From: Bremerella sp. TYQ1
GTDB taxonomy: Bacteria; Planctomycetota; Planctomycetia; Pirellulales; Pirellulaceae
NCBI RefSeq assembly: GCF_020150455.1
Contig: NZ_CP083740.1
Coordinates: forward strand, 4,836,001-4,900,000
Direction: 5' to 3'
Length of the DNA: 64,000 nt
Program-made: the position numbers and the translations under genes
Notes under the pieces: generated by a model
What the model was told of the DNA's origin: nothing
Databases searched by the model: none
Seen by the model: the letters and a program-made list of their open reading frames with translations, nothing else
Shown here: positions 1 to 64,000 of the stretch, piece after piece
Numbering within the stretch: position 1 is the first letter of the stretch
How the letters are laid out: each line of letters starts with the position of its first letter

Positions 1-909
1 GCCTACCTACGCAAGGCGTTTGAACGTGAACCAGAGCGTCGTGCGTCAATCGCTTTCGGTTTGGCTCAACAACCGGAAGGTAAGAACTTCACGTACCTCG
101 TTCAGTCGATTCCTGTGCTGGACGGCGCATTTGCAACGAACGTGATTCAGAAGCTGACTCAGGTTTCGCAGACTGAAAACGACCCTGAAGCGATTCGACA
201 GTTGATCCTTTTGGGGCTTCGTGAGGACGACACTTGTAAGCAGGCCGTCAATCAGTTGCTCGTTAAATGGACCGGAGAGTCGATTGCCTCGCCAGCCAAT
301 CCGTTTGAAAAGCAAATGGAATCTTGGCAAGGATGGTTCCACGAAGCGTATCCAGATCTGCCGGAAGCAAAGCTGGTAGATGTAAAGTCAAGCAATTGGA
401 ACCTGGACGAGTTGCTCGAGTTTCTCAGCTCCGAGGATTACCATGGTGGCGATTCGACTTCCGGAAGTTTGATCTTCAAGAAGGCTCAGTGTGCATCGTG
501 TCACCGCATGGGGGGAACGGGCGAAGCGATCGGGCCAGACCTGACCGACATCTCACGTCGCTTCCAGAAGAAGCAAATCTTGGAGTCGATCCTGTTCCCA
601 TCGCATGTCATTTCGGATCAATACGCAACCAAGCAGATCTTGACGATCGATGGTAAAGTACTGTCCGGGCTGATTTCGACCAGCCCAAGCGGCAACTACG
701 TCGTGATCGACAGCCAAGGCAACAAGACGGAAGTGTTGAAAGACGACGTTGAAGAGCTTTCGCCTTCCAAGATCAGCATCATGCCGAATGGCTTGCTGGA
801 CCAGTTGACCGCCGAAGAGATCGGCGATCTGATGACGTACCTCAAAGCGAATAAGGCTGCTACGAACACTCAGGTAGCCGAGCAGCCAAGCGGAACGACC
901 ATTCGTTAG
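1..909 (+). CDS. C-terminal part of a PVC-type heme-binding (c-type cytochrome) protein
   Basis: The frame is already open at base 1, so this is the 3' end of a larger gene; 302 residues are visible. The first ~130 residues are helical and repeat-like. A c-type heme site CASCH lies at residues 164-168 of the visible part, followed by GPDLTDI and a segment (ILESILFPSHVISDQY, then VLSGLI) typical of the heme-binding domain named for Pirellula/Verrucomicrobium-type proteins. In this family the domain ends large exported proteins with an N-terminal beta-propeller dehydrogenase-like part, which would lie outside the window. The protein ending at 44671 has the same C-terminal architecture. Export and redox function are family knowledge; the substrate is unknown. 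Confidence 0.85.
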   Translation, partial: AYLRKAFEREPERRASIAFGLAQQPEGKNFTYLVQSIPVLDGAFATNVIQKLTQVSQTENDPEAIRQLILLGLREDDTCKQAVNQLLVKWTGESIASPANPFEKQMESWQGWFHEAYPDLPEAKLVDVKSSNWNLDELLEFLSSEDYHGGDSTSGSLIFKKAQCASCHRMGGTGEAIGPDLTDISRRFQKKQILESILFPSHVISDQYATKQILTIDGKVLSGLISTSPSGNYVVIDSQGNKTEVLKDDVEELSPSKISIMPNGLLDQLTAEEIGDLMTYLKANKAATNTQVAEQPSGTTIR

Positions 910-918
910 GTAAACATG

Positions 919-1962
919 CTAAACGAATTTGCGTGACGCCGGTTCCATCGAGCCGGCGTTGATGCAGTCGACCAGAATTCGCAGACGGCCCAAGTTACGA
1001 CGATTGAAGGTAAACACCAGCCGGGACATTTCTTCTAGTTCCGGTTCATCTTCTTCTGGCAATGCGTCACGAACCTCGAAGTCTCCACTGCTGAGGATGT
1101 CTCGAAACTCAGTTCGAATGGCACTAAGCAGTGAATCTGCGATTGGTTCCAGCGTACGAATAACGAGCCGATTGCGCACGTAGCGCATGCTGTGATAAAC
1201 CTTGTAGAAGCTTTCGATCTCTGCGGCCGCTTCTTCGACGCTGTCGGTCACTTTGTACAACGCGAAATCTTCCGGCGAGATCATGCCGTCTTGGTGAAGT
1301 GATTCGCGAATGAATTCGTCGAGTTTGCTCCAATAGGTTCCTCCCGGGGCATCCAAAAGCACGATCGGGAAGAGATCGCGTTTGCCTGTTTGGACGAGTG
1401 TGAGGACCTCGAACGCTTCGTCTAGTGTTCCAAATCCGCCAGGCAAACAGACCACCGCGTCGCACTCTTTCACGAACATCAGCTTACGCGTGAAGAAGTA
1501 CTTCATGTTGACGAGCTTTTCGTCCCCATGAATCACAGGATTGGCTTGCTGCTCGAAGGGAAGCATGATGTTCAATCCCATCGAACTGGCACGCCCTGCA
1601 CCGCGGTGCCCAGCTTCCATGATGCCGCTACCGGCTCCGGTGATGACCAGCCAGTTATCTTCTGCCATTTTCTCGGCAAAAGTGGCTGCTGCTTGATACG
1701 TCGGGTGATCTGGCAACGTGCGTGCCGAACCGAAAATGGTTACCTTTCGGCGGTCACGAAACGGCGTGAATATCTTGAATGCATATCGCAATTCTTTGAG
1801 TGACCGAGAGAGCAACTTAAGGTCGCCTCGCGTTGCCGCATCGCGTTGCAGTTTGTCCGCAGTTTCGCGGATCTGATTTAAAAGGTTCTGAATCTCAATT
1901 GCCCGACGATCATCTTTGTCAGACAAAACGTCTTCGGCATCCTTTTCATCGAATCGACTCAA
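919..1962 (-). CDS. LOG family (TIGR00730-like Rossmann) protein
   Basis: 347 residues. The core carries VTIFGSAR (~74), TGAGSGIMEAGHRGA (~108-122) and GGFGTLDE at 175-182, the signature of LOG/'lysine decarboxylase-like' proteins; characterised members are cytokinin-activating phosphoribohydrolases or nucleotide 5'-monophosphate nucleosidases. It is longer than the usual ~200 residues, with a charged ~70-residue N-terminal helix region and a ~100-residue C-terminal extension, so the substrate may differ. The start is TTG at 1962: the upstream strand reads a GGAG-type ribosome site about 9 bases before it, and the nearby ATG at 1971-1969 is out of frame and stops at once. It is divergent from the STAS gene and convergent with the cytochrome gene. 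Confidence 0.82.
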   Translation of the reverse strand: MSRFDEKDAEDVLSDKDDRRAIEIQNLLNQIRETADKLQRDAATRGDLKLLSRSLKELRYAFKIFTPFRDRRKVTIFGSARTLPDHPTYQAAATFAEKMAEDNWLVITGAGSGIMEAGHRGAGRASSMGLNIMLPFEQQANPVIHGDEKLVNMKYFFTRKLMFVKECDAVVCLPGGFGTLDEAFEVLTLVQTGKRDLFPIVLLDAPGGTYWSKLDEFIRESLHQDGMISPEDFALYKVTDSVEEAAAEIESFYKVYHSMRYVRNRLVIRTLEPIADSLLSAIRTEFRDILSSGDFEVRDALPEEDEPELEEMSRLVFTFNRRNLGRLRILVDCINAGSMEPASRKFV

Positions 1963-2344
1963 GGCTCCATCTCCTCTCGAAAAGAATTAAGGGTTCGGTT
2001 ACCCGAAACTGTTCGGTAAGCCGCACCAACAAACCCACTGCAAGTAGGGCACCCGTAGGAATAATAGCATATCCCTCTGCAGGCACGGATAGTTTCAGGG
2101 GTGTTCCAAGTATACAATTGTTTGTGAATCGCTTTGGAAATATTAAAAAAGTTCGGGGGTTGTTATTACGGAGATACGCCGATAAACTACCCCACGAGCG
2201 GTTTTTCGCAATTAGCCGGTTTTGCGTTTGACAGTATGTGTCGCGGAAGTCTGGTCCTTTTCGACGATTCCAGCCAAAGGCTTCGGCCGGAAAATTCCCC
2301 ACAACCACCTTTCGATTAGATGCCGCTTACGGCGAAAGATTGTC
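1963..2344. other. Divergent intergenic region
   Basis: 382 bases between the minus-strand LOG gene and the plus-strand STAS gene, so it should hold promoters for both. A TTGACA hexamer occurs at 2228-2233 on the plus strand, but no good -10 element lies at the right distance. Open frames crossing this stretch show no recognisable protein features. No repeat or terminator was seen. Confidence 0.4.
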
Positions 2345-2698
2345 ATGGTCAACATTCTGCGCCAGAGAGATATCACGATCCTCGAATTCGGGCCAGAGTA
2401 TGTAAATCTTGACGAAGCAAGTTTGAGCCAAGTTGTTCAGCAAGTCGTCGAAGTCGCCAAGCATACTTCTCCTCCGTTGGTCATCATTGACCTTTCCCAT
2501 ACAGAGTCGATCGGATCGTTCTTCATCCAGTTTCTGATTCGGATTTGGAAGTTGATCAAGAAGCGGGGCGGTCAGTTGGTTCTCGTGGGATTGAATGAGA
2601 ACTGTCTCGAAGTTTTGAAGCGATCTAAGATCGAATCGCTTTGGCAGCGTTTTGCGTCTCGTGAAGCAGCCATGGAAACGCTGAAAGCGACTTCGTAG
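2345..2698 (+). CDS. STAS domain protein (anti-sigma factor antagonist-like)
   Basis: 117 residues, starting at ATG 2345; upstream extension of the frame has no family similarity. It has the STAS pattern: an N-terminal strand (ITILEFG), a helix, a strand VIIDLSHTESIG followed by the amphipathic helix FFIQFLIRIWKLIKKRG, then QLVLVGLN and a final helix. STAS proteins of this size act as anti-sigma factor antagonists or as small regulators switched by phosphorylation of a Ser/Thr after the third strand; here Ser/Thr residues sit in the HTESIGS loop. No partner kinase lies next to it, so the sigma factor or process it controls is unknown. Confidence 0.78.
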   Translation: MVNILRQRDITILEFGPEYVNLDEASLSQVVQQVVEVAKHTSPPLVIIDLSHTESIGSFFIQFLIRIWKLIKKRGGQLVLVGLNENCLEVLKRSKIESLWQRFASREAAMETLKATS

Positions 2699-2713
2699 GT
2701 AACTATTATCAGC

Positions 2714-2986
2714 CTAACGATCGTCGTCTCGCTGCGACTTCTTCTTGCGAATGTAGTCGGCACGATGGGTGCGATACTCTTCCGCACTCGGCAACGCCAC
2801 GGGATCTTCCTTCTGATGATTCTCGAAGATGCGTTCTAAGAACGGCCGACACCATCCACAGCCAGTACCCGCTCCGCCACATTCCGAAAGCTGAGATGCT
2901 CGGCGTGGTTTTTCAATGCGACAGAAGTTTTGCACCTTTCGCATTTTGACGTGGAAGCAAAGGCACAGTTCGTCATCTGGATTCAT
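2714..2986 (-). CDS. BFD-like [2Fe-2S]-binding protein
   Basis: 90 residues. The cysteine pattern CLC near the N-terminus and CGxxxGCGWC at ~36-46 matches the bacterioferritin-associated ferredoxin-like [2Fe-2S] domain, which binds its cluster through four cysteines in a small helical fold. The last ~35 residues are charged and probably disordered (ending RKKKSQRDDDR). Its ATG overlaps the TGA of the upstream M20 peptidase gene by 4 bases (ATGA), implying translational coupling. Family members act in iron release from bacterioferritin or as subunits or assembly factors of redox enzymes; no bacterioferritin gene is in view, so the partner is unknown. Confidence 0.8.
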   Translation of the reverse strand: MNPDDELCLCFHVKMRKVQNFCRIEKPRRASQLSECGGAGTGCGWCRPFLERIFENHQKEDPVALPSAEEYRTHRADYIRKKKSQRDDDR

Positions 2987-4173
2987 TCAGTGCCCCCTTC
3001 CCCGCGAGCAATTCTCAGGGCAACTTCACAGGCTGTGTGGAACTGTGAAACATCTAACATTTCGCTCGTCATGTGTTGGTTGTGTTGTCCGCAGCCGAGG
3101 GATACCGCTGGGATGCCATGTCGGAAAAGCCAGTTAGCATCGAGTCCGCCATTGGCGATCGCGTTGACCGGTTCCATTCCCATCTGCGTGAGAACATGGG
3201 AAGCCATTTGGACACTTGGGTTATCTGCCGACATCTTGAAGGGTTCGTAGTTCAAATCGCCATCGAACGTCACGGAAGCTGTTTGGTCGTCTTCGTTAGC
3301 AATTTCGTTTCCTGCCTCAGTAAATGCTGCTTCAAACTTTTGAACAAGAGCTTCAATGGTTGACTTGTCGTGGCTCCGGACTTCGGCTCGTAGTTGCACA
3401 TGGTCCGCAACAACGTTGGTGGCATTACCTCCCTCGATAACACCAATATTGCTGGTCCCGTGAAGTGTCCCTTGTTCAATCTTTCCGAGCAGCCCTGCCG
3501 CGTGCAACTTACTGATCGCCAAGCCGGCAGCAGTAATGGCACTCGCTCCACGTTCGGGAGCAACGCCGGCGTGACTGGCAATACCACGAACATCAATCGT
3601 CATGCGATAGCCACCAATGGCTCCAATGGTCAACTTTGCCGGATTGCCTCCGTCCCAGTTAAATGCCAGGGTTGGTTTGCCGAGTTTCGACAGTTCCAGA
3701 TTTCTGGCCCCTTGCAGTCCGATTTCTTCTTGCACGGTAAACAGCAGCGTGAGTGGACCGTGGTCGAGTCCCGACGAAAGCAGTTCGGTGGCGGCGAAGA
3801 GTACCGTTGCGACGCCCGCCCGATCGTCGGCACCCAGTCCGGTGTGTTTGTCCTGTGGAACGATTCGATCGTCTTGTAGTACTGGCCGAGCGCCAACACA
3901 GATCGGAACTGTATCCATGTGAGCCATGAGAAGTCGCTGCGGTCTATCTTGCGTCCCCGGTAGCTTCACAATCAAGTTGCCGGTTGTGCTTTTCGGAAGG
4001 GGACACCGAAGGTGAGCATCGTCGTGCATCACGCAATCGGCAGGCAGGCCAGCTTTCAGGAGTTCGTCACGAATAAACGTGGCGACGGCAGCCTCGTTGC
4101 CACTTGCCCCAGGGATTGCCATAAGGGCTTGAACAAGATCCAGCGCGCGAGATTTTTGAGAGTCGCTAAGCAT
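2983..4173 (-). CDS. M20-family zinc peptidase, peptidase T-like
   Basis: 396 residues, cytoplasmic (no signal peptide). Metal-site motifs of the M20 family are all present: AHMDTVP, GADDRAGVA, the catalytic EEIGLQG, and a late histidine in GQHNQHMTSE. The dimerisation/lid domain is marked by GIASHAGVAPERGASAI and EGGNATNVV. The order and the PepT-like DKHTGLGADD segment suggest an aminotripeptidase-like exopeptidase releasing N-terminal residues of short peptides; substrate specificity cannot be read from sequence. Start ATG at 4173. The downstream BFD-like gene overlaps its stop codon, so the two are very likely one transcript. Confidence 0.88.
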   Translation of the reverse strand: MLSDSQKSRALDLVQALMAIPGASGNEAAVATFIRDELLKAGLPADCVMHDDAHLRCPLPKSTTGNLIVKLPGTQDRPQRLLMAHMDTVPICVGARPVLQDDRIVPQDKHTGLGADDRAGVATVLFAATELLSSGLDHGPLTLLFTVQEEIGLQGARNLELSKLGKPTLAFNWDGGNPAKLTIGAIGGYRMTIDVRGIASHAGVAPERGASAITAAGLAISKLHAAGLLGKIEQGTLHGTSNIGVIEGGNATNVVADHVQLRAEVRSHDKSTIEALVQKFEAAFTEAGNEIANEDDQTASVTFDGDLNYEPFKMSADNPSVQMASHVLTQMGMEPVNAIANGGLDANWLFRHGIPAVSLGCGQHNQHMTSEMLDVSQFHTACEVALRIARGEGGTE

Positions 4174-4242
4174 AACGTCCTTGCGTAATAAGGAATGACC
4201 GGGGCAGCAGTCACTATCCTACCACGTTTGACGCTTACGGCA

Positions 4243-4950
4243 TCAGCCTTCGTTTTTGGGCCGCTGAACGAATTGAAGTTCTGGATGAACAAGTCCTTCG
4301 TTGACGGCGAAGATCAGCATCTCGTTGATGGTTTGAACTTCCAACTTCAACTTGAGATCGCCAACCGTCTTGTTGACCGTTCGTTCGCTGATGTCCAACG
4401 CGTCTGCAATTTCAGATTGAGTTCGCCCGAGCGACAGTTCTCGCAGAACCCCCACCTCGCGATCGCTTAGCGTAGCCAGTCTCGAAACTGGCGCACCATC
4501 TTCTCGCTCGACCAGGCGTTTGTCGAGTTCAGGAGAGAAATAGGTATTGCCGGCTGCGACGTGACGAATCGCGAATGCCAGATTGCGAAGTGACTCGGAA
4601 TGCTTCGAGACAATGCCAGCGGCTCCAACAGCCAGGCACCGATCCAAATAATTGTCTTTGGGAAAGCCCGTGTAGAACAAGATCTTGGCGCATCCGTTGG
4701 TCGCTTCCGAAATCTGCTGGCAAGCCAAGAACGGATCGAGGCCGTGCATGTGGATGTCCATCAGCACAACATCTGGCTGCAAAGATTTCGCCATGGCCAA
4801 TGCCGCACGAGCATGAGTCGTCTGGCCAACGATCTGGATTGACTCATCCGAATCGAGGACGCGCGACACGGCTCGCATGATGGCATCGTCGTCATCGACT
4901 ACCAGTACGCGAGGATAGGATGGTTCAGGATTACTTTTCGCAAGCATCAT
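4243..4950 (-). CDS. NarL/FixJ-type response regulator
   Basis: 235 residues. Receiver domain at ~13-130: acidic pocket VVDDDD, phospho-acceptor Asp65 in VVLMDIHMHG, switch Thr in ILFYTGF, and Lys in GIVSKHSE. A LuxR-type helix-turn-helix follows at ~165-212 (LSDREVGVLRELSLGRTQSE... ERTVNKTVGDL). It should bind DNA as a dimer when phosphorylated. There is no histidine kinase next to it, so it is an orphan in this window. Two in-frame ATGs sit at the start (4950 and 4947). The divergent neighbour is a GGDEF protein, so a link to c-di-GMP signalling is possible but unproven. Confidence 0.88.
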   Translation of the reverse strand: MMLAKSNPEPSYPRVLVVDDDDAIMRAVSRVLDSDESIQIVGQTTHARAALAMAKSLQPDVVLMDIHMHGLDPFLACQQISEATNGCAKILFYTGFPKDNYLDRCLAVGAAGIVSKHSESLRNLAFAIRHVAAGNTYFSPELDKRLVEREDGAPVSRLATLSDREVGVLRELSLGRTQSEIADALDISERTVNKTVGDLKLKLEVQTINEMLIFAVNEGLVHPELQFVQRPKNEG

Positions 4951-5301
4951 CAGACTGCCCCTGAAGCTACAAGCTGGAATTTCATTTACCGTCGCCTGTC
5001 AATAAAGCGAAGCAAGTTTCGTTGTGGCGCAGCATCGGCTGCTAGGGAATTCCCCTGTGAGCAAGTATAGGCCCCAGTTTGGAATCTGCGGCAGATCCGC
5101 AAAATGAATCAAAAAGCGCAAATCTCGCAACGTCCGTGATTTGTGAACTATCCTGCCAGATTTGTTTGACGGTTGGCCTTTGTGAGATAAGTAACCAATA
5201 GAGGTTACTGCCCCTTAGCGCGAATGCCGCGCTTTTAACCTCTGCGATCAGCCCGACTCTTCGGAGTAATCGGACCGATCGTTACGTTTGCAACTAAGAA
5301 C
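4951..5301. other. Divergent intergenic region
   Basis: 351 bases between the response regulator (minus) and the GGDEF gene (plus). A TTGACG hexamer occurs around 5166-5171 with an AT-rich stretch downstream, but no convincing -10. No coding potential, repeat or terminator was recognised; it presumably contains both promoters. Confidence 0.35.
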
Positions 5302-6861
5302 GTGTCACCCGAGATGCCAGAATTCACGCTGCTCCACTTTCTTCTGTGCTTATTATTCTTTGGAATTGGTTTTGTCACCTCGAAGTGGCTCCGAGTTCCT
5401 TCGGTAAGTGATTTCAGTCAAAAGCGTTCAAGCGATGTAAGTGGAGAAATCAAGCCAGAAGTTTCTGTTGCAACGCCTCAAGAAAGTTGTTGTCCGCAAG
5501 CACAAATAGCGCAAACCGACGACGCTCAGGCCATCAGCGAGATGGTGGAACAAGTGCGTTGCCTGACGGACAATGTGCGAACTGATGTTCATCAGCATAC
5601 GCAGTCGGTTGAGCAAATCAGTAACGACCTCGTCACAATTTCGCAGGTTTCCGACACCGATTCTGTGACGCGAATCATCTCTCGATTGATGGAAGCCAAT
5701 CGACAGCTTGACTCGCAGCTGAACGTTGCGGAAACACGGCTTCAGGAGCAGTCGCAGCTACTTCGTTCGCATCGAGTTGAGGCACGAACCGACGCGCTCA
5801 CCGGTCTGCCGAATCGTCGCGTGTTCGATGAAGAGTTGGACCGACTCTTCGAGCAGAAGCGAGATTCGAAACGTCCGTCGACGTTGATCATGGTCGACAT
5901 CGACCACTTTAAAGAGTTCAACGATCTGCACGGACATCAAGCAGGTGACTACTGCCTGAAGAAAGTCGGTGAGGTGACTCGCCAAACGGTGCGCGGGATT
6001 GGTGGCATCGTCATGCGATATGGCGGTGAAGAGTTTGCCGTTTTGCTGCCGGGCACAGAATTGTTCGACGCTAAAATCGCTGCCCAGAGACTGAATCGAC
6101 ATGTGGAAAAGCTCGATGTCGAGTTCGAGGGGAAAACGCTGTCGGTGACCGCCAGTTTGGGGATCGCCGAGATCGGTCGCGATAGCGATGCAAGCGAATG
6201 GCTCAGCCGCGCTGATCGTGCTCTTTATGCGGCGAAGAAGTTAGGTCGAAATCGTGGGTGTTGGCACGACGGACATGCTTGCCATGAAATCACTCGTCGA
6301 AACGTCGATCCCGCGGCGGAACCGAATGAAGAAGTCGCCGGCATCGCAAAGCGTGAAGCGTTTATACAAGATGTGAATCGACGGTTAGCCCTCTTTCATC
6401 GTAAGCGTCAGCCACTCGCGCTGATTCTTGCGAGTATCGATCCTGTCGACGGAAAGTCTATTGAACAGCATCCCGACTTCGTGGCGATTCAACATGCGGT
6501 GATGCAAGTGTTCGGAACGATCCTGCGAGATATGGATCACGTGTGTCAGATGTCTGAGAATCAGTTTGGCGCATTGTTGCCTGCGGCAAGTGGTAGCGAC
6601 GCAGCTATCGTTGCGGAACGTGCGCGTCGAGCGTTATCACAACTGGAAATGAAAACTCCGACCGATATGGTTTCGATATCGCTTTCATGTGGTGTTTCCC
6701 AAGCGTTGGAAGGAGACGAAGCCGAGCATCTTTTGTCTCGCTGCGAGGCAGGTCTCGATGCCGCACGGCGCAAGAATGGAAACGCCGTCTATCTCGTGCG
6801 TCATGAAATGGATTGGGAAACGCCCCATCGCGTCACACCAGAGGTAGTGATAGCAGATTAA
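5302..6861 (+). CDS. Tandem GGDEF protein: active diguanylate cyclase domain plus degenerate SENQF domain
   Basis: 519 residues; GTG start at 5302 (ATG at 5314 is an alternative). One membrane helix at ~9-25 is followed by a ~130-residue coiled-coil-rich linker. The first GGDEF domain (~163-320) has DxLTGLPNRR, the metal-binding VDIDHFKEFND and an intact GGEEF at 241-245, so it should make c-di-GMP from GTP. Its inhibitory I-site position (232-235) reads GIGG instead of RxxD. The second domain (~348-505) has SENQF at 418-422 in place of GGDEF and should be inactive, yet it keeps an RxxD (R409-D412) in exact I-site register. The degenerate domain may therefore sense c-di-GMP. Input signal unknown. 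Confidence 0.88.
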   Translation: MSPEMPEFTLLHFLLCLLFFGIGFVTSKWLRVPSVSDFSQKRSSDVSGEIKPEVSVATPQESCCPQAQIAQTDDAQAISEMVEQVRCLTDNVRTDVHQHTQSVEQISNDLVTISQVSDTDSVTRIISRLMEANRQLDSQLNVAETRLQEQSQLLRSHRVEARTDALTGLPNRRVFDEELDRLFEQKRDSKRPSTLIMVDIDHFKEFNDLHGHQAGDYCLKKVGEVTRQTVRGIGGIVMRYGGEEFAVLLPGTELFDAKIAAQRLNRHVEKLDVEFEGKTLSVTASLGIAEIGRDSDASEWLSRADRALYAAKKLGRNRGCWHDGHACHEITRRNVDPAAEPNEEVAGIAKREAFIQDVNRRLALFHRKRQPLALILASIDPVDGKSIEQHPDFVAIQHAVMQVFGTILRDMDHVCQMSENQFGALLPAASGSDAAIVAERARRALSQLEMKTPTDMVSISLSCGVSQALEGDEAEHLLSRCEAGLDAARRKNGNAVYLVRHEMDWETPHRVTPEVVIAD

Positions 6862-7109
6862 ATATTCTTGGTGATCTGCCAAATTCTTTTCAAGAAACGG
6901 GGTTGATCCGTTTTTGGAAAACCAATAATTTACCGCCTCACACGGACGACATGTCCTCCTTGCGGAGCAAAGAGACCGTTGTCCGGACTTGCAGATGTAA
7001 GAGATGTTTCCTGCATAGGAAGAGCCGTTTTTCGGTTTTTCGCGGATCGTGAGCCAGGTGTTTGACACGGATGTTGACCATGCTGGTTTGATAACTCTTA
7101 GATCATGCA

Positions 7110-7226
7110 ACCGAAAGAATCGGCTCGATTCGACAGGATGTCGATTCCAAGAACCGACCAATCGCTCCCGGAGAAGAACGGAATCCTTTGCCCCCCTGGG
7201 ATCCGAGCTTTCCGGGGGCCTTTTTT
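7110..7226 (+). ncRNA. Candidate structured small RNA or leader
   Basis: This stretch can fold into several helices: GAATC/GATTC (7117-7121 with 7127-7131), CGACA/TGTCG (7131-7135 with 7139-7143, competing with the first) and GATTCC/GGAATC (7143-7148 with 7180-7185), and it ends in an intrinsic terminator. It lies 126 bases before the ATG of the MscS gene, so it may be either an independent small RNA or a leader that attenuates mscS transcription. It matches no riboswitch class I know. The 5' end is a guess. Confidence 0.3.
7190..7226 (+). terminator. Rho-independent terminator
   Basis: A six-base GC stem (GCCCCC at 7190-7195 with GGGGGC at 7214-7219) is followed by a run of six T at 7221-7226. 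It is placed between the GGDEF and MscS genes, 329 bases past the GGDEF stop codon, which is too far to be an ordinary terminator of that gene. Confidence 0.7.
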
Positions 7227-7351
7227 ATTTCGAAGCAAACGAATAGCATCGTGGTTCTCTGGATGTCTTCCCGCACGGTTTCGCGGTGAATGTGCGTTAG
7301 CAATGGATCGCTCTCTGGCACTAACGTGACTTGATTGATTCACCCCCTATC

Positions 7352-9193
7352 ATGGTCAGCAAACGAACTCGCATCGCGATCTGTAGCATTCTCTTGGGCC
7401 TGCTTGCTTGGACTGCTAGTGCGTCTGCGCAAGCGATCCCTGGCGTAACAACCGACAACGGCAACGGTGAAAAGCCGCCTGAGACGCCAGCTGTCGCCCC
7501 GGAATTGCTTCTTCAAAGAGGAACTCCGCAAGCTACCGTTCGAACTTTTCTCGAATCGATGCAGGAGGGGAACTACGACACCGCGCTGGAGTGTCTCGAG
7601 TTTCGTCCCGGAACCCCCACACAGTCTCGATCTGACCTCGCTTACGAACTTTATCAACTGCTTTCCACGTTGTGGCATATCGATCCTGAGGGAGTGCCAA
7701 CGGAAACGGAGCAGATCGAAGTTTCTCTGTTTGGCGAAGAGGGTCAATTTGTCATCGTCGATCAGCAGGAAGATGCTGCCAAAATCACGCTGACGAAAGG
7801 GCCGCAAGGTCTGTGGAAGTTCAGTGCCAAAACCGTCGCGGCAATCACCGACTTGGCGAAGAAATATGCTCCCGACATCGAAGCGGAAGAAGAGCGGGAC
7901 GCCGAGAATGGTAATGGAGAGCCAAAGCCTAAGCCGACATTCGCACTGTGGCTAGAGTCTCAGATTCCAGCATTCTATCGGGAAGAGCATTTTATTCTTC
8001 CGACCTATCAGTGGATCTGCTTGCTACTATTGATCGTCGCTGGTTATCTGGTCGATGTTGTTGTGCAGTGGATCTTACGATTTATTCGCCGTATTGGCTT
8101 TGCTCGCACAGCAGAAGAGGAAGATCTTCGTAAAGCATTTGAGAACGCCTGGACGCCCATCGGGCTGACGGCGATGGCGATCACGTGGTATTCCGGTTTG
8201 TGGCTGTTTCGGCTGCCTGACTTGTTCCGTGCTGTTCTCATTTATGGAGTTCAGCTATTTGGAATCGTCGCAGGCATTTGGTTCTTCTTCCGCATCATCG
8301 ATCTGGTAATCGTACATTTAATTCATGCAGCCGCGAAGCGTGGGAAAAAGTACGACGACTTGCTGCTGCCTGCGGTAAGCAAAACGCTGAAAACGTTTTC
8401 GGTCTGCATTGGGATTCTTATCCTGGCCGAGACATTTTCGCTGCCGATTGTTGGTCTCTTGGGATCACTGGGTATCGGTGGTATTGCCATTGCTTTGGCA
8501 GCCAAAGAAACACTGAGTAACGTCTTTGGTTCGCTGACGGTAATGGTTGATCGCCCATTTGAAATTGGCGATTGGATTATCACCGAAGGTGTCGAAGGTA
8601 CCGTCGAAACGATGGGCCTCCGCAGTACGAAGATTCGCACGTTTAACAACAGCTTAGTAACGCTCCCCAACAGTTTGTTGATCACTGCCAAAGTCGACAA
8701 CATGGGGCGACGGACGTTTCGTCGCATCAAGACGATGGTCGCTGTGCAGTACGATACGACTCCTGAGCAGATCGATGCATTTTGCGAGGGGATCCGCGAA
8801 TTGATTCGTCGCCAGCCCTACACGCGAAAAGATTATTACCAGGTTTATCTGAACGAGTTTAATGCGAGCTCGCTCGATATTTTGGTGAACGTCTATCTCG
8901 ACTGTAACGACTGGAGTGTAGAGCTACGCGAACGGCACCGGTTGTTTATTGACATCGTACGACTGGCGAAGCGGCTTGGGGTTCAGTTCGCATTTCCAAC
9001 GCAGACGATTCACCTTTATCAGGAAGAAGCCCAACCGGTCAAAGGGGCGAAGGAACTGCCGGAAGAAGCAGGTCGACGTCATGCGGCAGAGATCGCTGGG
9101 CCGCTGCCGATGCCGAACGAACGCCGCGGTTTGGTCGACTTCCCTGGCCCGTTCTTCTACGACGATATCGACTCTCGAAGACGGAAAAAGTAG
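7352..9193 (+). CDS. MscS-family mechanosensitive channel with exported N-terminal domain
   Basis: 613 residues. The ATG at 7352 gives a clear signal peptide (LLGLLAWTASASAQA); an in-frame TTG at 7331 is less likely. A soluble periplasmic domain of ~180 residues precedes the membrane part and resembles a DUF4878/NTF2-like start (TPQATVRTFLESMQEGNYDTALECL). Membrane helices follow at ~215-235, ~275-295 and ~300-320. The pore helix and MscS core are marked by GIGGIAIALAAKETLSNVFGS, then DRPFEIGDWI and the beta domain (GTVETMGLRSTKIRT). MscS channels release solutes on hypo-osmotic shock; the long exported domain is an elaboration of unknown role. Confidence 0.88.
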   Translation: MVSKRTRIAICSILLGLLAWTASASAQAIPGVTTDNGNGEKPPETPAVAPELLLQRGTPQATVRTFLESMQEGNYDTALECLEFRPGTPTQSRSDLAYELYQLLSTLWHIDPEGVPTETEQIEVSLFGEEGQFVIVDQQEDAAKITLTKGPQGLWKFSAKTVAAITDLAKKYAPDIEAEEERDAENGNGEPKPKPTFALWLESQIPAFYREEHFILPTYQWICLLLLIVAGYLVDVVVQWILRFIRRIGFARTAEEEDLRKAFENAWTPIGLTAMAITWYSGLWLFRLPDLFRAVLIYGVQLFGIVAGIWFFFRIIDLVIVHLIHAAAKRGKKYDDLLLPAVSKTLKTFSVCIGILILAETFSLPIVGLLGSLGIGGIAIALAAKETLSNVFGSLTVMVDRPFEIGDWIITEGVEGTVETMGLRSTKIRTFNNSLVTLPNSLLITAKVDNMGRRTFRRIKTMVAVQYDTTPEQIDAFCEGIRELIRRQPYTRKDYYQVYLNEFNASSLDILVNVYLDCNDWSVELRERHRLFIDIVRLAKRLGVQFAFPTQTIHLYQEEAQPVKGAKELPEEAGRRHAAEIAGPLPMPNERRGLVDFPGPFFYDDIDSRRRKK

Positions 9194-9212
9194 TTTCCCG
9201 TTGAAGGCCAGG

Positions 9213-10001
9213 CTATTTCTCACACAACGCAATCCAGCCGCTCGCACGGAGTCCGCCCAGCAGCCATGGTCGCGGCAATTCTCCTTGGCGATCCATTCGC
9301 AAAGGGACAAGTTGGGTCACCTTAAAGCCGCTTTGACTCAATGCGTTAGAGAATTCGTTGCGACTGAAGACATGCAGAAAGAAGTTAGGAATGCCGCGAT
9401 ATCGGTAGTATTTGTCGCCCCGCTCCATGCCTTTCGTGAACCGCGATTTGACTAAGTGAGATGCCAACCAGAATGCACCGTCTGGTTCAAAAAAGTTAAA
9501 CCAGAAGTTGTGGACATGGACGACAAATCGTCCACCTGGTTTGAGTATGCGATATGCATGGTCCAGAAATCGCCGACGATTGTCTGCGCCTTTGATCATT
9601 CCCAATGTGCTGAACATGCAAATCGAATGATCCACCGATTGATCGGCGATCGCGTCGAGCTCAACGAGGTTTGCCTTCAGGCATTCCACAGGTAGATTCT
9701 CTTGCTTCGCTTTCTCTGCGACGATTCGAAGCATTTCGTCCGACAAATCAACCGCGAGACCGGTGTTGCCGCGACGTACAAGTGGAAGCAGAGCCCGAGC
9801 AGTGCCACAGCCTAGGTCGGCAACTTGCCCAGTCCGTGGGATGAAATTGGCAACGACTTCTTCGTCGAACTGAAAGTTACTTCCGAAGGCGATGTCTTCA
9901 TCATAGCCGTCGGCAATTGCGGCAGACTCGATGTAGTCCAGCGAACCGCGAGTGACTCCGGTTGGTAGTTGCCAGCTTGGTTTCGAGGACGACGAACTCA
10001 T
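9213..10001 (-). CDS. Class I SAM-dependent methyltransferase
   Basis: 262 residues; ATG at 10001 preferred over the adjacent TTG at 10004. The SAM site VADLGCGTARALLPLVRRG (motif I) is followed by AVDLSDEML (acidic residue for the ribose) and DHSICMFSTLGMIKG (motif IV-like), then RILKPGGRFVVHVHN. The C-terminal third is variable and probably binds substrate. Nothing nearby identifies the substrate. It is convergent with the MscS gene, with 19 bases between the stop codons. Confidence 0.82.
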   Translation of the reverse strand: MSSSSSKPSWQLPTGVTRGSLDYIESAAIADGYDEDIAFGSNFQFDEEVVANFIPRTGQVADLGCGTARALLPLVRRGNTGLAVDLSDEMLRIVAEKAKQENLPVECLKANLVELDAIADQSVDHSICMFSTLGMIKGADNRRRFLDHAYRILKPGGRFVVHVHNFWFNFFEPDGAFWLASHLVKSRFTKGMERGDKYYRYRGIPNFFLHVFSRNEFSNALSQSGFKVTQLVPLRMDRQGELPRPWLLGGLRASGWIALCEK

Positions 10002-10092
10002 CAAAATGCACCAGAAGTAAGGAAAGCGAAAAGCGATTCCTTATTATCAATGGTTCGCCCACTTAGAAAACCGGGCCAAACAGGTCGGCACG

Positions 10093-11616
10093 TTAACGTT
10101 CGCGTGGATGCCGGTGTGGCGGTGGTCTTCGGTCATGCGGCGGTGGCCCATGACGGTGAGGAGGAGGGGGGGCATGTGGCGGACGATGTTGCAGTTCAGT
10201 CAGTTGGTCCCGCAGCAAACGAATTTCGTCACGCAATTCCTCGATTGCTTCGATGACATCAGCATCCTCCCGTGGCAATGCATCGGTGGCCTCGGACGAT
10301 GGGAGTGCTGCTTCCAAATCTTGCAGCAAACGTTCCATGTGATGGTGGGGAGGCGGTCGGTGCTCGTGACGAGGGGGAACGCCAAGTGGGGCATTGGGAC
10401 GACGATGAGGAGGATGGTGAGCGGGGCGACGTCGGAGATGCCCTGGCAAAAGAAATTCGTCCTCTTCAATCGTCTCAGACATGTCAGGTTCATCAGCCAA
10501 AACAGGCGATGCCGATTCCGACCAGACAATCGCAGAAGCAACCCATAGTACCAAGGGAATCATCACCAAAACCAAACCGGCCGGCCAGGAACGTTCGCCA
10601 GGCTGGGCAGATGGGGCACCCAGGATTTGCCGAATTCGCCCGACGAGTTGGCTTTGTCCTTGACCCAAAAACGGAGTTGCCAACGAGGCCTGCGAGTGGT
10701 CGACTTGCCAATGGGCGATTTGCTCGAGCGATTGCGCGTAGCTTAGTCGCTGCCCGAGAACCCCAATGGCCATTTCATCGCAGCAGAGTTCCCGCTCGTG
10801 CCGAATCTCGGAAGAAATCCACCAGACGACCGGGTGATAGAAAAAGATCGTCTCCACGACACGCTGCAGGAAGTTGATCCACAAGTCTTGTCGGCGAATA
10901 TGAGCCAACTCATGAGCCAGGACAGCTTCAAGCACTTGCGGAGTGATCTCGGTCATCCAGGCAGCCGGCAGCAAAACCATTGGCCGCAAAAGACCAACCG
11001 CCATCGCTTGGCGAATGTGTGAAGAGTAAGCGACGGACGGCATTTGCCACAAACCAAGTTGATGCGCTAAGTCGGAGTAACGAACCAGCAGCGAGGATTC
11101 GATCGGCGTCAATCCAAATCGGCGCAGCCAAACGGTCCCGAAATAGCTCAGGCAAAGTCGCAGACCAAGAACGATGACGCCGCACGTCCAAAGCAGCATG
11201 AGGTACGGCTGGATAACAACGGTCGCATAGGCAATACCCGACAGCCAGTTTGCGTCTGCGCGCGATTCTGTCGCAGCAGCAACCGTCGTCGCATTGCCGT
11301 GACTTTCCAGGCTGGGATCGGGATCATCGACCAGGAATGCCTTGGAGGATGAATCGACCGAGATACCAGTTAGCGACTCTAGCTCGCTTGCCACAGGTAA
11401 TTGGTGATCGTCCAGCCAGACAAAAGTCAGCACGGGGCAGGCTGCAATTAAAATCAGCACGCCCAGAGCCCCACCATAGCGATGTTGTGGAGATCGAATT
11501 GAAGCGAAGGTCTTGATAAGCCGCCAGAGGCAGTAAAGAAGCGTTGCTTGCCACACGAAGTGGAGCAAAACAATCGTCAGCTTCATCCCCATGGGGCTTT
11601 GCAAAACGCTCCACAT
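10093..11616 (-). CDS. BlaR1/MecR1-like M56 membrane metallopeptidase with His/Pro-rich tail
   Basis: 507 residues. Membrane helices are visible at ~14-35, ~48-68, ~130-155 and ~345-365; the zinc peptidase motif HELAH is at 235-239 with a downstream glutamate in RHERELCCDE (M56 family). In BlaR1 such proteins sense a ligand outside the cell and trigger loss of the BlaI repressor. Here the beta-lactam-binding C-terminal domain is missing: it is replaced by ~130 residues with a coiled coil between two stretches very rich in His, Pro and Arg. This suggests a different input, possibly metal. The ATG at 11616 overlaps the BlaI stop (TGATG), so translation is coupled; a TTG lies just before it. Confidence 0.88.
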   Translation of the reverse strand: MWSVLQSPMGMKLTIVLLHFVWQATLLYCLWRLIKTFASIRSPQHRYGGALGVLILIAACPVLTFVWLDDHQLPVASELESLTGISVDSSSKAFLVDDPDPSLESHGNATTVAAATESRADANWLSGIAYATVVIQPYLMLLWTCGVIVLGLRLCLSYFGTVWLRRFGLTPIESSLLVRYSDLAHQLGLWQMPSVAYSSHIRQAMAVGLLRPMVLLPAAWMTEITPQVLEAVLAHELAHIRRQDLWINFLQRVVETIFFYHPVVWWISSEIRHERELCCDEMAIGVLGQRLSYAQSLEQIAHWQVDHSQASLATPFLGQGQSQLVGRIRQILGAPSAQPGERSWPAGLVLVMIPLVLWVASAIVWSESASPVLADEPDMSETIEEDEFLLPGHLRRRPAHHPPHRRPNAPLGVPPRHEHRPPPHHHMERLLQDLEAALPSSEATDALPREDADVIEAIEELRDEIRLLRDQLTELQHRPPHAPPPPHRHGPPPHDRRPPPHRHPRER

Positions 11617-12011
11617 CAAGCGCGATTCTCCTCTTCGTATTGTTCCAGGGCTTTACGGATTTCTTCTAATTCTATCGCGTTTGGCTTCGACTCTTCCAGC
11701 AAGTGGGCAACCAAAGATGGTGCAGAACCTTCGAAAACGCGGCCGAGAATATCGTTCACAATGCCTCCCAAGGTTTTTTCCTGGGGACGTCGGGCTGAAT
11801 ATTGGAAAGCTCTGCCGAGTGGTTCTCGGTCGAGAAGCTGTTTGTCAGCCATCACATTCATCAGGCTCATGACGGACGTGTATGCTCGGGTTCGGCCTTG
11901 GGAGTTGAGCTCTTCCAAGACTTCGCGAACTGTGCTGGGGCCTCGTTTCCAAAGGACTTTAAGGACTTCCAGTTCGCCTGAGGTGGGAGTTTCCTGTTTA
12001 GGGCGTGCCAT
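11616..12011 (-). CDS. BlaI/MecI-type transcriptional repressor
   Basis: 131 residues. An N-terminal winged helix (LEVLKVLWKRGPSTVREVLEEL, then RAYTSVMSLMNVMADKQLL) is followed by a dimerisation helix region, as in BlaI, MecI and CopY. Such repressors bind a dyad in their own promoter and are inactivated after their partner M56 protease is stimulated. The partner gene follows immediately with overlapping stop and start. The predicted cleavage area between the two domains (~residue 100) cannot be placed precisely. The regulated genes beyond this pair are unknown. Confidence 0.88.
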   Translation of the reverse strand: MARPKQETPTSGELEVLKVLWKRGPSTVREVLEELNSQGRTRAYTSVMSLMNVMADKQLLDREPLGRAFQYSARRPQEKTLGGIVNDILGRVFEGSAPSLVAHLLEESKPNAIELEEIRKALEQYEEENRA

Positions 12012-12114
12012 TTTGAGTGGTTTTATTTCTGTTCTGATCAGAGTTCCAATTTACCAATCGAAATCCTTTCGTCCCTAAGCATTAGATCCGCGCATATCCG
12101 CAGTTTGGTAGAAA

Positions 12115-12131
12115 GTTTCGTCCCCCGAAAC
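12115..12131. promoter_or_regulatory. Candidate operator dyad upstream of blaI-like gene
   Basis: Perfect inverted repeat GTTTCG-N5-CGAAAC (12115-12120 and 12126-12131), about 104 bases upstream of the BlaI-type start codon in an AT-richer intergenic stretch. It resembles a dimer-binding site but does not match the classical TACA/TGTA BlaI box, so its assignment to this repressor is inference. Confidence 0.3.
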
Positions 12132-12226
12132 GTTGGTGTTAAACATAACAAAAATACTGACTACCTGGCATGCCATAATGTTCCAACGAACTTGTGATTA
12201 GTCAGAAAAAATTGATGCATCAAATG

Positions 12227-12712
12227 TCAGCGATTCTTAGGGTGCGAATGATTGCCAAACTGCTTTCGGAGTTTCGGCCGAGTTAAACTCCATAAAACCC
12301 ATGCGGAAGGGAAGAATGACAGAACGACCAGAGGCAGCGGAAGGCACCCTACCACCGAGCCGATGATGCCTACCCAATAATTTTTTCGCTTACGCACCGA
12401 CCAGCCAGCATATAAGAGAAGGCTACCAATCGCCGCAAATGCCAGCTCATATATGATCGCTTTGATCGCGCTGTCGACATAAAACGAAGGACGTGTGTAG
12501 GACTCGCCTTCTGCAGAAACGGCCCGAAACATAAGAATGGAAAGGGGCACTGCAGAAACAGCCGCCAATAGATAAATTCCGCCACACGTCATAATCACCA
12601 TCGACGCGATACCCACGCCAGGGGTTTCGGGCGGCGAAGGGGGATTCGACGACGTCGAAGTCGCTTCGGCCGGGCTGCGATACGGATTGGGGGCACTGTG
12701 GGCTGAAGGCAT
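12227..12712 (-). CDS. Small membrane protein with NPYRSP motif
   Basis: 161 residues, no recognised function. The N-terminus contains NPYRSPAEA in a Pro/Ser-rich cytoplasmic segment, a motif common at the start of small planctomycete membrane proteins. Three to four hydrophobic helices follow at ~35-57, ~85-105, ~112-125 and ~125-145. The C-terminus is basic. It stands alone between the BlaI gene and a methyltransferase gene. ATG at 12712. Confidence 0.65.
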   Translation of the reverse strand: MPSAHSAPNPYRSPAEATSTSSNPPSPPETPGVGIASMVIMTCGGIYLLAAVSAVPLSILMFRAVSAEGESYTRPSFYVDSAIKAIIYELAFAAIGSLLLYAGWSVRKRKNYWVGIIGSVVGCLPLPLVVLSFFPSAWVLWSLTRPKLRKQFGNHSHPKNR

Positions 12713-12824
12713 CGCTCTTGCTAAACGTCGATTGACGTATGGTCGTTAAGAGATTCCGATTCCGAGTGCGATCGACAATCGGTGATGATATCTCGCGGGA
12801 CAGGCCCAGGCAAATGCGAGCCGC

Positions 12825-13850
12825 CTAAGCCACACGTTTCTGGGTGAGTTTATCGACCAAATTACGTCGATTCGTGGCGGAAACGGTCGCCGTCCATTCG
12901 TGCAGATTGCGTTTTAATTTGCGTCCGGCACGACGAACGCGAGCAGGGATTTCACCTAAAAGTCTGCGATCGGCCTGTTCTCGCAGCAACTGCCACGTTC
13001 GTTCGAAATTCCCCACGGTGGTCTCTTGCCAGTTCAAGCTAATCGGCTGTCGTGGCTTGCGAAGCGTTGCCCAGACCACATTTCTGCCGGCACAAGTATT
13101 GACGGAGACGACTTCCAATCCACATGCATTCGCCAATGCCGGCAGCGTGTGGCAGTTGAAGTGAAACAGATGCCCTGCATGCCATTTCTGGCGAAAGCCT
13201 GTGTCAATCGATTCGACGTTTGGCACCTCGATAAAGATGATACCTTCTGACTTTAAAGCATTCGCCACTTTTCGCAGCGCCCCGGCCGGATCAGCGAAGT
13301 GTTCTAGCACATGATACAGTGTCGCTACATCAAACGACTGCGAAGCAAGCGGGGCACGATTCAAAGATTGGTTGATGATTTTTACGCCGTAGCTTTGCCG
13401 GCCAAACTGGGCATATGTTTGATCAACTTCGATGCCCTGCATTTCAAAGCCGAGACGGTTGCCGACGTGGAGAAGTTCTCCGGAGCCTGTCCCGATGTCC
13501 AGGATTGCGGCTCCTTTCGTGGCGTAGGATTGAATCGTCTCCATCCGTTGGGCGGCGATTCGCGCGTTTCGAGCGGTGTGCTTCCATTTCGGCTGAACGG
13601 ACGACTTGTAGAAGCGACGATACGTGCTTCGATAGAAATCGTCGATTGCTTCTTCGGTCGGCCGGGGGTCGGTATAGACCAATCCGGTCGCACGCGAGAT
13701 GACCGTCCGCATCGGAAAACCGTAGCGGTCGCGGTGAAAGACGACTTTGGCATCGTGTGTCCCTGAGATGGCACAGGGAGCGTTGGCCAAGATGTCTTGA
13801 CCGATCTCTCCGTTCGAGCCGTCCCATGTTTGAAACACACGATGTGCCAT
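12825..13850 (-). CDS. Class I SAM-dependent methyltransferase (Methyltransf_23-like)
   Basis: 341 residues. A ~100-residue N-terminal region precedes the SAM-binding core AILDIGTGSGELLHVGNRLG, an acidic loop GIEVDQTYA, DVATLYHVLEHFADP (motif IV-like) and GIIFIEVPN. This layout (N-terminal recognition region, HVLEH, IEVPN) is common among methyltransferases that act on sugars or lipids of surface polysaccharide pathways. The C-terminus is basic. It follows the lptB gene by 24 bases on the same strand, so it may belong to the same envelope-related transcript; the substrate is not known. Confidence 0.78.
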   Translation of the reverse strand: MAHRVFQTWDGSNGEIGQDILANAPCAISGTHDAKVVFHRDRYGFPMRTVISRATGLVYTDPRPTEEAIDDFYRSTYRRFYKSSVQPKWKHTARNARIAAQRMETIQSYATKGAAILDIGTGSGELLHVGNRLGFEMQGIEVDQTYAQFGRQSYGVKIINQSLNRAPLASQSFDVATLYHVLEHFADPAGALRKVANALKSEGIIFIEVPNVESIDTGFRQKWHAGHLFHFNCHTLPALANACGLEVVSVNTCAGRNVVWATLRKPRQPISLNWQETTVGNFERTWQLLREQADRRLLGEIPARVRRAGRKLKRNLHEWTATVSATNRRNLVDKLTQKRVA

Positions 13851-13874
13851 CGGCCGATATCCAACAAGCGAAAG

Positions 13875-14645
13875 TTAAGCGGCGGCGTCCATGTCTCCGC
13901 GTTCGCCAAAGTTGTTGCGAGAAAGATTGCCAAAGTAGTATTTCACCGCTTCTGGATGTCGCACCACTTCATCGGGCGAGCCATGGCAAAGGATATTTCC
14001 ACGATGCACAACGTAGCAGCGATCGACAATCTCCAACGTCTTTTCGGCCTGATGGTCGGTAATCAGAATTGAAATTCCACTCTCTCGGAGCTCTCGAATC
14101 ACCAATTGAATGCTGTCGACGGTGACAGGGTCGATCCCGGTAAAGGGTTCGTCCAGCATGATGATTTCAGGATCGGAAACCAGGCACCGAGCAATTTCCA
14201 GTCGGCGACGTTCACCACCAGAGAGGCTCTTGGCTTTCGACTTGCGAATATGGGTGATGTCGAATCGTTCCAGTAATTCTTCGCAGCGCATCTTTCGGTG
14301 ATACGAATCGATCCGCAGCAGTTCCATCACTCCCAACAGGTTCTGCTCGACGGTCAATTTCTGGAAAACGCTGCTGTCTTGCGCCAGATAGCCCATGCCA
14401 CCATCGCGGCAACGCTTGAACATCGGCCAGAGCGTGACATCTTTGCCGTTGAGTTCGACACGGCCTTCGTTGGGAGTCACCATCCCGCAGGTCATACGGA
14501 AGCTGGTCGTCTTGCCAGCACCGTTGGATCCGAGTAGACCCACGATTTCGCCTCGTTTGACGTCATAGCTGACACCATCAACGACGCGTCGTCGGCCGTA
14601 GGTCTTGACCAGGTTTTGAGCGGAGAGAATCGTCGATTCGTCCAT
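13875..14645 (-). CDS. lptB: LPS export ABC transporter ATP-binding protein LptB
   Basis: 256 residues. Walker A GLLGSNGAGKTT, the Q-loop region, the ABC signature LSGGERRR and Walker B IIMLDEPFTGIDP are intact, with the switch histidine in LITDH. The length, the QDSSVFQKLTVEQNL segment and DEPFTGIDP are typical of LptB, the ATPase that powers transport of lipopolysaccharide through LptFG and the periplasmic bridge. No lptA, lptC, lptF or lptG gene is in the window. It lies 23 bases downstream of the signal peptidase gene in a minus-strand series beginning at lepA. Confidence 0.87.
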   Translation of the reverse strand: MDESTILSAQNLVKTYGRRRVVDGVSYDVKRGEIVGLLGSNGAGKTTSFRMTCGMVTPNEGRVELNGKDVTLWPMFKRCRDGGMGYLAQDSSVFQKLTVEQNLLGVMELLRIDSYHRKMRCEELLERFDITHIRKSKAKSLSGGERRRLEIARCLVSDPEIIMLDEPFTGIDPVTVDSIQLVIRELRESGISILITDHQAEKTLEIVDRCYVVHRGNILCHGSPDEVVRHPEAVKYYFGNLSRNNFGERGDMDAAA

Positions 14646-14668
14646 GAATCCGTAGGTCCTTCCGTACG

Positions 14669-16420
14669 TTATTGAATGAACTTCATCCGGCTGAAGTTAG
14701 GGAAAAACGGCACCGGAGTGTTCTTTGAGTGTGGCCAGTAAACGAACAACGCCTTACCGATGAGCATATGCTCTGGCACAAACTGGTTATCGATCGGGAA
14801 CAATCGTCCATCTTGGCTTTCGGCACTGTTATCTCCAAGAGGAAAATACTGTCCGTTTTCAAGACTGAAGACCGCTTCGCGACGCGATTCAAAGATTTTG
14901 GTCGTTGCCCAGCGACTTGGGTCAGTCAGCACTTCCATGATCTCATCGTCGGTCGGAATGTTCCAACCCAAGTGCTCCCCTTCCTGGTAGTCGAGAAGGG
15001 TCATCGTGTCGCGACCATGGTGATACTGTTTGCCATCGGCGATGTAGTACGTATCTCGTAGCACACGCACGTTGGTCAATGTCATTTGGACCGAGTCGGT
15101 TCCGATCCCGACCGGCAGCAAGTCGCCAGGATCTTGCTCGCTCCATTTCGGAACGACCGGCTGATTGGGTGTGTAGGTGGCTGGGACGTTGAATTTGATC
15201 AAGCTTCCGTTGACCCACAGGCGTAATTCGTTGTCGGTATTGGAAAAACGGAAAGAGTAAGTCCCCGGTCCTTGGACAACCGTTTGGGCTTCGATGGTAC
15301 CTTCTTCGTCGAATGTAACCGTCGGCTGGTCCGCCGAGAGAGTCGCTTTGCCGGTAGCGACGTCGATGTCGCAGCGGAAGTGAGTGCCGCCTTCGACTAA
15401 GTCGAGCGAAAGGACCCCTTCTTCCGACTTGATTTCCGAGGTGCACTCAAGCATCAAGTCGCCGACCCAGTGTAGACCGGACGATGTCCGGCGATTTCGG
15501 TAATGAGTCGTGGTGTCGGTGTTATAGGCGCTAAAGTCGGTGATCAACTGGCTGCATTCATCGCGTGCCTGCTGCGTATTGATCCGTTGGCCTGTTTCCG
15601 CAAGAGCCCAGTAACGAACGTTCTTTCCGTTGTCGGCCAACACGTGCCGATATCGCAGCCAGGTCGGCTGTCCCTTCGGATTACATGTCCATGTACCGTT
15701 CTCCCCTTTCACCCAATAAACACGCGTGTCCGCGGGATAGGTTTCTAATCGATCAGGGAAGCCGGCCTTTTCCAGGATTTCGCATGGATAGGCTGTATCG
15801 TAAACCAGGCGATGAAGTGTCAGCTGTTTGGCCGGCGGTTTTCGAGCAATGGTGAACTCGGTATCGCCAGGTTTTTTGATGTAGATGTCGCCGTGATAAA
15901 TGCGAACGGTTTCGCCAGGCAGGCCAATCAAACGTTTGATGTAATTCGTTTGTGGCTCGATGGGGTATTTGAAGACAATCACATCCCAACGAGCAGGGTC
16001 GGCAAAGTCGTATGCGAATTTGCTGACCAAAATGCGGTCGCCGCTATACGAAGGGTTTTCGCTGACATCGGTAAGTCGATGGTAAAGTGGATCGACTGCT
16101 TCCACGACGTTTTGGAATTGCTTGTTGGTCGTGCGATCCATCTCGCCGCTAGAGCCAACGGTGTATTCGTAGCCCGTGTACTCGTCGACGATATCTTTAT
16201 GTCGCCCGAGAAGCGTTGTCGCCATCGACCCAGTGGGAATGACAAATGCTTCCGCTTCGAATGCGCGAAACAAGAGGGCCAAGATGATGGCAACCACCAA
16301 CGACTCGACAAACTCTCGCGTCACGGCAAAGTGGTCCGATTCGCCGGCACTTTGTGAGGACTTCGATTCGCTCGATTTCTGCGACCCGGAAATCGCTTGA
16401 ATGCGTTTCTTCTTGACCAT
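14669..16420 (-). CDS. lepB: Signal peptidase I (S26) with large insert
   Basis: 583 residues, about twice the usual length. A membrane helix at ~38-56 leads to the catalytic serine in PTGSMATT (Ser65). The general base is Lys162 in NYIKRLIGLPGE, with SKFAYDF before it, and the terminal box FPLGDNSAESQDGR is at ~526-539. After Ser65 a segment (~75-95) aligns in place with the zinc ribbon of the neighbouring paralogue but lacks cysteines. Between the Lys box and the GDN box lies a ~300-residue insert, partly beta-rich (VGDLMLECT, LRLWVNGSLI), perhaps a lectin-like fold. The enzyme removes signal peptides of exported proteins. Confidence 0.88.
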   Translation of the reverse strand: MVKKKRIQAISGSQKSSESKSSQSAGESDHFAVTREFVESLVVAIILALLFRAFEAEAFVIPTGSMATTLLGRHKDIVDEYTGYEYTVGSSGEMDRTTNKQFQNVVEAVDPLYHRLTDVSENPSYSGDRILVSKFAYDFADPARWDVIVFKYPIEPQTNYIKRLIGLPGETVRIYHGDIYIKKPGDTEFTIARKPPAKQLTLHRLVYDTAYPCEILEKAGFPDRLETYPADTRVYWVKGENGTWTCNPKGQPTWLRYRHVLADNGKNVRYWALAETGQRINTQQARDECSQLITDFSAYNTDTTTHYRNRRTSSGLHWVGDLMLECTSEIKSEEGVLSLDLVEGGTHFRCDIDVATGKATLSADQPTVTFDEEGTIEAQTVVQGPGTYSFRFSNTDNELRLWVNGSLIKFNVPATYTPNQPVVPKWSEQDPGDLLPVGIGTDSVQMTLTNVRVLRDTYYIADGKQYHHGRDTMTLLDYQEGEHLGWNIPTDDEIMEVLTDPSRWATTKIFESRREAVFSLENGQYFPLGDNSAESQDGRLFPIDNQFVPEHMLIGKALFVYWPHSKNTPVPFFPNFSRMKFIQ

Positions 16421-16580
16421 GAATCAATTCCCCTTGCCCCTGAGGACAAGAGATGGAGAAAGGATGAGCGGAAATCAATCGCGAACGTCAAACTCCGCCG
16501 GAGCTGTTGAGACCCTCCACTATACCTAATCCGCGAATCTGACGCAGCGCGGGTCGGTCAGGGTGAGGATGCCTCGTGGG

Positions 16581-17846
16581 CTAATCTGCTAGCACGCGTA
16601 AAAGCTTGCCACGTAGGTTGTTACGCATGTCGATTGGGCCGAGTTCAAATCGCGAGTCATCCGAGACCGGCACATTGTCTCCTAACACAAAGATTTCGTG
16701 CGGTTCGAGCTTGCGACCAAGGCTCCAAGAAGAAGGCCGTCGCTGGGCACCAAGCCAGACAATGTCGCGATAGATTTTGGCTTTTCGCAAAACGGCCGTA
16801 CCACCGTCAATTTTGATTGCAAACGGCTGGTTGCTGAAGGACATTTCAGCCGACCCGAAGGGAAAACGAACATGACGGCGGTTCGTTTCAAGTTCAAAGA
16901 AAAGCTGGCCGTCGCACTCTCCTGCCCTGATCGTTGCGTCCTCAAGTGATTCAAGCACCAATGGAAACTCGGTCGTCGCGTCGTTGTAGTCGCACTGAAC
17001 GATTTGTTGGCTGACATCAAGCACAAACGTTGCTGTGGTGTTCTCTCCGTTCACGCGAATCGTCAGGCGGTCTGCTTGCCAATGCTCGCACTTCATTTCA
17101 ATCCAAAGGTCTGCCACCGGAAAGAGTTCTCGCGAGACACTATGGTTGTATCCATAGCTATCCAGCGGTGTGGCATTCTTTCCAACGGGGCTCGGAGGAG
17201 GCAGGCAGCGCTCGTGATGATAAACGACCCAGTCTTCGGCAGCGTTTGTCGTCTCGCTGATCGGGGCAAAGCCAAGGGTACCAGGGCGGACGTTCCAGCC
17301 ACTCCCCGAGGCTCGCTCGCTAAGAAATCGGGGATGCTTGGCTGCCTCGAAAGCATGATCGAAGACGAGCTGCTTGAGCGACTCGCGCTCTTGTGGCGTC
17401 TTTTCGATAATCGACTGTGCCTGGTATAGCTCGCCTGCGGAAATGCGTGGCGTTTCTCCGGGCAAGAAAGCGACTCGTTTAATTTGCCAGGCGTCTTGAT
17501 CGTTTTGCAGGAGGACGATGTCCCAGCGTTTTAGTTGGTCAGGGGCAACTTCTTCCCATTCCAATGCGTCGCCCCGACGAATCGCCGAACGATCAACGTG
17601 ATTCTCTTGGTGACCGCAATTACTGCATGTGGCAACATCGGGAAGCTCGTTCCCATCGAGAATCGACACGAACTGGCACTGTTCACAAGTCACAGATGCA
17701 TGGGGGCCACGCAGTGTAGGAGCCATCGAACCGCTGGCCACACGGAACGTAGGCTCAGGAGTTGCGGTTGCCAGCCCGAACCCGGCCACGCATAGCGTAA
17801 AGATCAGCAAGATTAACAGCGGGCCAAGTCGCATGGACAGCCTCAT
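16581..17846 (-). CDS. Signal peptidase I-like S26 protein with zinc ribbon and beta-rich insert
   Basis: 421 residues. One membrane helix (~8-26) precedes ASGSMAPTL (Ser40); the catalytic lysine is Lys123 in WQIKRVAFLPGE, and FVLGDNVPVSDDSR is near the end, so all S26 boxes are present. Directly after the serine box a cysteine pair arrangement C54-x2-C57-x16-C74-x2-C77 looks like a zinc ribbon, unusual in signal peptidases. The region ~200-375 is predicted beta-rich (DLWIEMKCEH, AIKIDGGTAV). It lies between lepA and the 583-residue signal peptidase on the same strand. It may serve a different substrate set; activity is inferred from motifs. Confidence 0.82.
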   Translation of the reverse strand: MRLSMRLGPLLILLIFTLCVAGFGLATATPEPTFRVASGSMAPTLRGPHASVTCEQCQFVSILDGNELPDVATCSNCGHQENHVDRSAIRRGDALEWEEVAPDQLKRWDIVLLQNDQDAWQIKRVAFLPGETPRISAGELYQAQSIIEKTPQERESLKQLVFDHAFEAAKHPRFLSERASGSGWNVRPGTLGFAPISETTNAAEDWVVYHHERCLPPPSPVGKNATPLDSYGYNHSVSRELFPVADLWIEMKCEHWQADRLTIRVNGENTTATFVLDVSQQIVQCDYNDATTEFPLVLESLEDATIRAGECDGQLFFELETNRRHVRFPFGSAEMSFSNQPFAIKIDGGTAVLRKAKIYRDIVWLGAQRRPSSWSLGRKLEPHEIFVLGDNVPVSDDSRFELGPIDMRNNLRGKLLRVLAD

Positions 17847-17944
17847 GAACGGTGGGAATCAATCGCAACGCGTTCGCCTAGCCGGTGGGGCATGCCAGGC
17901 GACGATTCTAGTTTAGCTGCGTTGATGGGAGATTTGAACGATTA

Positions 17945-19756
17945 TTATCGTTCTTCGCCGGTTTCCAGCACCGCCATGAAGGCCTTCTGCGGAATATCGA
18001 CCGAACCGATCGACTTCATTCGCTTCTTACCTTCTTTCTGCTTTGCCCACAGTTTTCGTTTACGTGAGATGTCACCACCATAGCACTTGGCGGTCACGTT
18101 CTTACGCAAAGCTTTGACTGTTTCGCGAGCGATGACCCTGGTACCGATAGCGGCTTGAACGGCCACTTCAAACATGTGTCGGTCGATTTCCGACTTCAGC
18201 TTTTTCACCACCGCTCGTCCACGTCGGTCGGCATCGGCACGATCGCAAATGATGCTCAATGCATCAACGCGTTTGCCGTTGACCAGGATATCCATACGCA
18301 CGAGATCCGCTTCTTCATAGCCGCGGATTTCATAGTCCATGGTGCCGTAGCCGCGCGTTGCACTCTTCAGCTTGTCGTGCAAGTCGTAGATCACTTCCGC
18401 GAGTGGAATGTCGTAGACCAACATCGAACGCGTCGGCGAAAGATATTCCGTACGAACATGGATCCCGCGACGTTCGTTACACAGCTGCATCACCGGGCCG
18501 ATGTAATCGGATGGCTGGATCAAGCTGACGCGGACGATCGGCTGCAGAAACGTCTCGATATCGCCTGCTTCAGGAACATCTTGCGGCTTGTGGATATCGA
18601 CCGTTTCGCCGTTGCGATTAATGATTTGATAGGTCACGTTCGGCGCGGTTTGAACCAGGTCGATGTCAGCTTCCTGTTCCAGTCGCTGCTGAACGATTTC
18701 CATATGCAACAGGCCCAAGAATCCGCAGCGGAAACCGAAGCCCAATGCGTCGCTTGTTTCTGGCTCGAACGTGAAGCTCGGGTCGTTAATGCGAAGGCTC
18801 TTCAACGCGTCACGCAGTTGCTCGAAGTCTTGGCCATCGGATGGGTAAAGCCCGCAGAAAACCATCCGTTTAGGTTCCTGGTAACCTGGCAGCGCTTTGG
18901 CTCCCTTGTCCCCTTGAACGGTGATGGTATCACCGATGTTGACCAGCTCGAGCGACTTGATGTTACAGATCACATAACCCACTTGCCCGGCAGCCAGTTC
19001 GTCACGAGCCATCGGGCGTGGCGTGAACTGTCCGACTTCCAGCACATCGTGGTTCGTTTCACCTTTGATGAAACGGATCTTGTCGCCCTTCTTGATCGAG
19101 CCGTTCATCACGCGAACGTAGGTGATCGCACCGCGGAACTTATCGTAGTGCGAATCGAACACCATCGCTTGCAGTGTGGCTTTGCGATCACCGCTGGGTG
19201 GTGGAATGCGTTCGATCAGGCGAGCCAACAGGGCATCGACCCCTTCCCCTGTCTTACCGCTGATACCGCAGATATCCGTTGCTTCGAGAGCCAGCGTGTG
19301 CTCAATTTCTTCAGCAACTTCCGTCGGTCGAGCATGGTTCAAGTCGATCTTGCTCAAGCAAGGAACCACTTCCAAATCGTGCTCCATTGCCATGAACGCG
19401 TTGGCCACGGTTTGTGCTTCGACACCTTGGAAGGCGTCCACCAATAGCACCGCTCCTTCACAACATGTCAGCGACCGGCCCACTTCATATTGGAAGTCGA
19501 CGTGGCCAGGCGTGTCGATCAAGTTGATCTGGTACTCTTGCCCTTCGTGGATGTACTTCATCACCACGGCGCGGGCTTTGATCGTGATACCACGCTCGCG
19601 TTCGACTTCCATGTCGTCCAGCAGCTGCTCTTTCATTTCGCGCGAACTGACGGTGGCCGTCTTTTCCAGCAAACGGTCGGCCAACGTGCTTTTGCCGTGG
19701 TCGATATGCGCGATGATGCAGAAATTCCGAATGTACTTCTGGTCGATGATTGCCAT
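17945..19756 (-). CDS. lepA: Elongation factor 4 (LepA)
   Basis: 603 residues, full length for the family. G-domain motifs: AHIDHGKST (G1), RGITIKA (G2), DTPGH (G3), SKID (G4). The C-terminal part contains the LepA-specific region with the basic stretch GGDISRKRKLWAKQKEGKKRMK and the ending VDIPQKAFMAVL. LepA is a ribosome-associated GTPase implicated in ribosome back-translocation or initiation control. Placement upstream of two signal peptidase genes mirrors the lepA-lepB order of many bacteria. ATG at 19756. Confidence 0.97.
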   Translation of the reverse strand: MAIIDQKYIRNFCIIAHIDHGKSTLADRLLEKTATVSSREMKEQLLDDMEVERERGITIKARAVVMKYIHEGQEYQINLIDTPGHVDFQYEVGRSLTCCEGAVLLVDAFQGVEAQTVANAFMAMEHDLEVVPCLSKIDLNHARPTEVAEEIEHTLALEATDICGISGKTGEGVDALLARLIERIPPPSGDRKATLQAMVFDSHYDKFRGAITYVRVMNGSIKKGDKIRFIKGETNHDVLEVGQFTPRPMARDELAAGQVGYVICNIKSLELVNIGDTITVQGDKGAKALPGYQEPKRMVFCGLYPSDGQDFEQLRDALKSLRINDPSFTFEPETSDALGFGFRCGFLGLLHMEIVQQRLEQEADIDLVQTAPNVTYQIINRNGETVDIHKPQDVPEAGDIETFLQPIVRVSLIQPSDYIGPVMQLCNERRGIHVRTEYLSPTRSMLVYDIPLAEVIYDLHDKLKSATRGYGTMDYEIRGYEEADLVRMDILVNGKRVDALSIICDRADADRRGRAVVKKLKSEIDRHMFEVAVQAAIGTRVIARETVKALRKNVTAKCYGGDISRKRKLWAKQKEGKKRMKSIGSVDIPQKAFMAVLETGEER

Positions 19757-19849
19757 CGTGATGAAGATGCCCTGGGCTGGTGGGTGGTTCTAGTGTGAAC
19801 CCGGCGGTTGTCCGAATGCTTCGGGTAAACGCCCCATTATACATCAGGA

Positions 19850-20896
19850 CTAGGTGGTCAGGGAATCGCGGTGGGCAACGACTCGGGCCTTGCCTGCAGC
19901 CCCCAGATAGCCTGCGTCCCCCCCTAACTTGGCGAAATCGACCACCGTATGCTTGGCTGGAACCGGGAAAGCCCGGGATTTGACCTCTTGGCGGACCCGA
20001 TCCAAAAACTTGCGTCCCAGTTCGGTTTCGTGCCCCCCGAAGTTGACGGCACCGCCGAGAATGACCGCACCGGGGTCGATGGTGTGCATCAGCGAAACGA
20101 TCCCGATCCCCAGATAACGAGCCGTTTCCATGACAATATGCATGGAAAGACTGTCATCTTTTTCAGCTTCCTGGGCCACCATCAGCGGCGACAGTTTCTC
20201 GCCTCCGGCAATCCGAGCATGCAGTGTGCTCTCTTTTTGGAGGTCCAGGACCAACGCTTCGTCGGTGCGTTTGATAATGGCTGTTCCGCTGGCATAGGCC
20301 TCTAAGTGGCCTCGCTGACCAGTTGGGATCGTTCGGGCATTCTCGCTGAAATCGATGATAATGTGCCCTAACTCGCCCCCGTGACTGTGCTCGCCGTCGA
20401 TCAACAAGTCGTCGACAATGATCCCGCCGCCAACTCCAGTACCCAGGGTTAGCATGATGATGCTGCGGAATTCCTTGCCCGACCCGAGCCAATATTCGCC
20501 AAATGCGGCCGCATTGGCATCGTTGGCGTAAACAACAGGGCGCCCCGTCAATTTCGAGAGGCAGTCGCGGATCGGAAAGTTGTAAGAATTCGGCAGATTA
20601 TGGGGTTCCAGCAGCATTCCGCCGTTAATGTCCATCGTGCCTGGCGTGGCGAGACCAATTGCCGCAATGTTATCCATCGGGCGGCCGATGACATTCATCA
20701 TCTTCTGAATGACTTCGGTCGAACGTTCCATGTAACGTTGTGGACCTTCGGTCTCGTTGGTCGGAATCTTCTCGTATTCGACCGTGTTGCCGTGATCGTC
20801 GACCAGGCCGATCTTGATATTCGTGCCGCCGACGTCGACGCCGCAAAAGAGTGGTAGAGTCTCTTTGCCTGGTTCGATGTGTGGTACCGACGTCAT
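19850..20896 (-). CDS. ROK-family sugar kinase (glucokinase-like) lacking zinc cysteines
   Basis: 348 residues from the ATG at 20896, which has a strong GGAAGG ribosome site 8 bases upstream; a longer frame to 20956 is less likely. The ATP site DVGGTNIK is at 21-28, the catalytic Asp127 in NDANAA, LGTGVGGGI at ~151-159, and GGELGH at 173-178. ROK kinases normally have a zinc site CxCGxxGCxE; here the equivalent reads IPTGQRGHLE (190-199), without cysteine. The family phosphorylates glucose, N-acetylmannosamine or similar sugars, or acts as a sugar-responsive regulator; there is no DNA-binding domain, so a kinase is more likely. Confidence 0.85.
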   Translation of the reverse strand: MTSVPHIEPGKETLPLFCGVDVGGTNIKIGLVDDHGNTVEYEKIPTNETEGPQRYMERSTEVIQKMMNVIGRPMDNIAAIGLATPGTMDINGGMLLEPHNLPNSYNFPIRDCLSKLTGRPVVYANDANAAAFGEYWLGSGKEFRSIIMLTLGTGVGGGIIVDDLLIDGEHSHGGELGHIIIDFSENARTIPTGQRGHLEAYASGTAIIKRTDEALVLDLQKESTLHARIAGGEKLSPLMVAQEAEKDDSLSMHIVMETARYLGIGIVSLMHTIDPGAVILGGAVNFGGHETELGRKFLDRVRQEVKSRAFPVPAKHTVVDFAKLGGDAGYLGAAGKARVVAHRDSLTT

Positions 20897-21133
20897 GAAA
20901 TTGCCTTCCAAACCGATAGACGAATTAACGGCTGTATGCCGAGCGATTGTCATCATAGAGTAGCGACGTTACAGCCGCAATCCGCCCCATTGATTCCCGC
21001 ATCCGACACGTAAGGTGGATCATTGCTCGATGGCGGCATATCTCGTGAGTGTCACCCTCGTGGGCTTGCCGGCTGGAAATGAAGATGCGACCGGCTGAGA
21101 CGGCCAAGCTTGGAGGAATTGAGAATCTTTGCG

Positions 21134-22297
21134 TTAGATGGCCCCAGTTCGGATCTCGGTCGACGAAATATCCATGCGAAACTGCGAGGGAGGGACCGGT
21201 TCGCACAAGTTGGACAGTGCCGGCGGAAGGTTGAGTTGATCGAAGGAAAGAAAGTCTCCTTCCACGACTCGGGGAAAAACAAGAAACCGGCAGTTCTGCT
21301 GGGTAAACTCACGTATCGCTTCGTCACGCAGCGGGAGCGAGTCTTGGTAATAGCGAGGTTCGGCAATTCGCACGATGGTATCCGCACCAACAACGAATGT
21401 GGCTTCTGGAAAGATCTTCGACTTGTCCAGAAACGTTGGAGCTTTCGTCAGCCAGCATCGCTGAGGAGGCTCAAATTGTTCCGCGCGAGTTTTAATGCTG
21501 AAGAAGTCGAGCGGTGGTTTGTCGACGTTTTCGATAGAAATCTCGTAGTCGACACGATGTCCGGTGATTGCTTCGGCGACGTCGGCCATGGTTTGGTGGC
21601 CTTCGTGCAGTGGATTGAAAGCTCCGGGAAATAGGACACCACTGAATGAATCGAGTGACGCATGTTGCTCGCTCTGAGGAGCACACGCAGCCGTCCGATT
21701 TCCAAGCATCAGTTCTGTCCAGGAAGGCCAAGCTTCCACTGAGGTCTCATCGACACGTTCGCCAGGCAAAAGATCGAGCGAGATACGATCGGAAATGCCT
21801 GTGGCGTCAGCCAAGCGATTGAGGATAAGTGCTGCGACGACGTTTTCTTCACGCCCACGATCGCGGGAATCTTTGGTCAGAACGAGCGAGGCGATGCTGC
21901 TGCTAGAGGCCGTCTGCACCGCGATGTGAACTCGGTGCTGCCCCTTCTTTGGGCGTAAGCTCCGCAAACTGGCGCTGCACCCAATCCCCACTAAGTGCAT
22001 GTCATCAATATCTGTGGGAGAAATTCGAGATTGTAGTTCTCGAGCACGGAAAAAGGCCCGCATCGCCATGGCCTGGGCAGTGGCGCGGCTACAATAATGA
22101 CTTGGCTTGTAGCGGAGATAATCTTCTAGAGAAGCACTCGAGTAGGGAATGACTGCTTCCAGCACGGTGTCCGACGCACCGGGAAGGCTTAGCAATTGGC
22201 TTAGTGCTTCACTTCCGCCGCCGGTAACGACTGCTGCCATTCGCCATGGCGAGCGATGAAGTTGCCGAATTAGATGATGGGTAATTGTCTCATTCAT
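21134..22297 (-). CDS. CinA/PncC-like domain fused to a NadD-like nucleotidyltransferase domain
   Basis: 387 residues from ATG 22297 (GGGA-rich ribosome site upstream; an in-frame TTG at 22339 is possible). The N-terminal ~165 residues match the CinA C-terminal (NMN deamidase) fold: TGGGSEALSQLLSLPGAS, EAVIPYS, CSRATAQAMA and GIGCSASL. The position of the usual catalytic serine (SCTGG) appears as TGGGS. The C-terminal ~170 residues are a nucleotidyltransferase: FPGAFNPLHEGH at 223-234 and ISSTEIR at 377-383, the adenylyltransferase HxGH and ISSTxxR motifs. If both parts act on nicotinamide nucleotides they would convert NMN/NaMN towards NAD; this is inference, since the deamidase site looks altered. 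Confidence 0.75.
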   Translation of the reverse strand: MNETITHHLIRQLHRSPWRMAAVVTGGGSEALSQLLSLPGASDTVLEAVIPYSSASLEDYLRYKPSHYCSRATAQAMAMRAFFRARELQSRISPTDIDDMHLVGIGCSASLRSLRPKKGQHRVHIAVQTASSSSIASLVLTKDSRDRGREENVVAALILNRLADATGISDRISLDLLPGERVDETSVEAWPSWTELMLGNRTAACAPQSEQHASLDSFSGVLFPGAFNPLHEGHQTMADVAEAITGHRVDYEISIENVDKPPLDFFSIKTRAEQFEPPQRCWLTKAPTFLDKSKIFPEATFVVGADTIVRIAEPRYYQDSLPLRDEAIREFTQQNCRFLVFPRVVEGDFLSFDQLNLPPALSNLCEPVPPSQFRMDISSTEIRTGAI

Positions 22298-22396
22298 TGG
22301 CCATTCCCTATCCCATGCCCCCGAAAGAATAGACCGCAAACGTTAGGCTGTCGACCACACGTCTTGCGGGCACATGACCGAATTACTTTTTAGTAT

Positions 22397-23398
22397 ATGA
22401 CGCAGCGAACAACTCCGAATCCCTGGCTTGGGTTAATTTGTGGTGTTCTTGCCGCGGTAGGTTACTCGCTGGCGAATATTTGCCTGCGCTGGCTGACGAC
22501 GCTCGATCCGGTTTGGGTTTCGTTTCTTAAGGCGATACCCACGGTCACCATGTTCGCGCCGATTGCCATCTGGCAAGTCCGAACCGGGCGATCTCCTTTC
22601 CCAAAGGCTTCGTCTCTCTTCATTCTTATCATCGCCGCGATTTCCAGTCAGCTGTTTGGTAATGCCATGCTGCAGTGGAGTTTCGGTGTTGTGGGGGTTG
22701 CCATGAGTGTCCCCCTTTGCCTAGGGACGATGCTTGTCGTAGGGGTTGTGATCAGCAAGTGGATGCTGCAGGAAAGCCTCACCCGCTGGCAGGGGTGGGG
22801 AACGGGGGCATTGGTCCTGGCCCTGGTCAGTTTGAGTCTTGCTGGCCGAAATGCGGTTCAATCTGTGGTAGATACGCAAACTGGCTTGCTTTTGATCGGC
22901 GCGGGCGTTTTCGCTCCAATGTTGGCGGGCATTTCCTACGCATTCTTAAGCGTGGCCATCCGTCGTGGCGTCTCGGGCGAAGTGAGCATGTTCATGACGA
23001 CGTCACTTATCTGTACCGTCGGGATGGCCATTCTGGGGCCGCTCAGCATTTATACGGCCGGCTTTGAGGGAATGGCTCAAACGACGTCAGCTCAGTATGG
23101 CGTGATGCTAATTGCGGGTTTGCTGAATGCGGGAGCTTTCGTGGCGCTGACGTTATCGTTTCGATACGCTCCGGTCATTATTGGGAATGCGGCGAACTCC
23201 CTGCAGAACCCGCTTTCGGCACTTGCCGGAGTGATTTTGTTTCACGAAGCGTTCAACACGAACTTGGCTTTTGGTGTCGTACTGACAGTGATCGGCGTGG
23301 TAATGATGGGGCTGAAAGATAAGCCTTCAGCCGATCTGGCAGAGAATTCTGCAGAGAAACCTGAGTTGGCATCGGCCGCCCCGGAAGACGGCCGATAA
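22397..23398 (+). CDS. DMT-superfamily (EamA) transporter
   Basis: 333 residues with about ten hydrophobic helices arranged as two EamA repeats (NPWLGLICGVLAAVGYSLAN... and GAGVFAPMLAGISYAFLSVA...). The family exports metabolites or drugs, or imports small solutes, across the inner membrane. The charged C-terminal ~30 residues (KDKPSADLAENSAEKPE) are cytoplasmic. It is divergently oriented from the CinA/NadD-like gene with ~100 bases between. Substrate unknown. Confidence 0.85.
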   Translation: MTQRTTPNPWLGLICGVLAAVGYSLANICLRWLTTLDPVWVSFLKAIPTVTMFAPIAIWQVRTGRSPFPKASSLFILIIAAISSQLFGNAMLQWSFGVVGVAMSVPLCLGTMLVVGVVISKWMLQESLTRWQGWGTGALVLALVSLSLAGRNAVQSVVDTQTGLLLIGAGVFAPMLAGISYAFLSVAIRRGVSGEVSMFMTTSLICTVGMAILGPLSIYTAGFEGMAQTTSAQYGVMLIAGLLNAGAFVALTLSFRYAPVIIGNAANSLQNPLSALAGVILFHEAFNTNLAFGVVLTVIGVVMMGLKDKPSADLAENSAEKPELASAAPEDGR

Positions 23399-23426
23399 AC
23401 AAGCCAGGCGATATGGTGGAATTGAT

Positions 23427-23630
23427 CTAACGACTGCTGACCAAATGTTTTCGGGAAGAATTAGGAGATACGAAATGAGCGTTTTCGTCTTCTAGGATCT
23501 CGAGTGCGTGATCCATCCAATCCGACAACAAAGCCAGCGAATCTTCGGGGAGTGGCTGGTAAACCACAAAGTTCCCGGCAGGGTTCTTCGGTGGTTCGTG
23601 AACCAGCTTGAATGGCGTCGAGTGATCCAT
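23427..23630 (-). CDS. Small hypothetical protein
   Basis: 67 residues, acidic and without membrane helices. The ATG at 23630 is supported by an AGGAG site 9 bases upstream on the minus strand; the frame stays open to 23738, but that part lacks a ribosome site. It contains a Pro-rich start (KLVHEPPKNPAG) and a helix DSLALLSDWMDHALEIL. No family recognised. It is convergent with the DMT transporter gene. Confidence 0.55.
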   Translation of the reverse strand: MDHSTPFKLVHEPPKNPAGNFVVYQPLPEDSLALLSDWMDHALEILEDENAHFVSPNSSRKHLVSSR

Positions 23631-24233
23631 TGAATTTTCTCCTATCCGATCGAGCGACGTCTCGAAAGAGAGGTGCTCGTTTAAGTGGACGGCTTCTGGT
23701 CTCGACATGACACCGCAACCGTGGTGCCAAGTTCGCACAATTTCTTAATGGGGCGTCGGGAATCTTTCGTAAGGTGAACAGTACCAATCAGTTGGGGCTT
23801 TCGACCGCAAAATCGCTTTGCGGGGAGCCGAAGTGCGTCCTGTGTGCTCTTTTGGCAACGTCTGCCATTTTCATCAACAGTTTTCGCACCGCCTGCCATC
23901 CTAACTGTCTTTCACTAGGTTGAAAATTGCAGTTGTAAACTTCAACTTTCACTGCGTGTTAAGGGGAGTCATTTTGGCGATGGGCGGTTGTAATCCCCCT
24001 CAGGCGAACTGCCGGAGGTTTATCGTTTCGGCCTATTTCTGCTCTCGACATGCACACTGCTGACAGCATGTCAAAAAACGCGAAAAAAATCCAAAGATCG
24101 GCAAATTGGCGGCGAAGTCCTATCTATGCCTGCTAGTTAACCGCTCGGAAACGGCGTTGTAAACGATCCGGAAAGCCGTGCCGGGCAGGAAAAGTACAAG
24201 GGTCATTCCGTTTATTTCAGAGAGGGTTGAGTC
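23631..24233. other. Long intergenic region
   Basis: About 600 bases between a minus-strand small gene and the plus-strand coiled-coil gene. Frames crossing it show no recognisable protein. It is AT-richer around 24070-24100 (runs of A) and presumably carries the promoter for the coiled-coil gene; a GAGAGGG ribosome site lies just before its ATG. No repeat or terminator recognised. Confidence 0.4.
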
Positions 24234-25088
24234 ATGATCAAGAAACTCGCATGCACTGGGATTGGTGCCGCCATGCTTGCTGGGCTCGTGTTTGGAACCG
24301 ATGCCTACAGCTACATCTCCACGACCGCGAGTCGTGTGAGCGACAATGTTAAAAACAGCGTTCCTGTCGAATTTGAACTCGATCGGGCTCGCAAGATGAT
24401 TCAGGATCTGACGCCTGAAATTCGTCGCAACATGCATTTGATTGCGAAAGAAGAAGTCGAAGTCGAGAAACTGCAGTCTCGCGTGGGTGATCTGGAAGAA
24501 AAGCTTTCTTCCAATAAAGCCGACATCATGCGACTGAAGAACGATCTCGACAGTGGTAGCACTTACTTCACGTACGCCGGCCACGAGTACTCGCGAAACG
24601 CTGTCCAAACCGATTTGGCAGGTCGCTTCGAGCGTTTCAAGACGCAGGACGCCACTCGCGTGAAGCTGGAAAGCATTCTGCGTGCTCGTGAACAAGGGTT
24701 AGACGCCGCTCGGGCCAAGCTCGACAGCATGCTGACCGCTCGCCGTCAGTTGGAAGTCGATGTCGAAAACTTGGAAGCACGCCAAAAAATGGTGGAAGTA
24801 GCCCAAACGTCGAGCAAATTCGCGTTTGATGATAGCCACCTTTCCAAGACGAAGCGTCTGATCGACGACATCCGTACACGAATCGATGTGGCTGAACGCA
24901 TGGTTGATGTCGACGGCGAACTGGCTGGCGAAATCCAGTTGGACGAACAAGTCGATACCGACATCAGCAATGAAGTCGCGTCGTACTTCGGTCTCGAGAT
25001 CGAATTGGACGACGAAGAACTTGCCGACGTAGACACGAAGGCTGCCGAGAAGCTGACCAAGCGAATTGAGCTTTCTCAGCTGAACTAG
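24234..25088 (+). CDS. Exported coiled-coil protein
   Basis: 284 residues. The N-terminus (MIKKLACTGIGAAMLAGLVF) is a signal peptide or anchor. Residues ~45-110 and ~125-235 have strong heptad patterns (VEVEKLQSRVGDLEEKLSS; LEVDVENLEARQKMVE), and the C-terminal ~50 residues are very acidic (ELDDEELADVDTKAAEKL). The protein is probably an elongated periplasmic or membrane-tethered oligomer. No family function is recognised. It precedes the FHA and kinase genes by ~250 bases with a candidate terminator between, so it may be a separate transcript. Start supported by a GAGAGGG site. Confidence 0.75.
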   Translation: MIKKLACTGIGAAMLAGLVFGTDAYSYISTTASRVSDNVKNSVPVEFELDRARKMIQDLTPEIRRNMHLIAKEEVEVEKLQSRVGDLEEKLSSNKADIMRLKNDLDSGSTYFTYAGHEYSRNAVQTDLAGRFERFKTQDATRVKLESILRAREQGLDAARAKLDSMLTARRQLEVDVENLEARQKMVEVAQTSSKFAFDDSHLSKTKRLIDDIRTRIDVAERMVDVDGELAGEIQLDEQVDTDISNEVASYFGLEIELDDEELADVDTKAAEKLTKRIELSQLN

Positions 25089-25159
25089 GGCACGGATTGA
25101 CCCTTGGAAATCTCCAGCGAAGCGGGATGGCGGCGACTCGAAAAAGTCGACGCCATTTC

Positions 25160-25188
25160 GCACGCGCGAGTGAAGATCGCGTGCTTTT
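25160..25188 (+). terminator. Candidate intrinsic terminator
   Basis: Eight-base GC-rich stem with a two-base bulge (left arm from 25160, CGCGA inner helix; right arm TCGCG then TGC ending at 25184) followed by TTTT. It lies 72 bases past the coiled-coil gene stop. Confidence 0.5.
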
Positions 25189-25335
25189 CGCATGGAAACA
25201 GAAGATTTGCCCAAGCTACGGATCAGGGCACCGTAGCGAGAAGCGGCAAGAAATCGTGATCGATTACGAATCACCAAACATCGGGGGCACTTCCCGTCAT
25301 GCTAAACTTGAAACAGTGAACCCGCCAAAGTCGCT

Positions 25336-25968
25336 ATGTCTATTGTGGAATCAAATTTCGCCTACCGAAGAGGAAACGTGAGCGATCGCCTGCAAATGTG
25401 GATCGATGGGGTCGGTGGCTACATGCTGCTGCTGGCCGATCGCGTCAATGTTGGCCAGGCCATGGCTTCCGCCCAGGTCGATATTCCCATCATGGGAGAT
25501 ATCAGCCGTCGGCATGCGGCGATCAAGCGAAGTGGCGATGAGTACATCATCGAGCCACTCGCCGATGTCAAATTAAACGACCAGGTCGTCGGCGGACCGG
25601 CCCTGCTCAAGCATCGCGATGTGATGACGTTGGGACGAGGCGTGAAGCTGCAATTCACGCAGCCTCATCCCCTCAGCACGTCGGCTGTGCTCAAGATCGT
25701 CAGCCGGCACCGGACCGAGCCGGCATGCGATGGAGTTGTGCTGTTAGCCGACTCGCTGTTGATGGGGGCTAAGTCGAACAATCACATCGTTTGTCCTCAG
25801 TGGCAGCAAGATGTCGTCGTTTATCGGCAAGGAAGCAAGCTTTTGCTGAAATCGAAAACGCCCCTTTATCAAAGCGATTCGACCCAGCCAGCAACTTCGA
25901 TCAAAATAGGAGAAACGGTCCAAGGAGAAGAGGTGTCGTTTTGCTTAGAGCCACTTGGCCGAGCATGA
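25336..25968 (+). CDS. FHA domain protein
   Basis: 210 residues; ATG at 25336, with a GTG at 25381 as an alternative. The signature ISRRHA at 56-61, followed by a strand and LNDQVVGG, matches the phosphothreonine-binding core of FHA domains. The second half (LLADSLLMGAKSNNHIV, then VVVYRQGSKLLLKSK) looks like a second, degenerate FHA-type repeat. FHA domains dock onto phosphorylated threonines made by Hanks-type kinases; the very next gene is such a kinase, 93 bases downstream, so this is probably its reader or substrate. No membrane helix. Confidence 0.83.
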   Translation: MSIVESNFAYRRGNVSDRLQMWIDGVGGYMLLLADRVNVGQAMASAQVDIPIMGDISRRHAAIKRSGDEYIIEPLADVKLNDQVVGGPALLKHRDVMTLGRGVKLQFTQPHPLSTSAVLKIVSRHRTEPACDGVVLLADSLLMGAKSNNHIVCPQWQQDVVVYRQGSKLLLKSKTPLYQSDSTQPATSIKIGETVQGEEVSFCLEPLGRA

Positions 25969-26061
25969 ATTGCATTTCCTGTTCTCTCTCCCCGGCTCCG
26001 GGGGCGAGTGAGCAAGAGATGGAAGCAACTTATCACTTATCCGTTGGCCAGGGACTAGACC

Positions 26062-28116
26062 ATGAACCAGTCGGCAGCCGCCATTACTCCGGACAACCAA
26101 CCGGGGGACGATGAAGTCGGCCCTGCGAAACTAGCCAAGCCGAAAGAAAGCCCCATGCGGTTTACTTACAAAAGCGGGTCCTCTCCGTTAGATGGATATA
26201 CCATCAAACGGGGCGTAGGCGCCGGCGGCTTTGGCGAAGTCTATTACGCCACGACCGAATCAGGCAAAGAAGTCGCGCTGAAGCATATTCAGCGGAATCT
26301 TGAAATCGAAATGCGAGGTGCCAAGCATTGCTTGAATTTGAAGCACCCGCACTTGGTGTCGCTCTACGACATTCGCTACGACAACGAAGGGGAAGGCTGG
26401 ATTGTCATGGAGTTCGTCCATGGCGACAGCCTGCAAGATGTTATCGAACGTCATCCCCAGGGGATGCCACGCGAAGAGGCGTTGTCGTGGTTCAAAGCGA
26501 TTGCCTCGGCTGTGAATTACCTGCACGATCATGGAATCGTCCACCGCGACTTAAAGCCCGGCAATATCTTCAACGACCAAGGCACCGTCAAAATTGGTGA
26601 CTATGGCTTGTCAAAGTTTATCTCGGTCAGCCGCCGCAGTGGCCAGACCGAAAGCGTCGGCACGTTCCATTACATGGCCCCTGAAATCGGCAAAGGTCGA
26701 TACGGCCGCGAAATCGATGTCTATGCGTTAGGCATCCTGCTGTTCGAGATGCTCACCGGCCGCGTTCCATTTGAAGGAGAAAGCAGCCAAGAAATCATCA
26801 TGAAGCATCTCACCGCGAGTCCTGACTTAGGCGACTTGGGTGAGCCATTCCGCTCGGTAGTGACCGCTGCGCTCGAGAAAGACCCCGACAAGCGAACCAG
26901 CAGCGCTGAAGAAATGCTTCAGCAATTGGGGCTGAAAGAAAATGTCGGGTATGTCTCGACGATCGACTCCGTAAGACCGGCTGCCGCGCCGAGCGCTATT
27001 CCACCATCGCTGCCAGCGTCGGAAGTTAAAGCGAAGATCGGCTATGTCGAACAACCAGCAGCTAAGGGAACTCTCGACGACGAACCGATCGCTCAGGCCG
27101 TCACTGGGATCGCTCAGAAAGTTCGTGGATGGTGGAACCACAATAACACCAGCCTTCCGGTCAAAGTCATCGTACTGACAGCGATTGCGTTTGGCGTGGT
27201 AACGAATCTCCACTTCCTCGTGCCGCTGGCCTTCGTCGGTGGCGCGGTCTACATGGCATATCTGCTGATTCGCCTTTTGGTGAATACGGTACAGGACGAA
27301 ACGCCTGGCGGAAGTGGTGCTCCCAATAAGAAAGACTCCAGCGGTCGTTATCATCCCGAGGCGATGCGACGCAAGCACCGCGTCTCGGAAGATGCCGTCT
27401 GGCATCCCAAGCGAAAAGATCGAGAACGTGCCGCGATCGCGTTGCGTCCGACGCACGAGAAGATTCGCGAACTGCTCGGTTCGTTGATCGCCAGTGGCGT
27501 TTCATCGATCTTGGTTTCGTTCGTGTTGTTGGTCATTTCTGTGGGCGAACAAGCGTTTACGAAGTCCGCCATTTTGACGATTGGACCTGCCTATGTCTTC
27601 TTTACCGGATTAACGATACTCGCCTCTTGGGCCGTGTTGATCACATCAAAGCTGTGGGAAGAACAGGGAGGCGATCAGGCACGTCGCCGCATCGTGATGG
27701 CAATGGTAGGCGTTGCTTTAGGGGTTGCAGCCTGGTTCGGTTCGATGCTCGTTTTCACCGGCAGTCCCGGCGAGATGGATCTGACGACCCCTTGGTTCGC
27801 GATGGGCGAGCAATCTTCCGTCGGCGCGTTGATGCTGTTCTTCGGGCTGGCATTTCTGGTGCCACGATGGTGGAAACTGGCCGATCCGTTGCGCGGAACC
27901 TGGCTCAGTATTTTCAATACCGGCATGTATGTTGTTTGGGCTGGCATCCTGACAACGTTCTGGCCATTCCTGCAGCCGTGGGCAATTATGTTAATCGGTG
28001 CGGTTGCCGCAACGGTTCAGCTTTCGGCCCCTTGGCTCAGCCAGGAACGCCGCGATGTCGAACGTCGTAAATATGAACAGGAACTGAAAGAGACGACCGT
28101 CAGCGGAGCCAAGTAG
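26062..28116 (+). CDS. Membrane-bound Hanks-type Ser/Thr protein kinase
   Basis: 684 residues. Kinase domain ~45-300: glycine loop GVGAGGFG (51-58), Lys74 in VALKHI, catalytic HRDLKPGN (161-168), DYG at 180-182 in place of the usual DFG, and APE at 206-208. A linker is followed by hydrophobic helices at ~370-410, ~485-510, ~515-535, ~545-565, ~590-600 and ~615-655, so the C-terminal half is a multi-pass membrane domain rather than an extracellular PASTA sensor. It should phosphorylate Ser/Thr on proteins; the FHA gene upstream and the sigma factor downstream are plausible partners. ATG at 26062. Confidence 0.9.
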   Translation: MNQSAAAITPDNQPGDDEVGPAKLAKPKESPMRFTYKSGSSPLDGYTIKRGVGAGGFGEVYYATTESGKEVALKHIQRNLEIEMRGAKHCLNLKHPHLVSLYDIRYDNEGEGWIVMEFVHGDSLQDVIERHPQGMPREEALSWFKAIASAVNYLHDHGIVHRDLKPGNIFNDQGTVKIGDYGLSKFISVSRRSGQTESVGTFHYMAPEIGKGRYGREIDVYALGILLFEMLTGRVPFEGESSQEIIMKHLTASPDLGDLGEPFRSVVTAALEKDPDKRTSSAEEMLQQLGLKENVGYVSTIDSVRPAAAPSAIPPSLPASEVKAKIGYVEQPAAKGTLDDEPIAQAVTGIAQKVRGWWNHNNTSLPVKVIVLTAIAFGVVTNLHFLVPLAFVGGAVYMAYLLIRLLVNTVQDETPGGSGAPNKKDSSGRYHPEAMRRKHRVSEDAVWHPKRKDRERAAIALRPTHEKIRELLGSLIASGVSSILVSFVLLVISVGEQAFTKSAILTIGPAYVFFTGLTILASWAVLITSKLWEEQGGDQARRRIVMAMVGVALGVAAWFGSMLVFTGSPGEMDLTTPWFAMGEQSSVGALMLFFGLAFLVPRWWKLADPLRGTWLSIFNTGMYVVWAGILTTFWPFLQPWAIMLIGAVAATVQLSAPWLSQERRDVERRKYEQELKETTVSGAK

Positions 28117-28154
28117 GTTTCGCGTTTTGATCATTCATAGGGGAGAGTGAAAGG

Positions 28155-28268
28155 ATGGACGCATCAATGAGTTGGTTCATGCTATTGGCCGGGGCTGGGG
28201 TGCTTGTGATTGCCGTGCTGGCGCTTGTTGTCGTATTTGCCGCGATTTTTTCGCGAGGACGTCAATAA
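28155..28268 (+). CDS. Single-helix membrane microprotein
   Basis: 37 residues: ATG at 28155, stop at 28266-28268, preceded by a purine-rich ribosome site (GGGGAGAG/AAGG). It is almost entirely one membrane helix (~7-31) ending in the basic SRGRQ. It lies 38 bases after the kinase gene and 49 bases before the next membrane protein gene, on the same strand. It may be a small regulator or subunit for the adjacent membrane proteins; this is inference. The good start signal and hydrophobic content favour a real gene. Confidence 0.55.
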   Translation: MDASMSWFMLLAGAGVLVIAVLALVVVFAAIFSRGRQ

Positions 28269-28317
28269 TTGCAGTTGTCTGGCGAAAGACAGTTAGCCAC
28301 TCAACTCAAGAAATCAC

Positions 28318-29340
28318 ATGGTCCAAACTGAATCACATCTGAACGTCAGCCTGTTTCTGATCCTGCTACCAGTGCTTATCTTGGTCGGGCTCTTCGCTGC
28401 AGCGATATTGGCGGTCATTTTTGGCGGCAAGTATGGCAGTAAGATAGCGGCCGGATTAACGATCGCGTTTCTGGGCATGATGTTGCTGTGCGGTGGTTTC
28501 TTTTTCGTCGGCTACAGCACAACCCAAACCATGACGTCGGACAAAAGCGTTGCATACAGCCGCGTTGGAGTTCAAGAGCATCCGTACTCAGTGTCTGAGA
28601 CGCACATGGTAGCCTCCGAGCGGCCACAAGTACGACTCGAGACAGCCCGGTATCCAGTTCCCTCCCCTTCTTTGTCGGAAGAATCGACTGCTTCAACAGG
28701 TAAATCGATCGGCAAATGGGCCGGATCGCTCTATCAAGGTTTCCGCAACCAGCTGAAGTCAGGCGAGATCGATCTCGATCCGTCCAAAATTATCCCGCCG
28801 GGTCGTCCAAGTTGGGTCGAACAGACGCCTCACTGGACCCACGATCAAACCTATTACGTCGCCGTTAGCTCCGGTCCGTATGATCGCGGAATGGATTGCC
28901 AAAGGGCGTTGGACTTCGAAGTCGACAAGGCGATCGATCAATTCGCGATTGAGTTAACTGGGAGCGAGGATGCCCCGGCGCTGATCGGGGAAGAGCTTGA
29001 ATCGCTGCACCATAACATTGTTGCGGAAACGTACCAGGAAGAGCTGACTCCTTCGTTCGGGATTATGCACCAGTGGCATTCGCTCCTGAAGTTCGATCCC
29101 GCGATTCAAGGCAAAATTCGTGAGTTCTGGATCGCCCAACAACGCATCAGCCGTGTCGTTTATATCGGGGCAGGCTTCCTGTTCCTGCTTGGTCTTATGT
29201 CTACTTTCTACGCTGGAATGTCGCTGACCGGAAAAGGTTCGCGAATCTCTCCCTGGCTAGTCTCCGCAGGAAGTGTGGTCGCTTTAGGTGGCCTTTTCGC
29301 TGCAGGAGTGATTTTCGTCCGGTCATTTCCCATGTTATAA
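28318..29340 (+). CDS. Four-helix membrane protein, unknown function
   Basis: 340 residues. Two N-terminal helices (~10-35 and ~42-66), a soluble central domain of ~210 residues, and two C-terminal helices (~283-303 and ~312-334). The central part contains TPHWTHDQTYYVAVSSGPYD and a helical stretch rich in acidic residues (DFEVDKAIDQFAIEL), possibly an extracytoplasmic domain. No family recognised. Position between the kinase/microprotein genes and the sigma factor gene suggests a role in the same signalling unit. Confidence 0.7.
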   Translation: MVQTESHLNVSLFLILLPVLILVGLFAAAILAVIFGGKYGSKIAAGLTIAFLGMMLLCGGFFFVGYSTTQTMTSDKSVAYSRVGVQEHPYSVSETHMVASERPQVRLETARYPVPSPSLSEESTASTGKSIGKWAGSLYQGFRNQLKSGEIDLDPSKIIPPGRPSWVEQTPHWTHDQTYYVAVSSGPYDRGMDCQRALDFEVDKAIDQFAIELTGSEDAPALIGEELESLHHNIVAETYQEELTPSFGIMHQWHSLLKFDPAIQGKIREFWIAQQRISRVVYIGAGFLFLLGLMSTFYAGMSLTGKGSRISPWLVSAGSVVALGGLFAAGVIFVRSFPML

Positions 29341-29453
29341 CTTGGGTGACGACCTTTCGATTGACGTAAGCTCGCCGCACGACTGGCTTTGCCAGGATTG
29401 CCCGAGACACCGCTTTTCCCGTTGCTTTGGCCACGAAAGGAACGCTTACGCCC

Positions 29454-30107
29454 GTGCCAACCACACGCGTTTCAGAAACCGATGCCCTGTTGATTGGTCG
29501 CATCCGCGACGGGGACGAAGATGCCTGGCAAGATCTGATTGATCGCTATGAAGGTCGCCTGTTGGCGTTTGTCGAGAGCCGCCTTCGCCGCCGAGCTCAT
29601 AGCGAAGATGTCGTTCAAGAGACGTTCATCGGATTTCTTAACAGTCTGCCCAACTACGACGGTCGACGTAGCCTGGAAAGCTACCTCTTCGCCATTTGTG
29701 CCTACAAGCTGACCGACCATCTGCGTCGTGAAGGACGTCGCCCGGTGCTACCACTAAGTTCCGCCGGCGGCGGAAAGTCGAGCAGCGATACGTGGGAACT
29801 TGAAGGACCAGCACGGCCAGCGTCGAGCATGGTACGCAGCGGCGAGCGTCGCCGTATGGAAGAAGACGCGCTCGTTGAAGCCATTCAGCAGCAGATCGTT
29901 CGTTGGAAAGAACGTGGCGACTGGGTCAAAATTCAGTGCATGGAACTGCTGTTCGTTCGCGGCTGGGCCAACAAAGATGTTGCGGCGAAGCTTGAGATCA
30001 CCGAGCAACATGTCGCGAATTATAAACATGACTTCACGAACAAACTTCGCGGAAGTGTGAAGAATCAACAGCTCAGCGAAGAGGTCTTTCCTGAGCTATA
30101 TTCCTAG
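29454..30107 (+). CDS. ECF-like sigma-70 family RNA polymerase sigma factor
   Basis: 217 residues from GTG 29454, which has AAAGGAA about 11 bases upstream; the frame also allows TTG at 29427. Region 2: DEDAWQDLIDRYEGRLLAFV, then HSEDVVQETFIGFLNSL and YLFAICAYKLTDHLR. Region 4 is a helix-turn-helix with GWANKDVAAKLEITEQHVANYKHDF. The Gly/Ser-rich linker between regions 2 and 4 is longer than usual. It would direct transcription of a specific regulon. Neighbours: kinase and membrane genes upstream, AIM24 and a possible anti-sigma gene downstream. Confidence 0.85.
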   Translation: MPTTRVSETDALLIGRIRDGDEDAWQDLIDRYEGRLLAFVESRLRRRAHSEDVVQETFIGFLNSLPNYDGRRSLESYLFAICAYKLTDHLRREGRRPVLPLSSAGGGKSSSDTWELEGPARPASSMVRSGERRRMEEDALVEAIQQQIVRWKERGDWVKIQCMELLFVRGWANKDVAAKLEITEQHVANYKHDFTNKLRGSVKNQQLSEEVFPELYS

Positions 30108-30209
30108 TACCTTCGGTACCAGCAACCAACTCACATTGAAAACAGAGTCTCGAGGCAAACGGCGACTCCAATTCTTTTCTTAAAAACGTTTCTGGGGGAA
30201 ACACCAACG

Positions 30210-30914
30210 ATGTCCGCAGTAGAAAACCGATACACGCTTCGCGAGTTTGTCGAGCAGACCCAACAACGAGATCGCGGCGAAGGCTTCTTCGAAATGGAGA
30301 GCCCCCGTATTCTCGAAGTCAATCTGAAGAATAACTTCGTCTGGTCGAAAATGGGGTCGATGATCTCGTATCTCGGCAACATGAAGTTCGAGCGAGAAGG
30401 GATGCTCGACAAAGGCCTCGGCGGCTTCTTCAAGAAGGCCATCACCGGCGAAGGCGCTCGACTGACCAAAGTCACCGGCACCGGGAAAGTCTATCTGGCC
30501 GACTATGGTAAGAAGATCCAGATCTTGCGACTCGAGAACCAAGAGATCGTCGTCAATGCGAACGATATCCTCGCCTTCGAGGACTCGGTCGATTGGGACA
30601 TCAAGATGATGAAGCGGATCTCTTCCATGATGGCTGGTGGTCTGTTTCAGATGACCCTCAGCGGAACCGGCATGGTCGCCATCACGACTCATTACGAACC
30701 ACTGACGCTGGTGGTCACTCCGGACCAACCGGTTTATACCGATCCGAACGCCACCGTCGCATGGAGCGGAACGCTACAGCCAAACTTCAAGACCGACATT
30801 TCGTTCCGCACGTTGATCGGTCGCTCGAGCGGTGAATCGTTCCAGATGGAGTTCGTCGGCAACGGCTTCGTTGTCGTCCAGCCATTTGAAGAGGTCTACC
30901 ACGCCGAGGCGTAG
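30210..30914 (+). CDS. AIM24 family protein
   Basis: 234 residues. The pattern EGARLTKVTGTGKVYLADYG, IVVNANDILAFEDSVDWDIKMM and a glycine-rich GLFQMTLSGTGMVAITTH matches the TIGR00266/AIM24 beta-helix-like family. Bacterial members have no firmly established biochemical role; the yeast homologue affects mitochondrial inner membrane organisation. No signal peptide. It lies 102 bases after the sigma factor gene. ATG at 30210. Confidence 0.85.
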   Translation: MSAVENRYTLREFVEQTQQRDRGEGFFEMESPRILEVNLKNNFVWSKMGSMISYLGNMKFEREGMLDKGLGGFFKKAITGEGARLTKVTGTGKVYLADYGKKIQILRLENQEIVVNANDILAFEDSVDWDIKMMKRISSMMAGGLFQMTLSGTGMVAITTHYEPLTLVVTPDQPVYTDPNATVAWSGTLQPNFKTDISFRTLIGRSSGESFQMEFVGNGFVVVQPFEEVYHAEA

Positions 30915-30977
30915 TTTCATTTACCCGTCACGATATCCCTCTCCCGATTTGTGGGGAGAGGGGCTTGGAAGAGTCCC

Positions 30978-31406
30978 ATGCATACCGTCACCTTCGCTGA
31001 TTTAGAAGCCTATTTGAACGAAGAGCTGGCCGTCGAACAGGCCACCCTCGTCGAAGAGCAAATCCGCGAACAACCTGAACTGAAAGAACGCCTGCTCGAG
31101 ATTCTCTCGCGCCGCGATGCCGGGGTGCATAGTCTCGGCGAAATTTGGCGACGGCATCGAATCACTTGCCCAACGCGTCCGCAGCTTCAGCAATACTTGC
31201 TCGGCGTGATGCCATCGACCGAAGAGCAAAGCTATATCACGTTCCACTTGGAACAGATCGGTTGCCGGCTATGCGCGGCAAACCTGGCCGATTTGATCAA
31301 AGCATCGGAAGAGTCGGATGAGTCGGCCGATCAGGAGCAAAATTCGACACGTCGCCGGAAGTATTTTCAGTCCAGTGTTGGTCGAATTCGTAAGACCGAT
31401 AGCTAG
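30978..31406 (+). CDS. Possible anti-sigma factor-like cytoplasmic protein
   Basis: 142 residues from ATG 30978 (MHTVTFADLEAYLNEEL); the upstream part of the frame is unlikely to be used. The helical N-terminus with FADLEAYLNEELAVEQATLVE and the later HLEQIGCRLCAANL (His followed by Cys-x2-Cys) resemble a zinc-binding anti-sigma layout, though the His-Cys spacing (five residues) differs from the classical Hx3Cx2C. No membrane helix. Its location two genes after an ECF-like sigma factor supports the idea. Function is tentative. Confidence 0.5.
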   Translation: MHTVTFADLEAYLNEELAVEQATLVEEQIREQPELKERLLEILSRRDAGVHSLGEIWRRHRITCPTRPQLQQYLLGVMPSTEEQSYITFHLEQIGCRLCAANLADLIKASEESDESADQEQNSTRRRKYFQSSVGRIRKTDS

Positions 31407-31545
31407 TCGTGCTTGCACGCTCGGCGCTCAGCTTGAACGATCGGCAACCGCTCAAACGAGTCAATATTAACCCGTTGACCTAAAACTCGCCGCAATTCTC
31501 TGCCCATCTCCGCTCGTTATAGGAACTTACGACGAGCGACTCTTT

Positions 31546-31561
31546 TGGCACACTGCTTGCA
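31546..31561 (+). promoter_or_regulatory. Sigma-54 (RpoN) promoter
   Basis: TGGCAC at 31546-31551, five bases, then TTGCA at 31557-31561: a near-perfect -24/-12 element (consensus TGGCAC-N5-TTGCW). The start codon of the small lipoprotein gene is 53 bases downstream, leaving a leader of about 40 bases with a ribosome site (AGGTGGAG). No enhancer-binding activator gene is in the window. Confidence 0.7.
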
Positions 31562-31613
31562 ACTCCGGGGTCTCTAAACCCAATCAAGCACCTCAACCAC
31601 GTCAGGTGGAGTT

Positions 31614-31814
31614 ATGAACATCAAAAACTTTTTCGGAATGGCTTCGACCCTTGGTGTTGCCATGGTCGGTCTCGTGATTGGAAGTGGCTGTCAGCCGCCA
31701 CCGCAAGACGTGCCAGGCGATCCTCCTGCGGTCACGCCAGGTGATGAAGTCGAGAACCCATCGACCACCATCGACACCGATCCTGACCATGAAGCAGACG
31801 AGGCGATGGAGTAA
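31614..31814 (+). CDS. Small lipoprotein
   Basis: 66 residues. A signal sequence with the lipobox VIGSGC (Cys26 after cleavage becomes lipidated) is followed by a Pro-rich and then acidic tail (PPPQDVPGDPPAVTPGDEVE). It should be exported and anchored by lipid modification. No family recognised. It is the first gene behind the sigma-54 promoter, with a good ribosome site 7 bases before ATG. Confidence 0.7.
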   Translation: MNIKNFFGMASTLGVAMVGLVIGSGCQPPPQDVPGDPPAVTPGDEVENPSTTIDTDPDHEADEAME

Positions 31815-31876
31815 TCCATTTGCCCACTGCCGCCCCCTTTCCCCCGGAACATAGATAAGCGCTAGAGCCTGCCGTC

Positions 31877-32128
31877 ATGAGCAATCTTGAGATGCACCGC
31901 ACGACCGATTCCGCTTGCTTGAGAGCGACCAAAATTCAACCGCCTCTGCCGGACGGATCGTTACTGCTGCCCGTTAACGATCCAGTCGATGCGATCCACT
32001 CAGAACGTCAACCACGAGAAGCCGTCGATCGACACCGTGAAGCGGTGACGTTAGACCGCCTCTTTTGGTTCTCGATTGGAATGCTCATGGTGGCCGGCAT
32101 CGCGCTTCGTATCTGGGTCATGCTGTAA
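31877..32128 (+). CDS. Small single-pass membrane protein
   Basis: 83 residues. A ~60-residue polar N-terminus is followed by one membrane helix at the C-terminus (FWFSIGMLMVAGIALRIWVML). The tail-anchored arrangement suggests a cytoplasmic head held at the membrane. No family recognised. It follows the small lipoprotein gene by 62 bases on the same strand. Confidence 0.6.
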   Translation: MSNLEMHRTTDSACLRATKIQPPLPDGSLLLPVNDPVDAIHSERQPREAVDRHREAVTLDRLFWFSIGMLMVAGIALRIWVML

Positions 32129-32187
32129 TTTAAGCGTCCAACGATTTCGGAAACTCACCAACGCCACTCTCTTGCTGGAATTCGATA

Positions 32188-32376
32188 ATGACAACAACGA
32201 TCGCTCAACCTAACACCGCCACTGAGAACGACCATGCCACGGTAGCATCCGACAAACGTTTAGAGGACCGCACGGTCAAAGAACTCCGTGAACTGGCCAG
32301 CGAACTTGGCATTCGCGGTCGTAGTAAGCTGATGCACAAAGAAGAGCTGATCTGCGTGATTCGCCGTCGCTGGTAA
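32188..32376 (+). CDS. Rho_N-like small protein
   Basis: 62 residues. After a polar start, DRTVKELRELASELGIRGRSKLMHKEELICVIR matches in pattern the N-terminal Rho/SAP-like helical module (TVxELRxLAxxLGIxGxxKLxKxELI), which in Rho contacts nucleic acid. Here it stands alone, so a nucleic-acid-binding role is inference. A long hairpin with T-rich flank follows 24 bases after the stop codon. Confidence 0.7.
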   Translation: MTTTIAQPNTATENDHATVASDKRLEDRTVKELRELASELGIRGRSKLMHKEELICVIRRRW

Positions 32377-32740
32377 ATCACCCTGTCGATTAAAAACACA
32401 CGAACGAGCAAGGGCCTGGTTGTTACGCGACCAGGCCTTTGTCGTTCGAACCACCAAGTGAAAGCTAACGCGTCATGCGATCGTACATCCTTCTCTTTTT
32501 GAAAAGAATTACTGCGGTAATTGGCAGGGACTTACAAAGATTCCGAAGACTTTGTCCATCGTTGGAACGAGACGTGCAACGCATAGTTGGCAAGTTGGAA
32601 TACTCGCACAAGGAGGCGGTAACGCTTGAACTTGTTCGAGCCCTTGGCGAGTGATCGCCCCAATGCCCGTCGTATTAAACATGGCAGAACAGTACGACGA
32701 CCCATCAACCATCTGCCAATTCAGTTCAAGGAGAGGTTCT
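32377..32740. promoter_or_regulatory. Intergenic region with weak sigma-54-like element
   Basis: 364 bases before the PRC-barrel gene, including the hairpin described separately. At 32563-32578, TGGAAC-N5-GTGCA has sigma-54 spacing with one mismatch in each half. It is 163 bases before the ATG. No protein gene seen here. Confidence 0.3.
32401..32448 (+). terminator. Long stem-loop, likely terminator
   Basis: Outer helix CGAACGA/TCGTTCG (32401-32407 with 32442-32448) and inner helix GGCCTGGT/ACCAGGCC joined by a small bulge, followed inside by TTTG. It closes the transcript of the lipoprotein, one-helix and Rho_N-like genes. The arms are symmetric, so it could work in both directions. Confidence 0.6.
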
Positions 32741-33835
32741 ATGTTACGCTCAATTCCCGCAGTCGTTGCTACTGCCCTGATGGCCGCTGGGAGCGTCACC
32801 TCAGCTGCCTACGCCGATGACAACCCAACGGCCGACCCCTTTGCTCCGCCAGCCCAGACAGACGCCAACTCGGATGTCGAAGCAAAGAAGCCGGTCATTT
32901 CCGCCGACATCGATACCGATCGCGCTGACCGAGCGGCCAAGTCCGCTATGGCTGTCCGTGCGAGTCAACTGCAAGGGATGACAATTCAGAACGAAGCCGG
33001 TAAAGATCTCGGTAACGTTCGCGACGTCGTCATCGATACCGACCACGGCAAAGTAAAGTATGTTGCGGTCGCCTATGGTGGCTTTCTCGGGCTAGGATCG
33101 AAGCTGTTTGCCGTTCCTTTCGACGCCTTTGAGTATCGTCCAGAATCGCAAGATCGCGAGCAAGTTCTGTTGCTCAATCTAAACGAAGAGATGATGCGTA
33201 AAGCTCCCGGTTTCGACGCCGACAACTGGCCCAACATGGCCTCGAAGGAATTTGCTGCCGCAATCGATAAGCACTATGCCGATCGAGATGGTGGCGTCAA
33301 CGTGAAAGTTGGTCCGGTAGACGTCGACGTTGATGTCGATCGCAAAGACCGAACCGCTCAACAGCCATCCAATACGGCCGCCATCCATCGTGCTGGCGAC
33401 CTGAACGGAATGGTGGTTGTGAATAACGAGAACGAACGTGTCGGTACGATTGGCGATCTGATGATCGACACCGCGACCGGTGACGTTCGCTATGCAGCCC
33501 TTTCTGTTGGTGGTCTGGCTGGTATCGGTGACACGATGCACGCCGTCGCTTGGAACAACTTCCGCTTGAATCACGACGCGCAGAACGACACCAACCAGTT
33601 GGTTCTCAATGCGAACCCTGAAACGCTGAAAAAGGCAAAAGGTTTCGATCAGAACAGCTGGCCACTGGAAGCTAATAAGAACTTCGATGGCCAGGCGAAC
33701 CGAGTCGACGACCGCCGCCCGGTCGATGACAGTCGTCCGGCCATCGATGCTGACATCGAAGCCCCCGGTGTCGACGTCGAAGTCAACGATGACGTTCCTG
33801 GGAGCGTGATCGATGCGGATGTCGACGCTGAGTAA
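32741..33835 (+). CDS. Exported protein with two PRC-barrel domains
   Basis: 364 residues from ATG 32741, which has AAGGAGAGG just upstream; an in-frame upstream extension lacks a signal peptide at its start and is rejected. Signal peptide MLRSIPAVVATALMAAGSVT...AYA. Two related repeats follow: ~68-160 (LQGMTIQNEAGKDLGNVRDVVID, YVAVAYGGFLGLGSKLFAVP) and ~215-310 (LNGMVVVNNENERVGTIGDLMID, YAALSVGGLAGIGDTMHAV), each a PRC-barrel. The linkers and tail are Asp/Val-rich (DVDVDVDRKDR). PRC-barrel proteins often respond to stress and bind partners; the ligand is unknown. Confidence 0.85.
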   Translation: MLRSIPAVVATALMAAGSVTSAAYADDNPTADPFAPPAQTDANSDVEAKKPVISADIDTDRADRAAKSAMAVRASQLQGMTIQNEAGKDLGNVRDVVIDTDHGKVKYVAVAYGGFLGLGSKLFAVPFDAFEYRPESQDREQVLLLNLNEEMMRKAPGFDADNWPNMASKEFAAAIDKHYADRDGGVNVKVGPVDVDVDVDRKDRTAQQPSNTAAIHRAGDLNGMVVVNNENERVGTIGDLMIDTATGDVRYAALSVGGLAGIGDTMHAVAWNNFRLNHDAQNDTNQLVLNANPETLKKAKGFDQNSWPLEANKNFDGQANRVDDRRPVDDSRPAIDADIEAPGVDVEVNDDVPGSVIDADVDAE

Positions 33836-34017
33836 TTCAGGAAGTTGATGTTCACTGGATGAACGCTGGCAAGGACGTTCAGAATTAACCACACCTGAGA
33901 TGGATTTGCGAAGTGGTTGTTGGGCCAACGCCTTGGGGGAGACGTTCCTAGAACGATTTCCCTCAAGGCTTGGCTTACATTTACACCCCATCTTTTCTTC
34001 AATAAAGGAACCCAGCC

Positions 34018-34215
34018 ATGAATTGGGATACGATTGAGGGGAACTGGAAGCAGTTCTCTGGAAAGATTCGTGAGCAGTGGGGAAAGCTGACCGACGACGA
34101 CATGCAAGTGATCGCCGGTAAGCGAGACCGCCTCTGCGGTAAGATTCAGGAACGATACGGAATCGCCAAGGACGAAGCCGAACGGCAGATCCGCGATTAC
34201 GAAAACGCAGCATAA
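34018..34215 (+). CDS. CsbD-like stress protein
   Basis: 65 residues. The start MNWDTIEGNWKQFSGKIREQWGKLTDDD and the helical repeat-like remainder match the CsbD family, small general-stress proteins (sigma-B dependent in Bacillus subtilis) of unknown biochemical function. A purine-rich AAAGGAA site lies upstream. It follows the PRC-barrel gene by ~180 bases; both fit a stress-response role. Confidence 0.88.
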   Translation: MNWDTIEGNWKQFSGKIREQWGKLTDDDMQVIAGKRDRLCGKIQERYGIAKDEAERQIRDYENAA

Positions 34216-34260
34216 ACCTCGCTGCGGAAATAAAAGCTTTGGGGGAATCCCCCCTGCGGA

Positions 34261-34294
34261 AGCCCGGAGTCATGGGCCATGGCTCCGGGCTTTT
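34261..34294 (+). terminator. Rho-independent terminator
   Basis: AGCCCGGAG (34261-34269) pairs with CTCCGGGCT (34283-34291) around a loop, followed by TTTT. It lies 45 bases after the CsbD-like stop codon and is an ordinary strong terminator. Confidence 0.85.
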
Positions 34295-34400
34295 GTCGTT
34301 AAAGTCGTATCTACATTTCCATCTTTGCTAGCGATGGATCATTTAAGGGAATCGAAACAGCCCTTGCTAATAGTGCTAAACAATCTTCGTCACTTTTAGA

Positions 34401-34430
34401 TTGACGTTACTTTTGTTTTTTTCTTACACT
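34401..34430 (+). promoter_or_regulatory. Candidate sigma-70 promoter
   Basis: TTGACG (34401-34406) and TACACT (34425-34430) are separated by 18 bases of T-rich sequence, about 70 bases before the ATG of the DUF1549/DUF1553 gene and downstream of the previous terminator. Confidence 0.45.
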
Positions 34431-34502
34431 TGGTGATTCCTACCCGTCTCCTTCCTTTGGGGGCAACGATCTTCTCACCTTTGTTGATGGGAATGTGAAC
34501 CT

Positions 34503-36644
34503 ATGCGGTTACAGCCTTCAGGTTTCCCAGTGCGCGTCGCGAGTGTTGCCCTGCTGCTCGTTTTGCCGACCATCTTATGCGCCGGCGATTCGCTCGACAC
34601 GAAATTGCTGCCAGGCATTTTGCTCGACAATACGGCTGCCCAGATGATGGGGCCATGGAAGCCGTCGGTGCATACCAAGCCGTACGTTGGCGACGGATAT
34701 GTTCACAGCGGTATCCCTGGCGATGCTGTCGCAAAGCAGGCCAAGTCGCTCACGTTCCGTCACAAGCTTCCCGCGTCTGGTAAGTACACCGTTTACCTCG
34801 CTTATAACTCAAACACCAACCGCGCTGCGTCCGCTCCGATCGAGATTCAACATGCCGACGGCGCAGCAAAGCTGAAACTGAACCAGCGCAAAGCTCCCCA
34901 GGGCCCAGCTCTGTTTCATCCGCTTGGCGAGTTCAACTTCAAAGCGGATCAGGAAGCGGTCGTTGAGATCTCGGACAAAGACGCCCAGGGAATCGTTATC
35001 GTCGACGCGCTGTTGTTCGTCCCTCAGAAGGAAGTCGCCAAGCTGGACGACATCGCCAAGAAGCTGACTACCAAGCCGGCCGAACCAAAGACGGCGAAGA
35101 AAGATGAGCCCAAGCAGGAGGTTGCCCCTGCGTTCGAGCGAGCCAAGCTGGCCAGCGTGACGCTCCTTTCGCCAAAAGAACTCGACCAACTGATCACCAC
35201 CGAAGCTCACGTGACTGAAACAACCGAGGTCGTTGACGACGAGACGTTCTTACGCCGCGTGACCATTGACGTCATCGGGCGTATTCCGACCGAACAGGAA
35301 CGGGCCGATTTCCTGGCCGATACCAATCCGGCCAAACGGGCACTGCTGATCGATAAGCTGCTCGACAGTTCCGAGTTCGGTGCGAACTGGGCCGATTACT
35401 GGAGCGACGTATTTAGCTATCGAATTCCTCAGCCAGAGTTGACGTTTCTCAGCTATGAAGTCTTCCAGGATTGGATGGCCGACCAGTTGAACGAAGGAAC
35501 CGGCTGGGACGAAATTTCTTACCGAATCCTGACTGCCACTGGAAAAGTGGGCGATAACCCTCCCGCTTTCTTTGTCGGCTATCACCAGGCCAGCACCTCG
35601 CGTTTGGCTGGCGAAACGACTCGCATCTTCCTGGGTACCCAAATCCAATGTGCCGAATGCCACGATCACCCATTCGTCGACATTCCGCAGGAACGCTTCC
35701 ACCAGATGGCTGCGTTCTTTGTTCGCACGAGTGCCAAGTTGCCGTGGAACGATAGCAGCGAGATTATCGTCAGCAGCAAAAATGCCGGCGAGCATAAGAT
35801 GCCGGAATCGAAACAGATGATGATGCCGGCCGTTTTCTCCGGTAGCGAAATGGAAAAAGGGGCCAGCGACATCGATCGCCGCGTCTCCCTTGCCAACTGG
35901 GTTGTCAGTCCTGACAACGCCCTCTTCACCAAAGCCTACGTCAATCGTGTCTGGGAACGCCTGATGGATCAGCCATTCTGCGATCCAATCGACGAGATCA
36001 CCGAAGAAGCTGGCTACCCCACGCTTCCGACGCTGCACGACACCGTGGCGGCTCACTTTGCCGCGAACGACTACGACGCCAAGCCGCTGTTCCGCTTAAT
36101 CCTCAACACAAAAGCCTACCAGCGCGAGCTCGACGCGAAAGACGAAGTGGTCGGGCAGCTTACCTCGGCCGAGCTTCGCAAGATGCGCGGCGATGTGGTC
36201 TTCAAGAACCTCGAGACCGCCATCGAGTTGCCGAACGTCAAAGGGGAAGCAATGAAGCCAACCGCCGAGATGCGATTCCCGCCACCGCCGAAAAGCACGC
36301 AAGATATCGTCAACGAAGTGTTCGGCTACGATCCCTCGCTGGGCAAAGACTTCCGGCCGCAAACCATGCAGCAAGCCATGTTCCTGATGAACAATCGCCA
36401 GTTGCAGGCCCAAGTGAAAGCTGGGGACGACCACGAAACGAAGCTGGCCAAGATGCTCAAGGAAACGCTCGACGACCGCCAGGCGATCCAGCGGTTGTAT
36501 GTCAACGTGCTCGGTCGCGCTCCGCAAGAGCAAGAACTGGAAGTCGCTTACGAGTACGTCCAAGAGATCGAGTCCCGCTACGAAGCGTTCGAGGACTTGC
36601 TGTGGGCTTTGCTCAACACGGCAGAGTTCACCACGCGTAAGTAA
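34503..36644 (+). CDS. DUF1549/DUF1553 (PSD1-type) exported cytochrome-like protein
   Basis: 713 residues with signal peptide (VASVALLLVLPTILCAG). N-terminal ~30-180 resembles a golvesin/Xly carbohydrate-binding-like beta domain (LDNTAAQMMGPW... YTVYLAYNSN). After a charged linker, DUF1549 (~230-425) contains DVIGRIPTEQERADFLAD and a CxxCH heme-type motif CAECHDHPF beginning at Cys383. DUF1553 follows (~450-700), including YVNRVWERLMDQPF and GRAPQEQELEVAYEYVQ. This family is massively expanded in planctomycetes, and such genes sit next to DUF1501 genes, as here. Enzymatic role not established; an oxidative step on polysaccharides has been suggested. Confidence 0.9.
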   Translation: MRLQPSGFPVRVASVALLLVLPTILCAGDSLDTKLLPGILLDNTAAQMMGPWKPSVHTKPYVGDGYVHSGIPGDAVAKQAKSLTFRHKLPASGKYTVYLAYNSNTNRAASAPIEIQHADGAAKLKLNQRKAPQGPALFHPLGEFNFKADQEAVVEISDKDAQGIVIVDALLFVPQKEVAKLDDIAKKLTTKPAEPKTAKKDEPKQEVAPAFERAKLASVTLLSPKELDQLITTEAHVTETTEVVDDETFLRRVTIDVIGRIPTEQERADFLADTNPAKRALLIDKLLDSSEFGANWADYWSDVFSYRIPQPELTFLSYEVFQDWMADQLNEGTGWDEISYRILTATGKVGDNPPAFFVGYHQASTSRLAGETTRIFLGTQIQCAECHDHPFVDIPQERFHQMAAFFVRTSAKLPWNDSSEIIVSSKNAGEHKMPESKQMMMPAVFSGSEMEKGASDIDRRVSLANWVVSPDNALFTKAYVNRVWERLMDQPFCDPIDEITEEAGYPTLPTLHDTVAAHFAANDYDAKPLFRLILNTKAYQRELDAKDEVVGQLTSAELRKMRGDVVFKNLETAIELPNVKGEAMKPTAEMRFPPPPKSTQDIVNEVFGYDPSLGKDFRPQTMQQAMFLMNNRQLQAQVKAGDDHETKLAKMLKETLDDRQAIQRLYVNVLGRAPQEQELEVAYEYVQEIESRYEAFEDLLWALLNTAEFTTRK

Positions 36645-36691
36645 CCTCGAAACCACGCACGCATGAAACATCCCACCTGAGGAAACTCACT

Positions 36692-38008
36692 ATGATTCGT
36701 CCCTTCTGGAACCTGGCGACCGGACGCGATCACGTTTCGCACCGCCGTGCGTTTCTCAAGCAGATGATGACGACCGCCGCTGCCGGCACGCTGACACTTT
36801 CCTGGCGCGACATGATGATCGCTCGTGCCAGCGAACTGCGAAAGACCGGCAAGTCGATGATCCTCTTATGGATGGATGGCGGGCCAAGCCAGTTTGAGAC
36901 GTTCAATCCGAAGATCGGCTCGAAGTACCAGGGACCAGCCACCTCGATTCCAACGTCCCTGCCAGGGGTGCACATTGCAGAATACTTGCCGGAAACGGCG
37001 AAGATGATGCACAAGATCGCACTGATTCGCAGTATGAAGAGCAGCGAACGCGATCACTTCCGCGCCATCAAGCTGGTACGCAGTGGCTACCCAATCAATC
37101 CTTCGATTCAGTATCCTACGTGGGGCAGCGTTGTAGCTCGGGAACGTTTCGATCCAACGTACGATCTGCCGGCGTTCGTCCGCATCGGCAAGCCACGAAT
37201 CAAGACTCGCGACATCAACAGCGGCGTGCTGGGCCCGCGTTACGAGTCGTTCAAAATCAGTCAAGCTGGCACGCTGCCGGAAGACGTCCTGACGACGGTC
37301 CCGGAAGAACGATTGCGCCGTCGACTCGATCTCTCGGCACGGCTCGATCAGCAGTTCGCCCAAAGCGGCGGTGCTGAGCGCGTTCACGAAAAGCAGGAGA
37401 TCTACCAGCAGACACAACGTTTTGTGCTTAGCCCCAAGCTCGAAGCGTTTCGCCTCGATCACGAACCAGAGCCGATTCGCGACGCTTATGGCCGCACCGA
37501 ATTTGGTCAGGCCTGTTTGTTGGCTCGTCGTCTCGTCGAAACAGGCGTCAGCTTCATCGAAGTCTTCAGCACCGGCAACGTAAGCGATCAAGGCTGGGAC
37601 ACCCATAAAAAAGGTTGGGACGAAAACCCGAAGCTGGCCGGCGGCGTCGATCAAGGCTACGCCATGCTCCTGCGAGATCTCGAACAACGCGGCATGCTGG
37701 AAGATACTCTCGTCGTCTGGATGGGTGAGTTCGGTCGAACGCCGAAGTTCAAGCCAGATGGCGGACGCGAACATTACTCCGATGGCTGGATTACCTGTCT
37801 CTCCGGAGGCGGTGTCCAAATGGGGCAGGTCATCGGGGCAACGGATAAGGAAGGCGTCCACGTCAGTGATCGTCCGGTCGAAGTGCAGGACCTGTTCCAA
37901 ACGTTCTGTCACGTCCTGGGCATGAACCCGCACGACGAATACGTGACCGACCAAGATCAACCGCTTGCGCTGGTCAAAGGGGGCGAGGTAATTAAAGAGT
38001 TGTTCTAA
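36692..38008 (+). CDS. DUF1501 domain exported protein
   Basis: 438 residues. The N-terminus has HRRAFLKQMMTTAAAGTLTL, a twin-arginine-like signal. The body has the DUF1501 pattern, related to alkaline phosphatase/sulfatase folds: LLWMDGGPSQFETFNPK, GVHIAEYLPETAKMM, a DTH motif in GWDTHKKGWDEN, VVWMGEFGRTPK and REHYSDGW. It is 48 bases after the DUF1549/1553 gene and almost certainly cotranscribed. Substrate unknown. Its stop codon overlaps the ribD stop by 4 bases from the opposite strand. Confidence 0.9.
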   Translation: MIRPFWNLATGRDHVSHRRAFLKQMMTTAAAGTLTLSWRDMMIARASELRKTGKSMILLWMDGGPSQFETFNPKIGSKYQGPATSIPTSLPGVHIAEYLPETAKMMHKIALIRSMKSSERDHFRAIKLVRSGYPINPSIQYPTWGSVVARERFDPTYDLPAFVRIGKPRIKTRDINSGVLGPRYESFKISQAGTLPEDVLTTVPEERLRRRLDLSARLDQQFAQSGGAERVHEKQEIYQQTQRFVLSPKLEAFRLDHEPEPIRDAYGRTEFGQACLLARRLVETGVSFIEVFSTGNVSDQGWDTHKKGWDENPKLAGGVDQGYAMLLRDLEQRGMLEDTLVVWMGEFGRTPKFKPDGGREHYSDGWITCLSGGGVQMGQVIGATDKEGVHVSDRPVEVQDLFQTFCHVLGMNPHDEYVTDQDQPLALVKGGEVIKELF

Positions 38009-39108
38009 CGCACAAAGCCGTGCAGGCAGATGGTTTCGCCGAACGACCGGAGATCGGTACGTACCAGACTGGTCGCATCTTCCATGTTCAGCAGGCCCTG
38101 CCCGCCGACCGGAGAAATGGCGTCGTGACCACCGGCGATCTTCGGGGCGACGAAGGCGTACACCTCGTCAATCTCTTTCGTGTCCCACAGCAGCCCTAGC
38201 AGTTGGCTGCCTCCTTCGACCAAGATGTTGGTCATGCCTCGTTGGGCCAATTCGCGGAGCAGGAAGTCGATCCGCTCGACATGGTTTGCCCCTTCGCAGA
38301 CGATCAAATCGCAGCCCGCATGGGCCAGGCGTTCGAGCCGTTCCGACCGAGCCGAACTTGAAACAGCGACGATCACCGGCGCTTGATCTAACGTCGCGAT
38401 CAATTGGCTCGACTCGCTAAGGGTGGCCTGACTGTCGATGAGTATCCTGGCCGCGGTGCGAGGTCCCGCTGGACGCGTTGTCAGCAGTGGGTCATCCAGC
38501 TTCGCGGTGTTGCTGCCGACCATCACGCCGTCGCAAACGCCCCGGATTCGATGCACTTCGGCGCGTGCCGCTTCGCCGCTGATCCATTTGCTGCTGCCGC
38601 TGGCGGTGGCCAGTTTGCCATCCAGCGTCATCGCCCACTTGGCAATCAGCCACGGCTTGCCGGTTTGATGCACTTTAACGAACGGAGCGTTAAGCTGCTT
38701 CGCCTGGTCACCGCAAACGCCCACGCTCACGTTAATGCCGCTACGAACGAGCAGTTGGATCCCGCCACCCTGAACTTTGGGAAACGGATCTTGCATGGCG
38801 ATCACGACCCTGGCTGGCTTGATCTTTAAAAGAGCATCGGTACAGGGAGGCGTTTTCCCATGATGGCAGCATGGTTCGAGCGTCACATAAACGGTGCTGC
38901 CTTCCAGAGAAGCATTGCCGGCGTTGGCAATGGCGTTTACTTCCGCGTGAGGACCACCAAACTTTTGGTGATACCCTTCGCTGATGACTTGCCCGTCACG
39001 AACGATAACGCAACCCACCATCGGGTTCGGTTCGACATATCCCCGACCCTGTTCGGCGAGATCAAGTGCTCGCCGCATGAAGTGTTCATCGTCCGCGCCG
39101 TTGGCCAT
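38005..39108 (-). CDS. ribD: Bifunctional riboflavin biosynthesis protein RibD
   Basis: 367 residues. N-terminal deaminase (~1-150): HAEVNAI, then TLEPCCHHGKTPPC, the zinc-binding His and Cys residues and catalytic Glu. C-terminal reductase (~155-367): MTLDGKLATASGSSKWISG, VMVGSNTAKLDDP, and ILVEGGSQLLG, a NADPH-dependent HTP-reductase-type fold. Together they convert 2,5-diamino-6-ribosylamino-pyrimidinone phosphate to 5-amino-6-ribitylamino-uracil phosphate. No other rib genes nearby. It follows the TPR-like gene by 3 bases and is likely cotranscribed with it. ATG at 39108. Confidence 0.94.
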   Translation of the reverse strand: MANGADDEHFMRRALDLAEQGRGYVEPNPMVGCVIVRDGQVISEGYHQKFGGPHAEVNAIANAGNASLEGSTVYVTLEPCCHHGKTPPCTDALLKIKPARVVIAMQDPFPKVQGGGIQLLVRSGINVSVGVCGDQAKQLNAPFVKVHQTGKPWLIAKWAMTLDGKLATASGSSKWISGEAARAEVHRIRGVCDGVMVGSNTAKLDDPLLTTRPAGPRTAARILIDSQATLSESSQLIATLDQAPVIVAVSSSARSERLERLAHAGCDLIVCEGANHVERIDFLLRELAQRGMTNILVEGGSQLLGLLWDTKEIDEVYAFVAPKIAGGHDAISPVGGQGLLNMEDATSLVRTDLRSFGETICLHGFVR

Positions 39109-39111
39109 GGC

Positions 39112-41298
39112 TTAGTCCATTCCTGGCAGCCACAACCCGGACTTCTTCTCTTCGCCACCACCGGCAGCAGGTGGAGCTCCTTGCGGAGGTGCTGCTGGAG
39201 GAGCAGCAGGAGCGTCCGGCGTCCATAGTCCGCCGCCAGCTTCGGGGCCGCTTGGGGCAGGAGGTGGTCCACCGGGGCCGCCTGGCATGCCGCCGACCAT
39301 GCGTCCATCCGGGGTGATCAGCCCGAATCGCTGCAGTACGCCAAACAATGCCTGAGCCGTTTGTGGTTCCTGGGCATGCTTCGACATCAGCGTTTGCATC
39401 AACATCTGGGCTTCTTGCATTTCGCGGCGTTCGAATCGCATCGAAAGCTCGGCCACCATCCACAAGCCAGGCGAAGTGCCTTGCTTGAGGGACTCTTCCT
39501 GGGCCTTCTTCAGGTAGCCGAGGGCTTGATCGCTGTCGCTGGCCGTGCGTGCCAGTTCGCCGTAAAGCTGCGACTTGTCGATCTGGCCGGCAAGCGATTC
39601 ACGCTGCAGCAATTCAGTGGCAAGAATTTCGACCGCTTTGCTCAAGCCGCGGATCACACTACGGCCGTATCCTTGGATCAAGTCTTCGTCCGAAAGCTCG
39701 GAAATCGGCAAGCGGTGCAGCCGAGTGATCGGCACGTTCAACACGTCCAAACCTTCGGTTGGCAGCGTGCCAGCCCCTGGGAGGTTCAGCTTTTCGCGGA
39801 GTTCGCTGAAATCGAACTTCCACTTCTCTTGCTGGCCGACCATTTCCAGCGTCAGCACTTCGGCTGCCAGTGGAAGTCGCAGTTCGGAATCCTTCGAGGC
39901 TTCCAGCGGTGTTTTGCCATTGAGCGTTTGCAGCGGGAAGTTGACCCACTTGTCGAGGATCACTTCGCGACGCTTCTGCGTCATCAGTTCGTTGCGAACG
40001 TCGTTCGGTGTATCGTCCGGCAGACGCCACTGCCAGTTCATCAAGTCTTGCAGTGCAAAGATGCGGCCTTGCACGTTTTCTTCGACGTTCGGCTCGATCG
40101 TATCGCCGCAGATGTCCTTCAGCGTGCTGACTGCTTCGTCGAACAGTGGACCCTTGGCCGAGGTGAATTCAACACGTGCGGCCCGGTCGGTTTCTTTGCC
40201 GTAGATCAACAGTTCGCCGAGAACGCTAGAAACGTTTTCGAGCGTCAAACCAACGCCAGAAGCAGCACGCGGCTTGTCGAGCAGCAGGTAAGCGGCTCGC
40301 GGAGGAGGCGATTCTTCGGTGCCCAGCTGCGAAAGATCGATCGGCAGGTGCTCGGCTCGTTCTTCGACACGCAGCTTCTCCTGCAGCGGTTCCATTTCTT
40401 TAATCGGCATCGAAGCGTTGACGACGTCGATCTGCTCTTCGTCTTGATCGGAAAGCGCTTTGGCGAGGGCTTCCGCTTCGGTGGCGGCTTCAAAGTCGCT
40501 GCGCTGTTCGGCCGAAGCATAGGTATGCAGCGTCTTCGCGGCGACATCGTCCTGGCCGAGACTGAACTGCAGCGCGGCAATGTTTTCCAAGATCGCTGGG
40601 TTGCGAGGAGCACCGCTGCGGAGTTCTTCAAACTGTGCGAGACCCTTGCGCCACAAACCTTGGGCGGCGTCTTGCAGGGCTTTGTTGAACTCGTCCTTTT
40701 TGGGGAATTCAGCGGGGCATTCGGCCAGGCTCAGATCTTGCTTCAGGAAGATCGGAATCTCCGGCGAGTTGTTCAACCGCATGAGCATTTGCATCGGCAT
40801 GTTGTCGTCCTCGGGGGCGAGGTTCGACTGCAGCGTGAAGTGGCTGCGGGCACCGAGCACTTTGCCGGTCATCAGCAACATTTGGCCGACCGCACCGAAG
40901 GCATCGTACAGCGATGGGTGAAGACGTTCTTCTGTCTTTTCCAAAGCCGTTTGTAGCTCGTTGATCGCTTCGTCCGCTTTGCCGAGCGAAGCTTCTAGCG
41001 TCGACTTCAGCGCGTGGGCAGCTGGCAGCTCGGGATGCTTTTCGAGGAACAAGTTGACGGCTTCTTCCGCTTTGTGTTCGTCGGAAAGTTGCAAGTTCAG
41101 AATCGCGTTATAGAACAGCGGCACCGAGTGGTTTGGGTGCTTTTCCAGCAGTTTGCGCACAAAGTCGAGACACGCCACACGCTGCTCGCCCTGCAACATG
41201 CGTTCGATCTTCTCGATATCGGCGACCATGTCGGGGCAGTAGAACTTGATCTTCTTGTTGGTCCCGCACGGGGGATAAGAGTACGTGTCGATAGTCAT
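39112..41298 (-). CDS. Large TPR-like protein with Pro/Gly-rich tail
   Basis: 728 residues, no signal peptide. The N-terminus has two cysteines in CGTNKKIKFYCPD, then helical repeat-like segments (~30-140: VPLFYNAILNLQLSDEHKAEEAVNLFLEK; ~205-260), an acidic middle region, and helices to ~645. The last ~80 residues are low-complexity Gly/Pro/Ala with GPGGPPPAPSGPEAGGG and end in LWLPGMD; LWTPDAP and LWLPGMD may be paired short motifs. No named family was recognised; tetratricopeptide-type scaffolding is inference. ribD follows 3 bases downstream. Confidence 0.72.
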   Translation of the reverse strand: MTIDTYSYPPCGTNKKIKFYCPDMVADIEKIERMLQGEQRVACLDFVRKLLEKHPNHSVPLFYNAILNLQLSDEHKAEEAVNLFLEKHPELPAAHALKSTLEASLGKADEAINELQTALEKTEERLHPSLYDAFGAVGQMLLMTGKVLGARSHFTLQSNLAPEDDNMPMQMLMRLNNSPEIPIFLKQDLSLAECPAEFPKKDEFNKALQDAAQGLWRKGLAQFEELRSGAPRNPAILENIAALQFSLGQDDVAAKTLHTYASAEQRSDFEAATEAEALAKALSDQDEEQIDVVNASMPIKEMEPLQEKLRVEERAEHLPIDLSQLGTEESPPPRAAYLLLDKPRAASGVGLTLENVSSVLGELLIYGKETDRAARVEFTSAKGPLFDEAVSTLKDICGDTIEPNVEENVQGRIFALQDLMNWQWRLPDDTPNDVRNELMTQKRREVILDKWVNFPLQTLNGKTPLEASKDSELRLPLAAEVLTLEMVGQQEKWKFDFSELREKLNLPGAGTLPTEGLDVLNVPITRLHRLPISELSDEDLIQGYGRSVIRGLSKAVEILATELLQRESLAGQIDKSQLYGELARTASDSDQALGYLKKAQEESLKQGTSPGLWMVAELSMRFERREMQEAQMLMQTLMSKHAQEPQTAQALFGVLQRFGLITPDGRMVGGMPGGPGGPPPAPSGPEAGGGLWTPDAPAAPPAAPPQGAPPAAGGGEEKKSGLWLPGMD

Positions 41299-41563
41299 GC
41301 CGACTTCCGTTGCTGAAGTATCTGGTGATGCGCCAGTGCGTATTGGTAACCGCCCTACGTTTATTCAGGCGGATTTCCTGATGGGAAACTCGGATGGTAA
41401 CAAATATATGTCCTGCTGACGAGAAGCTTTATGCGCATCCAGAGGCCCGCCAGAGGCGATTTACCCCAAGTTTGCAGCCCCTCAGTTCTTTCGAGTAAAG
41501 TAGAATTTCTCCTGACGATCCAATCCATTGCTCACCATCATCCCCTACCCCCCAACTAGCTCC

Positions 41564-44500
41564 ATGCGAAGCCTTCTCGTTCTGCTCTTGCTGGCAGCCC
41601 CTGTTCTGGGCGATTTTCCTGAGATTCATAACTCGGAACGTGATCAGGCTGCCCAGCCGATGCCTCCGGACGAAGCCGCGGCTAGCTTCGATGTGCCGGA
41701 AGGGTTTCAAGTGGAAGTCGTGTTCGCCGAACCGGACGTTCAAAATCCGATCGCGATGAACTGGGACGCCCAGGGCCGTTTATGGGTGGCCGAGAATTAT
41801 ACCTACGATCAGCCAAGCATGCGGTTCGATCGCAGTTTGCGCGATCGCGTCCTCTTCTTTGAAGATACCAACGGCGACGGCAAGCTCGACAAGCGAAACG
41901 TCTTCGTCGACGACGTTCAATTGCTGACGAGTGTGGAAGTCGGCCTCGGCGGGGTTTGGCTCATGTGCCCACCCCAGGTCTTGTTCATCCCCGATGCCGA
42001 TCACGATGGCAAACCGGATGGTCCGGCCGAGGTGGTGCTCGATGGGTTTACCGTTGCAAAGGACAACTACCACAACTTTGCCAACGGGCTGCGATTTGGT
42101 CCCGATGGCTGGCTGTATGGTCGCTGCGGTCACAGTTGTCCTGGGCTGATCGGAGTACCTGGAACACCGGACGAACGTCGCCAACCGATCGACGGCGGTA
42201 TCTGGCGATATCATCCGAAAACCAAACAGGTCGAAGTGCTGACTTGCGGCACAACCAACCCTTGGGGGCACGACTGGGACGAGCATGGCGAGTTGTTCTT
42301 CATTAATACGGTCAATGGCCACCTCTGGCATGCCATCCCGGGGGCTCACTTCAAGCAAGCGTTCACGCTCGATAAGAACCCACACGTTTACGAGCTGATC
42401 AATCACCACGCCGACCATTGGCACTTCGACACTACCGGCCGCTGGCAAGATTCCCGCGCCGGAGCCGCCAATGAATTCGGTGGCGGGCACGCTCATGTTG
42501 GCATGATGATCTATCAAGGCACCAACTGGCCCGAGTCGTACCGCGGCAATCTCTTCACCGTCAACATGCACGGCATGCGGGTCAATCAAGAGATTCTCGA
42601 GCGTGAAGGAAGCGGCTACGTCGGCAGGCATGGCAAAGATATCCTGCTCAGCAAAGATCCGTTCTTTCGCGGCATGGAACTCAGTACGGCCCCGGACGGA
42701 AGCGTTTACTTGATCGACTGGAGCGACACCGGCGAATGCCACGATCACACCGGCGTGCATCGCACCAGCGGGCGAATCTATCGGGTCTCATACAAAGGAG
42801 CTAATCAGGTCCCGAACCCACCGCCAGGCGATTCCTACTTCCTGAACCCCATGGTACAGCAGTTGGATAACAACTGGGCACCGCGGATTGCACGCATCGT
42901 CTTGCAAGAGAAATACCTCAATGGCGAAGACCTGGCCCCGCTGGCCAACTTGCTGAAAGAGATGCTGCAGGAAGAAACGCCTGAGCAAGCTCTGACCTCG
43001 CAAGAAACGCATGACCGAAATCGCCTGCGATACTTGTGGACGCTACACGTGATTGGCGGCACCGATCACGACTTGTTGGTGAAGCTGCTTGACGATAAGA
43101 ACGAACATCTCCGCGCCTGGGCCATCCGTCTGCTGACCGAACAGTGGCCGCTCGATGGAATCATGGGACCGGTTCCTTACGATGCCGCAGAAGCGTTAAA
43201 AGTCCGTTCCGAAGCAGGAAAACTCCTTTCGCGACTTATCAAGATGGCTCAGGAGGATGAGTCGGGGCTGGTGTTGCTCACGCTTTCATCGACGCTGCAG
43301 CGTCTGCCGGTTGATATGCGGCAGACATTGGCGGTCGAATTGGTGAAGCATGCCGAATACGCCAACGATCACAACTTGCCGCTGATGGTTTGGTACGGCT
43401 TGATGGCCGTGGGAAAGCAGCATCCAGGGCATTTGAACGAGGTTGCGACAGCCTCCACCTGGCCGACGACCACCAAGCTGATTGCACGGCGTTTGTCGGA
43501 AGATATCGAAAAGAACCCGGTTCCGATCAACAAGCTGGTCGCGGCCACGATCGACTTTAATGAGGACAAAACCAACGACGTGCTGACAGGGATGAGCGAA
43601 GCACTTCGTGGTTGGTCCAAAGCACCCAAGCCGGAAAGCTGGGACGCACTGGTCGCGAAGCTGGAAGGGGTCGAGAACCAGGCGATTCAGCAGAAGCTTC
43701 GAGAGTTAGGGGCCCTCTTCGGCGATGGCCGCGCGCTCGACGAACTCCGCAAATTGGCCATGGATAACGATACCGATATGCAGATTCGTCAGTCGGCGCT
43801 CGCTTCACTGATCGAAGCCAAGCCGGACGATCTACGTGCCATCTGCGAGAAGCTGGTGCGTGTTTCCAACTTGAACGTCGTCGCCGCTCGGGGCTTGGCG
43901 TTGTTCGACGATCCGGCCGCCGCGCAGTTGCTGGTCGACAATTACCGACGTTTCCGCGAGCCGCAGCGACCAGAGGTGTTGGCCATTTTGCTCTCGCGAC
44001 CTGCATCGGCCAACGTGCTGTTGGATGCCATGGAAAAGAACCGAATTCGCAAATCGGACGTCACCGCATTTCATGTGCGGCAGATGCGAAACCTGGGGGA
44101 CGAAGCGTTATCCAAACGGGTCAACGATGTCTGGGGCGAAGTCCGCGAGTCGAGCGAAGAGAAGCAGAAAGCGATGGCCTACTGGAAAGAACGCCTGACC
44201 GACGAGACTTTGGCCCAAGCCAACATGAGCAGCGGCCGCGTCGTGTTCGAGGGACTCTGTGCAAAGTGCCATCGTTTATACGGCGAAGGGAGCAGCATCG
44301 GACCTGACTTGACCGGCAGCAACCGCAGCAATCTCGATTACCTGCTGCAAAACATCATCGACCCTAGCGCAATCGTCAGTGCCGACTACCGCATGTCGGT
44401 GCTGCAAATGGACGACGGCCGCGTCTTGAGCGGGATCGTGGCCGAACAAACCGATAAAACGCTGACGCTACAAACGCCGACCGATCGCGTGACCGTTGAA

Positions 44501-44671
44501 AAAGAAGGTATTGAAGCCCAGAAGAAAACGGCATTGTCGCCGATGCCTGACTTGCAGCTGGGAGCCAAGCCGAATGAAGAGGGAGGCCTGCTCACCGACG
44601 AACAATTCATCGACTTGATCTCGTACCTGAAAAACCCAAGCCAAGTCCCGCTACCTGAAGGGGAAGAATAA
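41564..44671 (+). CDS. PVC-type membrane-bound dehydrogenase/heme-binding protein
   Basis: 1035 residues from ATG 41564; an in-frame TTG at 41528 would add 12 residues before the signal peptide (SLLVLLLLAAPVLG) and is unlikely. Residues ~30-400 form a beta-propeller-like glucose/sorbosone dehydrogenase type domain (DAQGRLWVAENYTYD, FGPDGWLYGRCGHS, LIDWSDTGECHDH). A helical HEAT-like region (~430-850) follows, then a C-terminal cytochrome domain with CAKCH at 899-903, GPDLTG and VLQMDDGRVLSGIV. It is probably an exported oxidoreductase passing electrons to its c-type heme. It shares the C-terminal domain with the gene truncated at base 1. Confidence 0.9.
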   Translation: MRSLLVLLLLAAPVLGDFPEIHNSERDQAAQPMPPDEAAASFDVPEGFQVEVVFAEPDVQNPIAMNWDAQGRLWVAENYTYDQPSMRFDRSLRDRVLFFEDTNGDGKLDKRNVFVDDVQLLTSVEVGLGGVWLMCPPQVLFIPDADHDGKPDGPAEVVLDGFTVAKDNYHNFANGLRFGPDGWLYGRCGHSCPGLIGVPGTPDERRQPIDGGIWRYHPKTKQVEVLTCGTTNPWGHDWDEHGELFFINTVNGHLWHAIPGAHFKQAFTLDKNPHVYELINHHADHWHFDTTGRWQDSRAGAANEFGGGHAHVGMMIYQGTNWPESYRGNLFTVNMHGMRVNQEILEREGSGYVGRHGKDILLSKDPFFRGMELSTAPDGSVYLIDWSDTGECHDHTGVHRTSGRIYRVSYKGANQVPNPPPGDSYFLNPMVQQLDNNWAPRIARIVLQEKYLNGEDLAPLANLLKEMLQEETPEQALTSQETHDRNRLRYLWTLHVIGGTDHDLLVKLLDDKNEHLRAWAIRLLTEQWPLDGIMGPVPYDAAEALKVRSEAGKLLSRLIKMAQEDESGLVLLTLSSTLQRLPVDMRQTLAVELVKHAEYANDHNLPLMVWYGLMAVGKQHPGHLNEVATASTWPTTTKLIARRLSEDIEKNPVPINKLVAATIDFNEDKTNDVLTGMSEALRGWSKAPKPESWDALVAKLEGVENQAIQQKLRELGALFGDGRALDELRKLAMDNDTDMQIRQSALASLIEAKPDDLRAICEKLVRVSNLNVVAARGLALFDDPAAAQLLVDNYRRFREPQRPEVLAILLSRPASANVLLDAMEKNRIRKSDVTAFHVRQMRNLGDEALSKRVNDVWGEVRESSEEKQKAMAYWKERLTDETLAQANMSSGRVVFEGLCAKCHRLYGEGSSIGPDLTGSNRSNLDYLLQNIIDPSAIVSADYRMSVLQMDDGRVLSGIVAEQTDKTLTLQTPTDRVTVEKEGIEAQKKTALSPMPDLQLGAKPNEEGGLLTDEQFIDLISYLKNPSQVPLPEGEE

Positions 44672-44737
44672 CCTCGGCTGTCCAAAACCGTGGCGCATGC
44701 CCTCGTTCCCACGGGCACACGCTTCCGAGATCGATTA

Positions 44738-44819
44738 GCCACAGAGGGCACAGAGAACACCGAGTGAGTGAGCGTCGAAATGTCTATCATGCCTCGGTGC
44801 TCTCTGTGAGCTCTGTGGC
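44738..44819. repeat. Palindromic dispersed-type repeat
   Basis: Two 27-base arms (44738-44764 and 44793-44819) are inverted copies matching at 24 of 27 positions, separated by 28 bases. The arm begins GCCACAGAGGGCACAGAGAA. I know this GCCACAGAG...CTCTGTGGC type of element as a recurring intergenic repeat in planctomycetes and other bacteria, often mis-translated as HREHR-like proteins. It forms a long hairpin after the cytochrome gene. Only one copy is in this window. Confidence 0.7.
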
Positions 44820-44877
44820 GAACCTTCTTAACGACCTGCGACACGCAGGCCCTACGGTCTTTCGCTTTCCTTTCAAA

Positions 44878-45216
44878 ATGCCAATGCGTTCGCATCGAAT
44901 CTGGTACAGCCGTTGCATGGGCCGTCCGCTGAAAAGACATCGAAAACGAGACGATACCAGCAATGTCTGGAAGATCGTGCGGTGGTGGGGCCAGGGCTAT
45001 ATTGCGATGTGGTCGGTCTTCGCATTCTTGCTCGTCAATTTTGAAATCATGAATCTCCTGGGGGTCGTGGACCCTGGGGACACGACGTTTGCATTTCGGA
45101 TGTACGGCCTGTTTGTTTCGATACCAATGATGCTGGCCATTCCCTTTGTGCCGCTGCTTGTTGGCCATCTTCTGATTCATGCGGTTCGTGCCTGGCTGGG
45201 GCTTACCAATTGGTGA
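44878..45216 (+). CDS. Small two-helix membrane protein
   Basis: 112 residues if started at ATG 44878; ATG 44917 (MGRPLKRHRKRDD) is equally possible. The start farther up lies inside the palindromic repeat and is rejected. A basic N-terminus (RPLKRHRKRDD) is followed by two hydrophobic helices (~YIAMWSVFAFLLVNFEIM and ~LFVSIPMMLAIPFVPLLVG). No family recognised. It stands alone between the repeat and a lipoprotein gene. Confidence 0.5.
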   Translation: MPMRSHRIWYSRCMGRPLKRHRKRDDTSNVWKIVRWWGQGYIAMWSVFAFLLVNFEIMNLLGVVDPGDTTFAFRMYGLFVSIPMMLAIPFVPLLVGHLLIHAVRAWLGLTNW

Positions 45217-45387
45217 CCATGGTGTTGATTCATGGGTGCCGCGCCTTTGGAGACTTAGCTTTGTCCGCTTTGCTAGCACGCGGTAAACATCGCTTGCTTG
45301 CGATTGACCGTTTCTCTATTATCTGCCCGCCGCGTGTTTTGCGCGTGGCTGCGCATGCGAATTTCCTTGGAAGAAGACGTTTCTGGC

Positions 45388-46326
45388 ATGGATGCTCGAA
45401 CGATTGCCGCTGTTCTGCTGACCGCGACTTGTGTCGTGTTGAGTGGTTGTGCGCTGTGGCAGACGACCGAAGATATTCCGCCGAGCGAGCTTCCCAAACG
45501 GCGTCAGGCCGAAGATTCCGTCTCGCTGGAAATGGCGCGGATCTCGCTTTCGATGGATGACGAAATCGCGATGATCGATGTCTGGAAAGAGATCGACGAG
45601 CAAGCGATTCCGCTCGATAAACGCCGCGAGCTGGCTGCCAACGGATTTCGTGTCGGCGTCATCGACTTTCATGTGCCGGCCCCGCTGCGGAGCATTATGA
45701 AGGCCGAACAAGGGGAACTCGATTCGGTCAACAGCGACATGATCCGCGTTACCGGCGAAGATAAGGTGGCCATCAATCATCGTCGCTTCCCCCGCGGGAA
45801 ACGGGGCGAGTACGTGATGGTTCCGCTACGGCCTGAGGTTTCGCTCTTGGAAACAGTCGACGGAGCCCTGCGGGGTGAGACGTACCACGATGCCGAGTGC
45901 AAACTGGCGATCAAAATGTTCCCTCAAAACGATGGCCGCGTGCAAGTTATGGTCACGCCTGAGATTCACCACGGCGAAGCGAAGCAGCGCGTCGAGGGAA
46001 GCCAAGGCATGCTCCGCGTCGAGACTCGACGGGAAGTGAAAGTCCTGGAGCAAGTCGCGTTTTCGGCGATGGTCGAGCCAGGACAAACCGTCATGCTATC
46101 AGGAACTACCGAGTCTAAGGGGCTTGGAAAGACCTTTTTCGAGCGAGAAAGTGGCGGCAGTTCCCGGCGTCAGGTGCTGATGATTCGTGTGTCTGGCTCG
46201 CAATTCGACGATCTTTTTCAGACGCATACGTCTGTCAAGGAAAATCTGCCCCTTAATGACGACTCTACGGATGGTCAACTGCCCTCGTTCTTCGACGAAG
46301 TGGAAGCAGCGTCAACAGGGGATTGA
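45388..46326 (+). CDS. Lipoprotein with secretin-like C-terminal pattern
   Basis: 312 residues from ATG 45388; the longer frame lacks a signal peptide at its start. The lipobox VVLSGC follows a short hydrophobic helix. The C-terminal part has VTPEIHHGEAKQRVEG, VEPGQTVMLSGTTESKGLGKTFF and RRQVLMIRV, which resembles the end of bacterial secretin domains (VTPEI, GQTVVLGGL, VLLTP), but the protein is too short to form a full secretin. It may be an outer-membrane-anchored protein; the function is unknown. It lies 118 bases before the aldolase gene. Confidence 0.62.
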   Translation: MDARTIAAVLLTATCVVLSGCALWQTTEDIPPSELPKRRQAEDSVSLEMARISLSMDDEIAMIDVWKEIDEQAIPLDKRRELAANGFRVGVIDFHVPAPLRSIMKAEQGELDSVNSDMIRVTGEDKVAINHRRFPRGKRGEYVMVPLRPEVSLLETVDGALRGETYHDAECKLAIKMFPQNDGRVQVMVTPEIHHGEAKQRVEGSQGMLRVETRREVKVLEQVAFSAMVEPGQTVMLSGTTESKGLGKTFFERESGGSSRRQVLMIRVSGSQFDDLFQTHTSVKENLPLNDDSTDGQLPSFFDEVEAASTGD

Positions 46327-46443
46327 CCCCACGCCGCAAACTCTCTGATAATAACGACTTTCAATTGAAGAGTCGGGCTGCCCTAGGGGGCTTTTGGAAT
46401 CCTCATGCAGCCGTGTTAAACGTTTTAGCTCGGGAGAGACCTC

Positions 46444-47460
46444 ATGGCTTTGATTCCCCTACGGGTGCTGTTGGATCACGCAGCCGAAAATTCTTACGGC
46501 GTGGCTGCCTTCAATGTCAACAACATGGAACAGATCCAGTCGATCATGGAAGCCGCCAAGGAAACGGATTCCCCAGTGATCGTCCAGGCTTCGCGTGGTG
46601 CTCGTAAGTACTCGCAAGACAACTACCTGCGTCACCTGATGCTGGCCGCCTCGGAACTGTATCCAGAAATTCCAATCGTCATGCACCAGGACCACGGCAA
46701 CAGCCCTGAGACCTGCATGAGCGCCATCGAAAATGGCTTCACTTCGGTGATGATGGATGGCTCGCTGAAAGAAGACGGCAAGACCCCAGCTGACTACGAC
46801 TACAACGTTGCCGTCACCAAGAAGGTCGTCGAAATGGCCCACGCCAAGAACGTGAGCGTCGAAGGCGAACTGGGCTGCTTGGGTTCGCTGGAAAGCGGAA
46901 CTGGCGAAGCGGAAGATGGCCATGGTGCTGTCGGCGAACTGAGCCACGACCAACTGCTGACCGATCCAGAAGAAGCGGAACGCTTCGTCGCTGAAACCGG
47001 CTGTGACGCATTGGCCGTTGCGATCGGTACCAGCCACGGTGCTTACAAGTTCACCAAAGCACCAACCGGCGACGTGCTTGCCATGGATCGTATCGAAGAG
47101 ATCCACAAGCGTCTGCCAAACTGCCACCTGGTGATGCATGGTAGCTCGAGCGTTCCTCAGGAACTGCAAGACATCATCAACCAGTTCGGCGGCGAGATCA
47201 AGCAAACCTACGGTGTACCAGTTGAAGAAATTCAACGTGGTATCAAGCACGGCGTTCGCAAGATCAACGTCGACACCGACAACCGCATGGCCATCACCGG
47301 TGCCATCCGCAAAGTGCTCGCCGAGAAGCCTTCCGAATTCGATCCACGTGCTTACCTGACTCCGGCTCGCGAAGCCATGAAGAAGGTTTGTATCGATCGC
47401 ATGGTCGCCTTCGGTCAGGCCGGTCAAGCCTCGAAGATGCGTGAAGCCAGCTTGGTCTAA
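46444..47460 (+). CDS. fba: Class II fructose-bisphosphate aldolase
   Basis: 338 residues. Zinc-dependent class II aldolase motifs: [28 protein letters not shown] (metal-binding His), [17 protein letters not shown] and GSSSVPQEL. The long form with [27 protein letters not shown] is the Calvin-cycle-type subfamily found in many heterotrophs. It cleaves fructose 1,6-bisphosphate to DHAP and glyceraldehyde 3-phosphate, or the reverse. A GGGAGAG ribosome site precedes ATG, and a strong terminator follows. Confidence 0.96.
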
Positions 47461-47485
47461 ACCAAGGTGACAATCGAGACCATTA

Positions 47486-47517
47486 AAAAGGGCTGTGCTT
47501 CTCGCGCAGCCCTTTTT
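47486..47517 (+). terminator. Rho-independent terminator
   Basis: GGCTGTGC (47491-47498) pairs with GCGCAGCC (47504-47511, one G-T pair) around the loop TTCTC, flanked by A and T runs ending TTTTT at 47513-47517. It lies 26 bases after the aldolase stop codon. Confidence 0.85.
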
Positions 47518-47744
47518 CTTTCATCGTAACGAAGTTTACGAGAAGTGTTGATAAAGTATTGATCTCATGTAAGTGTACTTGTGTCAAGAAAGAGGCCAAA
47601 TCGAGGTCGAAAACGCCGAAAAATAAGGGCGTTGATTCCTCAGGGCGGTCTCAGGGAAAGAGTCTTAGGCACTTGGACGTGTAAGCTTGTACAATGAGAG
47701 AGGCGTGTTCGTCCTTCGCGAGCATGGCCTTCAGGACCCTGGAA

Positions 47745-48605
47745 ATGACCGCAGCCCCTCAGGTTTTTCACGACCCCGCAGCGCTTCGAGCCGCCATTCG
47801 TAAAGCTCAAAGCGAAGGGCAAAAAGTTGGTTTGGTCCCTACCATGGGCGCCCTGCACGAAGGCCACTTAAGTCTCGTTGCCCAGTCGCAAAAGACATGT
47901 GACGTGACCGTCGTGACGATCTTCGTGAATCCAACCCAGTTTGCCCCCGGCGAAGATTTCGAGAAGTATCCGCGGACGCTCGATGCTGACTTGAAGTTGC
48001 TGTCGGCGTTCGATCCTGTCTGGGTATTGGTCCCCGAAGTCGAAGCGATGTATCCGACAGGGAGTACGACGGTGGTGCAAGCTCCGGAGATTGCCAAGCC
48101 GCTGGAAGGGACGTTCCGGCCGAGCCATTTCGATGGCGTGGCGACCATTGTGTTGAAGCTGTTTCAAGCAGCCCCAGCCGACGCGGCTTACTTCGGTCAG
48201 AAAGACTTTCAGCAAGTCCGAGTCATCGAAGAAATGGTTCGCGACTTGATCGTTCCGATCGAGATTGTCCGCTGTCCGATCATTCGCGAAACGGACGGCC
48301 TGGCGATGAGCTCGCGGAATCGCTACTTATCGGAAGAAGAACGGAAGAAAGCGTTAAGTATTTCACAAAGCATTTCGGCTGCCGCAGCGAGAATTGAGTC
48401 TGGCGAAACCGACCCCGCCCCAATTCAACAGCAGATGAACGCGGCTCTGCAAGATGCTGGCATGCAGTTGCAATACGCGGTGATTGCCGATCCGCGTTCG
48501 CTGGAATCAGTAAAGACAATCGACGGCGAGGTCGTTATCCTGGTGGCTGCCAAAGTCGGCTCGACGCGGCTGATCGACAACATGTTGGTAACGCCCGCCG
48601 CGTAA
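47745..48605 (+). CDS. panC: Pantothenate synthetase (pantoate-beta-alanine ligase)
   Basis: 286 residues from ATG 47745, matching the usual ~280; the frame extends 17 codons upstream but without support. Motifs: PTMGALHEGHLSLV (ATP-binding HxGH), FVNPTQFAPGEDFEKYPR, FRPSHFDGVATIVLKLF, YFGQKDFQQ and AMSSRNRYLS. It condenses pantoate and beta-alanine with ATP to give pantothenate, the coenzyme A precursor. No other pan genes are near. It precedes lgt on the same strand. Confidence 0.95.
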   Translation: MTAAPQVFHDPAALRAAIRKAQSEGQKVGLVPTMGALHEGHLSLVAQSQKTCDVTVVTIFVNPTQFAPGEDFEKYPRTLDADLKLLSAFDPVWVLVPEVEAMYPTGSTTVVQAPEIAKPLEGTFRPSHFDGVATIVLKLFQAAPADAAYFGQKDFQQVRVIEEMVRDLIVPIEIVRCPIIRETDGLAMSSRNRYLSEEERKKALSISQSISAAAARIESGETDPAPIQQQMNAALQDAGMQLQYAVIADPRSLESVKTIDGEVVILVAAKVGSTRLIDNMLVTPAA

Positions 48606-48638
48606 GATAGAACGAAAACCGAACCCCCGAAACCGATC

Positions 48639-49967
48639 GTGCAACGAACCCTATTTCTCATTCCCGTTCCGGACGACCTGTTTGGCCTGCCTGTGGTTGG
48701 ATGGGGTTGGCTTTTGATTGTTTGGGGGGTGATCGTTGCCGTCTGGATATTCCTCCTTTCCAAGAAGCCAGACTTTCAGCAAGAACTGCTAGGGCACGTT
48801 CCGCTGTTCGCGGTCGTCGCCGCGGCGATCGTCTTTGTCTTGCCGATGCTTCGCGTGAGTGAAGGAGGGCAGATCGGATTCCCGGTCCGCGGCTATGGCG
48901 TGCTGCTGGTCTTCGCGATTGTATCGGCAGTCGGTTTGGCCGCCTATCGTGCGCAGCGGATGGGGCTGAATCCTGAGGTCATCTATTCACTGGCGATGAT
49001 ATTGATCGTCTGCGGTGTGGTCGGGGCCCGAGTCTTCTTTGTGATTCAGTACTGGGAGAACTTCTATCGCCCCGGCGACATGGCAGGAACGCTCAAAGAG
49101 GTTTTTAAAGTGACCGAGGGCGGGATCGTTGTGTACGGTTCTTTAATCGGTGCCGCGGTTGCGTTCGCCCTGTTTTGTTACCGCAAGCAAATCAACGCAT
49201 TGGCGTTGGCCGACTTGATTGCCCCCAGCTTGATGATCGGCATGTTTTTCGGGCGACTCGGCTGCTTCATGAACGGTTGCTGTTACGGAGGGCTTTGCAT
49301 GCTTCCGCTGGCAGTTCAGTTTCCGCAAGGCGTCGCTCCGCAGTATACGCCCCCCTACGTTCGGCATCTGGAAAATGGTGCGTTCTACGGATTGCTGTTC
49401 GTGCAAGACGAAGAGGGTCAGGTCATCGTGGCGAATGTGCTGCCAGAGTCTTCGGCCAGCAAGACCGGCAAGATCGAAGTGGGCGACGTCGTCGAAAGCA
49501 TCGACGGCTATCCACTTCAAGGGCAGCCTTACGCACCGCTGGAAGTGCTGAAGAATCGCTTCCTCGCTTCATGGATGAAAGAAGACCCGAAGCAAGGGAC
49601 GCTTGAGATCAAGTTGGCCGACAAAGGAGATGTCGCGCTGCATGTCGACGAGATGCCGAAGGCTTCGCTGCCCATTCATCCGACGCAAGTCTATAGCAGC
49701 TTGAACGGCCTGATTCTTTGCCTGTTGGTGTTGGCCTACTATCCCTTTCGTAAAGTCGACGGAGAAGTCATTGCGTTGACGTTGGGGCTTTACTCGATCG
49801 CGAGATTTCTGCTGGAAGTGATTCGAACCGACGAGTATGCGATCGGCGGAACGGGTCTCACCATTTCGCAGAACGTGAGCGTGGTGATCTTGCTGCTTTC
49901 GATCGTACTGTTCGTTTATGCTCGGCTAAGAAAGCAGCCTCTTGCCTGGCCTCGCAGTGCTGCTTAA
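48639..49967 (+). CDS. lgt: Prolipoprotein diacylglyceryl transferase with PDZ-like insert
   Basis: 442 residues; GTG start at 48639, 34 bases after panC. The enzyme moves diacylglycerol to the lipobox cysteine of exported prolipoproteins. Lgt motifs are present: FPVRGYG (~81-87), GGIVVYGSLIG (161-171), RLGCFMNGCCYG (206-217), IHPTQVY (346-352), and the later EVIRTDE. Two things are odd: an ~80-residue N-terminal extension with two extra helices, and a soluble insert (~235-340) with LPESSASKTGKIEVGDVVESIDG, a PDZ-type core. The position of the usual histidine (HGG) is tyrosine (Y167). Membrane protein with ~8-9 helices. Confidence 0.9.
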   Translation: MQRTLFLIPVPDDLFGLPVVGWGWLLIVWGVIVAVWIFLLSKKPDFQQELLGHVPLFAVVAAAIVFVLPMLRVSEGGQIGFPVRGYGVLLVFAIVSAVGLAAYRAQRMGLNPEVIYSLAMILIVCGVVGARVFFVIQYWENFYRPGDMAGTLKEVFKVTEGGIVVYGSLIGAAVAFALFCYRKQINALALADLIAPSLMIGMFFGRLGCFMNGCCYGGLCMLPLAVQFPQGVAPQYTPPYVRHLENGAFYGLLFVQDEEGQVIVANVLPESSASKTGKIEVGDVVESIDGYPLQGQPYAPLEVLKNRFLASWMKEDPKQGTLEIKLADKGDVALHVDEMPKASLPIHPTQVYSSLNGLILCLLVLAYYPFRKVDGEVIALTLGLYSIARFLLEVIRTDEYAIGGTGLTISQNVSVVILLLSIVLFVYARLRKQPLAWPRSAA

Positions 49968-50018
49968 CAATGGGTGACTTCTCGGAGAGTTCTCTGGCTC
50001 GTTGAAGGAAACCCACGC

Positions 50019-50384
50019 ATGCCTATTCCGATTCCCGCTCCCTCGGTCATTGAAGCTGCCGGCAACAAGCCGAAGATAATTCAAGAGTTTATTGGCCGCG
50101 TTAATTCGCAAACGGACGACGTCAGTATTGCTCGAATGGTCAGTCCCAGCGGCTGGGTCGAGCCAGGGCAAACGCCGGAGTTCGACGAGTATACGCTGGT
50201 GCTCAAAGGAGAGCTGACGGTCGAGTCGAAAGAAGGTGTCCACGTGGTTTCGGCCGGTCAGGCAATAATCGTGAAAAAAGGAGAATGGGTTCGCTACAGT
50301 AGCCCGCATTCCGATGGTGCGGAATATGTGGCCATTTGCTTGCCTGCATTCTCACCAGAGACGGTAAATCGCGATTCTGAGTAA
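50019..50384 (+). CDS. Cupin-like protein
   Basis: 121 residues from ATG 50019 (GAAGGA upstream); an in-frame start at 49974 is weaker. A single beta-barrel pattern is visible: VSPSGWVEPGQTPEFDEYTLVLKGELTVES, then AGQAIIVKKGEWVRYSSP and YVAICLPAFS. The cupin metal histidines are not conserved in the first motif (EFDEY instead of HxH), so it resembles EutQ-like or small metal-free cupins. Ligand unknown. Confidence 0.78.
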   Translation: MPIPIPAPSVIEAAGNKPKIIQEFIGRVNSQTDDVSIARMVSPSGWVEPGQTPEFDEYTLVLKGELTVESKEGVHVVSAGQAIIVKKGEWVRYSSPHSDGAEYVAICLPAFSPETVNRDSE

Positions 50385-50548
50385 GTTTGAGGGGTGCAAT
50401 GTGCTCGAAAAAAGGGGGCACTTCGGCTACGATAGAACGAGTCTTCCCTTTCCCCGTCGAGCCGGAACGCGCGGTCAATCGAGTTCCTCGGGGAGAACTC
50501 TAAAATCCCAATCTCCTCCGACATCCATCCACCCCGGCAGCTTCGTTC

Positions 50549-51121
50549 GTGTCCGACGATTCGCTCCTGATCCAGCGTATTCTTCAAGGGGATTCGTCCG
50601 CTTACGAAGAGATTGTGCGCTGTTATCAGCAGCGGCTCTATAACACGATGGTCCACATTCTCGGATCGAAGGAAGATGCCGAAGATGTCGTCCAGGAGTC
50701 GTTCGTTCAGGCCTACTTAAAGCTCGGCACGTTTCAGGGGAACAGTGCGTTTTATACCTGGCTGTATCGTATTTCGTTCAATATCGCGATAAGTCATCGT
50801 CGTCGACGCAAGAAGGTTCACTCGATCGATCAAGTTCGCGAGGAAGTTGGCAGCGAGCCAATCGACCGTAGCGAAGGGCCCGGCCATCGAATCGAACAAC
50901 AGGAAAGTATTCGTCAGGTTCACGAGGCACTCACGAAGCTTTCCGAAGAGCATCGCGATGTCCTGGTACTTCGCGAGTTAGAAGGAATGGACTACGACCG
51001 GATCGCGGAAGTGCTGGAGCTGCCTGTCGGAACCGTTCGCAGCCGATTGCATCGTGCTCGAAGTCACTTGAAGGAGTGCCTGGAAGTGATGATCGCTCAG
51101 TCCGAGCGTGGTATGCCGTAG
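50549..51121 (+). CDS. RpoE-type ECF sigma factor
   Basis: 190 residues; GTG at 50549. Region 2: GDSSAYEEIVRCYQQRLYN, KEDAEDVVQESFVQAYLKL and FYTWLYRISFNIAISHRRRRK. Region 4: LSEEHRDVLVLRELEGMDYDRIAEVLELPVGTVRSRLHRAR, a complete helix-turn-helix. A typical ECF sigma factor; no recognisable anti-sigma gene follows, since the next gene is convergent. The regulon is unknown. Confidence 0.92.
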   Translation: MSDDSLLIQRILQGDSSAYEEIVRCYQQRLYNTMVHILGSKEDAEDVVQESFVQAYLKLGTFQGNSAFYTWLYRISFNIAISHRRRRKKVHSIDQVREEVGSEPIDRSEGPGHRIEQQESIRQVHEALTKLSEEHRDVLVLRELEGMDYDRIAEVLELPVGTVRSRLHRARSHLKECLEVMIAQSERGMP

Positions 51122-51225
51122 GGGCGGTGCTGATCGCATCGCCAAGAAAAAAATAGAGGACTTGAGCCGACGTCCTGCCAGACCGTTAAGCCCAAGCCCT
51201 CTCGGGTGGATCGAATGCGGATCGT

Positions 51226-52956
51226 TTAGTCGACTTGAGCCGCTTGTGCTTGCGCTTCGGCTTGCTGTTCTGGCGTTACGGGGAAGATCTTGTCGATCAG
51301 CGCGAAGAACGAGTAGATCCCGAACACGACGACAATCAAGGCAATGCCAAGTGGTTTCGCCAACGGCCAACGGGTCATATCGACGGCGCCAGAATCCTTT
51401 TGTTCGTACGGTGTATCACGCGGACTAACGCGAGCCATTATCAGCTGGAAGCCGACTAGCGTCACAAACATCAGCCCCAGGAAGTGGAAGTCGTAGAACG
51501 GTTTGTTCAAGTCGACCGCTGCTCCATCGGTCATCGGCTGAATCAGGAAGTAGAACACTGCAATGGCAATAAAGCCAAAGATGAGCGCGATGTCTGCCGC
51601 GATCTTCGGAGCACGCTTCGAGAGCATGCCGACAAGCACGACCGAGAAAATTGGGATGAAGTACAGCCCGTTCATCTTTTGAAGATAGCCAAAAATGCTT
51701 GTTTGCCCGGCAAGCAGCGGTGCAATCGTCATCGAAGCTAATGCGAGCACGGTGCCTGCGATTTTGCCCGATCGAATAACGCTTTCGTCCGAGGCGTCGG
51801 GATGCAGCATTTGCTTGTAAACGCCCAGGCTGAACAGAGTCGCGGTGCTGTTAAGTGCCGAGTTGAACGAGCTGAGAATGGCACCCACCATGACAGCAGC
51901 AAAAAAGCCTGCCAGCCAAGTCGGAAGCACGTTGCTGACAAGTGTTCCGTAAGCCATGTCATTCTTAGCGATCGATTCGCCATACAGGTGAAAAGCGATC
52001 AGGCCGGGGATAACGAGAATCAGCGGAGCAAGGATCTTCAATACGCCTGCCAGCAAGACGCCCTTTTGGCCTTCTTTGAGGCTGCTCGCTCCGAAGGTTC
52101 GTTGAATGATCTGCTGGTTGGTACACCAGTAGAACAAGTTCAGCAGCAGAACGCCGGTAAAGAGTGTCGAAACAGGAACCGACGATTCTGGTCCACCGAG
52201 CGAGTTGAACTTTTCGGGGTTGGCTTGATAGAGCTCTTCGACAGCTCCGAAGATGCTTTCGCTATTGATGGCATTCAGACCAAAAAACAAGATCAGAAAC
52301 CCGCCCACCAACAGGCCGAACCCGTTGAGCGTATCGGAAATGGCAACGGTTCGAAGGCCACCGAAAATTGCATAGATCGAACCGATGATACCTATCATCC
52401 AGACGGCACCCCAGAGGATCGTGTAGTCAGCTGTCGACATGGCACCGGAAGATGCGTCCGCGGCAACGGCCGCGTCTTCAAAGCCAAGGATCCCTTTCAC
52501 ATCCAAAATGCCGGTCAGCCCTGTGGCTCCGGTGTAAAGGATGATCGGAAGCAAGATAGCGGCGTAAGCGACAATGAAAATGAGCGAAGTGATGGCTCGC
52601 GTTGAATCGCCGAAGCGTTCCTCCAAGAACTCGGGAACCGTGGCGATCCCGCTTTTTAAGTATCGCGGCAGGAAGTAAAGGGCCATGATCACGAGCGACG
52701 TGCCGGCGAGGACCTCCCAGGCCATCACGCAAATCCCGTCTTTAAAAGCAGCACCGTTCAAGCCGACCAACTGTTCGGTCGACAGGTTGGTCAACATCAA
52801 AGAGCCTGCGATATAGCCGCCGGTAAGGGACCGCCCGGCAAGGAAGTAGCCAGCAGAAGATCCATGGTCGTCTTTGCGTGTCAGCAGCCAGGTAATCAAA
52901 CCGACTAAAGCCGTGAAAAAGACGAAGGAGCCTAAGATGATGACCGTATCAAGCAT
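51226..52956 (-). CDS. Sodium:solute symporter (SSS family)
   Basis: 576 residues with about 14 hydrophobic helices. SSS/SGLT marks: [35 protein letters not shown] near the N-terminus, [20 protein letters not shown], and [24 protein letters not shown] in the middle. This arrangement is typical of sugar- or myo-inositol-type sodium symporters (vSGLT-like). It imports a solute with sodium ions; the substrate is not determinable. A charged loop ([19 protein letters not shown]) lies before the last helix, and the tail is Ala/Gln-rich. ATG at 52956. Confidence 0.9.
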
Positions 52957-53397
52957 GGGGTGCCTGTGAATGGTTGCGGGGCATGACGAGCGGGCAAACT
53001 GTTGAGGTTAACCCGTACAAGGAGCAAGACAATGAGAAAAGTGCAATGGGCTTTGAGAAATCTTGCGAAATTTGCTGGCGCCATGCAATCCCCCTGCACC
53101 GGAGCGTTAGCGTCTTACTGGCTAGGTCACGAAAACGAGAGTTGCGGTTGGCGATTGTTTGTGCAGCAGGGACCTCGGAAAAGAAAACTTTTCGTTTTGT
53201 CCAATCAACGCCGCCGAGATTGGCCGATGGATAGAGTAGAGACCCACTCTCGTCGAGATTCGGCAAACCACAGTGCAGCTGTTTTGGTTGTGCCTAGAAT
53301 AAGTTTCAGCCACAGAACTAATAGCGAGAGGTGACCGATGTTCTTTATCGTTTCGATTCTTCAGCAGCAGCGAAAGCAAAAATAGTTTTGGCTTTTG
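52957..53397. other. Intergenic region
   Basis: 441 bases between the symporter and lipoprotein genes (both minus). Short frames exist (for example 52974-53234 plus) but have no ribosome site or recognisable features. It should hold the symporter promoter. Nothing else recognised. Confidence 0.35.
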
Positions 53398-54057
53398 CTA
53401 GTTTGTCCCCGCCGAATCTTCCGTAATCGAGAACTTCGGCAATGGCGAAGCTTCAGCCCCCGTCGGTATCAGGCGAATCTCACGAATCGCCAATTTTCCG
53501 ATCAATGGAAGTCCTACCATCTCGGCGGAAATCAGGTACGTTTCCGGGGCACCGAGCGGCAGTTCGCCGAGAGTTGTCGTCGCCACCGATTCCGGGTTAT
53601 CGCTCAGCAAGAGCAAGTCTTCCACGAAAAGCTTCTCCCCCACGTAAATCCGCATGCGGGCCTCTTGTGTAGGGCTGGTGCAAATCGCATCGACCTCGAT
53701 GCGGTAATTGCCTGCCGCGGTGATCTTCGCTCGCCAGATCGCCTGCTGGTCTCGATGTTGGAAGCCGGTGATTTGATCCCAATCGTCGAGCATTAGGCTC
53801 TCTCCGGAAAGCTGGGCGGTGAGGGGAGAGAGTTGGAGTGAACCGTTGGAATCTTGAAAGATGACAGGCGCCTGTTTTTCTGAGGTAGATGCCGAGTTGT
53901 CCGCTTGAGTTGCATGTGCGTCTGGGCCCTCAGGCTGGGCGTTGGTCGTTCGAATCGGCGAGGGCTGATGCGTCGTTGGTTCTGGGGCAGACCGTTGGCA
54001 GCCCCAAATCGGCAATGCCACGAGCAATGTTAGAAGAAAATTGAATTTGCACAAAGT
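53398..54057 (-). CDS. Putative lipoprotein, unknown function
   Basis: 219 residues from a TTG start at 54057 with a GGAAG site ~10 bases upstream; the longer frame would run into the divergent GspF gene and puts the signal peptide internally. The hydrophobic segment FNFLLTLLVALPIWGC ends in a lipobox cysteine. A Pro/Thr/Gln-rich linker leads to a beta-rich domain (WRAKITAAGNYRIEVDAICT, RIYVGEKLFVEDLLLL), possibly a carbohydrate-binding-like sandwich. It is divergent from the pseudopilus cluster and may serve it, which is inference. Confidence 0.6.
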   Translation of the reverse strand, partial: TLCKFNFLLTLLVALPIWGCQRSAPEPTTHQPSPIRTTNAQPEGPDAHATQADNSASTSEKQAPVIFQDSNGSLQLSPLTAQLSGESLMLDDWDQITGFQHRDQQAIWRAKITAAGNYRIEVDAICTSPTQEARMRIYVGEKLFVEDLLLLSDNPESVATTTLGELPLGAPETYLISAEMVGLPLIGKLAIREIRLIPTGAEASPLPKFSITEDSAGTN

Positions 54058-54140
54058 GTTGGTTTTCTTCCGTCGAGGGGGATTCGTTGTTAGAATAAGG
54101 AGCGGCGACTTTTCTATTCTTGCCCCTGGAAAGACTGTGT

Positions 54141-55196
54141 GTGGCTTCGACACGTCCATCATACCGTTTGGAAGATATTCTGGCTTTAAACGCCGAGATT
54201 ATTTCTTTATCGCGTGTCGAACTCCCTCTCGATCCGCATTTAGGGCGGATGAGCAAAGAGCTTTCCGGCCGCCTTCGCCAATTGGGTGAAGATCTGTCGA
54301 AGAGATTATCCAGCGGTCAGCCCCTGGACGAAGCGATCGATGAGTTGGGCAGCGGGTTTCCGCCCATGTATCGGGCCGTCGTAACTGCCGGACTGCGAAG
54401 TGGTCGGCTTACCTCTGCACTAGAAGATGTGGCCGCGACGGCTCGTCGTATTCAGAAAGTACGGATTTCGTACCTGACCGCTTCGGTTTATCCCGCGATT
54501 CTGCTGATTCTAGCGGGCCTGTTTGGAATGACCGTCGGCATGGAGCAGCTGCGAATGATGCGCGAGATCTGCGTCGATTCGTTCCTGCCAGAGACGTCCT
54601 ACATTGTTCGCTCGATTGATTTCTTCTCGGCGCTCAAGCCCCTGTTTATTGCGCTGATTCCTCTTGGGGGAGCGTTGTTGTTTTGTATCACCTTGTTGCA
54701 AGTGTGGCCGTCGTTTCTTTTTTTAGGAGACGGTTTCGTGGTTTGGCTACTTCCAGGCGCCAAGAAAGTGGCTCGTAACTGCCAGTGGGCGATGGTATTT
54801 GACCTGATGGGTTTGATGATTCGGCACGAGTGCCCATTGCCGGAAGCTGTTCGTTTGGCGACCGAAGCCACGGGAAGTCGCCGCATGATGCAGCTCGGAC
54901 GCGAATGGGCCGAACGGATTGAGAAGGGGGATATCAAGTCAGCGCCTGAGGAACTGAATCCGCTTAGTCGTTGGCTGTTAGGATCTCAGCAGGAACCGGA
55001 AGCGCTCGCGAATAGTCTTGCGTTGACAGGCCAGCGGTACTACGCGAAAGCTCGTCGCCAAAGCTTGTGGATCCAAAATCAGCTTCCTATTTATGCCACG
55101 TTGGTCATCGGTGGCTTCGTCGTCATTCTTTATGCCATGATGCTGTTCATTCCTTGGATCGGAATTATGCGGCACGTACTTGTTCTTCCCGCTTAG
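54141..55196 (+). CDS. Type II secretion/type IV pilus GspF-like membrane protein 1
   Basis: 351 residues from GTG 54141, with GGAAAG 8 bases upstream; TTG at 54120 is possible. Two T2SSF-type domains are visible. The first, ~20-155, includes RLSSGQPLDEAIDELGSGFPPMYRAVVTAGLRSGRL and the helix YLTASVYPAILLILAGLFG. The second, ~215-345, includes FDLMGLMIRHECPLPEAVRLATEATG and a final helix. GspF/PilC proteins form the inner-membrane platform that couples the ATPase to pilus assembly. It is the first of three consecutive relatives; no ATPase gene is adjacent. Confidence 0.82.
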   Translation: MASTRPSYRLEDILALNAEIISLSRVELPLDPHLGRMSKELSGRLRQLGEDLSKRLSSGQPLDEAIDELGSGFPPMYRAVVTAGLRSGRLTSALEDVAATARRIQKVRISYLTASVYPAILLILAGLFGMTVGMEQLRMMREICVDSFLPETSYIVRSIDFFSALKPLFIALIPLGGALLFCITLLQVWPSFLFLGDGFVVWLLPGAKKVARNCQWAMVFDLMGLMIRHECPLPEAVRLATEATGSRRMMQLGREWAERIEKGDIKSAPEELNPLSRWLLGSQQEPEALANSLALTGQRYYAKARRQSLWIQNQLPIYATLVIGGFVVILYAMMLFIPWIGIMRHVLVLPA

Positions 55197-55220
55197 TTGT
55201 TTTCCTTCCGCGTTTCGTTC

Positions 55221-56366
55221 ATGCCGTCACCTTCCGATTCCTCGAATCACGAACCTGATCGCTCGTCCCTCGGCGGCGCGTCGACGGTAGATGTTTCGAA
55301 AGACGAAGCGACGCCCAAGCCAGCATCACCGATCAAACTTAGTCATGCCGAGTCGTTAGAACTGCTGCGATATATCGGAGAACTTTCGAAAGCTGGCCTT
55401 CCGTTAGACGACGGGCTAGAGGCCTTTGCAGAGGAAATTTCTCATCGAAAGCTTCGGCAAACGCTACGGCAATTGGCCAAGGAAGTCCGTTCCGGGGGAA
55501 ACCCATTAGCGGAGCATGAACTGAGCTTCGTTCGATTGCCCAAGTATCACCAGTGCATCTTAATCGCGGGTATCAAGTCGCAGCGTTTGGGAGATACGCT
55601 GTTCGAGTTACTGGAAGAGGAGAACTGGCGAAGCGAATATTGGCGAGACTTGTGGGCGGCATTGTCGTATCCCATGCTATTGGCGACCGTCACGCTGTTG
55701 GTGGTTGATCTGTTGAACGTCTTTATCATGCCCATGATTCAGTCGCAATTCCTTTCGATTTACGAGGACTTCGAATTAGATCTGTCATTCGACCCTGCCA
55801 TTTTTCAGTCGCCAACGATCTCTTGGACCAGTTTCTTTTTGTTGGGCGTGGTAGGCATCTTTTTGATTCCTGCATTTCTGACGCCTGCGCAGACATCGAT
55901 GCTGCGAAGGAGCATGCCGCTGATTGGCAAGATCTTCTGGTGGTACGAATCGTTGGACTTGATTATCAAGCTGCGTCTTTTGGTTGCCCAGGGAATCGCC
56001 ACGCCGACTGCGCTGCGGTTGTTGGAAGGCGCCATCGCAAGCCGACGTTTTGCTCAGCTTGTGCCGCTATGGGCCGAGGAAATGGAGCGAGGTAAGAAGC
56101 TTACCGAAGTATGGCAAGACTCGCTCGATATTCCGACATCGATTTTGCCGCTCATTCGCTGGGGAGAAACGACCAGCCAACTGGATGACGCGTTAGGAAG
56201 CGCCGAGTTATTGTTGAAAGAGCGACTTGCATTACGGCGTGAGCTGATTCGTAAGATCGGACCGCCATTTATTACCATCATCGTTTTGGCGGCCCTATTC
56301 TGGGCTGCCGTTCGACTTGCCGTGTTGGTGTCGCCACTGATCGACCTTATTCAAGCGTTGACGTAA
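55221..56366 (+). CDS. GspF-like membrane protein 2
   Basis: 381 residues from ATG 55221, 24 bases after the first GspF-like gene; a TTG start at 55197 is less likely. A ~45-residue disordered N-terminus is followed by a T2SSF domain (LLRYIGELSKAGLPLDDGLEAFAEEI, FVRLPKYHQCILIAGIKSQRLGDTLFELLEEE), a helix (YPMLLATVTLLVVDLL), a second T2SSF domain (LRLLVAQGIATPTALRLLEGAI) and a C-terminal helix. It should be an inner-membrane platform component, distinct in sequence from its neighbours. Confidence 0.82.
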   Translation: MPSPSDSSNHEPDRSSLGGASTVDVSKDEATPKPASPIKLSHAESLELLRYIGELSKAGLPLDDGLEAFAEEISHRKLRQTLRQLAKEVRSGGNPLAEHELSFVRLPKYHQCILIAGIKSQRLGDTLFELLEEENWRSEYWRDLWAALSYPMLLATVTLLVVDLLNVFIMPMIQSQFLSIYEDFELDLSFDPAIFQSPTISWTSFFLLGVVGIFLIPAFLTPAQTSMLRRSMPLIGKIFWWYESLDLIIKLRLLVAQGIATPTALRLLEGAIASRRFAQLVPLWAEEMERGKKLTEVWQDSLDIPTSILPLIRWGETTSQLDDALGSAELLLKERLALRRELIRKIGPPFITIIVLAALFWAAVRLAVLVSPLIDLIQALT

Positions 56367-56371
56367 GACGT

Positions 56372-57649
56372 ATGGAATTGCTTTATCACCTACAGAACCT
56401 TTGGATGGCAGTCCTGCTTGGGATAGTGCTTCTGATCCTGGCGAATCAGTGGGATAGCACTACCCATGAAGGCTCTTCCTTTCTGCGACGCTCACTGCGT
56501 CTGGCAGCATGGATGTTCATCTGTATTGGTGGTTTGGGATGGTGGATCGGTGTTTCCGGTTTTGTCGCCGTCATTCTCGTTCCGGTAGTTAGCCTGGTGT
56601 TTTTCGGTTTCGGGCTTCAGCGATACCGGGTAATGGAAAACCGCAGTCTCGTTTCCATTGTTATGGCAGGCATGGAGAAAGGGATCTCGCCGATTTCTAG
56701 TGCCGTGGCATATCGTCAGGAAGCGGTTGGCATGCAGCAACGCAAGGCAGATCGTTTCGCCAAGGCGCTCGGCGCTGGTATGACGCTCGTCGAAGCGGCT
56801 CGTGTTGCGCGAGTATTTCTGCCTGCGGAAACGCTCATGACGTTGGAGCTCGGCCGCGCTTTGGGAAGTGTCGACGACATCAATCGGCATTCGAAGCAAT
56901 TTACTCGCGACGATACGACCAACTACGGTAACTTGGACTTGTTCCTTGGTGGTTTAATTACCGTGGTTTTGGTTGGCAGTTTTCAGCTGGCGTTGTTGTC
57001 ATTTACCGACCGCAAAATCAAACCGTACTTATATCAGATCATGGAAGAGTTCGATCTCAACGCGAGTGGGTTCCCCGCTTTGTGGAGATGGAGCGAGTGG
57101 TCGACGGAAATTATTTTATGGTGCCTGTATTTCATCATCCCAGTCGCCTCGCTGTTTTTCATTTTAATGGTGATAGTTCAATTTGGCTGGATGAGTGAAC
57201 TTCCGTGGCGACTACGCTGGGTTCATGGGCCGATCAATGAGTGTCGACTTTTAAATGTCCTGTCGGTCGTCGTTGCGGCTGAACTGCCCCTACAGAGTTC
57301 CTTGGAAGTCATTAAAGCGAAGTTTCCCTCCAGCAGAATTCGCAAAGTGGCACGCCATGTTTATTACCAGCAGCAACAAGGGGGCGATTGGATCGATGCG
57401 CTGCGCGCCGAGCGTATCTTGAACCGCGGAGAAGCCGCACTGGCCACCTCGGCTCAAAAAGCCGGCAACTTGGCTTGGGCGTTGAAGGAGATTTCCATCG
57501 GCAAACGCCGGCGTCATTTGCAGCGAATGGCTCCTGCAATGAAAATTGCATTGCCGGTTTTGGTCATTCTGGCCGCAATGCCAGTCTTGTTTGCCGCTAT
57601 CGGGGTTTTCCTGCCAATTATCAACCTGATTACTAATTTGTCGTTATAG
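56372..57649 (+). CDS. GspF-like membrane protein 3
   Basis: 425 residues; starts 5 bases after the previous stop. Unlike the other two, it begins with two or three membrane helices (~10-25, ~48-60 and ~62-85). T2SSF-like domains follow (MAGMEKGISPISSAVAYRQEAVG...; LSVVVAAELPLQSSLEVIKAKFPSSRI) and then a last helix (LPVLVILAAMPVLFAAIGVFLPII). Tight spacing with genes on both sides implies one operon. A more divergent platform protein; how the three share a role is unknown. Confidence 0.75.
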   Translation: MELLYHLQNLWMAVLLGIVLLILANQWDSTTHEGSSFLRRSLRLAAWMFICIGGLGWWIGVSGFVAVILVPVVSLVFFGFGLQRYRVMENRSLVSIVMAGMEKGISPISSAVAYRQEAVGMQQRKADRFAKALGAGMTLVEAARVARVFLPAETLMTLELGRALGSVDDINRHSKQFTRDDTTNYGNLDLFLGGLITVVLVGSFQLALLSFTDRKIKPYLYQIMEEFDLNASGFPALWRWSEWSTEIILWCLYFIIPVASLFFILMVIVQFGWMSELPWRLRWVHGPINECRLLNVLSVVVAAELPLQSSLEVIKAKFPSSRIRKVARHVYYQQQQGGDWIDALRAERILNRGEAALATSAQKAGNLAWALKEISIGKRRRHLQRMAPAMKIALPVLVILAAMPVLFAAIGVFLPIINLITNLSL

Positions 57650-57666
57650 CGTTTGTCGTTTTTGTA

Positions 57667-58089
57667 ATGATTCGTCCCGTCTCAAAACCTGGGCTTTCCG
57701 TAATCGAGTGCGTTGTTGCGCTCTCGGTGCTGGCCGTGATGTTGACGACATTGCTCTCAATTCACGTTGTCCAGTCGGCGCGTCTTGGTTTGGCAAAGCA
57801 CCAATTAACCGCCGAGCAAACGCTCAATAATCTTGCGCAGCGTATCCAATCGGCAGACGTCGATATCGTCACGCAGCAAGCGATCGGCCAATGGGCCGAC
57901 GCCCAAGAGAAAGAGTTGGAATTGCCACCGGAAACGCTTCATGCAGATGTGCAGATAATCACTGATCCAGCTTCGGGGGTTCGCATCGATTTGACGTGGA
58001 ATCCGAAGTCACCAAAGCTGCCTGAGTATTCGCTTACTGTCTGGCGATTCCAAGGGGCGATGGAAGAAACCGCGGAGGCCAGCCCATGA
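57667..58089 (+). CDS. Pseudopilin-like protein 1
   Basis: 140 residues. The N-terminal class III signal is KPGLSVIECVVALSVLAVML: Gly followed by a hydrophobic helix with Glu at position +5 after the cleavage point, as in type IV pilins and pseudopilins (GspI/PilV-like). The rest is a short globular domain with strands (HADVQIITDPASGVRIDLTW). It should be processed by a prepilin peptidase, whose gene is not in the window. The stop overlaps the next start (ATGA). Confidence 0.75.
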   Translation: MIRPVSKPGLSVIECVVALSVLAVMLTTLLSIHVVQSARLGLAKHQLTAEQTLNNLAQRIQSADVDIVTQQAIGQWADAQEKELELPPETLHADVQIITDPASGVRIDLTWNPKSPKLPEYSLTVWRFQGAMEETAEASP

Positions 58090-58553
58090 GCCGTTCTCGA
58101 CGATACGGGACAAGCTTGATAGAGACGCTAGTGATTATGGCTGTCGGAGGCGTCATTGCAACGTTGGCAATTAAGCTCGTCCACGAAAGCCAGATCCGGG
58201 CCCGCGAAGCTCAGCAAGCGTTAGACCTTCAGGTCGGCATTCGCAGGCTGGATGAACAGTTTCGTCGTGATGCACGCGAAGCAGAAAGCATTCAGATCCC
58301 CAGCGATGGTAGGCTGGAGTTGACGTTAGCCGATTCCATGGTCGTGTTTGCCGCCGAGAAAGGACTGATAACGCGAACCGAAACGGAACGCGATACGAAG
58401 AAAGTATCGCGAGAAGGATACGGCCTGGCAAATAGTCAGGTCACTTTCTCACAAACCGAAGATGGCAATGCTCGTGTTCTCGTAGTCGTCGGTAATCTGG
58501 AGTATTCCTCAGAGGATTACCTCATCGAGCAAGCGATCGGAGGGCAGCCATGA
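58086..58553 (+). CDS. Pseudopilin-like protein 2
   Basis: 155 residues. Pilin-type N-terminus YGTSLIETLVIMAVGGVIATLA, with Glu at +5 and cleavage after Gly. Mainly polar after the helix, with LDEQFRRDAREAESIQIPSDG, a pattern seen in GspJ-like minor pseudopilins. Four-base overlaps at both ends show translational coupling with the pseudopilin genes before and after. Confidence 0.75.
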   Translation: MSRSRRYGTSLIETLVIMAVGGVIATLAIKLVHESQIRAREAQQALDLQVGIRRLDEQFRRDAREAESIQIPSDGRLELTLADSMVVFAAEKGLITRTETERDTKKVSREGYGLANSQVTFSQTEDGNARVLVVVGNLEYSSEDYLIEQAIGGQP

Positions 58554-58963
58554 AACGGTGTGCCATAGATGATCGGAACGGCTTTGTCAGCGTACTGGTC
58601 CTTATCGCCATGGTTGCCGCGACGATGATCGCCATGGCTTCCCTGACGCACGTTGCACAGCAAACTCGACGCGAATCAGGCAAAGCGAGTGGTCCACAAA
58701 TCGATTTATTAAGCGAGGCGGCAATCGAGCTTGCCAAAATTCGATTGGCATCCGATGCCAATTACACTGGGGAGACGTGGGAGGCTGCTCTTTCCAGCAA
58801 CATGCAAAGCGGCTCGGCAACTGTTGTCGTTAAAGTATCTCCTGGCGAGGAAGCGAATCGCCGAGAGATTCAAGTAGACATCGAAGCAGGCGAGTCGGTC
58901 GGTCAGACCATACGTCAACAGCGAACAAAAACAATCACACTCCCTGAGTCGGAGGAAGAATAA
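58550..58963 (+). CDS. Minor pilin-like (GspK/PilX-like) protein
   Basis: 137 residues. After RNGFVSVLVLIAMVAATMIAM the helix lacks the +5 Glu, as is typical of GspK/PilX-type initiators. The remainder is helical and polar (IDLLSEAAIELAKIRLASD) with a strand region (SATVVVKVSPGEE). It is shorter than true GspK and lacks its large extra domain. It overlaps the preceding stop by 4 bases and the following start by 1 base. The assignment is tentative. Confidence 0.6.
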   Translation: MKRCAIDDRNGFVSVLVLIAMVAATMIAMASLTHVAQQTRRESGKASGPQIDLLSEAAIELAKIRLASDANYTGETWEAALSSNMQSGSATVVVKVSPGEEANRREIQVDIEAGESVGQTIRQQRTKTITLPESEEE

Positions 58964-60033
58964 TGAATTCGTGGAAACGCCGCGGTTTTACTTTGGTTGA
59001 GCTGTTGGTGGTGATTGCCATCATCGGCGTGCTCATCGCTTTGCTGCTTCCCGCCGTTCAGCAGGCACGAGAAGCTGCGAGGCGCATCTCATGCCAAAAT
59101 CACTTGGCCCAGTTGATTCTTGCGGTTCATAACTATGAGTCGGCGAATCAGTACTTTCCGGCCGGAACGATTAACGACACCGGGCCAATTCGAAACGCGC
59201 CCAAGGGTTATCACCAAAACTGGATCTCGGCGATCCTTCCTTACTTGGGTGACACCACCACCTACGAACATATCGATTTCAGCAAAGGCGTCTACGACAA
59301 AGCCCAGAACGGTCCGCGGAACTTAAGCTTGGAAGTCTTGGAATGTCCATCGAGTCCCGTAAGTCGCGCGAATAATCGAGTCGGAATCTCGCATTACAAC
59401 GGCATTCATAATCACTGCGAATTGCCTATCGACGAGTCGAATACTGGGGCGTTTATCTTGAACAAGCCCTTAGCGGCGAATCAGTTTACCGATGGGATTG
59501 CGTTTACGCTCTTTCTTTCAGAGTCCAATATTACGCCCTCCAGCAATCTAGGCTGGATGAGTGGAACCAGGGCGACACTACGCAATACGGGCACATCGCC
59601 CAATGGTGGTGCTGCAGTCGCATTGCCCAATGTTTATACCGACCCAGAATGGCTTTCGACGCTGGAAGTCACACCAAACGAAATGGATTTGCCGGTCGAT
59701 GATTTTGAGGAGGAACTGGAAGAAGTAGCCGAAGAGGGCGAAAAGCCGGCGGAAGCGAAAGACAACGCTCAACCGCAGCAGTTCACCGAAAAAGACTTTA
59801 TGGATTTTGAGGGTAAGAATTTGCCTCTGCCGACCCTGAAGCGAAGTGTATTTGGTGTGGTGCCTAACGATCCGACTTTGTTTGTGGGTGGTATTGGAAG
59901 TCACCATCCCGGCGGCGTAAATGTCGCTCGAGGTGATGGAAGCGTGCGATTTGTCTCGGAAACGATCGGGGCGGTGACATTTCGTCAACTCGGCCACCGT
60001 GCCGACGGTCAGCTTCGAGTCGGCGAGTACTAA
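58963..60033 (+). CDS. DUF1559 prepilin-type protein
   Basis: 356 residues. Canonical prepilin N-terminus RRGFTLVELLVVIAIIGVLI followed by ALLLPAVQQAREAARRISC, the DUF1559 hallmark. The C-terminal end HPGGVNVARGDGSVRFVSETI is also diagnostic. An acidic insert (~243-270, DDFEEELEEVAEEGEKPAE) interrupts the domain and is unusual. The family is abundant in planctomycetes; pilus- or pseudopilus-like assembly is presumed. It is the last pilin-like gene of this cluster and by size the likely major subunit. Confidence 0.9.
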   Translation: MNSWKRRGFTLVELLVVIAIIGVLIALLLPAVQQAREAARRISCQNHLAQLILAVHNYESANQYFPAGTINDTGPIRNAPKGYHQNWISAILPYLGDTTTYEHIDFSKGVYDKAQNGPRNLSLEVLECPSSPVSRANNRVGISHYNGIHNHCELPIDESNTGAFILNKPLAANQFTDGIAFTLFLSESNITPSSNLGWMSGTRATLRNTGTSPNGGAAVALPNVYTDPEWLSTLEVTPNEMDLPVDDFEEELEEVAEEGEKPAEAKDNAQPQQFTEKDFMDFEGKNLPLPTLKRSVFGVVPNDPTLFVGGIGSHHPGGVNVARGDGSVRFVSETIGAVTFRQLGHRADGQLRVGEY

Positions 60034-60045
60034 GAAAGATTGTTG

Positions 60046-60492
60046 ATGCTGCGGGGCCAGTCGTTTCCTCTGATATTTTTGATGCTGCTAGTCGCATTCT
60101 CGGCGATCCTGGCACGCATTGCGATGCCGATTGTTCAGTCGTTTCAAGCAAATGAAGTCTATGGCTCGGCCGTGGCGACCGAGCAATGGGTTTCCTGGAG
60201 TGCGGCGATGGTGATTACCGGCGCATTCGTCGGCTTGATCATCGGTTGGATTCGCGAGCGTTTTTGGCCTGGCGCGATTGTCGGGTTTATTCTGGGAAGT
60301 GTTATTGGTGCTGTTTGTACTCCTTTTCTCGCTGTACCTGCCGCGTTAACTGCTTTATGTGACTTGGCCTGGATCTTTATCACGTTGATTTTGCTTACGT
60401 TCGGGACGATACTGATTGAACGTCGTTACTGCAATCAAAGCCGTCGTGGTGAATATGTGAGAGTATTGCAGGAGAATTCGGACGAAGCGTGA
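60046..60492 (+). CDS. Membrane protein, unknown function
   Basis: 148 residues from ATG 60046 (AAGAAAG upstream). Four hydrophobic helices at ~6-27, ~46-66, ~72-95 and ~100-122. A charged C-terminus (QSRRGEYVRVLQENSDEA) is cytoplasmic. No family recognised. It starts 12 bases after the DUF1559 stop, so it probably belongs to the pilus-like operon. Confidence 0.65.
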   Translation: MLRGQSFPLIFLMLLVAFSAILARIAMPIVQSFQANEVYGSAVATEQWVSWSAAMVITGAFVGLIIGWIRERFWPGAIVGFILGSVIGAVCTPFLAVPAALTALCDLAWIFITLILLTFGTILIERRYCNQSRRGEYVRVLQENSDEA

Positions 60493-60534
60493 TGATCGCT
60501 TGGCGGCTTGAAAGCATTTGAAAGAGGACATGTA

Positions 60535-60978
60535 ATGGTCAGCAATATCAGTCGAGTTCTGTTGGTCGAGGATAACCCGGCCCACGCGAAGCTGATGATG
60601 CGGACGCTTAACGAGTTTGGTGAGTCGCTGGATATCGAACATGTGAGCGATGGTGAAGCCGCGCTCGCCTATCTGTTCCGCAAGGGAAAGTACGAGAACC
60701 GCCGATCGCAGCCACACTTGGTGCTTCTCGATCTGCGAATTCCGAAATTCGACGGTTTAACGGTTTTAGGTCGGATAAAAGAAGATCCCGAGCTAAAGCA
60801 CATCCCCGTTGTTATTCTCACGACGTCCGATGCAGACTCGGATGTTCGCGGCGCCACCGATCGATTTGCTAACAGTTATCTCGTCAAGCCAATCGAGTAC
60901 CTGCAATTCGTGAATCTTATGCGGTCGGTAGGCGAGTATTGGACCGAGATGAATCAGTCTCCGGGGTCGAAGTCATAG
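60535..60978 (+). CDS. Single-domain response regulator (Rcp1-like)
   Basis: 147 residues from ATG 60535 (AAAGAGGA site). Receiver only: VLLVEDNP, phospho-acceptor Asp66 in LVLLDLRIPKFDG, TTSDADSD and YLVKPIEY. The longer loop GKYENRRSQPH before the Asp strand is typical of Rcp1-like regulators partnered with bacteriophytochrome or PAS kinases. Likely partner: the histidine kinase 64 bases downstream. Confidence 0.88.
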   Translation: MVSNISRVLLVEDNPAHAKLMMRTLNEFGESLDIEHVSDGEAALAYLFRKGKYENRRSQPHLVLLDLRIPKFDGLTVLGRIKEDPELKHIPVVILTTSDADSDVRGATDRFANSYLVKPIEYLQFVNLMRSVGEYWTEMNQSPGSKS

Positions 60979-61042
60979 CACAGATACCTGCGAAACCTGG
61001 CAGGCTCGAAGAGCACGCTTATTCTTCATAGATGGGGCACGA

Positions 61043-62968
61043 ATGGGAACCAAGCTGCGTTTGATGATTGTCGAAGACGATCCCGCTCACGCGCGGCTGA
61101 TTGTGCGCGGCTTTCGAACGGAAGTAGACGACTTCGAGCTGACGACCCATTTCTCGTTGAAAGATGCCAGGGCCGCAATCGCGGAATCGGTGCCAGACCT
61201 GGTGATCGTCGATCTATCGCTTCCTGACGGCTTTGGGGCTGACCTGATCGAACCACAGGGCAAAGAAGCACGTTACCCGGTGATGATCATCACCAGCCAG
61301 GGTGACGAAAAAACTGCCGTCGACGTTCTGAAGCGTGGCGCGATCGACTACGTTGTCAAATCAGAATCGGGCTTCTTTGAACTGCCACGTTTGGCGCGTC
61401 GATCGATTCGAGAATGGAATCTACAGCGAGAAAAAGTTGAAGCGGAAGAAGCTTTACGAAATAGCGAGCAGCGCTACCGTGCGTTGATCGACCACTCGCC
61501 CACGTCGATTGTCGTTGCCTGTGAAGGAAAGATTGTCCTAGCCAATAGCATGGCACAGAAGTGCCTGGGGGCGAACTCGACTTCGGAAGTCGTCGGCAAA
61601 ACGATCCAGGCTTTTCAAATTCCTGATGTCGAAGCTCTCGATAAATCGCACGAATCCAGCCCGACCGATCGGAAGCCTGGACAATTGAATGAATATGTCC
61701 TGCGGCAAGTCGATGGGACGCTGCTGGATGTCGAGTTGATGACGACGTCGGTCGATTACTACGGCCAAGAGGCAACGCAGTACGTTTTTCAAGATATTAC
61801 GCTGCGGAAAGAAGCGGAGACGGAGATGCGGATTCGCGACCGCGCGATCGCCTCGGCCAGTGATGGGATTTTTATCGTCCAGCTTTCTAACGAAGAGATG
61901 AAAATCGTCGACTGTAATCAAGCCTTCTTGGAGATCGTCGGCTGCCAACGCGACGCTGTTCGTCAGCAAGGGGTCAACGTCATCCGATGCGATTCACGTT
62001 ACGAGGCTCGGTTTCGGTTAATCGTCGCTGGCATTCATTCAAGGCAACCGGCACGCGATACGATTCGGATTTACACCGAGGGGGAAGCCTATCGCTGGGT
62101 CGAGATCTCGATTTCTCCTGTGCATGTTTCGGAAAGTCTTAGCACGCACGTTGTCGGCGTTGTGCATGATATTACCGAGAAGGTAAACGCCGAAGAGGAA
62201 ATCCGCCGCCGAAATGCTGAGCTTGCTCACTTTCTGCGTCTGACGGCCATGGGCGAACTTGTCGCCGGTTTGGCACACGAGGTGAATCAGCCGCTATATG
62301 CGATTTCTAACTATGCAGGTACATGCGAAAACCTGCTGAAGGCTGCCGATGAGATCGACAAGCCTAGCGTTCAGCAATGTGTGACACGGATCGGGCAGCA
62401 AGCACGTCGGGCCGCCGAAATCATTCGCCGCTTGAGAAATTACGTGAGCCGCACGGCTCCTAAAGTCGAGGCCTCCGAGATCAGAGACCTCTTAAGTGAC
62501 TCGGTGGCATTGCTGACGCCGCTGATGGAAGAGCAGGCCATCGAAGTCACGATGGACATAGAACCTTCGACTCCGAGTGTTTTTGTCGATAAAATTCAAA
62601 TAGAACAAGTGCTGATCAATTTGATCAGCAACGCGACAGATGCGATAGACGATACCAATTCGCAACGCGTTATCGAGATTCGAGCTTCCCTGGTTGAAAC
62701 CAAGGAAGAGCCAATGGTGCAAATCTCGGTAAGAGACTTTGGGATTGGGATTCCCCCAAATTTCGATGTCTTCGAGGCATTTCAGTCGACGAAGGAATCG
62801 GGTATGGGAATGGGACTTTCCATCAGTCGAACGATTATCGAATCGCACGGAGGGAAGATCTGGGTTGAACCAGCTTCTCCGCACGGTACGATCTTTTTCT
62901 TTACGCTACCTACCTCCATCCAACAGGTTACAGGCCATGCCGACGAATCCGACCGTGTTTGTCATTGA
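61043..62968 (+). CDS. REC-PAS-PAS sensor histidine kinase
   Basis: 641 residues, soluble. N-terminal receiver (~5-125) with LMIVEDDP, Asp57 and Lys106. PAS domains at ~142-255 and ~267-380. HisKA with phospho-accepting His412 in AHEVNQPL, then an ATPase domain with NLISNATDAID, DFGIGI and GMGMGLSISRTIIESHGG. It is FixL/DctB-like in its kinase core. Since the receiver leads the protein, it can be controlled by another kinase. It overlaps the next gene by 32 bases. No heme- or flavin-binding residue of PAS was identified. Confidence 0.92.
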   Translation: MGTKLRLMIVEDDPAHARLIVRGFRTEVDDFELTTHFSLKDARAAIAESVPDLVIVDLSLPDGFGADLIEPQGKEARYPVMIITSQGDEKTAVDVLKRGAIDYVVKSESGFFELPRLARRSIREWNLQREKVEAEEALRNSEQRYRALIDHSPTSIVVACEGKIVLANSMAQKCLGANSTSEVVGKTIQAFQIPDVEALDKSHESSPTDRKPGQLNEYVLRQVDGTLLDVELMTTSVDYYGQEATQYVFQDITLRKEAETEMRIRDRAIASASDGIFIVQLSNEEMKIVDCNQAFLEIVGCQRDAVRQQGVNVIRCDSRYEARFRLIVAGIHSRQPARDTIRIYTEGEAYRWVEISISPVHVSESLSTHVVGVVHDITEKVNAEEEIRRRNAELAHFLRLTAMGELVAGLAHEVNQPLYAISNYAGTCENLLKAADEIDKPSVQQCVTRIGQQARRAAEIIRRLRNYVSRTAPKVEASEIRDLLSDSVALLTPLMEEQAIEVTMDIEPSTPSVFVDKIQIEQVLINLISNATDAIDDTNSQRVIEIRASLVETKEEPMVQISVRDFGIGIPPNFDVFEAFQSTKESGMGMGLSISRTIIESHGGKIWVEPASPHGTIFFFTLPTSIQQVTGHADESDRVCH

Positions 62969-63599
62969 CGACGACCCAGCGGCACGGGAATCGATTGGAA
63001 TGCTCATCCGTTCGCTCGGGCTTCAAGTTGAGACCTTTGCTTCGGCTGAACAATACTTGCAATCGTTCGAGGCAAGCCGTCCCGGTTGTGTCGTCACCGA
63101 TATGCGGATGCTTGGATTGAGCGGTCTTGAACTTCAAGAGCAGCTCGTCGAGATGGGAGAACGTATTCCCGTGATCCTGATTTCCGCCCACGCGAATATG
63201 CAAATCGCAGTGAAGGCCATGCGGAACGGGGCGATTACGTTTCTGGAAAAGCCCTGCCAACAGCAAGAGATTATCGATGCGGTAAACGAGGCGATCGCCT
63301 TGGATGCACGTTGGCGGCAAGAGGCTCAGGAATCGGCCGAAGCACGCGAGAACTATGAAAAGCTTAACGCCGGCGAGCGAGACGTGATGAAGCTTATGAT
63401 GATTGGTAAAGCCAACAAGGTGATCGCCAATCGTCTGGATGTGAGTCTGCGGACCGTGGAGGCTCGACGGCACAATGTCTTCAAGAAGATGGGAGTGGAT
63501 AACATTCCCGACCTGACACGCTTGGCGATGAAGATTGAAGAACTGCGTACCGAGATCGAATCGATTCCCGATTCCACCGACGAGCAGGAAGAAGAATAG
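62937..63599 (+). CDS. FixJ-type response regulator
   Basis: 220 residues from ATG 62937; a longer frame inside the kinase gene is not supported. Receiver with VFVIDDDP, Asp55 in CVVTDMRMLGLSG, LISAHAN and FLEKPC. LuxR-type DNA-binding domain: LNAGERDVMKLMMIGKANKVIANRLDVSLRTVEARRHNVFKKM. The close match to FixJ/TodT/NodW order and the 32-base overlap with the kinase gene argue for a cognate pair. Target genes unknown; the adjacent pilus cluster is a candidate. Confidence 0.92.
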   Translation: MPTNPTVFVIDDDPAARESIGMLIRSLGLQVETFASAEQYLQSFEASRPGCVVTDMRMLGLSGLELQEQLVEMGERIPVILISAHANMQIAVKAMRNGAITFLEKPCQQQEIIDAVNEAIALDARWRQEAQESAEARENYEKLNAGERDVMKLMMIGKANKVIANRLDVSLRTVEARRHNVFKKMGVDNIPDLTRLAMKIEELRTEIESIPDSTDEQEEE

Positions 63600-63615
63600 T
63601 CTGTTCGATCTGCGT

Positions 63616-63885
63616 TTAGTCCTGGGGCTGGCCCAGGACTAACGCTGCAATGCTTAGCGTGACGATCATCGGCAGGATCGTCATGGGGTAAACAGGAGGG
63701 CTCGGCTCCTGGTACAGATAATCTCGTTGGATCAGCCAGCCTTCTGCCCTGAGCCAGCCTTCGTCCGTTTTTCGCCAAACGACGGTCACTTCGTCTTGTG
63801 CCGCAGGACCTCTCGTTGGCAAGACAACGGAGGTTCCCAGCCACAAGGCAATCAGGATCAGTAAACTACTCAGGAGGAGACGCAT
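63616..63885 (-). CDS. Small membrane protein, unknown function
   Basis: 89 residues from ATG 63885 (a GTG precedes it at 63888). An N-terminal helix (LLLSSLLILIALWLGTSVVL) and a C-terminal helix (MTILPMIVTLSIAALVL) flank a polar part (VTVVWRKTDEGWLRAEGW). No family recognised. It is convergent with the FixJ-type gene with 16 bases between. Confidence 0.5.
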   Translation of the reverse strand: MRLLLSSLLILIALWLGTSVVLPTRGPAAQDEVTVVWRKTDEGWLRAEGWLIQRDYLYQEPSPPVYPMTILPMIVTLSIAALVLGQPQD

Positions 63886-64000
63886 CACTTGGCAGACTTT
63901 TCTGCGAAATCAATGAGGCAAATTGGTTTTGCCTTAACGATTTTGCAGGGGCCGTGCCAGGAACTGTCTTTTTTGTACGAGTTCTCTCTAACTCGTTGGC
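63866..64000 (-). CDS. Possible 3' end of a truncated gene
   Basis: A minus-strand frame is open from the window edge to a TAG at 63866-63868; the 44 visible residues (ANELERTRTKKTVPGTAPAK...) are polar, as in many C-terminal tails. Its stop lies 20 bases inside the next gene on the same strand, a spacing seen in coupled genes. Too short to identify. Confidence 0.25.
   Translation of the reverse strand, partial: ANELERTRTKKTVPGTAPAKSLRQNQFASLISQKSLPSDASPPE

Follow-up and report, generated by a model that had tools for sequence, protein, structure and literature searches.

The eight genes at 54120-60492 of the window (64,000 nucleotides of a complete Bremerella-like genome, Pirellulaceae) form a single tight run, in which three different GspF-family platform genes (F1, F2 and F3) precede three minor prepilin-like genes (I1, I2 and K), a DUF1559 prepilin gene and a gene for a small membrane protein (M150). 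We propose, with somewhat more belief than doubt, that they belong to a minimal, Com-like type IV filament machine of planctomycetes, in which a heteromeric platform, perhaps of 1:1:1 composition, assembles a DUF1559 pilus or pseudopilus. The recurrence of the cluster both within the genus and in distant genomes is more than chance.

Results

Gene content and conservation of the cluster

A sequence-only reading of the window had described three different GspF-like genes and then pilin-like genes in a tight run, and all eight were confirmed where it placed them (Table 1), with intergenic spacings along F1 to M150 of 0, 5, 17, -4, -4, -1 and 6 bases. Two starts are possible for F1, 54141 (GTG, from that reading) and 54120 (TTG, from the mechanical call). 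The searches that it had suggested with T2SSF, pilin and DUF1559 profiles gave matches above cut-off to T2SSF in F1-F3 and to DUF1559, TIGR04294 and the N_methyl leader in the DUF1559 protein. Prepilin-type leaders are also present in I1, I2 and K, with family matches that were sub-threshold only; the run thus holds prepilins with class III leaders, above the N_methyl cut-off in the DUF1559 protein and below it in the other three. Among the homologs scored, the leader carries Glu5 in 29/36 for I1 and 25/38 for I2, while Glu5 is found in none of the 36 for K, the leader being unrecognised in 5 of these.

Table 1. Genes of the cluster, in window coordinates.
Feature	Position	Strand	Evidence
F1, GspF-family platform protein, 358 aa	54120..55196	+	Pfam T2SSF 82 bits, two stretches
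F2, GspF-family platform protein, 389 aa	55197..56366	+	Pfam T2SSF 85 bits, two stretches
F3, divergent GspF-family platform protein, 425 aa	56372..57649	+	Pfam T2SSF 36 bits, C-terminal domain only
I1, minor prepilin-like (GspI/ComGE-like)	57667..58089	+	NCBIfam ComGE 2.3e-4, sub-cut-off
I2, minor prepilin-like	58086..58553	+	N_methyl 0.0034, sub-cut-off
K, GspK/PilX-like minor prepilin without Glu5	58550..58963	+	NCBIfam GspK 2.4e-4, sub-cut-off
DUF1559 prepilin, H-X9-DG motif, probable main subunit	58963..60033	+	Pfam PF07596 157 bits
M150, small membrane protein, possible accessory part	60040..60492	+	no Pfam family above cut-off

The cluster and its flanks were found in 8/8 other genomes of the genus searched. 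The neighbourhood survey, likewise suggested by the sequence-only reading, recovered the order F1-F2-F3 in 40 fetched loci and, with F2 and F3 fused, in a 41st (L055), distant Planctomycetia included; the full run F1-F2-F3-I1-I2-K-DUF1559 was kept in 32 of these 41 (fusion counted). Three Phycisphaerae loci show a two-platform state, and the fixed order has an exception in L207, whose genome carries F3 apart from F1 and F2. The 160-bit cut-off for F3 in the phylum survey overlooks divergent copies, for example that of G206 (L246), and such copies may be hidden in the 14 genera in which no cluster was found. M150 was found in 8/8 other Bremerella-type genomes and was also labelled next to the clusters in L047, L051, L063 and L090. 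Two further candidates were rejected. The RR-HK-RR genes downstream are present in 8/8 relatives of the genus but are unlabelled beside distant clusters, and no ECF sigma factor of this genome stood out as a regulator (best matches 60, 58 and 53 bits; relatives' ECFs 234-331).

In G359, which we take as Planctopirus limnophila, the present system is L195. The Plim_0410-0401 operon (four type II secretion genes, then six planctomycete genes) was considered in its place and discarded, as it corresponds by position and gene order to L194, at ~0.51 Mb of G359, which is a canonical E-PilT-E-F operon.

Genera with the cluster were also richer in DUF1559 genes, the median number of first-look candidates being 51 where the cluster is present (18 genera) and 21.5 where none was found (14 genera; p 1.6e-4), and the difference held per Mb (p 0.007). 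Within the home family the link was not significant (p 0.12 for candidates and 0.07 for matches, where counts near 47 are lower bounds), and DUF1559 genes are numerous in G011 and G017 although no cluster turned up there.

Three platform proteins

Their T2SSF matches place F1, F2 and F3 among the platform proteins of type IV filaments. Two T2SSF domains were found in each, by Pfam in F1 and F2 and by profile-profile comparison in F3 (hhalign of F1 against F3: an alignment of 322 columns that takes in both cytoplasmic domains, E 3.5e-24, from F3 residue 96), the N-terminus of which has an additional hydrophobic stretch (~95 residues). None reaches the level of a known equivalog: F1, F2 and F3 scored 52.7, 85.8 and 36.3 bits against GspF (cut-off 424) and 38.5, 57.7 and 21.7 bits against ComGB (cut-off 240), and all were far under the cut-off of the PilC model.

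In the platform tree F1 forms a single group (SH-aLRT 98), as does F3 (81 alone, 97 together with the second F of the two-F loci), and F2 falls into two, a main group (98) and four divergent rows separate from it. These groups and the conserved gene order contradict the possibility, raised in the sequence-only reading, that the three genes are recent unrelated insertions. Since F2 is split and the backbone is weak (29), the order of the platform duplications is left open. Natural F2-F3 fusions occur as 13 proteins of 803-820 aa with 34-100% identity. Single F2 rows, which MAFFT wrongly put on the F3 half of the fusion, were left out of the alignment. The TMS3 glutamate, part of the ion channel proposed for PulF, was found in 40/45 reference platforms, 0/42 F1, 5/42 F2 and 1/41 F3 rows; the F2 and F3 rows that keep it all come from Planctomycetaceae-side loci, so its loss is not universal.

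It could be that F1, F2 and F3 each form a homo-oligomeric platform of their own, serving different states or substrates, with one common ATPase as the motor. Both cytoplasmic domains are present in each protein, so that each could oligomerise alone, and F3 is the most different of the three, with its N-terminal extension and a TMS1 proline kept in just 1/41 rows (as Tyr-Pro). We nevertheless regard separate platforms as rather unlikely, given the fixed F1-F2-F3 order outside L207, the retention of the F2-F3 fusion across diverged proteins and the single ATPase gene that stands beside F1-F3 where the two are linked. A heteromeric platform is the reading that we prefer.

An ATPase linked in relatives and distant here

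The sequence-only reading held that GspE, GspD and the peptidase are not nearby, that the cluster has no ATPase and that its motor might be borrowed from elsewhere in the genome. The first point stands, no T2SSE, secretin or A24 peptidase match lying within 0.8 Mb of the cluster in this genome, but the second fails both for the genome and for the operons of relatives. Through F3, 17 three-F loci were found in other genera, and in nine of them an ATPase of ~400 aa from a planctomycete subfamily precedes F1, directly except in L057, where one gene intervenes. Overall, it is next to or nearly before F1 in 20/41 fetched three-F loci, a count that includes 11 biased ones (7 reached with the ATPase as bait and 4 picked from ATPase and F3 matches). 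The ortholog in this genome (3,994,403-3,995,612, 402 aa) lies beside uppP, 895 kb from the cluster, and scores 291.8 bits with T2SSE, as a PilB/GspE-type ATPase. It is 45-53% identical to the nine linked ATPases and at most 41% identical to other GspE-type rows. In a tree of 95 ATPase rows, nine orphans of the genus and all 20 linked rows entered fall into one clade (53 rows, SH-aLRT 100), which leaves out the canonical ATPases that these genomes contributed to the tree. Since the ATPase stands before F1 in nine of 17 loci and has an ortholog here, a motor that belongs to the system and has been relocated is more probable than a borrowed one, and the latter was set aside; the gene would have moved away from the cluster, rather than the linkage being derived.

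By genus, among 40 relatives, a member of this clade was found in 14/18 genera with the cluster and 1/14 where none was found (Fisher p 8e-5, the genera not being independent), and at a 550-bit cut in 12/18 with the cluster (p 9e-4). The subfamily was not found in four cluster-bearing genomes (G014, G018, G019 and G024), and G016 and G021 have a divergent member only, with L185 on a long branch. Either the search overlooked the ATPase in these genomes or a different motor drives some of the platforms.

A different pairing would have the distant ATPase of this genus serve a lone platform, F4, while F1-F3 use the PilB/GspE of another system. This genome does have an F4, the ATPase subfamily adjoins a single F4-type platform gene in L094, L136 and L183, and the four genomes named above carry the cluster without that ATPase. 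Yet F4 was present in 20/20 genomes searched, including G009, G014 and G019, which are without that ATPase, and the ATPases of the Bremerella-type genus group with that of cluster-linked L057 (SH-aLRT 87, weak) rather than with the F4-paired rows. Together with the nine loci with the ATPase before F1, and with F1-F3 being 62-87% identical within the genus and so not decaying, this makes the F4 pairing distinctly unlikely. We thus retain the ATPase beside uppP as the probable partner of the F1-F3 platform.

Residues 14-392 of this ATPase align to positions 102-485 of the 486 of the GspE model, so that the first ~100 positions, and with them the N-terminal (N1) domain of type II secretion ATPases, are absent. 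Its GspE score (345.7 bits) exceeded that for ComGA (202.5 bits, cut-off 300), and both were below cut-off.

Secretin, peptidase and other parts

All seven secretin matches of this genome lie more than 0.8 Mb from the cluster, and none was found in the 41 fetched three-F loci (stretches of 4.5-21 kb, searched with a six-row secretin profile), so that no GspD was found with the system either here or there, although a distant secretin may yet serve it. Four A24 prepilin peptidase matches above cut-off, none in or near the operon, make a peptidase available. No GspL/GspM-type gene was seen among a few neighbours scanned with Pfam. A conventional type II secretion or type IV pilus system that takes its secretin and its GspL/M or PilMNO from other loci could draw on these seven secretins and four peptidases, but is improbable in view of the fetched loci, in which no secretin was found, an ATPase truncated relative to GspE, F1-F3 scores far under the GspF, PilC and ComGB cut-offs and an ATPase clade apart from the canonical ATPases that those genomes have in the tree. 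Of the GspE and GspD that the sequence-only reading would have expected together in the operon of close relatives if the system were ordinary, the GspE-type ATPase is there and the secretin was not found. Its broader suggestion, that this is a planctomycete type of filament or secretion machine and that it has more than a single platform protein, is borne out by a conserved unit with no secretin found alongside.

Discussion

We envisage a machine made of a short ATPase, a platform, I/J/K-like minor prepilins and a DUF1559 main prepilin. The platform, elsewhere a homo-oligomer, would consist of three paralogs that have diverged, F1, F2 and F3, most likely in single copy each and arranged around the pilin. 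The hexameric ATPase, without the GspE N-terminal part, would turn or push the six cytoplasmic platform domains, and the platform would then raise processed pilins from the inner membrane to build a short filament of DUF1559 protein with K, I1 and I2 at its tip. The prepilin peptidase would be supplied from elsewhere in the genome, and in the Bremerella-type genus the ATPase would come from the gene beside uppP, far from the cluster. We also put forward, more tentatively and with rather less than even confidence, that these machines are a phylum-specific class with an obligate F1-F2-F3 heterotrimer, derived from the two-platform state still seen in Phycisphaerae. Having shed the TMS3 glutamate in most lineages, the platform would act as an asymmetric chuck whose three jaws differ and which assembles DUF1559 pilins on ATP alone.

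The number of platform subunits, their symmetry and ion conduction in type IV filament machines are an open question, to which this system may offer a direct test of how pilus-type machines are built. If the platform positions are distinct proteins, mostly without the channel glutamate, each could be mutated, tagged and counted separately, and the two- and three-platform states within one phylum would provide a series of evolutionary steps leading from homomer to heteromer. The genome taken as Planctopirus limnophila, a planctomycete with transposon genetics (PMC10632474), has the operon (L195). No title or abstract among the open-licence PubMed Central matches listed describes several full-length platform paralogs in one operon.

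One close likeness is to the Com pilus of monoderm bacteria (ComGA to ComGG), which according to PMC10191384 has a small set of parts, namely a short ATPase, a platform and main and minor pilins, without a secretin or an MNOP complex; the present loci share this small set and likewise have no secretin. In contrast to the one ComGB of the Com pilus, there are three platforms here, a probable DUF1559 main subunit and a diderm host, and ComGB and ComGA equivalog levels are not reached. With type II secretion it shares a GspE-like ATPase, GspF domains and I/J/K-like prepilins, including a K without Glu5. It differs in that its platform genes are three paralogs, its loci show no secretin and the TMS3 Glu-Pro pair is mostly lost; for PulF, modelling and cross-linking support a homotrimer (PMC10790770). 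The Tad pilus also has more than one platform gene (TadB/TadC, CpaG/CpaH), and PMC12019362 proposes a heteromeric platform for it. However, TadB and TadC have one T2SSF domain each, which PMC6668835 explains by gene fission, while the present loci have two or three paralogs of two domains. Finally, in the planctomycete E-PilT-E-F operon, taken to be Plim_0410 to Plim_0401 of Planctopirus limnophila (shown with transposon sites in PMC10632474), prepilin-like genes of planctomycete type likewise come after type IV filament genes, but it is a separate locus (L194), with one canonical F and longer ATPases.

Results

The genome holding the window is one contig of 6.66 Mb, of which the window spans 4,836,001-4,900,000, and close F3 homologs carry the names Bremerella and Blastopirellula. 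The eight genes of the cluster, including three of the GspF platform family (F1, F2 and F3), are separated by gaps of 0, 5, 17, -4, -4, -1 and 6 bases. F1-F3 scored far under all GspF, PilC and ComGB cut-offs. The Pfam match in F3 covered the C-terminal domain only, while a profile comparison of F3 with F1 covered both domains; the F3 N-terminus carries an additional hydrophobic stretch of ~95 residues that may form three membrane helices.

Positions of the cluster genes and related genes in the window, in the genome (G000) or in fetched loci (L numbers)
Feature	Position	Strand	Remark
F1, F2, F3, GspF-family genes	window, within 54120-60492	+	Pfam T2SSF above cut-off in each
I1, I2, two prepilin-like genes	window, within 54120-60492	+	
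K, GspK/PilX-like gene	window, within 54120-60492	+	
DUF1559 prepilin gene	window, within 54120-60492	+	
M150, small membrane protein gene	window, within 54120-60492	+	
Divergent small gene	window 53398-54162		overlaps mechanical F1 start
Response regulator, sensor kinase, second regulator	window 60508-63599		directly 3' of cluster
ECF sigma gene	window 50549-51121		~3 kb upstream of F1
Distant ATPase, 402 aa	G000 3,994,403-3,995,612		895 kb from cluster
ECF sigma gene	L080:2756-3322		~4 kb upstream of distant ATPase
F4, lone GspF-family gene	G000 6,518,699-6,519,745; L071:6601-7758		
Two unusual T2SSE matches, side by side	G000 3,904,197-3,906,724		
Secretin match	G000 6,035,516		within 1426-codon frame
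Divergent T2SSE-domain gene	L204:1567-2907		154.6 bits; ~1.7 kb upstream of F1-F2-F3 lacking usual ATPase

A search of relatives found the cluster with the same flanks in all eight other genomes of the genus. Using label profiles from same-genus and distant loci, F1, F2 and F3 were all labelled in 41 fetched loci (window not counted), which form a non-random sample because they were selected by similarity to F3 or the ATPase; eight come from one genus, and L047 and L090 are near-copies. The order F1-F2-F3 was kept in 40, L055 having F2 and F3 in a single frame, and the complete run F1-F2-F3-I1-I2-K-DUF1559 was labelled in 32, L055 included. In the other nine (L048, L049, L054, L087, L088, L098, L195, L198, L199) a label is missing or the locus is cut short. 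Excluded from the 41 as partial or two-platform were L059, L093, L103, L104, L207 and L244. Genome G408 has ATPase-F1-F2 (L206) and an F3-type gene (L207) at two distant sites. The small gene overlapping F1 matched no Pfam or NCBIfam family and is present in seven of the eight other genus loci; the downstream regulator-kinase-regulator order is kept in 8/8 other genus genomes, and these genes were not labelled beside distant clusters.

The F3 search supplied 25 of the 41 loci, eight from this genus and 17 from other genera. None of the eight has a linked ATPase. A ~400-codon ATPase precedes F1 in nine of the 17, with one gene between them in L057; of the remaining eight, L049 and L053 stop near F1. 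Linkage was seen in 20 of all 41 loci, of which seven were recovered by ATPase bait and four picked from ATPase plus F3 hits; three genes intervene in the bait locus L086.

The sequence-only reading had raised the possibility of a motor borrowed from elsewhere in the genome; a dedicated motor is likelier, and the distant ATPase is the candidate. Its alignment to the GspE model begins at model position 102, and it is 45-53% identical to the nine ATPases linked to F1 in the F3-search loci and at most 41% to other rows. A short-search tree of 95 ATPases, with mostly weak inner forks, placed the nine of this genus, 20 linked rows (overlapping but not identical with the 20 linked loci) and 24 others in one clade (SH-aLRT 100), whose named rows are all planctomycetes. 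A UppP-motif gene adjoins the ATPase in 9/9 genomes of the genus; here it is BacA (Pfam), 28 bases away. Among 40 relatives, 21 had an ATPase match of 551-664 bits, the next score being 395. Counted by genus, a clade member was found in 14/18 with the cluster versus 1/14 without a found cluster (p 8e-5); at a 550-bit cut, 12/18 cluster genera have it (p 9e-4). The cluster is present with no such ATPase found in G014, G018, G019 and G024, and with only divergent ATPases in G016 and G021; G014, G018 and G021 share a divergent cluster group with L060.

The distant ATPase might instead serve F4, which we consider unlikely. An F4-type gene lies directly upstream of a cluster-type ATPase in L094, L136 and L183, and beside the ATPase in G031, where no cluster was found. 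F4 itself matched at ≥249 bits in 20/20 genomes searched, and in G000 it is flanked by prephenate dehydrogenase/purL-type genes on one side and an SPFH gene on the other. A profile of six own-genome secretins matched nothing in the 41 three-F loci (657 kb total), and no T2SSE or T2SSF match lies within 0.3 Mb of the secretin match at 6,035,516 of G000.

The platform tree, with 116 proteins, recovered F1 as a single group (SH-aLRT 98); most F2 rows grouped together (98), and four divergent ones formed a set of their own (99). F3 formed a single group (81), joined by the second platform of two-platform loci at 97, and the first platform of Phycisphaerae loci and L104 grouped separately (99). The backbone is weak (29); on the simplest reading, the ancestor would have had two platforms, as L104, L125, L129 and L130 do, and the first of them would later have split into F1 and F2. 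The fused F2-F3 frame of L055 (G037) has 861 codons, and used as a database query it retrieved 13 proteins of 803-820 aa (95% query coverage, 34-100% identity); the fusion is therefore no assembly slip. Such a natural fusion indicates that F2 and F3 can tolerate a fixed 1:1 ratio.

The T2SS platform PulF has been proposed to form a homotrimer around a central channel that is constricted by Y168 (TMS1) and E370 (TMS3), each adjoining a proline (PMC10790770). In a joint alignment with eight rows per F set from one genus, the TMS3 Glu-Pro was present in 40/45 reference proteins (four of the five exceptions being of the lone F4 type), 0/42 F1, 5/42 F2 (L088, L097, L196, L200, L204), 1/41 F3 (L196) and 0/11 two-platform proteins. 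Tyr-Pro or Trp-Pro in TMS1 was found in 45/45 reference proteins, 38/42 F1, 37/42 F2 and 1/41 F3. Should the PulF channel model hold, the acidic ring would be absent from most of these machines; the loss is not universal, since some F2 rows keep Glu-Pro.

Absence of Glu5 from the leader is expected for GspK, and K lacked it in 36/36 scored, five of these without a recognised leader. Glu5 was present in 29/36 I1, 25/38 I2 and 42/48 DUF1559 leaders scored. Six loci (L060, L062, L065, L099, L196 and L198) carry a distinct ECF sigma gene (234-331 bits) upstream of either F1 or the ATPase, which suggests that cluster expression is regulated; in 5/5 examined it is followed by a gene of 132-170 aa, perhaps an anti-sigma factor. 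The two ECF sigma genes in the table ranked first and third against the profile of these dedicated ECFs, with scores like those of other ECFs.

Discussion

The minimal type IV filament set comprises pilins, a peptidase, an extension ATPase and a platform, the trimer of which has been modelled as a three-jawed chuck (review PMC10191384). We propose that in the present system each jaw would be a different protein: F1, F2 and F3. It is likely that the platform is heteromeric, and a 1:1:1 F1-F2-F3 trimer is our best single guess.

Our working hypothesis is that the product would be a short DUF1559 fibre. This genome has at least 47 DUF1559 matches (47/47 scored, of 189 candidates). First-look candidates had a median of 51 in cluster genera versus 21.5 where none was found (p 1.6e-4; per Mb, p 0.007), which weakly supports a link between DUF1559 abundance and the cluster; within the home family the association had p 0.12, and G011 and G017 have many DUF1559 genes and no cluster found.

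The main text of a type IV filament survey does not contain 'planctomyc' (PMC6668835), and none of the titles and abstracts examined dealt with several full-length platform paralogs within one operon. The survey names platform pairs for Tad and some archaeal systems and ascribes them to fission (PMC6668835), whereas the cluster described here carries several full-length platform paralogs. We place it inside the type IV filament superfamily, as a variant apart from T2SS, Com and Tad.
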